Positions 1 through 35,720 of a DNA stretch of 35,720 nucleotides are shown here, one piece after another (the stretch's first letter is position 1; each line of letters opens with the position of its first letter). The notes beneath the pieces are model-generated. The model made no database searches, had not been told where the DNA came from, and was given only the letters and a program-made list of their open reading frames with translations. Both the position numbers and the translations under genes were made by a program. This DNA is from Acidobacteriota bacterium (GTDB lineage Bacteria > Acidobacteriota > DATKUA01 > JAFGBY01), in assembly GCA_016932915.1 (NCBI GenBank), contig JAFGBY010000024.1:1-35720 (forward strand). The letters are read 5' to 3'.

Positions 1-587
1 GTGGCATTTGATATCTCGGTCCCTGTTAAAGTATAAAAGCCAGATGGATAGCTGTTATATTTCAAAGTAGCTACAAGAGGAAAGGAACCGGCAATCTGTT
101 TTGCCGCTACGATGGCAAGGGAAAGCTCGATCAGGTCCTCGAACGCATAGAATATAATACAATCCACATTCTCATCCACAAAAGCCGTGATCTGGATCCT
201 GAAATTCCGAATGATTTCCTCCGGTGTTGCTGAACCATAAGGTCTGAGCACCTTCCCGCTTGGGCCGCACATCCCGGCGATATACGCCCTGTTACCAATT
301 GCAGCCCGCGTTGCTCGAATTGCGCTTTTATTGATGCGTATCGTCCGGTCATCAAGAGAATGGGGAGTCAGCTTCAATGGGGACATATCACAAGTATAGG
401 TAGTTAATATATCCGCCCCAGCCTCAAAGAATGCACCGGTTATTTCCTCAAGTATATCGGCATGATCCAGAGATATTCGAGGAAAGGATTGAATTTGCCC
501 GGGGTAATCCCTCGCCAGCACAGTATCCACACACCCCGCAGAGCAGAGGACCTTTCCACCTTTAATACTATTTAACAAACCGGCCAT
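1..587 (-). CDS. Homocysteine S-methyltransferase-like protein (N-terminal part, runs off window)
   Basis: The reading frame is open from the ATG at 587 to the window edge, giving about 195 residues without a stop. It resembles the homocysteine S-methyltransferase TIM-barrel family (MetH N-terminal domain, BHMT, MmuM): FFEAGADILTTYTCD matches the family strand 'GAD.i.T.TF', and GMCGPSGKVLRPYGSATPEE matches the 'G.iGP.G..l.p.g....ee' segment. In this family the enzyme moves a methyl group onto homocysteine using zinc held by three C-terminal cysteines, which lie outside the window and cannot be checked. The N-terminus is divergent: LCSAGCVDTVL stands where the family usually has DG-x-GT, so the substrate may differ. 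No Shine-Dalgarno sequence is visible before the ATG. The gene is divergent from the small lipoprotein gene at 758. Confidence 0.75.
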   Translation of the reverse strand, partial: MAGLLNSIKGGKVLCSAGCVDTVLARDYPGQIQSFPRISLDHADILEEITGAFFEAGADILTTYTCDMSPLKLTPHSLDDRTIRINKSAIRATRAAIGNRAYIAGMCGPSGKVLRPYGSATPEEIIRNFRIQITAFVDENVDCIIFYAFEDLIELSLAIVAAKQIAGSFPLVATLKYNSYPSGFYTLTGTEISNA

Positions 588-703
588 TTTAGAAAAATTT
601 ACTTAAACCATTATACTATAATACGGATATTTAATGTAGAAATCTTTAAAGTGGAATTAAAAATACATCATATTTTAGGAGATTTCTTCCTGTTAATCGA
701 TTG

Positions 704-732
704 TTGCACACAGGCACCCTATCATTTATAAT
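704..732 (+). promoter_or_regulatory. Candidate sigma70-type promoter for the WXXGXW lipoprotein gene
   Basis: TTGCAC at 704-709, a 17-base spacer and a perfect TATAAT at 727-732. Transcription would begin near 739. That supports the ATG at 758 as the start, because the longer frame from 701 would begin upstream of the transcript. Confidence 0.45.
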
Positions 733-743
733 TTATACAATTC

Positions 744-750
744 AAAGGGG
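744..750 (+). promoter_or_regulatory. Ribosome binding site that fixes the start at 758
   Basis: AAAGGGG lies seven bases before the ATG at 758 and so selects that codon over the in-frame upstream start at 701. Confidence 0.6.
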
Positions 751-757
751 ACAAGTT

Positions 758-979
758 ATGAAGAGATTCATTACCAGAATACTATCATCGATGCTTTTAC
801 TTGCATTCATGTTTACGGCAATGACTGCCTGTCATCAACAACCACCCGGCCCTCCACCACCACCAAGAGCCGAAACTCACAAGCCTCCGAAACCGAATAA
901 ACATGCCGTATGGGTTAAAGGGCACTGGAAATGGGATGGAAACAGTTGGATATGGATTAGAGGACATTGGAAGAAATAA
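758..979 (+). CDS. Small lipoprotein with WXXGXW (YXWXXGHW-type) repeats
   Basis: A 73-residue product. Residues 1-26 form a lipoprotein-like signal (MKRFITRIL..., hydrophobic core LLLAFMFTAM, then TAC as the lipobox cysteine). A proline-rich linker follows (QQPPGPPPPP). The end carries two aromatic repeats, AVWVKGHWKWDG and SWIWIRGHWKK, which fit the two-copy WXXGXW repeat family found in small exported proteins of unknown role. The start at 758 is chosen because AAAGGGG precedes it and because the signal peptide begins there. A strong hairpin follows the stop. It is probably a monocistronic envelope lipoprotein. The function is unknown. Confidence 0.8.
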   Translation: MKRFITRILSSMLLLAFMFTAMTACHQQPPGPPPPPRAETHKPPKPNKHAVWVKGHWKWDGNSWIWIRGHWKK

Positions 980-992
980 AGTTTGTAACAAT

Positions 993-1022
993 AAAAAAAG
1001 GGCTCTTTTCAGAGCCCTTTTT
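993..1022. terminator. Bidirectional intrinsic terminator
   Basis: Stem GGGCTCT (1000-1006) pairs with AGAGCCC (1011-1017) around the loop TTTC. It has an A-run before and a T-run after, so it can stop the + lipoprotein gene and the convergent M16 operon ending at 1037. Confidence 0.9.
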
Positions 1023-1036
1023 AATCATGTTGGCAT

Positions 1037-2431
1037 TTAAAATCCAGAATCGGAAACCTTCTTTGTTTCCCATTCACCATATTTTGCAAGCAATGGTTTG
1101 ATTTCTTCAGCCTTACCGATTACTACGAGCACATAATCATTAGATGGAAGAATCTTAACAGCAGCTTTGTTTACCTTGGTAGTTTCTGCTTTAGATACGT
1201 TGTCCAATAATGTCGAATAATAATTCTTGCCAAGATTGTAATATTCTAGTTCCAGCAGTGTTGATGCTTTCGCACTGTTCCTCTGCAATGTCGGAGGAAA
1301 TTGGCCAAGAATATAATTCCTCGCGCTTTCGACTTCTTTTGCTTCAAAACCGGTTGTAGCGGTTTTATTAAGAAGGTCAAAGACGATATCGAGCATCTGT
1401 TGGATATTTTTATTTGCCGTATAAGAATATATGGAAATGACGCCATCATCCTTCCATGAATCCATCCTGCTGCGAGCACCGTATGTTAAACCACGTTTTA
1501 TTCTCAGCTCAGTATTAAGCCAGGATGTAAACCTGCCGCCAAAAAGAGTCTGTACAACTTCCGCTTCAGGCGCAATCGGATCCGATTTATTAAATCCTGG
1601 CGATGAAATCATGAAGTAGGACTGTGTTGCATCAGGTTTATCAATAAGAAGGAGCTTCTTTCCTTTGATTTCCGGAAAAGCAGGCATTTTATAAACCGGT
1701 TTCTCAGTTCCAGGATTTTTCCAGTTCATCAATCCTTTATTAAATTCCTTCTCCAACTCTTCTTTTGTGATATCACCAACTACTGCAATGCTTGCAAGAT
1801 CCGGCCTGTAGTATTTGCTGAAATAACTCTTTAGCTCCTCTGGAGTCATCTTTTTTAAAGATTCTTCATTACCCATAGCAAGATTTGCCATTGGATGTGA
1901 ACCAAAGTATGCTTTCTTCATATAAGGCATTAACGCTCTTGAAGCCTGATCTTTAATCGATTTCAGGTTTTCGAGACGTTTGAATCTCTCATTTTCAATT
2001 TCGCCCTGGCTGAAAGATGGATTCAGCAGAGAATCGGAGAGTATTTCTATAACCTTCGGTAAGTACTCTTTTAAGGTATATCCGGAAATTGAAACATACT
2101 CAGAGTTTGAGATAATCCTTAGTTCAGCTCCCATGAAATCAAGTTCTTCAGATATCTGTTCGGCAGTCATTTTCGCGTTTCCTTTAAGAACTAACTCCGC
2201 CGCAAAATCCGAGATACCTTCAATCCCAGCCGGCTCAAAAGCGGTACCGGCGCCATCAATAATAATCTTAAAGCTAACGATCGGGAGGGAATGATCTTCA
2301 AGTAAAAGTATTTTCATCCCGTTTTCGGAAGCAATCTGCTGAGGAACCGGCAAGTCGATTCCTGCCATTCCAATTAATGTGAATACAGCCATAAGTATAA
2401 TCACCAAACTAATCATTGATTTACTTCTCAT
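1037..2431 (-). CDS. M16 family peptidase, non-catalytic partner subunit, exported
   Basis: A 464-residue protein with an N-terminal signal segment (about residues 5-24). It is laid out as an M16B (pitrilysin/processing peptidase) two-domain subunit. The zinc motif is lost: where the upstream paralogue has HFIEH, this one reads DFAAE at residues 75-79, so the two His ligands and the catalytic Glu are D, E and A. It keeps the C-terminal-half segment RGLTYGARS, which corresponds to the R/Y substrate-binding pair typical of the non-catalytic subunit in M16 heterodimers. The start overlaps the stop of the active subunit by one base (TAATG), with GGGAGGTGAG just upstream, so translation is coupled. 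I infer that the two form a periplasmic heterodimer that degrades peptides. A bidirectional terminator follows. Confidence 0.9.
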   Translation of the reverse strand: MRSKSMISLVIILMAVFTLIGMAGIDLPVPQQIASENGMKILLLEDHSLPIVSFKIIIDGAGTAFEPAGIEGISDFAAELVLKGNAKMTAEQISEELDFMGAELRIISNSEYVSISGYTLKEYLPKVIEILSDSLLNPSFSQGEIENERFKRLENLKSIKDQASRALMPYMKKAYFGSHPMANLAMGNEESLKKMTPEELKSYFSKYYRPDLASIAVVGDITKEELEKEFNKGLMNWKNPGTEKPVYKMPAFPEIKGKKLLLIDKPDATQSYFMISSPGFNKSDPIAPEAEVVQTLFGGRFTSWLNTELRIKRGLTYGARSRMDSWKDDGVISIYSYTANKNIQQMLDIVFDLLNKTATTGFEAKEVESARNYILGQFPPTLQRNSAKASTLLELEYYNLGKNYYSTLLDNVSKAETTKVNKAAVKILPSNDYVLVVIGKAEEIKPLLAKYGEWETKKVSDSGF

Positions 2432-3753
2432 TACTCACCTCCCGTAGGAATCAGATTACCTGTCGTCATCTGATCAACCGTGAAATACTTCTTTGCTGCG
2501 GTTTTGATATCTTCAAGAGAAACAACTGCATACTTTTTCATTCTCTCGAACACTTTTTTATAATCGCCGTAGTATATTTCAGCTCTTCCAAGTAAATCGG
2601 CTTTTCCTCCGATGGTTTGCAATTCGTCATAGAAAGAACTTTTCACATTGTTGACAGCTTTTTGGAGTTCACGCTGGGTAATACCTTCGTTTTTAATTTT
2701 CTCTAGCTCTTCAAGCACAATCGTTTCAATTTGTTTCATATCAACACCTGATTTCGGATGAATCCTGAACGAAAACACAAAAGGATCGATTGTCTCAAAC
2801 AAACCACCGCTCACATCAACTGCCAGCTTTTCATCCCTGACCAGTCTTTTATAAAGACGGCTGCTTTCACCATCCATTAACGCTGATTCAATTATTGAAA
2901 CCGGGAAAAATTCATCATCAGTACATTTGGGAGCATGAAACACCATCATGAAGTACGGCATCTGCGCTTCTTTATTGATAACAACTGTTTTCGGGCCAAG
3001 TTGAGATGGTTCAACTGTAGTTACATCTTTAGGTTTAGGGCCTGGTTTTATTCCGTCATAATATTTTTCTAGAAGAGGCATGATTTCTTTTTCCTGAAAA
3101 TCACCAACCACAATCATCAAGGAATTGTTTGGAGCATAATAAGTATGATAATACTCCAGAATATTTTCGCGACTCCAGTTCTGGATATCACTCATCCAAC
3201 CGATAACGTCCCAATGATACGGATGAGCCGTGATTGCAGTAGCATTAACCTGCTCTTCAAGAAGCGATTCGTTATTATTATCCACAACCAGGCGTCTCTC
3301 TTCAGCTACGACTCCACGTTCTGATTCAAGAACCTCTGATTCAAATATCGCGCCCTGCATTCGATCCGCTTCGATCTTTATCATTTCTTCAAGGGCTGTT
3401 TTCGGAAACCAATCGGTATAACCGGTCATATCGTAACCGGTAAACGCGTTGTTGCTGCCACCCAGGAATTCCATAATCCTGTCGAATTCGCCGGGCCCGA
3501 CTTTTTCCGTTCCATTGAACATCATATGTTCGATAAAATGGGAAACGCCGGTGATACCTGGGCGTTCATTCCTAGAACCAACCCTGAAATAGGTGTACAG
3601 CGCAATATTAGGGATAGCGTGATCTTCGAGAAGAAGTATCCTCAATCCGTTATCAAGCTGGTGTACTTTAACGTCCTCTATCTTCAATTCAGCTCCAGCA
3701 AACACTGCAAATAGCAGAAAGAAAGATATAAGGAACAATGAAGTATATTTCAT
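2431..3753 (-). CDS. M16 family zinc peptidase, catalytic subunit, exported
   Basis: A 440-residue protein with a signal peptide (hydrophobic residues 5-20, cleavage plausible after AGA). The inverted zinc motif HFIEH sits at residues 72-76, and the third ligand is a Glu around 151-152 in ERGVVAEERR, the spacing expected for M16. It is the normal length for a single M16B subunit. AAGGAGA lies ahead of the ATG. It is the first gene of a two-gene operon with the inactive subunit at 1037-2431. By family knowledge such proteins cleave short peptides or leader peptides in a clam-shell dimer. The substrate cannot be read from the sequence. Confidence 0.93.
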   Translation of the reverse strand: MKYTSLFLISFFLLFAVFAGAELKIEDVKVHQLDNGLRILLLEDHAIPNIALYTYFRVGSRNERPGITGVSHFIEHMMFNGTEKVGPGEFDRIMEFLGGSNNAFTGYDMTGYTDWFPKTALEEMIKIEADRMQGAIFESEVLESERGVVAEERRLVVDNNNESLLEEQVNATAITAHPYHWDVIGWMSDIQNWSRENILEYYHTYYAPNNSLMIVVGDFQEKEIMPLLEKYYDGIKPGPKPKDVTTVEPSQLGPKTVVINKEAQMPYFMMVFHAPKCTDDEFFPVSIIESALMDGESSRLYKRLVRDEKLAVDVSGGLFETIDPFVFSFRIHPKSGVDMKQIETIVLEELEKIKNEGITQRELQKAVNNVKSSFYDELQTIGGKADLLGRAEIYYGDYKKVFERMKKYAVVSLEDIKTAAKKYFTVDQMTTGNLIPTGGE

Positions 3754-3816
3754 ACATATTCTCCTTTAGATTAAAATCTCCGGGTAAATAAACCCTTAAT
3801 AACCTTATTTTCATCC

Positions 3817-3831
3817 GTGATAATATATCAC
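3817..3831. promoter_or_regulatory. Perfect 15-base palindrome upstream of the M16 operon
   Basis: GTGATA-ATA-TATCAC, two perfect 6-base arms about 65 bases before the M16 start codon. It looks like a dimeric operator. The GTGA/TCAC ends resemble CRP/FNR half-sites, but the spacing is 7 rather than 6. No regulator gene is adjacent. Confidence 0.3.
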
Positions 3832-3934
3832 CAGATCAATTTTAAATCACAGGAAATCAAAACAAGATTATCCTTCAATATAAAAACGCTTGAAGAACAA
3901 AATAGTTTTAAAGTTTTGTTAAAATTGTTACAGA

Positions 3935-5068
3935 TTAATCCTTAAGTGCATCAGTCTGGTTTAAATAAATACTTTTATAAATGAGAATTTCCGCATCATC
4001 AGAAGAGCATTCTACACTGACTTTACTTATTGATTTATCTGTTTTTACTGTTGGATATGTTATCAAGTAATAATGCTGAGTAGCATTGTATATATCATTA
4101 AAAATATTCAAAAGTTCAGAAACACTTTTTGCTATTTTAAAATAATGACTACTACCTTCTATCCCTTTCATATCCATTAAAGCACCAAGTCTTTTTTTAT
4201 CATTAAGCTTGAAATAAGTATTTCTACCGCTTAAAGCTTTCATGGTTCTGGTATTAGAATCCATAACTACTGACAAACAATCCGCATTATTAAGGTATTG
4301 ATTGAATGTCAACTCGCTTTTTACTTTTTCACGTTGATCAATAGAATATTTAATGCTGTTACCAATTTTTACTCTATCTAAAGATGTATTGAATGGAACA
4401 CCATCTGAAAAAATGAATAAGATCTTCCTTGCATCAAGGTTTTCAAGATTTAAAAGGAAATCAGTCATACCTCTTAAAAGATCCCAATTCATCTTCATTG
4501 TAACTTCTTTGAATTTATTAAAATCTATATTTCCACTTTCAAGATTTTCTTCTATCGAATGTAAAAAGGTTTCTGTGTTATCAGTCATTTCTGTTAAAAC
4601 TACAGTATTGTCATAATCAGCATAATACATTCCGAAATAGTCTCGCTTATTATCAATTCCCTTTACAAATTCCTTCATTGCTTTAACAAGATTCTGAAAT
4701 TCATCACTATCCTGGTTCATCTTGCCGGCAAACAGGAAAATATAGAAGTTAGGCTTTAGGTAATTATACAATTCTTTGTCAGGTTGAGTCTCTTCTGAAT
4801 CATTTTTCGATGGTTCATCCGACTGCCCATCAAGATAATTAATCTCATCAATACTCGTAATCTTTATCAACTCCTCATTCTCATGAATCTTAAAATCTTT
4901 GCTGGATAATCCTTTTATCGATTTCATGTCGTTACTTAAAACACTTACCTGCAATAACCTGTAATGAGCACTTATTTTCATTTTCACATCATCTTTATTA
5001 TGTGAATCAGTAAAAATCAAAACAGGAAACATGATAAGCACTAAAATGTTAAAAAGTATCTTTTTCAT
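3935..5068 (-). CDS. VWFA-related secreted protein (short partner)
   Basis: A 377-residue protein with a signal peptide (residues 3-20). It follows the plan of the 'VWFA-related' family first defined in Acidobacteria: an N-terminal beta segment (LLQVSVLSND...GLSSKDFKIHENEELIKI, about residues 38-70) and then a von Willebrand A fold whose later strand has ILFIFSDGVPF. The first strand reads FYIFLFAGKMNQ (about 108-119) where a working metal site has DxSxS, so the MIDAS looks lost. It directly abuts the larger paralogue (TAG then ATG), so the two are co-translated. Codon use is AT-rich. I infer an envelope adhesion or scaffold role; there is no enzymatic motif. Confidence 0.8.
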   Translation of the reverse strand: MKKILFNILVLIMFPVLIFTDSHNKDDVKMKISAHYRLLQVSVLSNDMKSIKGLSSKDFKIHENEELIKITSIDEINYLDGQSDEPSKNDSEETQPDKELYNYLKPNFYIFLFAGKMNQDSDEFQNLVKAMKEFVKGIDNKRDYFGMYYADYDNTVVLTEMTDNTETFLHSIEENLESGNIDFNKFKEVTMKMNWDLLRGMTDFLLNLENLDARKILFIFSDGVPFNTSLDRVKIGNSIKYSIDQREKVKSELTFNQYLNNADCLSVVMDSNTRTMKALSGRNTYFKLNDKKRLGALMDMKGIEGSSHYFKIAKSVSELLNIFNDIYNATQHYYLITYPTVKTDKSISKVSVECSSDDAEILIYKSIYLNQTDALKD

Positions 5069-7315
5069 CTAATTTATCATCCCCTTATAATCCACAGACA
5101 GTTCTCTTGATGATTTATACTCCTGGCCCCTCTCATCAAAATAACTGCATTCAAGGAGGTATTCTCCCCTGGACAGTGGTTTTATATCCAGGGCAAACAT
5201 CAATCCATTGGAACCGTTTTTATGAGGAACTTCTTTAACAAGATTTACTTTAGATATTTCATCATTAGCAGAGCTGGAGCGTTCATTCAATACTTTTTTA
5301 AGGCTCCATTTGTAATTGGCTATATTTCCGCTGTCTTTCAATCCCTTTGCATTGAGAAAAACAAGAAGTTTTTCTATGCTTGGATTGATAATCCCGATTT
5401 CGGGAGTTATTAGTGTACCGGATAGATAGAGAGGATTATCAGGGTTGATTTTAACCTCGTCTCTCCCCGGGTATGGCGCAAATTCACTTATTGCAACTAT
5501 ATTCTCCCTGCTGTTGAGAACAATCATCGAACCGAGGTTAGCCTCAGAAGGTGTATACAAAGGAACCTTGATCTGTCGGTTAATAGCAGCATTCTTTCCA
5601 GTTTGGACATCGTTAATAAAATATCGGATAGTATAATCGCCCGGAGGAAGAGTAATAAAATCAAAATAACTTATTTTATCCACTTTTTTCTTCCGCAATG
5701 TATCGCTGAAATCTACAGTAACTATCTTATGCGTTGAACGTACTTCAGCGCCATCCAAGGTTTTAGCAATAAAGGATATATTGAGCTTAGAACTCATTTT
5801 TTCATGAATTATTTCATCAATATCAAGTTCACTTATCATAAGTATAAGTGAGGATACAGAACTCGTAGGGAAGAAATAATAATCCGAACAGAGGGAAAGT
5901 TCGTTGAACTCAATACCGCTCAATGCGGCGTTGTTTAGATACCATTGTTTTTCATCACTGGTTAATTGATTATATTGTTTTGGCATAGCTATTTGTGACC
6001 TATAGCTCAACTTAACATCATCACGGTCAGTCTTGATCTTTACATCAAGTACCTCGCCCGGTTTATATTTATCTCCCGGATAAAAACTCAACAAGTAATA
6101 AAGCGAAGAAAGTCTTTCTACTTTTTCCATGGTCTTTACCAGATTTTCTGTATCTGTCCCTGATTTTATAAACTCCCCACCCGTATAACCGCTATACTGC
6201 TGCAGGCTCTGGGTCCGTGCCATTTCAGCCATCATCGCATTCTGTGTATTTTCAGTATTAACATCAACTGATGATGTATCAATACTATTTGCTGTCCTTT
6301 TGCCGACATCCAGAACGTATAGTGACATATTATATGTATTAAAAGAGCTTATCGACTGCTTAAGAGCAAGCATCGAAGAACCAATATCTTTCTTGTAAGT
6401 CCTGGGGCCATCTGATCTTGTCAGAGGATTATAATCTGTCATATCAACAAAATATGTATCACCCCAGAAATAGAGACCGGCTGTCACCAGGATAACATTC
6501 TTACGCCCCGGAATTTCCTTCATAGTTTGGCCGAGAAGTGAAAGTTTTTCGAGTATATCGAGGTAGAGAGTATTCTGCTCATTCATCAATGCTTCTTTTA
6601 ACATCTGATCCGATTGTTTGTTCTCGGGAGGTAACATTTTAGCCCTTCCACCATCCAAATCGGGTGTATTAAATTCGGTCAAGGTTTCTGTAGCGATCGC
6701 TCCTCTTAATTCAGATAAATCAAATGGATTTCGGTAGACTATTGAGCTTCTTTTGAATAAGTCACTTTCGATATATTTTTCTATCGTATCATATGCCTTT
6801 TCTTTATCTGCTGTATAAGGTAATACCTCAGCAATAACTCGGTCATCAATATGATAAACTGCTATTTTATCATCAGGCCGTAAGACAGCTTTACTGAAAT
6901 CTTGAATCGCTTTTAGTATATTACGCTTTTGCAAATCATATTTTGGAGCATTATAGATAGCAAAGGAATAGTACCTGGGAGGTAAAACTTCCTCCTCTTT
7001 AGAAATAGGGGTTTTAGTTTCAGCAACCTTAACAGTTTTGGATATAGCTTTCTCATATTCAAACTTATCAAACCGGGCGATTTTAACTCTATCTCCATTT
7101 ATATATAACTCGATATCATCTTTCGTCAGATCTCTAATATGCTGATCATTGCCGTCCAATGCAATGAAATCCACCTGTGTTAAATTTACCTGGACTGTGT
7201 AATCAGCCCTGGGCTTACAGACAGATTTGCCAGTATTTTCCGCTGTTTCCAGGGGACTGAAAGAAAAAACTGCAAGTCCTATAATTAAGACATATATCAA
7301 TCTTCTATTAAACAT
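5069..7315 (-). CDS. VWFA-related secreted protein (large partner)
   Basis: A 748-residue exported protein. A signal segment (about residues 5-22) is followed by the family's N-terminal segment VDFIALDGNDQHIRDLTKDD (about 48-67, matching the 'v.v.d..g.pv.gL...DF.l.edg' pattern) and a VWA-like fold containing KIAVYHIDD and GRKNVILVTAG. About 300 further residues of beta-rich sequence have no motif I recognise. The first VWA strand reads YYSFAIYNAPKYD (about 115-127) with no DxSxS, so metal-dependent binding is doubtful. I start it at 7315 because AGGAGGG lies six bases before that ATG. It is first in an operon with the smaller paralogue. Confidence 0.85.
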   Translation of the reverse strand: MFNRRLIYVLIIGLAVFSFSPLETAENTGKSVCKPRADYTVQVNLTQVDFIALDGNDQHIRDLTKDDIELYINGDRVKIARFDKFEYEKAISKTVKVAETKTPISKEEEVLPPRYYSFAIYNAPKYDLQKRNILKAIQDFSKAVLRPDDKIAVYHIDDRVIAEVLPYTADKEKAYDTIEKYIESDLFKRSSIVYRNPFDLSELRGAIATETLTEFNTPDLDGGRAKMLPPENKQSDQMLKEALMNEQNTLYLDILEKLSLLGQTMKEIPGRKNVILVTAGLYFWGDTYFVDMTDYNPLTRSDGPRTYKKDIGSSMLALKQSISSFNTYNMSLYVLDVGKRTANSIDTSSVDVNTENTQNAMMAEMARTQSLQQYSGYTGGEFIKSGTDTENLVKTMEKVERLSSLYYLLSFYPGDKYKPGEVLDVKIKTDRDDVKLSYRSQIAMPKQYNQLTSDEKQWYLNNAALSGIEFNELSLCSDYYFFPTSSVSSLILMISELDIDEIIHEKMSSKLNISFIAKTLDGAEVRSTHKIVTVDFSDTLRKKKVDKISYFDFITLPPGDYTIRYFINDVQTGKNAAINRQIKVPLYTPSEANLGSMIVLNSRENIVAISEFAPYPGRDEVKINPDNPLYLSGTLITPEIGIINPSIEKLLVFLNAKGLKDSGNIANYKWSLKKVLNERSSSANDEISKVNLVKEVPHKNGSNGLMFALDIKPLSRGEYLLECSYFDERGQEYKSSRELSVDYKGMIN

Positions 7316-7320
7316 TATAT

Positions 7321-7327
7321 CCCTCCT
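7321..7327 (-). promoter_or_regulatory. Strong ribosome binding site that fixes the start at 7315
   Basis: AGGAGGG on the minus strand, a near-perfect Shine-Dalgarno sequence. It falls inside the longer in-frame reading that would begin at 7333 and points to the ATG at 7315. Confidence 0.8.
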
Positions 7328-7636
7328 GTTCATTGCAGTTGATATATAGCAAATAACCTGCCATAAAATTTTAAAACGAGATTTTAAAAGATCGGATTTT
7401 GTCCATATATGATGACATAGATAATCATTACAACGTATAAATTAATAAAATGTTTTTTATATCCAATATAAAGAAAACGAAAAACAAAACAGATGTCCTT
7501 CATTTATATCATGCAGATATTTCTCTGAACCAAAACAGAATTTCTATTAAAATTACTTCTTCACTTAGCCCTGATAGTAGAGTATTGTAAAAAATATGTT
7601 ATATAAAAGATCAAATAGAACAGAGGATTATGGAAG
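7328..7636. other. AT-rich divergent intergenic region
   Basis: This gap separates the minus-strand VWFA operon from the plus-strand phosphatase. It must hold both promoters, but I see no hexamer pair with good spacing on either strand: TATAAA at 7602-7607 lacks a -35 partner, and TTGTAA/TATATG on the minus strand is weak. There are no hairpins, repeats or small genes that I can support. Confidence 0.5.
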
Positions 7637-8782
7637 ATGCATCTAAATAAACGGACACTCATATATTTAATAATATTGCTATGTTTTGTACCTGCCGTAT
7701 ATTCCGAAAACCAGTCTCAATACCCACTTGTCAACAACAACAAAATCCGAAATATTATATTACTTATCGGGGACGGTATGGGTGCTATCCAATCATCCGC
7801 AACAAGAATCAGGTATTTCGGACCCGATGGTAGACTCGAATTCGAAAAGATGCCGGTAATCGGTTTAATGAATACACATGCCGCCGACAAACTTGTCACT
7901 GATTCCGCAGCTTCCGGAACGGCAATGGCATGTGGTATAAAAACCAATTGCAAAGAAATCGGAATGACACCGGATAATCATTCCGCACTTTCAATCCTCG
8001 AGGCATGCCGTGACATCGGGATGTTCACCGGGATTGTAGTCACATCTAGAATTACACATGCGACCCCTGCTGCATTCTCAACCCACGTCGTCAGCAGGAA
8101 AGAAGAAGAAGAAATAGCCAAACAATTAGTGGAAAGTGGCATCAATGTTCTTTTCGGTGGAGGAAAAGATTATTTTCTACCTTCCGATACAAGTGGAAGT
8201 AAAAGGGATGACAATCTCGATCTCATAAAAACTGCAGAAGAAAACGGTTATCAATTCATCGAGGATGATACATCACTTGATACTGTCGATTCTAAATATA
8301 TCCTTGGCCTGTTTCAGATGAAGGAGCTGACAACCTTTGCACCTGAACCATCATTGGAAACATTAACACGTTATGCAATAAATTTTTTAAACAAGGGTGA
8401 AAAGGGATTTTTCCTGATGGTTGAGGGCAGTCAGATCGACTGGGAGTGCCATGATAATAAAAAAGAGGCAATGTTCAGGCAGGTTTTATTATTTAATGAT
8501 GCTGTTAAAGCAGCCCTGGAATTTGCGGTTCAAGACGGTAACACCCTGGTAATAGTAACTGCGGATCATGAAACAGGTGGGATGATTATAAAAGATGGTG
8601 AGCTTGATGGCAGCAAAATTAATATTTCCTGGGCAAGTGGTGATCATTCCAATGCTCCAATCCCGGTATACTCTTTTGGCCCCGGAGCGATAAAGTTTAC
8701 CGGTATGTACGACAATACAGAACTTGCAAAAAAAATGGCAGAATCGCTCGGAATCCAGGATTTCCCGAAAATTATACAGTAA
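7637..8782 (+). CDS. Alkaline phosphatase, exported
   Basis: A 381-residue phosphomonoesterase of the PhoA-type alkaline phosphatase superfamily, with a signal peptide (about 1-23, ending VYS). Metal ligand D46 is in LLIGDGMG, and the nucleophile S90 is in VTDSAASGTAMACG. TRITHATPAAFSTHV, FFLMVEGSQIDWECHDN, ADHETGGM and the terminal SGDHSNAPIPVYSFGPGA supply the remaining zinc/magnesium ligands. All core motifs are present, although it is shorter than E. coli PhoA (471 residues), so surface insertions are missing. It would release phosphate from organic esters in the periplasm. GGAAG lies just before the ATG. I see no pho box. Confidence 0.95.
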   Translation: MHLNKRTLIYLIILLCFVPAVYSENQSQYPLVNNNKIRNIILLIGDGMGAIQSSATRIRYFGPDGRLEFEKMPVIGLMNTHAADKLVTDSAASGTAMACGIKTNCKEIGMTPDNHSALSILEACRDIGMFTGIVVTSRITHATPAAFSTHVVSRKEEEEIAKQLVESGINVLFGGGKDYFLPSDTSGSKRDDNLDLIKTAEENGYQFIEDDTSLDTVDSKYILGLFQMKELTTFAPEPSLETLTRYAINFLNKGEKGFFLMVEGSQIDWECHDNKKEAMFRQVLLFNDAVKAALEFAVQDGNTLVIVTADHETGGMIIKDGELDGSKINISWASGDHSNAPIPVYSFGPGAIKFTGMYDNTELAKKMAESLGIQDFPKIIQ

Positions 8783-8828
8783 TACTACGATAACTCCTTT
8801 ATTTCATTAAACCAGGTGTAAAAAAACC

Positions 8829-8857
8829 TTGCTATCCTTCGCTCTCTCATGTTAAAT
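8829..8857 (+). promoter_or_regulatory. Candidate promoter for the POT transporter
   Basis: TTGCTA at 8829-8834, a 17-base spacer and TTAAAT at 8852-8857. Both boxes are imperfect. Transcription would begin near 8864, leaving a leader of about 28 bases. Confidence 0.35.
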
Positions 8858-8892
8858 ATCGCGAAACCTAGAAATAATATAGGAGTAATATA

Positions 8893-10398
8893 ATGTCAAA
8901 AGAGGGAAAATTGAACCTCAGAGAATTTCCGCGGACATTCTGGATAGCAAACGTTTTGGAATTATTCGAGCGGGGCGCTTATTATGGCATGAATGCCGTA
9001 TTGGCGATCTATCTTACGGATAAACTTCATTTTGCTGAAGAGGCAGCCGGTTTTATTCAAGCAATTGTATACGCATTGACCTATGTATTTCCGATAATCG
9101 GAGGAGCATTAGCAGAAAAATATGGTTACAGACGCATCCTTATGGTGGCTTTTTCATTCCTGACTTTCGGCTACTTTGCCACCGGGCATGTGGACTCATA
9201 TGGGCTTGTTTTTGGATCACTTTCCATAATGGCTGTCGGTTCGGGTTTATTTAAACCTATTATTTCAGGTACTATAGCGCGCACAACGAGTGAGAAAAAT
9301 TCTGGATTCGGATTCGGAATCTATTACTGGATGATAAACCTCGGCGCATTCCTATTCCCGATTATTGCAGGGCAGCTCAAACTTATCGACTGGAAATATG
9401 TATTTATGATGTCTTCACTCTCCTGCGCCCTCATGTTTATCCCGGTAATCTTTTTCTATAAGGACCCTGAACTTCCCGGGAAAGCTAAGTCGTTTAAGGA
9501 AACAGCCTCAAATGCAGCTATGGTCCTTGGCGACTCGCGTTTTATGTTTATGCTTTTTATATATTCATGTTTCTGGATACTTTATTTCCAAAATTTCGGA
9601 TCAGTTCTCTGGTACCTCAGAGATTATATCGATCCGACCGCCGTTAATCAGGGAATGACATCATTCTTAAATACTGTATTTGGATGGATTCCAAATATAC
9701 TTCATATGGATCCTTTTAATTTTGTATTGGGCCCGGAACATGTAACTGTTGTTAATGCTGGCACAATAATACTGCTCCAGGTAATTATCAGTAGAATAGT
9801 GAAAAACTTCAAAGCTCTACCTGTAATGTCGATAGGTATTATCATCGGCTCCTGCGGATTCCTGATCCTGGCACTTACCAGTGATCCATGGCTTTTCCTC
9901 GTGGGTATCGGGGTATTCTCGATCGGGGAGATGACTACGCATCCCAAGTATTACAGCTATGTCGGGACGGTAGCCCCACAGGACAAAAAAGCGATTTACC
10001 TAGGATACGCATTTTTATACGGTGTAATCGGCTCCCTCTTCGGCAGTAACTTTGGAGCTGTGCTTTACGCAGAAATGGTCAAACCTGAAAACGGGGAACA
10101 GGGTAATCCTACCTTATTCTTTTTCATTCTTTTCGTGCTTGGTTTATTAGCATTTCTTGGCCTGAGGTTGTTCGATAAGTATTTCTCAGAAGATACTCCG
10201 GACACACAAAGAAAAGCCAGGAAATACGTTACAGGTATTTACTCATTACTTATTCTTGCCGGAATAGGCATTGTAGTATGGAAAAAATTAGTTGATGATC
10301 TTTCCCCGAAAACCATTATACAGGCTTCAATAATAGCCTTGTTGGGTATCGGTGGTCTTCTCATTACATATAAATCGAAAAAAGCGCAACAAAACTAA
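8893..10398 (+). CDS. POT (PTR2) family proton-dependent peptide transporter
   Basis: A 501-residue polytopic membrane protein of the major facilitator superfamily. Family marks are ELFERGAYYG at residues 23-32 (the ExxERFxYY proton-coupling motif, with G for F), GSGLFKPIISGTIA and YYWMINLGAFLFP (the PTR signatures), and FSIGEMTTHPKYYSYVGTVAP in the C-terminal half. It should import di- or tripeptides with protons across the inner membrane. The Phe-to-Gly change in the first motif is unusual. AGGAG precedes the ATG, and a strong terminator follows the stop, so it is likely transcribed alone. Confidence 0.92.
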   Translation: MSKEGKLNLREFPRTFWIANVLELFERGAYYGMNAVLAIYLTDKLHFAEEAAGFIQAIVYALTYVFPIIGGALAEKYGYRRILMVAFSFLTFGYFATGHVDSYGLVFGSLSIMAVGSGLFKPIISGTIARTTSEKNSGFGFGIYYWMINLGAFLFPIIAGQLKLIDWKYVFMMSSLSCALMFIPVIFFYKDPELPGKAKSFKETASNAAMVLGDSRFMFMLFIYSCFWILYFQNFGSVLWYLRDYIDPTAVNQGMTSFLNTVFGWIPNILHMDPFNFVLGPEHVTVVNAGTIILLQVIISRIVKNFKALPVMSIGIIIGSCGFLILALTSDPWLFLVGIGVFSIGEMTTHPKYYSYVGTVAPQDKKAIYLGYAFLYGVIGSLFGSNFGAVLYAEMVKPENGEQGNPTLFFFILFVLGLLAFLGLRLFDKYFSEDTPDTQRKARKYVTGIYSLLILAGIGIVVWKKLVDDLSPKTIIQASIIALLGIGGLLITYKSKKAQQN

Positions 10399-10419
10399 CC
10401 GTATTTGTTAATAATAATT

Positions 10420-10448
10420 GAGGGACTTATCAGAGTCCCTCTTTTTTT
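10420..10448 (+). terminator. Intrinsic terminator after the POT transporter
   Basis: Stem GAGGGACT (10420-10427) pairs with AGTCCCTC (10434-10441) around the loop TATCAG, followed by seven T. Confidence 0.92.
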
Positions 10449-10548
10449 ATCTTTTTTTTTAACTCCTGACAACCACACCCAATGTTGACCGTCTTTATTG
10501 GTAACAGAATGCATACTGTGAATTTGATTGAATAGGATGGAAAAGAAA

Positions 10549-12759
10549 ATGACTAAGAAAATAATTCCTTTACTGATTGTAATATTGATGTTTGTTTCAT
10601 GTGTTTATTCTGCTGGGAAAAAAGATCAGAAGATTCATGATATAACCGCATATTTCACAGAAACACCAATCCAGATTGATGGAAAGTTATCGGAGGCTGT
10701 ATGGCAGAATACGCCATCAGTTGATGATATTTTCATTTCCTGGGAACCGGCTTTCGGTTCAATTATGAAACAGAAAACCAGGGTATGGGTAGCTTACGAT
10801 AATGATAATCTCTATTTTGCATTTTATGCCTATGATGATGAACCAGAAAAAATTAAAACCTCTATCGGGAAACATGATGACATTGGCGCGGATGACTGGG
10901 TTGCTGTTCTCGTAGATACAACCGGCTCAAAACAATTCGGTTATGCTTTTTTCTGCAATCCAAGTGGAATTCAGACTGATATGCTTATGAATTCTCAGGG
11001 TAATACCGATTCAAATCCCGATTGGGTTTGGTACAGCGCTGGTGGTGTTGTAGAAGATGGATATATCGCTGAAATGCATATTCCACTGAAAAACATTAAA
11101 TACACCAGTGGTGAAAATGTCGAGATGAATGTCTTATTCGCTAGATTTATAGGCAGAGAAAATATCCAGGGCGGATGGCCTATTTTCGAACCAGGTGAAT
11201 CTCCTTACCAGGCAATGACAAAAATTACTTATAAAAAACTTAACGGACAAACTCAAATCGAGATTCTTCCATCAATAACCTATGGAGTAATTTACGATCG
11301 TGAATCTCCCGATGATTGGGTTAAAGATACTGATCAATTCGAGGTTGGTGTCTCGGGCAAAATCGGCCTTACATCGACAATCACAGCAGAGTTCACAATC
11401 AATCCCGACTTCAGCCAGGTTGAAAGCGATTCTTTCCAGGTACTAGTCAACCAGAGGTACCCGGTATTCTATGCGGAAAAAAGGCCGTTCTTCATGGAAA
11501 GTAATTACCGATTCAGTATGGCAGCTATGGGTTCAGGTGACTACAATATGTACTACCCACTCTACACGAGAAACATTGTCGACCCGGAATGGGGTATGAA
11601 ATTGAGCGGTGAAACAGGAAACCTCACTTTTGATGTTCTTCTGGCTGGAGACAACTGGCCGGGAAGAAAATATGACGATGAAATAAATCCTTATGCAGGT
11701 GATACAGCGCTCTACGCTGTTGGCAGGATGAAGTATTCTTTCAGCCCTAGCTTCTATATCGGCGGGATAGTAGCTGACAGGGAATTCGCTGATGGATACA
11801 ACAGAGTTTTCGGTGGCGATGTACAACTTTTAATAGGCTCTCACACCTTTATGAGCAATTATCTTTACAGCGAAACAACTGATGAAGATGGACTCACTGA
11901 TACTAATGGAAGCGCGTGGGGTGTTGAATATAGTTTTCAATCGCCAATTTTCAGTTCAGAGATCTTCTGGGAGCATCTGGATCCTGAGTTCAGAATGGAT
12001 ACAGCATACTATAAAAGAATTGGTATGGATAAAGTTACAGCATATGCCGGTTTTAATTTAGTTCCTCAGGGAGAAAACTGGAGCTGGATACAGAGAATAA
12101 ATCCATTTGTATTTGGTTATTATCTGCAAGATATAGATAACAATGAAGACGACTACTTCTATCTTGTCGGGTTAAGAATCAACATGTCTAACCAGGGTTA
12201 TTTCAGAATAGATTACAGGTTCTTCAGAGAATATTGGGAACATATTGCGCTGGATGGTGAACAGATGTATATAAACGGCAGCGCCCAGTTTACTAAATGG
12301 CTCTACATTTACACTCACTTCTATTTTGGGGAAGATACATATTATGATTCAAATCCGATCATGGGTGATTTCTTAAGCTTTAACCTGGAGTTCAATATAC
12401 AGCCGAATGAAAAATTCACTCAGAATTTCGATTACACTTACCAGAAAATGAACAACCCGGTCGATGATTCATTACTATATGATATAAACATCTTACGTTC
12501 CTGGACTACATATCAGTTTGATGAACACCTCTTCTTCAGGGCTATCGTTCAATATGATAGTTACCGCGAGAGAGTTCTCACCGATCTCCTGGCATCATAT
12601 ACACTGACTCCAGGAACAGTCGTTCATCTTGGGTACGGTTCACTTCATTTAAACAAGACCTGGAAGAATGATCAATGGGTCACTGCAGATGAATTGGCTG
12701 AATACTACCAGATGACACAATCATTCTTCTTTAAGGCAAGTTATCTTTTCCAACTCTAA
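10549..12759 (+). CDS. Outer-membrane protein with N-terminal CBM9-like domain and DUF5916 beta-barrel
   Basis: A 736-residue protein. A signal peptide covers about residues 1-22; FVSC could instead be a weak lipobox. A carbohydrate-binding family 9-like (DOMON-type) beta-sandwich covers about 30-215 (IQIDGKLSEAVWQNTP, TRVWVAYDNDNLYFAFYAYD, VEDGYIAEMHIPLKNIKYTS). The rest is a long barrel with alternating aromatic strands, ending in a hydrophobic strand with a terminal aromatic-X-Leu (SYLFQL). The DUF5916 hallmark NPDFSQVESDSFQVLVNQRY then EKRPFFMES is present. The ligand is unknown; family members are often near polymer- or peptide-use genes. I chose 10549 because GGATGG lies eight bases ahead. 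ATG 10537 and TTG 10528 are possible in the same frame but lack a spaced Shine-Dalgarno sequence. Confidence 0.88.
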   Translation: MTKKIIPLLIVILMFVSCVYSAGKKDQKIHDITAYFTETPIQIDGKLSEAVWQNTPSVDDIFISWEPAFGSIMKQKTRVWVAYDNDNLYFAFYAYDDEPEKIKTSIGKHDDIGADDWVAVLVDTTGSKQFGYAFFCNPSGIQTDMLMNSQGNTDSNPDWVWYSAGGVVEDGYIAEMHIPLKNIKYTSGENVEMNVLFARFIGRENIQGGWPIFEPGESPYQAMTKITYKKLNGQTQIEILPSITYGVIYDRESPDDWVKDTDQFEVGVSGKIGLTSTITAEFTINPDFSQVESDSFQVLVNQRYPVFYAEKRPFFMESNYRFSMAAMGSGDYNMYYPLYTRNIVDPEWGMKLSGETGNLTFDVLLAGDNWPGRKYDDEINPYAGDTALYAVGRMKYSFSPSFYIGGIVADREFADGYNRVFGGDVQLLIGSHTFMSNYLYSETTDEDGLTDTNGSAWGVEYSFQSPIFSSEIFWEHLDPEFRMDTAYYKRIGMDKVTAYAGFNLVPQGENWSWIQRINPFVFGYYLQDIDNNEDDYFYLVGLRINMSNQGYFRIDYRFFREYWEHIALDGEQMYINGSAQFTKWLYIYTHFYFGEDTYYDSNPIMGDFLSFNLEFNIQPNEKFTQNFDYTYQKMNNPVDDSLLYDINILRSWTTYQFDEHLFFRAIVQYDSYRERVLTDLLASYTLTPGTVVHLGYGSLHLNKTWKNDQWVTADELAEYYQMTQSFFFKASYLFQL

Positions 12760-12768
12760 TCACAACAC

Positions 12769-12795
12769 GGGGAGCTGAAAGGCTCCCCTCTTCCT
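12769..12795 (+). terminator. Hairpin terminator after the DUF5916 gene
   Basis: GGGGAGC (12769-12775) pairs with GCTCCCC (12782-12788) around TGAAAG. The following tract (TCTTCCTGTT) is only moderately T-rich. Confidence 0.65.
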
Positions 12796-12893
12796 GTTAA
12801 ATCCAAATCTTATTTCTTACTGTTAAGCTAATATAAGTCAGGGAAAATTTGATATAGGTACTCTGAGGTCGTTTGAGTAATGTCTATGGAATT

Positions 12894-13253
12894 TTAACTT
12901 CTGATCTCTTCGATTTTGCCTGCCAGATAAAACATAATTATAACAACTATTATAAGGATTGCTTTTATCAGTACCGAACCGGAACTCAAACTGTAACCAA
13001 GCATTAAAAAATGCCCAAAGAGAATTATAAAGGAAAAAGATATATTAAAACTCGAAAGTATAGTTTTGTAAAAGTAAGCCGAAGATAGAAGCAGGATAAC
13101 GATTATATCAACGTATAGTGAAGGAATAATCGCAAGGGAAATCATGAATATATTTATGGTAAACCATGGAAGATCAATAAATGGAACAGCAATAAGGATG
13201 TACGCTAAAATTGATAGAGAATAGCTGATCGCCGCTTTTTTATCAATATTCAT
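12894..13253 (-). CDS. Small integral membrane protein of unknown function
   Basis: A 119-residue protein made almost entirely of hydrophobic helices (about residues 8-26, 30-48, 50-66, 70-90 and 93-113), with charged ends (MNIDKK and GKIEEIRS). I recognise no family. It has no Shine-Dalgarno sequence, but a plausible promoter ends only eight bases before the ATG, so the message may be leaderless. The lipoprotein gene upstream on the same strand ends in its own terminator, so this is a separate unit. The membrane profile and lack of a competing frame make it likely to be real. Confidence 0.6.
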   Translation of the reverse strand: MNIDKKAAISYSLSILAYILIAVPFIDLPWFTINIFMISLAIIPSLYVDIIVILLLSSAYFYKTILSSFNISFSFIILFGHFLMLGYSLSSGSVLIKAILIIVVIIMFYLAGKIEEIRS

Positions 13254-13260
13254 AGAAGAT

Positions 13261-13288
13261 AAAATACATGCAATACTTTACATATCAA
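13261..13288 (-). promoter_or_regulatory. Candidate promoter for the small membrane protein
   Basis: On the minus strand, TTGATA (13288-13283), a 16-base spacer and TATTTT (13266-13261). Transcription would begin at about the start codon at 13253. Confidence 0.35.
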
Positions 13289-13311
13289 CATCTTGCGGTC
13301 TCTAAAGCAGA

Positions 13312-13337
13312 ACAAAAAAAACCGGGGCTTACCCGGT
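13312..13337 (-). terminator. Intrinsic terminator (minus strand)
   Basis: ACCGGG (13321-13326) pairs with CCCGGT (13332-13337). Read on the minus strand, a run of eight T follows. It ends the lipoprotein transcript about 110 bases after its stop. Confidence 0.8.
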
Positions 13338-13447
13338 ATTTTAGTACTATCAACAAACCTTTATAGGTCTGCAAATATCTTTCTGTATCTTATCTCACCT
13401 AACCGCTTCTCCCCCAGAATTCTTAGAAGCAGAGATGGATTTATATC

Positions 13448-13915
13448 TTAGTCTCTTTTTGTTCCGGTAAATGAACCATATTGTACGCAGGATTCATAGG
13501 TATCCATATCCTGCAGACCCCACTGTACATCACCGGATACAGTGTTTCCAGAAATTGTAGCGTTACAAATGACATTCCAACGTAGATAATAGGTCTTATA
13601 CGTCAAGTAGAATGTCTCATTGAAGCTGAAATTTCCATCTGCCTGGAGTGTAACATTAACAGCAAATTCATAACCAACCTGGTTCCCATCCACAGTCTGA
13701 ATCAAGATCGACACCTGACTATCAGTCTGTGTAATAACCCAGACCTGCTGTGACATCGGCGGAGAGATGACATCGGGGCAGTTTGATGCTTCCGAGTAAA
13801 ACGTCAGATCCCATGTACCCGCAACATTTGGTAGATTTAGAACGTTACAGCTCTGTGAGAATATTCCCAAAATAAACACCGCACCCATAAACAACAAAGT
13901 TCCTTTTTTAAGCAT
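13448..13915 (-). CDS. Putative lipoprotein, lipocalin-like beta-sheet type, unknown function
   Basis: A 155-residue protein with a lipoprotein signal ending FSQSC (Cys 23). The mature part begins near NVAGTWDLTFYSEA and is rich in alternating beta segments (QQVWVITQTDSQVSILIQ, ATISGNTVSGDVQWG), ending YGSFTGTKRD. The pattern 'G.W.l' then 'I.G.tvsG....... G.f.G' is that of small lipoproteins with a lipocalin-like barrel, which is a fold guess rather than a family match. It has several cysteines after the lipid anchor (45, 117 and 142), which may pair. AAGGAGG precedes the ATG. It has its own promoter and terminator, so it is monocistronic. Confidence 0.75.
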   Translation of the reverse strand: MLKKGTLLFMGAVFILGIFSQSCNVLNLPNVAGTWDLTFYSEASNCPDVISPPMSQQVWVITQTDSQVSILIQTVDGNQVGYEFAVNVTLQADGNFSFNETFYLTYKTYYLRWNVICNATISGNTVSGDVQWGLQDMDTYESCVQYGSFTGTKRD

Positions 13916-14010
13916 GGTATGCGACCTCCTTATACATTTTCCCTATTTAAACTTTACTTATCCGGGTTAGAGATATATTGCTGGAGATACAGGTAATCCT
14001 CTTAATGTAA

Positions 14011-14039
14011 ATTATAAGTCCTTGATTCACATTTTTCAA
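14011..14039 (-). promoter_or_regulatory. Strong sigma70-type promoter for the lipoprotein gene
   Basis: On the minus strand, TTGAAA (14039-14034), a 17-base spacer and a perfect TATAAT (14016-14011). It starts right after the ftsB-like stop codon and leaves a leader of about 90 bases before 13915. Confidence 0.65.
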
Positions 14040-14041
14040 GG

Positions 14042-14344
14042 TTATTCCTCCAACTCTTTAACCAGATAAACTTTTTCGCCTGGTTTAATCAAGAATAGCT
14101 GTTCCCTTGCTAATCTCTCCACTTCGAACATCCTGTTCTTAAGTGACCATATTTTAGCCCTGAGTTCCAGGTTTTGCTGTTTTATATCAGCTAGCTCGCT
14201 GTTAAGATCTTTCTCCATATTTTTACGCCTCAGAACTTCCATAAGCCCGTTACTGCCAAAAAAAGTGTACAGGCCGATCAGCAGAAGCGCAACAGCAAGC
14301 AGTGAAATAAGCAGTTTCTTGTTAAACCCGGTTTTTTTCGACAT
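14042..14344 (-). CDS. ftsB: FtsB/DivIC-type septum formation initiator
   Basis: A 100-residue bitopic protein: a short basic cytoplasmic tail (MSKKTGFNKK), one membrane helix (about 11-29), then a coiled coil (about 40-72, NSELADIKQQNLELRAKIW). The family tail ERLAREQLFLIKPGEKVYLV (about 76-95) matches the conserved 'E..Ar..l.lv.pgE' of FtsB/DivIC. In the family it bridges FtsL and FtsQ in the divisome. One base separates the eno stop from this ATG, and an eno-ftsB order is common in bacteria. It is the last gene of the operon. Confidence 0.9.
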   Translation of the reverse strand: MSKKTGFNKKLLISLLAVALLLIGLYTFFGSNGLMEVLRRKNMEKDLNSELADIKQQNLELRAKIWSLKNRMFEVERLAREQLFLIKPGEKVYLVKELEE

Positions 14345-14345
14345 C

Positions 14346-15668
<1,323 letters not shown>

Positions 15669-17072
15669 CTAAAGAATATAGTGCTCTTTTGCAGCTTTCA
15701 TAATTCTGGATAATGATTTCCGATCAGAACTTTCAGCATACAATCGTATCTTCGGCTCTGTCCCGGAAAACCTTATTAAAACCCATGAATCATCTTCTAA
15801 ATAAAGTTTTACTCCATCAGTCTGACTGATGTTCACCACCCTGATATCAGCAATCTTCGAGGGGATATTTTTCAATCTTTTCCTTGTGAAGGCTAAACCC
15901 TCATCATCAATATTAAAACTTTCGGCAGTAAAAAATATCTCGCCCCCGATATCTTCAAACATTTTTCTGATAAGGCGGGAGAGAGGTTCACCGGTCCGTG
16001 CAAGCATCTCTACAACGAGCATACAAGCCAGGATACCGTCTTTCACGGGGATATGGTTAATCTTCGTCATCCCACCGCTTTCCTCGCCACCGAAACATAT
16101 TTTATTTGTAACGAGTAAACTGCTGATATATTTAAACCCGACTGGTGTCTCAATGACATCCAGGCCGTGTTTTTTTGCAACATGATCGATAATATGGCTT
16201 GTCGCCACTGAACGGGCAACTGCGCCTGTAAATTTCCTGTCTACAGCAAGGTAATTAAGCAGACAGGGTATAATTACATTCGGGTGTATATAATTTCCCT
16301 TCTCATCCAATACGCCGAAGCGATCGCTGTCAGCATTGGTAGCAAGACCGATATCGAGCTTTTTCTCCTTTATTAACTCTTTCAATTCGACGAGGTTTTC
16401 CTCGGTTGATTGTGGAGAATAGCCACCGAAATAAGGATCACGGAAATTATGCAGCGGGTGAATTTTACATCCACTGCTGTAGAGTAGTTCATCCAGGTAA
16501 TCTCTTGCCGTTCCGTAAAGAAGGTCCAAGCCAACCTGCAAGCCAGAATTAATAAGCGGTTCGAAATTTATCTTCTCTTTCAGAAATTCAATATAGCTGT
16601 CCTTGATATCGATTGATTCTACACTGGCGACCAAAGGGGGAGCTGAAATCACAGTACCTTCCATTTCGATTTTATCAATTTCCTGTTCCAATAAATCTGT
16701 CTGTTCTGGTAAAGCTGTGCAACCGTTGTTGGAAAAGAATTTGAGACCGTTGTATTCGGCGCTGTTGTTAGAGGCCGTAAAATTTATTCCACCCTCTAGT
16801 TTGGATTTTATAATCTCGTATGATATTGCGGGAGTCGGAGTATCGCGGAGTGTGAGGTAAGTCTTGATTCCCTCAGCCGCCAGTATATTTGCTGTCTCCT
16901 TCGCAAAACGCTCCGAGAGAAAACGGGTATCATAACCTACGAGTATTCCGTTTTTCCCGCGTTTATTGTTCGTTATAATATTAGCAAGCGCTTTTGTGAC
17001 CAGACGGACATTCTTGAAAGTAAAATCTTCCCCTATTATTCCTCTCCAGCCCGAAGTTCCGAATTTTATCAT
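15669..17072 (-). CDS. Alpha-D-phosphohexomutase (phosphoglucomutase/phosphomannomutase family)
   Basis: A 467-residue enzyme with the four-domain layout of the family, which interconverts hexose 1- and 6-phosphates. Visible motifs are FGTSGWRGIIGEDFT at the start, the phospho-serine loop GGINFTASNNSAEYNG (Ser 101), the metal loop ATNADSDRFG (about 244-252), the sugar loop GGEESGGM, and the phosphate loop RFSGTEPKIRLY near the end. Two loops depart from the usual form: TASHNP reads TASNNS, and the first metal aspartate of DGDxDR is Asn. It may belong to a subfamily with altered specificity. AAGGAAG lies before the ATG. It leads the operon with eno and ftsB, behind a good promoter. Confidence 0.9.
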   Translation of the reverse strand: MIKFGTSGWRGIIGEDFTFKNVRLVTKALANIITNNKRGKNGILVGYDTRFLSERFAKETANILAAEGIKTYLTLRDTPTPAISYEIIKSKLEGGINFTASNNSAEYNGLKFFSNNGCTALPEQTDLLEQEIDKIEMEGTVISAPPLVASVESIDIKDSYIEFLKEKINFEPLINSGLQVGLDLLYGTARDYLDELLYSSGCKIHPLHNFRDPYFGGYSPQSTEENLVELKELIKEKKLDIGLATNADSDRFGVLDEKGNYIHPNVIIPCLLNYLAVDRKFTGAVARSVATSHIIDHVAKKHGLDVIETPVGFKYISSLLVTNKICFGGEESGGMTKINHIPVKDGILACMLVVEMLARTGEPLSRLIRKMFEDIGGEIFFTAESFNIDDEGLAFTRKRLKNIPSKIADIRVVNISQTDGVKLYLEDDSWVLIRFSGTEPKIRLYAESSDRKSLSRIMKAAKEHYIL

Positions 17073-17123
17073 CTAGCCATTCTTCCTTTAATCATGCTAA
17101 TTTACACGCAATACCTTAACCAT

Positions 17124-17152
17124 ATTATAAGCATATGTAACATAAATTACAA
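17124..17152 (-). promoter_or_regulatory. Promoter of the phosphohexomutase-eno-ftsB operon
   Basis: On the minus strand, TTGTAA (17152-17147), a 17-base spacer and a perfect TATAAT (17129-17124). The start would be near 17117, with a leader of about 45 bases. Confidence 0.65.
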
Positions 17153-17223
17153 GAATTAAAAACATTCTTTAGCATAAAAAACATTAAAAATGCAGTTTTT
17201 TCGATCAATTTCAAGATAAAACC

Positions 17224-18282
17224 TCACAAAAAGACTTTTTCTATCAATCCACCGCCAAGAACTATGTCTCCATCGTAAAATACCGATGATTGGCCAGGGG
17301 TAACAGCGCTTTGTGGTTCAGCAAGCTCAACAGCTGCAGTTTTTTCTCCTGTTATATTTACATTTGCTGAAGTGCCTTTATTCCTGTAACGGATTTTTGT
17401 TATACAGCTGAATTCACCTCCAGGCGGGTCAAAATGCATATTCAAATTTTTCACGGTGAAGCGTTTACTGAATGTTTCCTCCTTGGTCCCTACTATTACA
17501 CGATTCTCCGGTGGAATAATGTTTAATACGTAGAGCGGCTCACTGTATGCCACACGAAGCCCTTTTCGCTGTCCGATAGTAAAATTGTAATATCCTTCAT
17601 GTTCTCCAAGAACAGTGCCGTCTGCCAGGCAGATCTGCCCTTTTTGTGGATTAATCCCATATTCCATTAGAAGTTCCCTGTAGCTCCTGCCATGCAGAAA
17701 ACAGGCATCTTCACTCTCAGCCCGGTCCATAACCGGCAGCCTGGCTTTTAAAGCAATTTTCCTGACCTCTTCCTTGTGTAAATTGCCAAGCGGGAAAATA
17801 ATCTTTGGTAAAACATCTTTTTTTATATTATATAGGAAATATGACTGGTCTTTCTTCCCGTCAGCACCTTTTGAAATAAAGTGTTTTCCATCAATATTCT
17901 TTATATTCGCGTAATGCCCGGTGGCTATGTAATCAGATCCATTTTTCACAATATGAGTGAGTAATTCTCCGAATTTGATCTTTCGGTTACATAAAACACA
18001 GGGATTCGGGGTACTTCCATTTTTATATTCTGATATGAAAGTCTCGATTATCTCTTTTCTGAAAATTTCAGTGATGTCCAGGGAGTGATGAGATATACCA
18101 AGTCTCTCTGCGATTATTGCTGAGTCTTCGACTGCTTTTTTATCCATCTCATTGCCGCCGTGCAGAATGAGGGTGTACCCGCTTACCTCGTAACCTTCTT
18201 CTTTTAAAAGGTACGCGGCAACGGAGCTGTCAACACCCCCGCTCATCGCCACAGCGACTCTTTTCAAATTCATTTCACTCAT
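17224..18282 (-). CDS. mnmA: tRNA-specific 2-thiouridylase MnmA
   Basis: A 352-residue enzyme that thiolates uridine 34 of Lys, Glu and Gln tRNAs using ATP and persulfide sulfur. The PP-loop AMSGGVDSSVAAYLL is at residues 12-26. The catalytic cysteines are C95 in PNPCVLCNRKIKF and C194 in ESEDACFL. TGHYA, DQSYFLY and GQRKGL also match the family. Sulfur would come from a cysteine desulfurase, possibly the NifS encoded at 33561. No good ribosome site is visible for the ATG at 18282, and the in-frame ATG at 18273 is an alternative. It is divergent from hcp. Confidence 0.95.
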   Translation of the reverse strand: MSEMNLKRVAVAMSGGVDSSVAAYLLKEEGYEVSGYTLILHGGNEMDKKAVEDSAIIAERLGISHHSLDITEIFRKEIIETFISEYKNGSTPNPCVLCNRKIKFGELLTHIVKNGSDYIATGHYANIKNIDGKHFISKGADGKKDQSYFLYNIKKDVLPKIIFPLGNLHKEEVRKIALKARLPVMDRAESEDACFLHGRSYRELLMEYGINPQKGQICLADGTVLGEHEGYYNFTIGQRKGLRVAYSEPLYVLNIIPPENRVIVGTKEETFSKRFTVKNLNMHFDPPGGEFSCITKIRYRNKGTSANVNITGEKTAAVELAEPQSAVTPGQSSVFYDGDIVLGGGLIEKVFL

Positions 18283-18373
18283 CTCGACTAAAATAATACG
18301 TCACTTATGTTATCATTACACCATCTGCTTTAAACTATTTTTTCAATATTTTCATATTTTTTAAAAAAATAGC

Positions 18374-18401
18374 TTGAAAAGTTGATTTAAAGGTCTAATA
18401 T
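18374..18401 (+). promoter_or_regulatory. Candidate hcp promoter
   Basis: TTGAAA (18374-18379), a 16-base spacer and TAATAT (18396-18401). Transcription would begin near 18408, just before the palindrome at 18412. Confidence 0.5.
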
Positions 18402-18411
18402 GGTTAGTGAG

Positions 18412-18429
18412 CACTTACTTACGTAAGTG
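18412..18429. promoter_or_regulatory. Candidate operator: palindrome over the hcp start region
   Basis: CACTTAC and GTAAGTG flank the site, and its core ACTTACGTAAGT (18417-18428) is a perfect 12-base palindrome. It lies immediately downstream of the predicted transcription start, where a bound protein would repress. The sequence differs from the NsrR site I know, so the regulator is unknown. Confidence 0.45.
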
Positions 18430-18450
18430 GAAAATAGAGGAAGGTGTTAT

Positions 18451-20115
18451 ATGAATATGTTTTGTTATCAATGCCAGGAAACGGCAAAAAATACAGGTTG
18501 TACAATTAAAGGTGTTTGCGGAAAGGAAAGTTCCACCGCAAATCTCCAGGATTTACTGATCTACACCCTTAAAGGTCTGGCTGACATCTCAAACAGACTT
18601 ACAGAACTGGGTGAAACCCCGGAAAATGCAGCGGTTACGATAATGAGGGGGCTTTTTGCAACAATAACCAATGCGAATTTCGATGATTTCAGGATTAGAG
18701 AGCTCATCACCGAGGCGCAATTGATGAGAGATGAACTCAGGAAAAAATTCGAATCACTATACAAGGTCAAAAACGGTAAAGAATTTAACGATGGATACCA
18801 CGATTCCGTCACATGGAAGGTTAATGGAACTGAAGAAATCGAGAAAAAAGCAACAGAAATAGGTATTCTGGAAACCGAAAACGATGATATCCGATCACTT
18901 CGCGAACTTCTAACCTATGGATTGAAAGGTTTATGCGCATATGGTGATCATGCTGCTGTTCTCGGCTATCGTGATCCCGAGATCGATAAATTTCTTTTCC
19001 GTGCCCTTTCTGCTACTACGAAAGACCTGAGCGGAGATGAACTTACTGCCCTGGTATTGGAAGCAGGCGACTTTATTTTCAAAACAATGTCCCTGCTCGA
19101 TAAAGCAAATCATGAAACTTATGGATCCCCGGAGATTACAGAAGTAAATATCGGCGTGGGTAAAAATCCAGGGATTCTTATTTCAGGGCACGATCTTAAG
19201 GATATGGAAGAGCTGCTAGAACAAACCAAAGGAACCGGGATTGATATTTACACCCACTCTGAAATGTTACCTGCCAATTATTATCCAGCCTTCAAGAAAT
19301 ATGATCACATCGTCGGCAACTACGGTAATGCATGGTGGAAACAAAAGGAAGAGTTCGAATCTTTCAACGGGCCCATTCTTATGACCACCAATTGTATAGT
19401 CCCGGTAAAGGATTCATACAAAGACCGTATCTTCACCACAGGAATGGCGGGTTACCCGGGCGTTAAACATATCCCTGACAGAGCAGATGGTGCGAAGAAA
19501 GACTTCTCAGAAATTATTGAACTCGCTAAAAAATGCAAACCGCCAACCGAGATTGAAACAGGTAAAATCATCGGCGGCTTCGCGCACGAACAGGTTATGA
19601 AACTTGCTGACAAAGTAATCGATGCTGTAAAAAGTGGAGCAATCAGCCGGTTTGTTGTAATGGCGGGCTGCGACGGAAGGCAAAAAGACAGGCAGTATTT
19701 CACCGATGTTGCAGAGCAGTTACCGAAAGACACTGTAATCCTAACAGCAGGGTGCGCAAAATACCGTTATAACAAATTAAATCTCGGTGATATCGGCGGA
19801 ATACCTCGCGTGCTTGATGCCGGACAGTGCAACGATTCATATTCCATGGCGATCATCGCTGCAAACCTCAAAGAGGCATTCGGTCTGGATGATATTAATG
19901 ACCTGCCTCTATCATTCGATATCGGCTGGTACGAGCAGAAAGCAGTTGCGGTATTGCTGGCTCTTCTTGCTCTTGGAGTCAAAGGCATCCGCCTCGGGCC
20001 CACACTACCGGCATTCCTTTCACCTAATGTAGCAAAAGTGCTGGTTGAAAAATTCGATATCAAACCGACCGGGGAGGTGAAAGCTGATATTGAAAAAATG
20101 ATGGCGGGCAACTGA
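18451..20115 (+). CDS. hcp: Hybrid-cluster protein (hydroxylamine reductase), class I type
   Basis: A 554-residue iron-sulfur enzyme. The N-terminal cysteines are C-x2-C-x8-C-x5-C ([15 protein letters not shown] then GVCGK), the compact form of class I proteins in strict anaerobes rather than the wider E. coli form. The hybrid-cluster ligands are all present: [42 protein letters not shown] and GWYEQKA. It acts in nitric oxide and hydroxylamine detoxification and S-nitrosation. AGAGGAAGG six bases before ATG 18451 picks this start over the in-frame GTG at 18427. No hcr reductase gene is adjacent, as usual for class I. A bidirectional terminator follows. Confidence 0.96.
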
Positions 20116-20140
20116 GATTCTCCTGATAATTCTTACACAT

Positions 20141-20175
20141 AAAAAAAGAGACGGCCATCAAGCCGTCTCCTTTTT
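20141..20175. terminator. Bidirectional terminator between hcp and pyrC
   Basis: GAGACGGC (20148-20155) pairs with GCCGTCTC (20162-20169) around CATCAA, with seven A before and five T after. It serves both convergent transcripts. Confidence 0.93.
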
Positions 20176-20215
20176 ATATAAAATGGGGTTTTGTCTATTT
20201 TAAGCGTCTAATCCG

Positions 20216-21496
20216 CTATTCTTCCACCTGGAAAACAACTTCGCCGTCAACAATTGTCATCACCGCAGCCCCTTTAAGGTTCATCCCATGGAAAGGTGTG
20301 TTCTTGCTTTTCGAGCGGAATTTGTTCTTATCTACAGCTACAGAGCGGTTGAAATCGATAATCGTGATATCAGCCGGTGAGCCTTCGGAAAGGTTTCCGC
20401 CAGGCAAACGCAGTATCTTTGCCGGATTGGTCGAATACATCTCGACAAGCCGGTTGATATCGATAAGCCCACTGTGCATCAGTTTATCCAGTGCCAGCGA
20501 AATGGATGTCTCCAGCCCAACAATTCCGAACGAAGCATAATCGAACTCAACCAGCTTTGTGTCCTCATGATGAGGCGCATGGTCGGATGCGATAGCATCA
20601 ATTGTACCGTCCTTGATTCCTTTCAGGATAGCCTTGAGGTCGTTCTCGGTACGTAGGGGCGGCTTCATTTTCAGGTTAGTATCGAACGATACACATTCGT
20701 TATCGGTCAGCGTAAAATGATGCGGTGTAACCTCAGCAGTAATCTTGATTCCTTTTTTCTTCGCCCTGCGGATGAGGTCAACTGAGCCCTCCGTACTTAC
20801 ATGCGCGATATGGATATGCGCATTCGCGTCAGCTGCAAGGATGATATCCCTCTGCACCATTATCTCTTCAGCGCTTGCAGGGATACCGCGAAGCCCAAGT
20901 GAAGTCGATACGACGGATTCATTCATTACGCCGTCCCCGGTAAGATCATGCGCTTCAGGGTGATCGATAACCGGGATATCGAACATCGTAGAATATTCGA
21001 GGGCTTTGCGCATAAGCAGATTATCCATGATGCATTTCCCGTCATCGGATACCGCTACACAGCCGTTTTTATACATATCGCCGATTTCCGCAAGAAGTTC
21101 GCCCTCCATACGGTGGCTAATCGCGCCAATCGGGTATACCTTCACCGGCGAACCAACCGCTGCCATCTTAAGGATGAATTTAGTAACCGACGAATTATCG
21201 TTCACTGGGTCGGTATTCGGCATACAGGCAACTGCGGTAAAACCGCCCGCGGCCGCAGCCTCTCCGCCGGATTGGATCGTCTCTTCTTCTTCATGGCCCG
21301 GTTCGCGAAGGTGGACATGCATATCGATAAAACCGGGGGCGACAACCTTACCTGCAGCGGAGATAGTTTTAGCGCCGGTCTCTTTTATATCTTTAGCAAC
21401 TTTCGCAACTATGCCGTTCTCCAGCAATACGTCCAGCGCATCGTCAATCCCGTTAGCCGGGTCAATAACTCTTCCGTTTTTAATTAGTGTCTTCAT
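20216..21496 (-). CDS. pyrC: Dihydroorotase (class I, multifunctional-type)
   Basis: A 426-residue metal-dependent amidohydrolase that closes carbamoyl-aspartate to dihydroorotate in pyrimidine synthesis. Metal ligands are in [13 protein letters not shown] (residues 56-67), [21 protein letters not shown] and [10 protein letters not shown]. The length fits class I bacterial PyrC, commonly found beside pyrB. I start at 21496 because GGAGGT lies seven bases upstream; the longer frame from 21547 would run far into pyrB. The first 17 bases overlap the pyrB end, so the two are translationally coupled. Last gene of pyrR-pyrB-pyrC. Confidence 0.96.
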
Positions 21497-22421
21497 TGCG
21501 GGTACCTCCGAGTAACAGGTATAAAATCGCCATTCTAACAGCCACACCGTTGGTGACCTGCTCCAGTATCACGGACCTTGGCCCCTCCGCCACGGAGGAG
21601 TCGATCTCCACTCCGCGGTTCATCGGCCCCGGGTGCATGATGATCGCATCCGGTTTCGAGCGTTCGAGTTTTTTCTCGGTCATGCCGAAGAAATCGAAGT
21701 ACTCGCGAAGCGATGGCAGTGATTTCCTGCCCTGCCGTTCGAGCTGGATCCTCAGCATCATGATGACGTCGGCGTCTTCAATCGCTTCATCGACTTTTGT
21801 CGTTACCTTCACCCCGAGCCCTGCGATATCCTTCGGCAGGTAGGTCGCCGGCCCGCAGACTGTGACGTTCGCGCCCATTTTGTTCAGCAGGAAAATATTC
21901 GAACGGACTACGCGGCTATGCGCAACATCACCGATAAGGGACACATTCAGGCCTTTGATCTTCCCCTTCTTCTCGCGCATCGTGTATGCGTCCAGCAATG
22001 CCTGTGTCGGGTGCTCATGAGCGCCGTCTCCGGCATTTACTACACCGGCTTGGGTATACTTGGAAATCAGGTGCGGCGCGCCGGGAGCCGAATGCCTGAG
22101 TATTATAAGGTCCGGGCCCATTGCCTCGAGGTTGAGTATTGTATCGATCAGCGTTTCGCCCTTCTGCAGGCTGCTGCCGGATTTCGACAGGCCATAGGTC
22201 GCCGCGCTGAGGCGTTTTGCCGCTACCTCGAAAGACATCTTCGTCCTCGTACTAGGTTCGTAGAAGAAGTTGATAACTGTTTTACCTCTGAGGGCGGGGA
22301 CAAGTTTGATATCCCTTGCGGATACTTCCTTGAATGAATCAGCGGTGGTGAGGATAAGTTCCAGCTCCTCCACCGACAGGTCTTTTATCCCCAGTAAATC
22401 TTTTTTAGTCCAGGCTGTCAT
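21480..22421 (-). CDS. pyrB: Aspartate carbamoyltransferase catalytic subunit
   Basis: A 313-residue enzyme joining carbamoyl phosphate and aspartate, the committed step of pyrimidine synthesis. The carbamoyl-phosphate loop FFYEPSTRT is at residues 52-60. [11 protein letters not shown], the aspartate-binding segment [10 protein letters not shown] and [10 protein letters not shown] are present. It ends ten bases of spacing after pyrR and overlaps pyrC by 17 bases. GGGAGAG precedes the ATG. No pyrI regulatory subunit is seen in the window, consistent with control through PyrR. Confidence 0.97.
21504..21509 (-). promoter_or_regulatory. Ribosome binding site inside pyrB that fixes the pyrC start
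   Basis: GGAGGT on the minus strand, seven bases before the ATG at 21496 and within the pyrB coding sequence. Confidence 0.7.
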
Positions 22422-22431
22422 CTCTCTCTCC

Positions 22432-23088
<657 letters not shown>

Positions 23089-23094
23089 TTAATT

Positions 23095-23124
23095 CCTTTC
23101 CACCTCACCGGGCTGGATTAAAGG
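23095..23124 (-). promoter_or_regulatory. PyrR-binding RNA hairpin in the pyr leader
   Basis: On the minus strand the outer arms CCUUU and AAAGG enclose an AA bulge, the inner pair UCCA/UGGA, and the loop GCCCGGUGAGG. This closely resembles the PyrR anti-antiterminator of Bacillus and relatives, whose loop carries a CNGAGAGG-like core; here one A is U. About 30 bases separate it from the terminator. Confidence 0.8.
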
Positions 23125-23146
23125 ATAAATCAAATATCCGTCATTC

Positions 23147-23174
23147 AATTTATCAGAATGCCAAGTCTTGTCAA
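23147..23174 (-). promoter_or_regulatory. Candidate pyr operon promoter
   Basis: On the minus strand, a perfect TTGACA (23174-23169), a 16-base spacer and TAAATT (23152-23147) with an extended TGA just before it. The start would be near 23140, so the PyrR hairpin is almost the first thing transcribed. Confidence 0.6.
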
Positions 23175-23296
23175 ACGAAATGAGATGGAAAATGGAATTA
23201 TTCTGCGGGATCAGTGTGTGTCGCAGACCACCTGCTCCAAGGTTTACCCTTAACTGCGAGCTGCTGTTCCCATGATAGCAAATATAATCATAGTTA

Positions 23297-23326
23297 TGTC
23301 ATGGCGGACTTGATCCGGCATCTTTA
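23297..23326. repeat. Palindromic intergenic repeat, unit 1
   Basis: It begins TGTCAT, has the central imperfect palindrome GGCGGACTTGATCCGGC, and ends ATCTTTA. It matches the units at 24566, 24743, 27521 and 27585. It lies between the pyr promoter and the HEPN-like gene. Confidence 0.75.
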
Positions 23327-23374
23327 AGAAGCGAGATGTTTATATACAAAGAATTATTATTCACCTGTTGAATC

Positions 23375-24112
23375 CTATGTATCTTCAATCCATGGAAATT
23401 TAAATATCCAATTCCAATTAGTAATAGGTTGACAAAAAAATCTTTTCTTGCCCGTTAATAATATCGAGGCATAATTAAGAGATTCCATAAGGTTTTTCAA
23501 TCCTTCTTCAATATTATCTAAATATATTGGAGGAATTTCTTCGGTATCCTTATCTTTATGGCTTATTATTTTATCAGCCCACTTTAGTAATGTATTGTTC
23601 TTACAACTAAGGCAATTATAATGATCCCAAATTCTGTCTTTATTAATAAAATCTTTTAAGGGCTCAGAGAATTTTTTAAATATTTTATAAGCTTCCAATA
23701 TCTCATTCTTTGTCAAGTTTGATAATTCTTGTTGAATTCTATTTTCAAATTGAGACTTTGAGAATATTTCATTATTTTGGTTATTATTTAATTTCTTAAA
23801 TAATTGTAACCATAAATAAGAAAGAGAGTTTTGTGCTGTTTTATTTAACTTTGTTGGTTCCCAGCTTGGTTTCATATGCCGCTTAATTCCCTGAACAGCA
23901 TAAGCAAGATATATAGAATTAAAAAAATACTTAAAATAAGAAGAATGTGTAATTGGGTTACCTTTACCATACAAATTGAAATTTGGATTTGCATTAATTA
24001 TATCCCAGGTACCTTTGAATAAATGAAAGTCTTGATATTGCTTTTGAAGGTCATTGTCTATCTCTTTAATTAAATCTGAGAATTCAGATTCTTTCTCTGA
24101 AATATCATTCAT
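23375..24112 (-). CDS. HEPN/AbiU2-like protein, hypothetical
   Basis: A 245-residue AT-rich gene. It is mostly predicted helix, with no signal peptide or membrane segment. The segment SSYFKYFFNSIYLAYAVQGI (about 57-76), followed much later by KWADKIISHKD (177-187), resembles AbiU2-type HEPN proteins, where an R/K-x4-6-H motif near the end of a four-helix bundle forms an RNase site. Here only K and His 185 can be aligned, so function is uncertain. AAGGA lies eight bases before the ATG. Its composition is much lower in GC than the pyr and mqn genes on either side, and repeat units flank it, so recent acquisition is likely. It could be an orphan defence or toxin-type gene; I see no partner antitoxin. 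Confidence 0.7.
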   Translation of the reverse strand: MNDISEKESEFSDLIKEIDNDLQKQYQDFHLFKGTWDIINANPNFNLYGKGNPITHSSYFKYFFNSIYLAYAVQGIKRHMKPSWEPTKLNKTAQNSLSYLWLQLFKKLNNNQNNEIFSKSQFENRIQQELSNLTKNEILEAYKIFKKFSEPLKDFINKDRIWDHYNCLSCKNNTLLKWADKIISHKDKDTEEIPPIYLDNIEEGLKNLMESLNYASILLTGKKRFFCQPITNWNWIFKFPWIEDT

Positions 24113-24216
24113 GTTTGATCCTTATAAATATTATATTATAATACCTTTTACTTTAAAAACACATAATCAAACAGTAGTTTAATATTTATTATAATTAATC
24201 CAGAATACTAAAATTT

Positions 24217-24510
24217 ATGAAATTCTACTACATTTATCTAATCACTAATTTTCACAACACAACGTTCTATACAGGTGTTACTTCGAATTTAAACAAACGG
24301 ATACATGAACATAAAACAGGAAAATCGGACTCAGCGTTTACAAAAAAGTACAAACTAATCAAGCTGGTTTACTTTGAAGAACATCGTGATATAACAACAG
24401 CAATACAAAGAGAAAAAACTATCAAGAGATGGCCACGTAATTGGAAGATTGATTTAATTGATGAAATGAATCCCGAATGGTCCGACTTGGCTTCAGATTG
24501 GTATGAATAA
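24217..24510 (+). CDS. GIY-YIG domain protein (UPF0213/YhbQ-like)
   Basis: A 97-residue protein consisting of one GIY-YIG nuclease fold. The YYIYLIT strand (residues 4-10) and FYTGVTSNLNKRIHEHK (17-33) carry the paired tyrosines, the catalytic Arg 28 and E31. REKTIKRWPRNWKIDLI (65-81) contains the conserved metal-binding Glu and the small-family tail, ending NPEWSDLASDW. Such stand-alone proteins are common, scattered and often next to repeats; their role is unclear (possible DNA nicking or repair). It is divergent from the HEPN-like gene, also AT-rich, and has no clear ribosome site. Confidence 0.88.
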   Translation: MKFYYIYLITNFHNTTFYTGVTSNLNKRIHEHKTGKSDSAFTKKYKLIKLVYFEEHRDITTAIQREKTIKRWPRNWKIDLIDEMNPEWSDLASDWYE

Positions 24511-24565
24511 AACAACGGATATTCTTAATTATGATTTGTATTGCTAGTAAGGCTATAACTCCGTA

Positions 24566-24593
24566 GAGACCCCGGATCAAGTCCGGGGTGACA
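24566..24593. repeat. Palindromic intergenic repeat, unit 2 (inverted orientation)
   Basis: A perfect hairpin, CCCCGGA (24570-24576), TCAAG, TCCGGGG (24582-24588), framed by GAGA and TGACAA. It is the reverse-oriented form of the unit at 23297. Confidence 0.85.
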
Positions 24594-24646
24594 AAGACCG
24601 TTACTAAACAACTTTAAATCAGAATATAAGTTCCGATGTTATTTGC

Positions 24647-24673
24647 CGGAAGCAGTGTTCTCCACTGCTTTCG
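24647..24673. repeat. Intergenic palindrome A
   Basis: AGCAGTG and CACTGCT around TTCTC, extended to an 11-base-pair stem with one G-T pair. It lies between repeat units 2 and 3. Confidence 0.7.
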
Positions 24674-24699
24674 CTACATTTGACATATAATTAAACGTT

Positions 24700-24728
24700 C
24701 CGGATATGGTGAAGAACACCATCTCCGG
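24700..24728. repeat. Intergenic palindrome B
   Basis: CCGGATATGGTG and CACCATCTCCGG around AAGAA, 12 base pairs with one mismatch. Sequence unrelated to palindrome A. Confidence 0.7.
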
Positions 24729-24742
24729 CGAAATTATTTACA

Positions 24743-24773
24743 TGTCATGCTGGACTTGATCCGGCATCTTTGA
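24743..24773. repeat. Palindromic intergenic repeat, unit 3
   Basis: It starts TGTCATGCTGG, has the centre GGACTTGATCC, and ends GGCATCTTTGA, nearly the same as the unit at 23297. With unit 2 in the opposite orientation it encloses palindromes A and B. It also lies just past the mqnE stop. Confidence 0.85.
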
Positions 24774-24796
24774 GAATCAAGGTGATTGGTAAACAA

Positions 24797-25918
24797 TCAG
24801 TATTCTTTAATGATGTTATAAATCGTGTCGCGTTCGGTGGGGTCGCGGCCGGCATCATGGATCAGGCCTAAGAGTTCATCCACGGTGAGGGCGGTCGGCG
24901 TCTCGGCGCCAGCCATATGTGTGATCTTCTCCTCGGTGACCGTACCGTCGATGTCATCCGCACCGTAATTCAATGACAGCGCTGCGATCTCGGGGGTCAG
25001 CATTATCCAGAAGGCTTTTATATGGTCGAAGTTATCGAGCATCAGCCGTGACACCGCCATCATCATCAGGTCATCCCTGCCGGTCGTCCGGGGGATGCCG
25101 GTCAGGTCGGTATTATGGCTGTGGAAGGCAAGCGGGATAAATGCGATGAACCCGCCGGTTTTATCCTGCTGCTCTCTCAGCTTCACAAGGTGGTGCACTC
25201 TTTCCTCATAAGTTTCTTTATGTCCGTAGAGGATCGTTGCATTGGTTGGGATACCAAGTTTATGCGCTTCGCCCGCAACCTCCAGCCATTCATTGCCCGC
25301 AAGTTTATTGGGCCAGTACTTCCTCCTCAGTGCCTCGCTGAAAACCTCCGCGCCGCCGCCTGGGATGGAATCCAGCCCCGATTCTTTTAGCTTAATGAGT
25401 GTATCCTTCACGGACATCCCGGTTATCTCCGCAAGCCAGGCGACCTCCACGCAGGTTAGCGCCTGTACATGGATTTCAGGGCGGATCCGTTTGATGCCGG
25501 AGAACATATCTGTGTAATATTTAAAATTCAGGTCGGGATTTAACCCGCCGACGATATGGATCTCAGTAAACGGCTTATCCTTATGCAGCTCCACCTCGGC
25601 AAATATATCATCCAGCGTCATCTGGTAGGCACCTTCCTGCCCCTTCTCACGGTAGAACGCACAGAAGCGGCATTTATTGCGGCAGATATTGGTGTGATTT
25701 ATATGCTGGTTGCGGATAAAATACGCCCGGTTTCCGTTCTTCCGCTCACGGATGATATTGGCAAGGTAACCGGCCAGCGTGGGATCACCGAGTTCGAAGA
25801 GTTTCACACCGTCATCGAAACTCAGCCGTTCGCCATCCTGAACTTTCCTGTGAATCTCCCCCAGCCCGGCTTTTTCGAGCGTTTCGTCCCAGTTCAATCT
25901 ATCCCGTATTTCTTCCAT
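24797..25918 (-). CDS. mqnE: Aminofutalosine synthase MqnE (radical SAM)
   Basis: A 373-residue radical S-adenosylmethionine enzyme. The cluster motif is C79-x3-C83-x2-C86 in NICRNKCRFCAF, preceded by HINHTN. IHIVGGLNPDL, GGGAEVFSEALR and TNATILYGHKET match the MqnE/MqnC/CofH group, with the length and N-terminus of MqnE. It joins the pyruvate-enol ether of chorismate with an adenosyl radical to make aminofutalosine in the futalosine menaquinone pathway. Its start lies inside the end of the UbiD-like gene (25-base overlap), so the two are coupled. CofH-like or MqnC functions are less likely. Confidence 0.9.
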   Translation of the reverse strand: MEEIRDRLNWDETLEKAGLGEIHRKVQDGERLSFDDGVKLFELGDPTLAGYLANIIRERKNGNRAYFIRNQHINHTNICRNKCRFCAFYREKGQEGAYQMTLDDIFAEVELHKDKPFTEIHIVGGLNPDLNFKYYTDMFSGIKRIRPEIHVQALTCVEVAWLAEITGMSVKDTLIKLKESGLDSIPGGGAEVFSEALRRKYWPNKLAGNEWLEVAGEAHKLGIPTNATILYGHKETYEERVHHLVKLREQQDKTGGFIAFIPLAFHSHNTDLTGIPRTTGRDDLMMMAVSRLMLDNFDHIKAFWIMLTPEIAALSLNYGADDIDGTVTEEKITHMAGAETPTALTVDELLGLIHDAGRDPTERDTIYNIIKEY

Positions 25919-27342
25919 TTTTTATCCACTAATATCTTAATCTCATCTGTCATTTTAATCTCATCCGGCCAACCGCGGGTGAAGCCTTCATCGGGCATCT
26001 TCTTTGTGGCGTCCACACCCATCTTACTTCCATAGGTCGGCAGCTGGCTGGCGTGATCGAGTACATCGACAGGCCCTTTTGTAAAAATGATATCTCTCTG
26101 GGGATCGATATGGTTCAGCGCCTTCCAGGCGACCTCCGATGGATCCTGAACATTCACATCCTTATCGACGATGATAATCACCTTCGCAAACGCCATTTGC
26201 CCTGAACCCCAGAGCCCGTTCATCACCTTGAACGCATGGCCGGGGTAGCGTTTATCGATCGAGACCAGCACCATATTATGAAACACCCCTTCGAAGGGCA
26301 TGTTTATATCGACGATATCCGTAAAAACGGCTTTAAGCAGCGGCAGGAAGATCCGCTCGGTCGCCTTGCCGAGATAGCAATCCTCCATCGGCGGACGCCC
26401 GACGATTGTCGCCGGGTAGATCGCATCCTTGCGGTGGGTAATGCACTTAACTTCAAAAACCGGGTAATCATCCGCGAGAGAATAAAAACCGGTATGATCA
26501 CCGAATGGCCCTTCGAGCCTCCGCTCGTGTGGGCGGACTACCCCCTCGATCACAAACTGCGAATTCGCGGGTACTTCCAGGTCGACCGTTTTACATTTGA
26601 CCAGCTCGACAGGTTTTTTTCGCAGGAACCCGGCGAAGAGGAATTCATCTATATCCTCCGGCAGCGGCGCCGTGGAAGCATAGGTAACGGCCGGATCAGG
26701 GCCAACCGCAACGGCGATTTCCAGGGGTTTACCCATCGCCTCCGCTTTCATGTAATGTTTCGCCCCGCCTTTATGCCTGTGCCAGTGCATACCCGTAGTT
26801 GTTTCATCATAGATCTGCAGGCGGTACATCCCGCAATTGCGGACACCCGTTTCGGGGTCTTTTGTAATCACCAGCGGCAGGGTGAAATATCGCCCGCCGT
26901 CATCCGGCCAGCACTGGTTTACGGGCAGTTCGGAAAGCTTCACATCCTTTCCGGTCTTCACTACCTCCTGGCAGGGAGCTTTCTTCACCATTTTTGGTGG
27001 CATATCGTTCAGCCGGGTTAGTTTACCAAGCATTTTTATTTTCTCGGCGGTTTTCGCCGGGATCTCCGGCTTCATCAGTTCAACAATCTCGCCGGAAATC
27101 TCCTCGATATCCTTCACACCGAGCGAAAAGAGAGTCCGTTCCCAGGTGCCGTATCCGTTCATAAAAAGCGGGAACTTCGCCCCTATCGGGTTCTCGAATA
27201 ATACAGCGGGCCCCCCGGATTTCACAAGGCGGTCTGCTATTTCCGTCGCCTCCAGAACCGGATCAACCGGCTCCTTTATCCTCTTCAGTTCACCTTTTTT
27301 ATCAAGCTGCTCTATAAAATCCTGTAAATCTTTAAAAGACAT
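25894..27342 (-). CDS. UbiD family decarboxylase, probable menaquinone-pathway enzyme
   Basis: A 482-residue member of the UbiD prenylated-FMN decarboxylase family. NGYGTWERTLFSLGV at the start, QIYDETTTGMHWHRHKGGAKHY, the active-site segment EGPFGDHTGFY and the C-terminal half DVNVQDPSEVAWKALNHIDP are all present at full length. Because it is operonic with mqnE, I infer decarboxylation of the naphthoate intermediate (the MqnL role) rather than ubiquinone synthesis. A UbiX-type flavin prenyltransferase is needed but is not in the window. GAGGAAG lies six bases before the ATG, and codons are GC-rich. Confidence 0.92.
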   Translation of the reverse strand: MSFKDLQDFIEQLDKKGELKRIKEPVDPVLEATEIADRLVKSGGPAVLFENPIGAKFPLFMNGYGTWERTLFSLGVKDIEEISGEIVELMKPEIPAKTAEKIKMLGKLTRLNDMPPKMVKKAPCQEVVKTGKDVKLSELPVNQCWPDDGGRYFTLPLVITKDPETGVRNCGMYRLQIYDETTTGMHWHRHKGGAKHYMKAEAMGKPLEIAVAVGPDPAVTYASTAPLPEDIDEFLFAGFLRKKPVELVKCKTVDLEVPANSQFVIEGVVRPHERRLEGPFGDHTGFYSLADDYPVFEVKCITHRKDAIYPATIVGRPPMEDCYLGKATERIFLPLLKAVFTDIVDINMPFEGVFHNMVLVSIDKRYPGHAFKVMNGLWGSGQMAFAKVIIIVDKDVNVQDPSEVAWKALNHIDPQRDIIFTKGPVDVLDHASQLPTYGSKMGVDATKKMPDEGFTRGWPDEIKMTDEIKILVDKKWKKYGID

Positions 27343-27366
27343 TTTTTTCTTCCTCTATTCTGAAAG

Positions 27367-27375
27367 AGTATACCA
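27367..27375 (-). promoter_or_regulatory. Candidate extended -10 promoter for the ubiD-mqnE operon
   Basis: On the minus strand, TGGTATACT has the TGn extension before a good -10 box. No -35 match is seen. The leader would be about 18 bases, enough for the GAGGAAG site. Confidence 0.4.
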
Positions 27376-27480
27376 AAACTATAGAATTTAAAAGATTGGA
27401 TAAATTTATACCCCCTGACAGAAGAAAAATTCCTCTTCTATGGGGCATGATATCTTATCGCGACCCAAACAGATTGTTTT

Positions 27481-27503
27481 GGAGCAGGTCACAAACCTGC
27501 TCC
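27481..27503. repeat. Intergenic palindrome C
   Basis: GGAGCAGGT (27481-27489) and ACCTGCTCC (27495-27503) are perfect 9-base arms around CACAA. Confidence 0.85.
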
Positions 27504-27520
27504 GAAAAAGCTAACAAACC

Positions 27521-27547
27521 TGTCATCCTGGGCTTGACCCGGCATCT
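27521..27547. repeat. Palindromic intergenic repeat, unit 4
   Basis: TGTCATCCTGG, then CTTGACCCGG and CATCT: the same unit as at 23297 and 24743, in the same orientation. Confidence 0.8.
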
Positions 27548-27552
27548 AAAGC

Positions 27553-27577
27553 GGGTTCAGGTATCATACCTGAACCC
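27553..27577. repeat. Intergenic palindrome E
   Basis: GGGTTCAGGTAT (27553-27564) and ATACCTGAACCC (27566-27577) are perfect 12-base arms around a single C. It sits between units 4 and 5. Confidence 0.85.
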
Positions 27578-27584
27578 ACAATAG

Positions 27585-27613
27585 AGACCCCGGCTCAGGG
27601 GCCGGGGTGACAA
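27585..27613. repeat. Palindromic intergenic repeat, unit 5 (inverted orientation)
   Basis: CCCCGGC (27588-27594) pairs with GCCGGGG (27601-27607) around TCAGGG, framed by GAGA and TGACAA exactly as in unit 2. Confidence 0.85.
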
Positions 27614-27670
27614 CGAACTATTACATATAAAACCCAAAACGATACTGGAGCAATCCGCTTATAAAAGGGT

Positions 27671-27702
27671 AATCCCGGTTGGGGGCAACAACCGGGATTT
27701 TG
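27671..27702. terminator. Large hairpin, possible terminator of the EF-hand gene
   Basis: AATCCCGGTTG (27671-27681) pairs with CAACCGGGATT (27689-27699), 11 base pairs. It lies 40 bases after the EF-hand stop on the minus strand. The T-tract on that strand is weak and set back (ACCCTTTTA), so it may be another repeat element instead. Confidence 0.45.
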
Positions 27703-27740
27703 TAGTGATATGTAGGAGTGATATTAGATTTATGTAGTAG

Positions 27741-28301
27741 TTAATATTCCTCGTTTGGTTTTTCCGGCCTATCTCCTTCTCTCCTGTTTTCGCCTTCTCT
27801 GCCCCCAGGAGGTGGGCCCATCAGCTCATCTTTGGAGATTATGCCGTCATCATTTTTATCAAGTAACCTGAGGTATTCATATGAATTTTTAATTTCCTCA
27901 GGTGAAATCACATTGTCTTCATTAACATCCAGCGCTTTTATAAGCGGGGGTTTCTGTGGTGTTCCGCGCATACCCATATTACCGCCCGGCATCCCTCCAC
28001 CGCCTCTCATACCCATGTTGCTACCGCTTCGTGAACCACCCATGCGGTTCGGCATATCCATCATCTCATCCATTTTGATATAGCCATCTTTATTGGTATC
28101 AAGAGTCAAAAGGGACTCAGGGGCCTTCTTTATTTCATCCAAAGAAAGGCTGCCGTCATCATTAAGGTCAAGTGCAGTCATAAGTTTCATATTGGGCATT
28201 TCCCGTGGGGGACGATCCTGTTCATCGTAAGAATGCGCACAACTGATGAATAGAAAACTAATAAAAAATAGTGCTGCGAGAACCGCAATTATGTTTCGCA
28301 T
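27741..28301 (-). CDS. EF-hand calcium-binding lipoprotein
   Basis: A 186-residue exported protein. A lipoprotein signal ends FISC (Cys 21). Four EF-hand loops follow: DLNDDGSLSLDE (45-56), DTNKDGYIKMDE (68-79), DVNEDNVISPEE (125-136) and DKNDDGIISKDE (148-159). All keep the calcium ligands at positions 1, 3, 5 and 12; the third has Asn where Gly is usual at position 6. The two pairs are separated by a Gly/Met/Arg-rich linker with NMGMRG twice (about 95-112). The C-terminal tail is charged (GREGENRREGDRPEK). GAGGAGGG precedes the ATG. I infer envelope calcium binding; no enzyme domain is present. Confidence 0.9.
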   Translation of the reverse strand: MRNIIAVLAALFFISFLFISCAHSYDEQDRPPREMPNMKLMTALDLNDDGSLSLDEIKKAPESLLTLDTNKDGYIKMDEMMDMPNRMGGSRSGSNMGMRGGGGMPGGNMGMRGTPQKPPLIKALDVNEDNVISPEEIKNSYEYLRLLDKNDDGIISKDELMGPPPGGREGENRREGDRPEKPNEEY

Positions 28302-28515
28302 ATTAGAAAACCCTCCTCTTCCAATTTTTAATCAACGCATCGGGGCTTTTCAATCACAATTAATCACATCCCTGTCCATTGCCTCAACTAAATTTGATTC
28401 ATCAAATTATAAAAGGTTAAAAAGAAAAATATTTTTTAACAAATTTCGTATTTAAATTCGATGTATGGGATAACGCTGAGATTTCTGGATGCTTTATTTT
28501 TAAGACAATAGATAC

Positions 28516-28521
28516 TATAAT
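28516..28521 (+). promoter_or_regulatory. Candidate -10 box for the PHP-murJ-dtd-permease run
   Basis: A perfect TATAAT with only a weak -35 (TTTATT) 17 bases before it. Transcription would begin near 28528, 24 bases ahead of the PHP start. Confidence 0.35.
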
Positions 28522-28551
28522 TTTTCACTTAACATATTAAGGTTATATATA

Positions 28552-29760
28552 ATGACAATCTTTGTTCACAAATTTCTAAAAGTGATAAAAATATCGGGGA
28601 TTACCCTTTTTTCTCTTATTTTACTCTGGTTCGCGATTTCCGCTTTTACTGCCCTTTCTTATAAAACTGAAGAAATCGAGCCTGTCACAATTCCCGAATA
28701 TTATAATGAACTCCGTGGAGCAGTTCATATGCATACTACATATACAGATGGAATCGGAAATCCGGAAGATATAATTGAAGCTGCAAAAGAAGAAAATCTA
28801 GACTTTGTTGTGCTAACCGACTGGGCGATTGAGCCGGAATGGAAAATACCAAAGGACGGGCAGGTAAAACCATTATTTATAATAGGTACCGAACGGAATA
28901 CCGGAGAAGGCCATGTATTGGGGTACGGGCTTGAAAAACCGATAGATGAGGTTACCGATTCGCTTGAAGACTCGATATGGTATATCAGGAATTCCGGAGG
29001 AATCGCCGTGGCGGCTCATCCTCACAGGAGGAAAAACAGCTGGCTGAGATGGGACCTCGATGTCGATGGGATCGAGGTACTGAATTTCAGCGCGGTTGCC
29101 CTTAACGCGAAGAGATCAAAAGTATTTTGGAAACTACCACAGGCATTCTTTAACGCTCGGGGGACAATTCTTTCCCTACTCACGTACCCTGAGCTTAATA
29201 TAAAGAAATGGGATTCTTTATTATCCAAGAAAAAACAGGTTGGTTTCTGCGGAACTGACGCGCATGGACCGTTTTTCCTCGGGATACCATCTTACTCATC
29301 CCTTATAGGGGCAATCAATATTCATATTATTGGCAAACCAGCAGCAAATCAGCAGGCGAGGGATTTTATCAACCAGTCGCTAAAGTACGGCAATTTTTAT
29401 AACTGTTTGGATGGCCTAGCTATCAGCCGGTATTTCGATTTTCGAGTCATCACGACAGATGGTAAGACATATGGGATGGGAGATACAGCACTGCTCAGTG
29501 ATGGCTTAACAGTTGCCTTAGATTACGCAGCCCCAAAAGGCGCTTATTATAAAATATTCAGAAACGGCAAGTTATTCCGTGAAGAAAAAGCAACCAGTTT
29601 CCATGGTGCTCTGACTGAAGATGGAGTTTACCGTGTGGAAATCTGGCTATCGGAGGACGAGATATCTTATCCACGTGAAATGATATGGATAATTTCGAAC
29701 CCGATAAAAATAACAAAAAATAATTCCACTTTACTTTCGGAAGAAATCCAGGAAAATTAG
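28552..29760 (+). CDS. Membrane-anchored PHP-domain metal-dependent phosphoesterase
   Basis: A 402-residue protein. One membrane helix lies at about residues 13-36. A PHP domain covers about 55-280: RGAVHMHTTYTDG (H59, H61, D66), VVLTDW (D90), GTERNT (E114) and GHVLGYG (H121), IAVAAHPHR (H156) and CGTDAHG near 233. A beta-sandwich-like C-terminal part of about 110 residues follows. The domain is most like the CehA/McbA-type PHP hydrolases. The usual TDH of motif 2 reads TDW, which would cost one metal ligand. The catalytic side should face the periplasm. AAGG lies before the ATG. murJ follows after 27 bases, so a link with envelope synthesis is possible but not shown. Confidence 0.85.
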   Translation: MTIFVHKFLKVIKISGITLFSLILLWFAISAFTALSYKTEEIEPVTIPEYYNELRGAVHMHTTYTDGIGNPEDIIEAAKEENLDFVVLTDWAIEPEWKIPKDGQVKPLFIIGTERNTGEGHVLGYGLEKPIDEVTDSLEDSIWYIRNSGGIAVAAHPHRRKNSWLRWDLDVDGIEVLNFSAVALNAKRSKVFWKLPQAFFNARGTILSLLTYPELNIKKWDSLLSKKKQVGFCGTDAHGPFFLGIPSYSSLIGAINIHIIGKPAANQQARDFINQSLKYGNFYNCLDGLAISRYFDFRVITTDGKTYGMGDTALLSDGLTVALDYAAPKGAYYKIFRNGKLFREEKATSFHGALTEDGVYRVEIWLSEDEISYPREMIWIISNPIKITKNNSTLLSEEIQEN

Positions 29761-29787
29761 CCGAATTTATAGGGAAAATCCAAAGCA

Positions 29788-31383
29788 ATGGATAGTCAAA
29801 GTTCAGGCGAACACCGAAAACTCGTAAAATCAGCTGGAATCATGGGTTTCTGGACTGCTGTCAGCCGTGTGACCGGACTGATCCGCGACCAGGTGCAGGC
29901 ATATTTTCTTGGTACTTCACACAGTGCGGACGCTTTCCGCGTCGCTTTCGCCTTACCGAATATGCTCCGCAGGTTATTCGGCGAAGGTGCGATGACGGCT
30001 TCTTTCGTCCCTGTTTTCACCGATTTCATCAAGGGAAAAAACAAGGATGAAGCATGGAAATTTGCCAATAACTGTCTCTTCTCTCTTGCTTTTCTTCTTT
30101 TAATGATAACAGTAATCGGCGTTGTATTCAGCGGCACCCTGGTTGATCTGCTTGCAGCCGGTTTCGGCGATGAACCCGGAAAGATCGAGCTGGCTACTTC
30201 ACTAGCCCGCATCATGTTTATATATACATTTTTTATCGGGCTGACAGCACTTTTCGGTGCAATACTTAACACCATTGGCATTTTCGGCGCGCCATCTTTT
30301 ACTCCAATCCTGTTAAACCTTTCAATAATCGCCGCCGCGGCATTCGTATCAAACCGGTTCGAAGATTCCGCTTATGCATTTGCCATAGGTGTCGTTGTCG
30401 GCGGTATACTCCAGATGATATTTTTAATCCCGTTTGCTAAGAAAAACGGGATGAATTTCAAGCCGTTAATTGACCTTAAACAGCAGGAACTCCGGGTAGT
30501 CGGGCGGAGGATGCTCCCCGGAATACTGGCAGTGGGCGTTGCGCAGATCAATACTATCGTTTCGATGAGAATCGCATCCACCCTGGAGGAAGGATCGATC
30601 GCATCACTTTACCACGCAAACAGGCTGGAAGAACTAACGCTCGGCGTCTTCGTGATTTCCATCTCCACTGTTATTCTACCACTACTATCTCGTCACGCTT
30701 ACAACAATGACATCGACAGCCTGAAACGAAGCCTGACCTTCGCGCTTAGAATGACAATGCTAATCACAATCCCCGCTACTGTGGGGCTGATTGTTTTGAG
30801 AGAGCCGATAATCAGGATTCTTTTCATGCATGGCAACTTCGACCAGAAATCCCTTGCACTTACGACCCATGCGCTGTTGTTTTACGCAGTTGGGTTAATA
30901 GGAGTGGCAAGCGCGAAAATATTTGCCCCTGCTTTTTTCTCGATGAAAGACGTAAGGACACCTGTTTATATATCAGTCGTCGCCGTTGCAATAAACCTCC
31001 TTGGCTGCATTCTGCTCAAAGGCCCACTGGAAAACGGCGGGATCGCTCTGGCGGCATCTATTTCGGCGTTCACCAATGCAGGCCTCTTACTACTTATTTT
31101 TAATATACGCTTCGGCAGTTTAAATTACAAAGCGCTCTGGAAGAGCGTGCTCCGAATTTCAACAGCAACTGTAGTTATGGCGCTACCGATTTACCTGATA
31201 AATCATCTTCTAAGCGGAATGCAGGGCCGCTCTATCATCTTACAGGCAGGATATCTGTTGGGTGTTATAATCGCGGCACTCTTTTTCTTTATGGTAACCC
31301 TAAAAATAATCCATTCACAGGAACTTGATGAATTATTCCGCCTGCTCCGCCGAAAAACACCGCAAAATAATATAGAGAAATGA
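29788..31383 (+). CDS. murJ: Lipid II flippase MurJ (MviN)
   Basis: A 531-residue polytopic protein of the MOP superfamily, with about 14 membrane helices. The N-terminal MGFWTAVSRVTGLIRDQVQA and NMLRRLFGEGAMTASFVPVF are the family's most conserved segments. MLPGILAVGVAQINTIVSMR begins the second half, and FFSMKDVRTPVYISVVAVAI marks the central-cavity region. It exports the peptidoglycan precursor lipid II across the inner membrane. It follows the PHP gene closely and is 34 bases before dtd, probably in one transcript. The ribosome site is weak (AGGGA set back). Confidence 0.96.
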   Translation: MDSQSSGEHRKLVKSAGIMGFWTAVSRVTGLIRDQVQAYFLGTSHSADAFRVAFALPNMLRRLFGEGAMTASFVPVFTDFIKGKNKDEAWKFANNCLFSLAFLLLMITVIGVVFSGTLVDLLAAGFGDEPGKIELATSLARIMFIYTFFIGLTALFGAILNTIGIFGAPSFTPILLNLSIIAAAAFVSNRFEDSAYAFAIGVVVGGILQMIFLIPFAKKNGMNFKPLIDLKQQELRVVGRRMLPGILAVGVAQINTIVSMRIASTLEEGSIASLYHANRLEELTLGVFVISISTVILPLLSRHAYNNDIDSLKRSLTFALRMTMLITIPATVGLIVLREPIIRILFMHGNFDQKSLALTTHALLFYAVGLIGVASAKIFAPAFFSMKDVRTPVYISVVAVAINLLGCILLKGPLENGGIALAASISAFTNAGLLLLIFNIRFGSLNYKALWKSVLRISTATVVMALPIYLINHLLSGMQGRSIILQAGYLLGVIIAALFFFMVTLKIIHSQELDELFRLLRRKTPQNNIEK

Positions 31384-31417
31384 GACTCTCTTTAGTTCGT
31401 ATATAAAAAAGGACGCC

Positions 31418-31867
31418 ATGATTTTAGTGATACAAAGAGTCAGAAACTCAAAAGTAGTCGTTGAAGAACAAACCGTAGGAGAAATAGGCGGTGGAATCCT
31501 CATCCTCCTGGGAGTAGAGAAAAATGACGGCGAAGAAGAGGTTAAATACTGCGCGAGAAAAGCAGTGGAACTGAGGATTTTCCCCGATGAAGAACAGAAA
31601 ATGAACCTATCATTACTCGAAACAGGCGGAGAAGCATTAATTGTATCCCAATTTACTCTGGCGGGAAAAGTAGCAAAGGGAAGGCGGCCGTCTTTTGATA
31701 ACGCTATGGTAGGCGCGGAAGCCGAGAAATTATATGAAGACTTTGTGAATGAAATAAAAAGCTATAGTATAAAAACAGCAACCGGTACATTTGCAGCTAT
31801 GATGGATGTACATTTAATCAATGACGGTCCGGTAACTTTTATTGTCGAAAGCAGGAATAGAAAATAA
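31418..31867 (+). CDS. dtd: D-aminoacyl-tRNA deacylase
   Basis: A 149-residue enzyme that hydrolyses D-amino acids (and Gly on tRNA-Ala) from mischarged tRNA. The catalytic SQFTL is at residues 77-81, and the cross-subunit Gly-cisPro motif NDGPVT is at 135-140, with G137-P138. MILVIQRVRNSKVVV is the typical start. AAGGA lies five bases before the ATG. Its stop overlaps the next start by one base (TAATG), so it is coupled to the permease, an unusual partner. Confidence 0.97.
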   Translation: MILVIQRVRNSKVVVEEQTVGEIGGGILILLGVEKNDGEEEVKYCARKAVELRIFPDEEQKMNLSLLETGGEALIVSQFTLAGKVAKGRRPSFDNAMVGAEAEKLYEDFVNEIKSYSIKTATGTFAAMMDVHLINDGPVTFIVESRNRK

Positions 31868-33570
31868 TGAAGGAACTTAGGCTGATCTTCGGAATTCAGC
31901 TTGCCAGGATTAAGAACATTGTATACCCGCTCAGGAAAGCGTTTGTTATCAAGGCAATCCTGCTCACCGCATTTGTGATGCTGTTCGAAATCGGGATTTA
32001 CCTGTTTTTCGACAAGATCTTCCGATACCTCCTCTCGGAGCAGTCATTCAATGAAAGATTTGTTTTATACCTCATCGAAAGACTGATGGGAATGGTTTTC
32101 CTGATGGTCTTTACGATGCTGATATTCAGCAGTATCCTGTCGAGTCTTTCCGTTATTTACCTTTCAAGGGATCTGCCGCTCCTTTTCTCTGCCCCTATGA
32201 ATATCAACCGGATTTTCATCGCAAAATATTTTAACACGGCGGTGATAAGCTCATACACGGTCGTATTTATAATGATACCGATTTTCCTGGCATACGCCCA
32301 TTCCTTCCATACGGGTACGGCATTCCTCATACCGGCATTAATTGTACTAATAGTATTTATACTGTTCTCTACCGGTATCGGTTCGTTCATAACCATCATC
32401 CTGATGAGGTTTTTCCCTGCAAAACGGACTCACCAGATCGTGACTGTGCTTGGGCTCCTGATGATCATTATGCTCGTCTCGGCAGTAAGGATGATGAAGC
32501 CGGAGCGTCTGTTGCAGCCTTCAGGAGGAACAGATTTCACTGCGGTGGTAAAATCGATCACTGTATCTTCTGCCGGCTATTTCCCCGGCACCTGGGCATC
32601 GAGGGCAATCCTGGGGGCAGGGCAGAAAGATTTCCGCATGTTCCTGACCGGTTTCCTGCCGCTGGCAGCAGCCGCGCTTTTTATAGTCCTCTTCACGTAT
32701 CACACCGCGAAAAAGATATATTACCGGAGCTGGGCGCTCTCAGGGATATCACGGCGGGGAGGTTCTACATCGCGGAGCCCACACTTCGAGATAGCCCTGG
32801 AAAATGCTTTCGGGTTCCTCCCGGCAAAACCAAGGGCATTGATAGTAAAGGATGCACTCCTGTTTTTCCGCGACACCTCACAGTGGTCACAACTGCTGAT
32901 CCTTGCGGGGCTCGTTTTTGTATACCTTCTGAATATTAAAAGCCTGCCGCTTACCTCCGCCATGCTTCAGAGCGGTCCAGCAAGGGGATTGTTATCCTAC
33001 CTGAACATGACCTTTATGGGATTTATAATAGCGACTGTAGTCGCGCGTTTCGGTTATCCAGCGGTCAGTTTTGAATCCAAATCAGTATGGGTTGTCCGTG
33101 CTTTGCCACTGAACTACCGGAAATACCTCTGGACAAAGCTGCTGATGTTTTTCCTTCCGATGGTCATACTCGTACTGATACTTACATATATCAGCAACCT
33201 GATGCTGGAAATAGAACCCGTCATGGCAATCGGCTCGCTCGGCATGATGACCCTGATAACCTTCGCTCTCACCGGCCTTGGAGTGGGCCTTGGGGCGGCA
33301 TACCCGAGGTTTCACTATGAAAACGCTACGCAGATAATAACCGGCCTCGGCGGGCTGATATTTATGGTTATATCGCTTGTCTATATCGCTATAGTAGTGA
33401 TCTTGATGGCGATTCCGGGTTACCTGTACTTCGCCTATATTACAACAAAGCACGTATTCAGTGTATGGCCCTCTGTAGTGGCTATAGCAGGTATAATCCT
33501 GCTTTCTATAACGCTCGCTGTAATCCCTATGGAATTCGGATACCGCAGGTGGAAGAATTATCAATTATAG
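31867..33570 (+). CDS. Putative ABC exporter permease
   Basis: A 567-residue membrane protein with about 12 hydrophobic helices in two halves. A central soluble loop holds RGGSTSRSPHFEIALENAFG. The segments DLPLLFSAPMNINRIFIAKY and KSVWVVRALPLNYRKYLWTK repeat the same theme (L-x-L-L-F/V-x-A-x-P then a Lys before a helix), typical of ABC-2-like exporter permeases of the 'putative ABC exporter' family. No ATP-binding subunit is encoded in the window, so either it works with one elsewhere or the assignment is incomplete. It is translationally coupled to dtd, and its 3' end overlaps the convergent nifS gene by ten bases. Confidence 0.75.
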   Translation: MKELRLIFGIQLARIKNIVYPLRKAFVIKAILLTAFVMLFEIGIYLFFDKIFRYLLSEQSFNERFVLYLIERLMGMVFLMVFTMLIFSSILSSLSVIYLSRDLPLLFSAPMNINRIFIAKYFNTAVISSYTVVFIMIPIFLAYAHSFHTGTAFLIPALIVLIVFILFSTGIGSFITIILMRFFPAKRTHQIVTVLGLLMIIMLVSAVRMMKPERLLQPSGGTDFTAVVKSITVSSAGYFPGTWASRAILGAGQKDFRMFLTGFLPLAAAALFIVLFTYHTAKKIYYRSWALSGISRRGGSTSRSPHFEIALENAFGFLPAKPRALIVKDALLFFRDTSQWSQLLILAGLVFVYLLNIKSLPLTSAMLQSGPARGLLSYLNMTFMGFIIATVVARFGYPAVSFESKSVWVVRALPLNYRKYLWTKLLMFFLPMVILVLILTYISNLMLEIEPVMAIGSLGMMTLITFALTGLGVGLGAAYPRFHYENATQIITGLGGLIFMVISLVYIAIVVILMAIPGYLYFAYITTKHVFSVWPSVVAIAGIILLSITLAVIPMEFGYRRWKNYQL

Positions 33571-34784
33571 GGCGCATATGGGCCACTGTGTTTATCTGCA
33601 TCAATCTTCCTGCCCTTGATAAAATCGAGCCAGAAAGGTGAAATTGAACGCAAATTTTCGATAATCGGCGGCATTTTCTCCAGAACATATTCTATTTCAT
33701 CTTCTGTAGAATCTCCACTCAAAGAGAACCTTATTGAACCATGCGCAGCAGTATAAGGAACACCCATTGCCCGGAGAACATGCGAAGGTTCCAGTGAACC
33801 GGATGAACACGCTGACCCGCTTGAAGCCGCAATCCCGGCATTATCAAGCTTAAGCAGTATAGCCTCTCCCTCAACGTATTCGAAACTTAAGCTGGAAGTA
33901 TTTGGCAATCTCTCTTCTTTGGCGCCGTTTAGAAGGGTATTTGGGATACGTTCGATCAAGCCGTTTTCAAGCTTATCACGCAGGGTTTTAATCCTCGGTG
34001 TCTCTTCTACCAGGGCTTTCTTTGCTTGCTCTGCGGCAACACCTAATCCAACAATATACGGAACATTTTCCGTACCCCCTCGGCGCCCCCTCTCCTGGTG
34101 GCCTCCATGCAGGAGTGGCCGTACACGGGTTCCCCTGCGAATATATAAAACACCCACACCTTTCGGTGCGTGTATTTTGTGGCCGGACATGGAAAGTAAA
34201 TCGACTGTACTGTCCTTAAGGTTGATAGGGATTTTGCCTACAGCCTGGACAGCATCTACATGGAATACAGCACCAGCAGATTTAACAATCTGGCCTATCT
34301 TCTCTATTGGAAATATAACACCGGTTTCGTTATTCGCCCACATAACCGAAACAACAGCCGTCTCCGCACCGATTGCGCCTCTCAGTTCATCGAGATCGAT
34401 ATTACCGTATCTATCAACACTGAGATAAGTAACAGGGTAACCTCTCCTCTGGAGTTCCCTGGCGGAAGCAATCACGGCAGGATGCTCTACCTTTGTAGTA
34501 ATAAATTGTCTTTTATTGGGCATCTGGATGGCCTCGAGTGCCCCAAAAATAGCAGTATTATCGCTCTCGGTACCACACGACGTGAAAACTATCTCCGATA
34601 CTTCAGCATTCAGCAAATCGGCAACCTGCCCCCGAGCATGTTCAACATCTTTAGCCACATCTCCGCCAAAAGAATGCATGCTGCTTGGATTTCCCCATTT
34701 ATTTTTAAAATAAGGAAGCATAGCGTCCAGGACATTCTCAGATATTCTGGTCGTAGCGTTATTATCGAGATATATGTTTTTCAT
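33561..34784 (-). CDS. nifS: Cysteine desulfurase, NifS type
   Basis: A 407-residue PLP enzyme that removes sulfur from cysteine for Fe-S clusters and tRNA thiolation. The start YLDNNATT, H101 in KVEHPAV, D177 in FHVDAVQ, the PLP lysine K203 in SMSGHKIHAPKG, and the catalytic loop Cys 326 in SSGSACSSGSLEPSHVL are all present. The catalytic loop has the long class I form. The ATG overlaps the nifU stop by one base (TGATG). There are no nitrogenase genes nearby, so this is the general Fe-S system, as in other anaerobes. About 20 residues past the usual end (FWLDFIKGRKIDADK) form a tail. Confidence 0.96.
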   Translation of the reverse strand: MKNIYLDNNATTRISENVLDAMLPYFKNKWGNPSSMHSFGGDVAKDVEHARGQVADLLNAEVSEIVFTSCGTESDNTAIFGALEAIQMPNKRQFITTKVEHPAVIASARELQRRGYPVTYLSVDRYGNIDLDELRGAIGAETAVVSVMWANNETGVIFPIEKIGQIVKSAGAVFHVDAVQAVGKIPINLKDSTVDLLSMSGHKIHAPKGVGVLYIRRGTRVRPLLHGGHQERGRRGGTENVPYIVGLGVAAEQAKKALVEETPRIKTLRDKLENGLIERIPNTLLNGAKEERLPNTSSLSFEYVEGEAILLKLDNAGIAASSGSACSSGSLEPSHVLRAMGVPYTAAHGSIRFSLSGDSTEDEIEYVLEKMPPIIENLRSISPFWLDFIKGRKIDADKHSGPYAPYN

Positions 34785-35641
34785 CAGTATAGAGCCTCTT
34801 TTACAATAATTTCCGGCGAAACAAATTCGCGAAGTTTATCCTGAACAAAATTACTCAGGGTGACATCCGATAATTTACATGAAGCACATGAACCCTCGAG
34901 AGCGACATAAACAGTATTACCTTCCACATCAATCAGCTCAATATCACCTCCGTCTTTCTGCAATGAAGGACGAATCTGGTAATCGATGACATCTTCAATT
35001 TTTCTGATTCTTGCAAGGTTCGTCATTCTTTTAGATGGTATATCTTTACCTTCTGCTTTCGCTTCTTGTTCCATATCACCACGTACCTTGCGTATAATAT
35101 CCTCTATCTCCAACACACAGCTGCCGCATCCGCCTCCGGCTTTTGTATAATGAGTCACCTCATCAACAGTGGAAAGATTATGTTCTCTTACAACTCGTTC
35201 TATTTTCTTATCGGTAATCGCAAAGCAATTACAGACTATTTTCCCCTCATCTTCTTCACTATCAGGAACAGGCTCACCTCTGAGTTTCGCAATTGCGGCT
35301 TCCAGGGCTTCCCGACCCATTACGGAACAATGAACCTTTGCTTCAGGAAGTCCGCCGAGATAATCAGCAATATCCTGGTCGGTAATTTTCTCAGCTTCCT
35401 CTATTGTTTTACCAATAATCATTTCTGTTAAAGCGGAAGAAGAGGCTATTGCGCTTCCACATCCGAATGTCATAAATTTAGCTTCAGTAATTTTGCCATC
35501 ATCATCCAGTTTAAGATACAACCGAAGGGCATCACCACATGCCAGTGAACCGACTTCGGCGCTGACCGTAGCATCTTCTATTTCACCAACATTTCTGGGG
35601 TTGGTGAAGTGTTCTCTAACTTTATCTGAATACTCCCACAT
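34784..35641 (-). CDS. nifU: Three-domain NifU Fe-S scaffold protein
   Basis: A 285-residue scaffold with three modules. The IscU-like N-terminal domain carries C35 (SLACGD), C61 (TFGCGSA) and C105 (KVHCSVMG). The central Bfd-like [2Fe-2S] domain has C137-x-C139 (VCNCF) and C172-x2-C175 (GCGSC). The C-terminal NifU/Nfu domain has C252-x2-C255 (SCASC) in the DGGDIELIDVE context. All nine cluster ligands are intact. It assembles clusters with sulfur from NifS, encoded immediately after. GAGGT lies six bases before the ATG. Domain order is that of true NifU rather than split IscU plus Nfu. Confidence 0.97.
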   Translation of the reverse strand: MWEYSDKVREHFTNPRNVGEIEDATVSAEVGSLACGDALRLYLKLDDDGKITEAKFMTFGCGSAIASSSALTEMIIGKTIEEAEKITDQDIADYLGGLPEAKVHCSVMGREALEAAIAKLRGEPVPDSEEDEGKIVCNCFAITDKKIERVVREHNLSTVDEVTHYTKAGGGCGSCVLEIEDIIRKVRGDMEQEAKAEGKDIPSKRMTNLARIRKIEDVIDYQIRPSLQKDGGDIELIDVEGNTVYVALEGSCASCKLSDVTLSNFVQDKLREFVSPEIIVKEALY

Positions 35642-35674
35642 TTGTTTACCTCAATATAATTACATTATAACCCA

Positions 35675-35703
35675 AATATGTAACGAATGATCTAAATTGT
35701 CAA
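35675..35703 (-). promoter_or_regulatory. Candidate promoter for nifU-nifS
   Basis: On the minus strand, a perfect TTGACA (35703-35698), a 17-base spacer and CATATT (35680-35675). A perfect TATAAT also lies at 35669-35664, but no -35 is correctly spaced from it. I see no IscR-type site. Confidence 0.4.
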
Positions 35704-35720
35704 TTCAAGGCATACATCTA

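Follow-up and report, generated by a model that had tools for sequence, protein, structure and literature searches.

The window, a stretch of 35,720 nucleotides (positions 1 to 35,720 of contig JAFGBY010000024.1, assembly GCA_016932915.1, from an Acidobacteriota bacterium), carries near 24.6 kb two copies of a short hairpin-forming unit in opposite orientations, which a preliminary description had reported as a unit of roughly 28 bases. The two arms (24567 to 24593 and 24743 to 24769) are 27 nt each, are 81% complementary and enclose a gap of 149 nt. The first arm lies 56 bp beyond the end of a gene for a small GIY-YIG nuclease, and another unit, in facing orientation relative to the one at 24567, lies 920 bp from the gene on its other side with an open reading frame (ORF) intervening. 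The features of the region are as follows, with the supporting search in brackets.

23297 to 23323, plus strand: hairpin unit of CGTC type with a TGTC tag, forming the left outer end of a putative cassette (1 mismatch; covariance E = 1e-10)
23375 to 24112, minus strand: 245-aa ORF, possible cargo, separating the left unit from the nuclease gene
24217 to 24510, plus strand: gene for a 97-aa GIY-YIG nuclease of Ssn-like type (Pfam PF01541, 3e-15)
24567 to 24593, minus strand: CGTC-type unit, first of the two arms and right-hand outer end of the putative cassette (pattern and covariance model)
24645 to 24673, plus strand: stem-loop A, second palindrome family (0 mismatches)
24701 to 24729, minus strand: stem-loop B, second palindrome family, facing A at a start offset of 56 (0 mismatches)
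24743 to 24769, plus strand: CGTC-type unit, second of the two arms (pattern and covariance model)
27521 to 27547, plus strand: CGTC-type unit, left member of a facing dimer (pattern and covariance model)
27553 to 27577, no strand assigned: third-family palindrome inside the 27.5-kb dimer (family search)
27585 to 27612, minus strand: CGTC-type unit, right member of the facing dimer (covariance E = 6e-8)

We read the divergent pair as one end of the putative cassette plus a neighbouring unit, the larger structure being 23297 to 24593. The unit at 24743 is 84% like the left end of a composite on contig C170 over 38 bp and is probably the end of a neighbouring element. The putative cassette is itself atypical, since its left unit stands 920 bp off with an ORF between. 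Pfam and NCBIfam searches with that ORF found nothing at E values up to 1; the ORF resembles one (L005, 575 to 1459) adjoining a Y1 transposase gene on contig C84 (24% identity, E = 5e-7 for the pair). No close relative of the window genome was found in the set searched.

Searched as a pattern with up to 3 mismatches, the unit occurs at 19 places in the 2.33-Mb genome, compared with 0 for a reversed control pattern, and a covariance model made from 18 of the units returned 19 genome-wide matches (E ≤ 4.7e-7), the majority being the model's own members. The 18 aligned units share an 8-bp hairpin with a 5-nt loop, in which 97.9% of stem cells pair and double changes number 21 versus 6.9 in shuffles. 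Given the pattern counts and the compensatory stem changes, the unit family is real. A GTC tag is invariant in all 18 aligned units and the T preceding it nearly so; the first stem pair is A-U in 18/18, the second is U-A in 13/18 and C-G in 5/18, and the tail is mostly CTTTA. At L016 (approximately 1377 to 1427, contig C70 of genome G000), the loop of a unit holds a hairpin-like insert that resembles another CGTC unit.

The units also show the pairing preference that the preliminary description had proposed checking: four facing pairs within 200 bp (on C34, C170 and C70, and at 27.5 kb in the window) use 8 of the 19 strong units, a ninth (C37) faces a weak partner, and the two at 24.6 kb form the only divergent pair listed for the genome, with no head-to-tail pair within 200 bp among the 19. 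On C34 and C170 the composites, which lie in opposite orientation, match at 78% over 131 bp and have facing units whose starts are ~105 bp apart, while the C37 and C70 pairs align with them at ~64–67% and are more distantly related. Together these are a repeated, gene-less composite element of about 130–150 bp, and the suggestion that the units build composite elements was sound. Likeness between composites and cassette in the window genome hardly extends past the unit.

Other parts of the preliminary description needed correction. It had seen the same architecture again at 27.5 kb, where a second pair of units does surround a palindrome, but the units there face each other with their tags outside, whereas those at 24.6 kb diverge with the GTC tags inside. 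Interior palindromes, put forward as a general feature, were seen in only one of five facing pairs (weak pair counted). Stem-loops A and B do sit between the arms, but are not unrelated: both match GCCGGANNNRGTGTTCTYCACYNNNTYCG, a family distinct from the unit that occurs at 25 places in the genome (≤3 mismatches; control, 0). Members of this family, noted at window 24645 to 24729 and on G000 contigs C64, C72, C100, C109, C146, C147, C152 and C161, often occur as facing pairs. In nine of the places listed, the starts of two facing copies are offset by 45, 46 or 56, values about one helical turn apart. A GTAG tag on A was dropped as a family trait, being present in the window copy and absent from the other copies displayed. 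A third family consists of near-perfect palindromes (GGGTTCARGNATNATNCYTGAACCC) at 21 sites in G000, and a 15-kb stretch of C170 holds six of these. A fourth hairpin type, GGAGCAGGT...ACCTGCTCC, and its variants lie near several units (window 27480 to 27507; L006, L012 and L020). Intergenic spaces are common to several palindrome families.

The 97-aa protein consists of a single GIY-YIG domain, in which the residues conserved among its homologues are present, and its AlphaFold2 model has a pLDDT of 94.4. Foldseek placed the model with UPF0213, Slx1 and the UvrC GIY-YIG domain, UPF0213 alone passing E 0.001; by sequence, the family profile matches UPF0213, UvrC and I-TevI chains, the latter two weakly. 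A homologue in Neisseria gonorrhoeae, which we take to be the protein named SsnA, is 40% identical over 89 residues, and its locus has 16 dRS3-like units within 5.3 kb, with the starts of facing units ~101–106 bp apart. The gonococcal record (L195, NZ_CP119140.1; 2.17 Mb) is catalogued among plasmids and is evidently a chromosome. No relative of the nuclease on viral contigs was confirmed.

The company of unit and nuclease extends across many phyla. Our main sample comprised 80 loci found by a protein-only search (the best 80 of 581 confirmed). A strict detector found 102 units within 250 bp of the gene (2.58 per kb), 12 at 250–500 bp and 0.05–0.07 per kb beyond 500 bp, and placed a unit within 500 bp in 47 of these best 80 of 581 loci. 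Because this detector is blind to large or mismatched loops, we also applied a relaxed detector and a detector-free repeat test. Under the relaxed detector, 70 of the 80 loci (again the best 80 of 581) had a unit within 500 bp, 51 of them on both sides, and a facing pair surrounded the gene in 40, whereas random windows in the same loci had units in a mean of 5.6 of 79. Within 100 bp of the gene, 70 units were oriented as members of a facing pair and 32 otherwise (binomial p = 2e-4). Detector-free, a repeat shared between the two flanks reached at least the 99th control percentile in 63 of 77 loci versus 3 of 230 controls, three of the 80 having been dropped for short flanks.

A replicate in Flavobacteriales, with loci taken among the matches listed, gave units at 16 of 20 high-scoring GIY-YIG loci versus 0 of 20 lower-scoring ones, the latter (L224 to L243) being a small GIY-YIG family whose loci lack CGTC units. 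Other small GIY-YIG genes had units at 0 of 13. Among nine homologues that we take, from their repeat types, to be of the acidobacterial type, and so of the window genome's phylum, three had units in their loci. Whole genomes were also compared: an Ssn-like match was present in 13 of 17 Flavobacteriales genomes with exact class-I (loop-5) units versus 58 of 219 genomes without such units, among the matches listed (Fisher 5.6e-5; 8e-4 excluding genomes of ≤0.6 Mb). With a stricter cut of 85 bits, placed at a gap among the matches listed, the corresponding values were 0.006 and 0.028. Four of the 17 unit-bearing genomes had no Ssn-like gene among the matches listed, one of these having 21 units, and the genome-level link is moderate. 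Several genomes had multiple copies of the gene, some with internal stops, among the matches listed.

Unit sequences vary along with the nuclease. We distinguished class I from units with a 4-nt loop (class II) and units with a G-A mismatch (class III), the types met including GTCATTCTGAGC...GCGAAGAATC and GTCATTGCGAGG...GAAGCAATC. On a protein tree with many forks unresolved and 21 of 89 proteins without a unit label, class changed 5 times compared with a mean of 23.5 under shuffling (0 of 200 shuffles as low), and class III made up one side of a single branch (support, 94). Shuffling within phyla lowered the mean to 8.8 changes, with 9 of 500 shuffles as low as 5; the signal is weaker there and is therefore partly shared with taxonomy.

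Several loci behave as a mobile element might. Three Flavobacteriales records (L058, L077 and L083) have syntenic flanks, and in L077 the cassette between these flanks is inverted with respect to the other two. On Sphingobium megaplasmids, 7 of 11 Tom* records have a 380-bp cassette with fnrL on one side and a regulator gene on the other; in the nine sites aligned, the cassette is present in four records and missing from five (four Tom* records and S. herbicidovorans). The unfilled site of TomTYG64 and TomTYG74 holds a single hybrid hairpin, tagged at either end, which reads as if two units had fused through their arms. Double-tagged units as a common form were ruled out, with 1 in the scanned loci versus 387 single-tagged, a scan that skipped the TomTYG74 copy owing to mismatches. 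On a plasmid of Rhizobium sp. CIAT894, two gene-less facing dimers of 129 bp lie beside a 395-bp cassette. They match the cassette over 45 bp at its left end (93%) and 59 bp at its right end (90%), and are internal-deletion derivatives of it. Clear derivatives of this kind were found for 1 of 39 cassettes, each tested within its own locus, the matches in L080 being flanking dimers. In G074, four dimers at separate sites have much of one spacer in common.

Two Gastranaerophilales species (L048 and L049) share a 375-bp block that is 94.7% identical and stops at the outer tags; homology is absent immediately outside, and the flanks examined have no other protein in common. Both cassettes lie ~0.4 kb downstream of a tRNA-Val gene. 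Two separate insertion sites were considered and dropped, the same tRNA-Val gene being upstream of both, and the block may be one old insertion whose surroundings have diverged. The cassette occurs downstream of this gene in five records of one genus (L164 to L166, L048 and L049). In L190 and L191 the tRNA-Val gene stands without a cassette and the flanks are too diverged to define a junction; no clean empty site was found among the 33 genomes of the genus. In L049 and L077, the 3' end of the cassette and its unit are tandemly duplicated just downstream of the nuclease gene.

A nuclease of this kind has a counterpart in Neisseria. Ssn, in work by Chenal et al. that appeared in Nat Commun in 2025, is reportedly a site-specific GIY-YIG nuclease acting on single-stranded NTS/dRS3 repeats, and is said to have homologues in many bacteria and a role in neisserial natural transformation. 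Both systems have a small GIY-YIG protein, and the gonococcal homologue of the window protein sits among dRS3-like units; the window unit differs in sequence and loop, and cleavage of it by the window protein is a prediction. Element-like anatomy and deletion derivatives appear to be what the present analysis adds to that work. The partnership of unit and nuclease was thus probably known in outline; novelty may lie in the transposon-like anatomy and in the derivatives without the gene. The literature that we searched yielded no published link between GIY-YIG proteins and extragenic palindromes or MITEs.

The unit itself fits the CGTC superfamily of extragenic palindromes, defined in 2013 and described there as apparently without a dedicated transposase (Di Nocera et al. 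2013, PMC3733652). As described there, such REPs have an unpaired CGTC, TGTC or CCTC tag at one end, a stem of 8–9 bp in which positions 1 and 2 are almost always A-T and a loop of 4–5 nt; they occur predominantly as inverted dimers of one kind, and the neisserial dRS3 is the CGTC-1 member (PMC3733652). The window genome's units share with them the TGTC tag, the 8-bp stem, the A-T first pair and the 5-nt loop, as well as dimers built from unlike units, the spacer being conserved in some; the inverted arrangement also holds here (8 of 19 units facing, none head-to-tail). The tail is mostly CTTTA, in contrast to the CCA of the published repeats, but we treat CCA as non-defining because the source text has most tails, not all, fitting it (PMC3733652). 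A further difference is the GIY-YIG gene, a consistent neighbour here, whereas the 2013 paper found no dedicated transposase. Neisserial intergenic mosaic elements combine dRS3 with RS elements and, like the system here, have short palindromes in arrays, with spacers of 30–160 bp (PMC3898611). The dRS3 repeat given there, ATTCCC(N8)GGGAAT with ~700 copies, is another sequence than the window unit with ~20 copies, but the start spacing of facing units is alike (~101–106 bp in the gonococcus and ~105 bp in C34 and C170).

At a probability of roughly 0.55, we favour a reading in which the unit belongs to the CGTC-superfamily REPs and has the adjoining small GIY-YIG (Ssn-type) nuclease as its partner, the two together forming a minimal element with derivatives. 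This builds on the association across phyla, the frequent bracketing of the gene, the presence, absence and inversion of cassettes and the gene-less derivatives in one Rhizobium plasmid. The minimal element would be two facing units and the nuclease gene, ~375–470 bp in measured cases and about 1.3 kb with the extra ORF in the window; gene-less facing pairs would be non-autonomous derivatives and single units remnants. In single-stranded DNA the unit would fold into a hairpin, and the nuclease would recognise hairpin and tag and cut near the tag. Hydrolysis of DNA by GIY-YIG enzymes involves no covalent intermediate, for which reason we leave joining to the host: ligation or recombination would act preferentially from unit to unit, and could yield arrays, inversions and fused hybrid units.

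Much of this could also come from a host-level system that is not mobile, in which the nuclease acts on single strands bearing the unit, cutting them on entry or during replication, much as Ssn reportedly does in neisserial transformation, and units gather where they act. Close association and unit specificity are equally expected of such a system, the gonococcal homologue (40% identical, 16 dRS3-like units within 5.3 kb) suits it and the gene's constant place next to one tRNA-Val gene, seen in five or more records of a single genus, is resident-like. However, presence and absence at a plasmid site, inversion and gene-less derivatives typify an element, and the multiple gene copies in several genomes, some with internal stops (among the matches listed), also speak against it; we regard this explanation as unlikely, though one to be taken seriously. 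Host recombination alone is another candidate: short inverted repeats would invert, slip and cluster, and the nuclease would lie next to them through common ancestry. Slipped arm repeats could produce the hybrid unit and homologous recombination the inverted cassette, no enzyme being needed. This account is improbable in view of bracketing in many phyla by differing unit sequences that track the nuclease tree, and of other small GIY-YIG genes that lack bracketing.

The preliminary description had called the structure REP/BIME-like and pointed to a Y1 (TnpA-REP) transposase as the partner to look for. REP/REPIN systems with RAYT (REPtrons) likewise have dimers of small palindromes and a repeat-flanked partner gene, and the window genome has two Y1_Tnp genes and REPIN-like facing dimers, so that movement in trans by a Y1 enzyme might be imagined. 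But neither Y1 locus, over the sequence examined around the gene, contains a unit or an A/B hairpin, and the REPtron hallmarks of a GTAG tag and an HUH/Y1 enzyme are both absent from the window system, where the tag is GTC; Di Nocera et al. did not find CGTC repeats flanking Y1 genes either (PMC3733652). We give this account very little weight. No better placed is the view in which the units act as terminators of transcription or as hairpins that stabilise RNA, and spread passively, which GC-rich extragenic hairpins with compensatory changes might suggest. An intrinsic terminator is a hairpin followed by a T-run, and the sole terminator-like site called between 23200 and 24900 is at 23853, with none at the units, which bears out the earlier preference for a REP-like sequence over a terminator; regular dimer spacing, conserved spacers and bracketing of one gene family would also be left unexplained.

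We retain the unit and nuclease as partners in a minimal element, and extend this reading tentatively, at rather less than even odds, beyond the window genome: Ssn-type genes with facing CGTC units would form a class of minimal transposable elements moved by a hydrolytic GIY-YIG nuclease, and the CGTC repeats of many phyla would represent their termini, their remnants and derivatives of the MITE kind. These repeats are widespread, and in 2013 they were left without an enzyme; a consistent nuclease partner, together with unit classes that track its clades, makes their spread a question for cloning and cleavage. Such a partner would unite the dRS3 mosaics of Neisseria, the CGTC dimers and many unnamed intergenic palindromes as one system.
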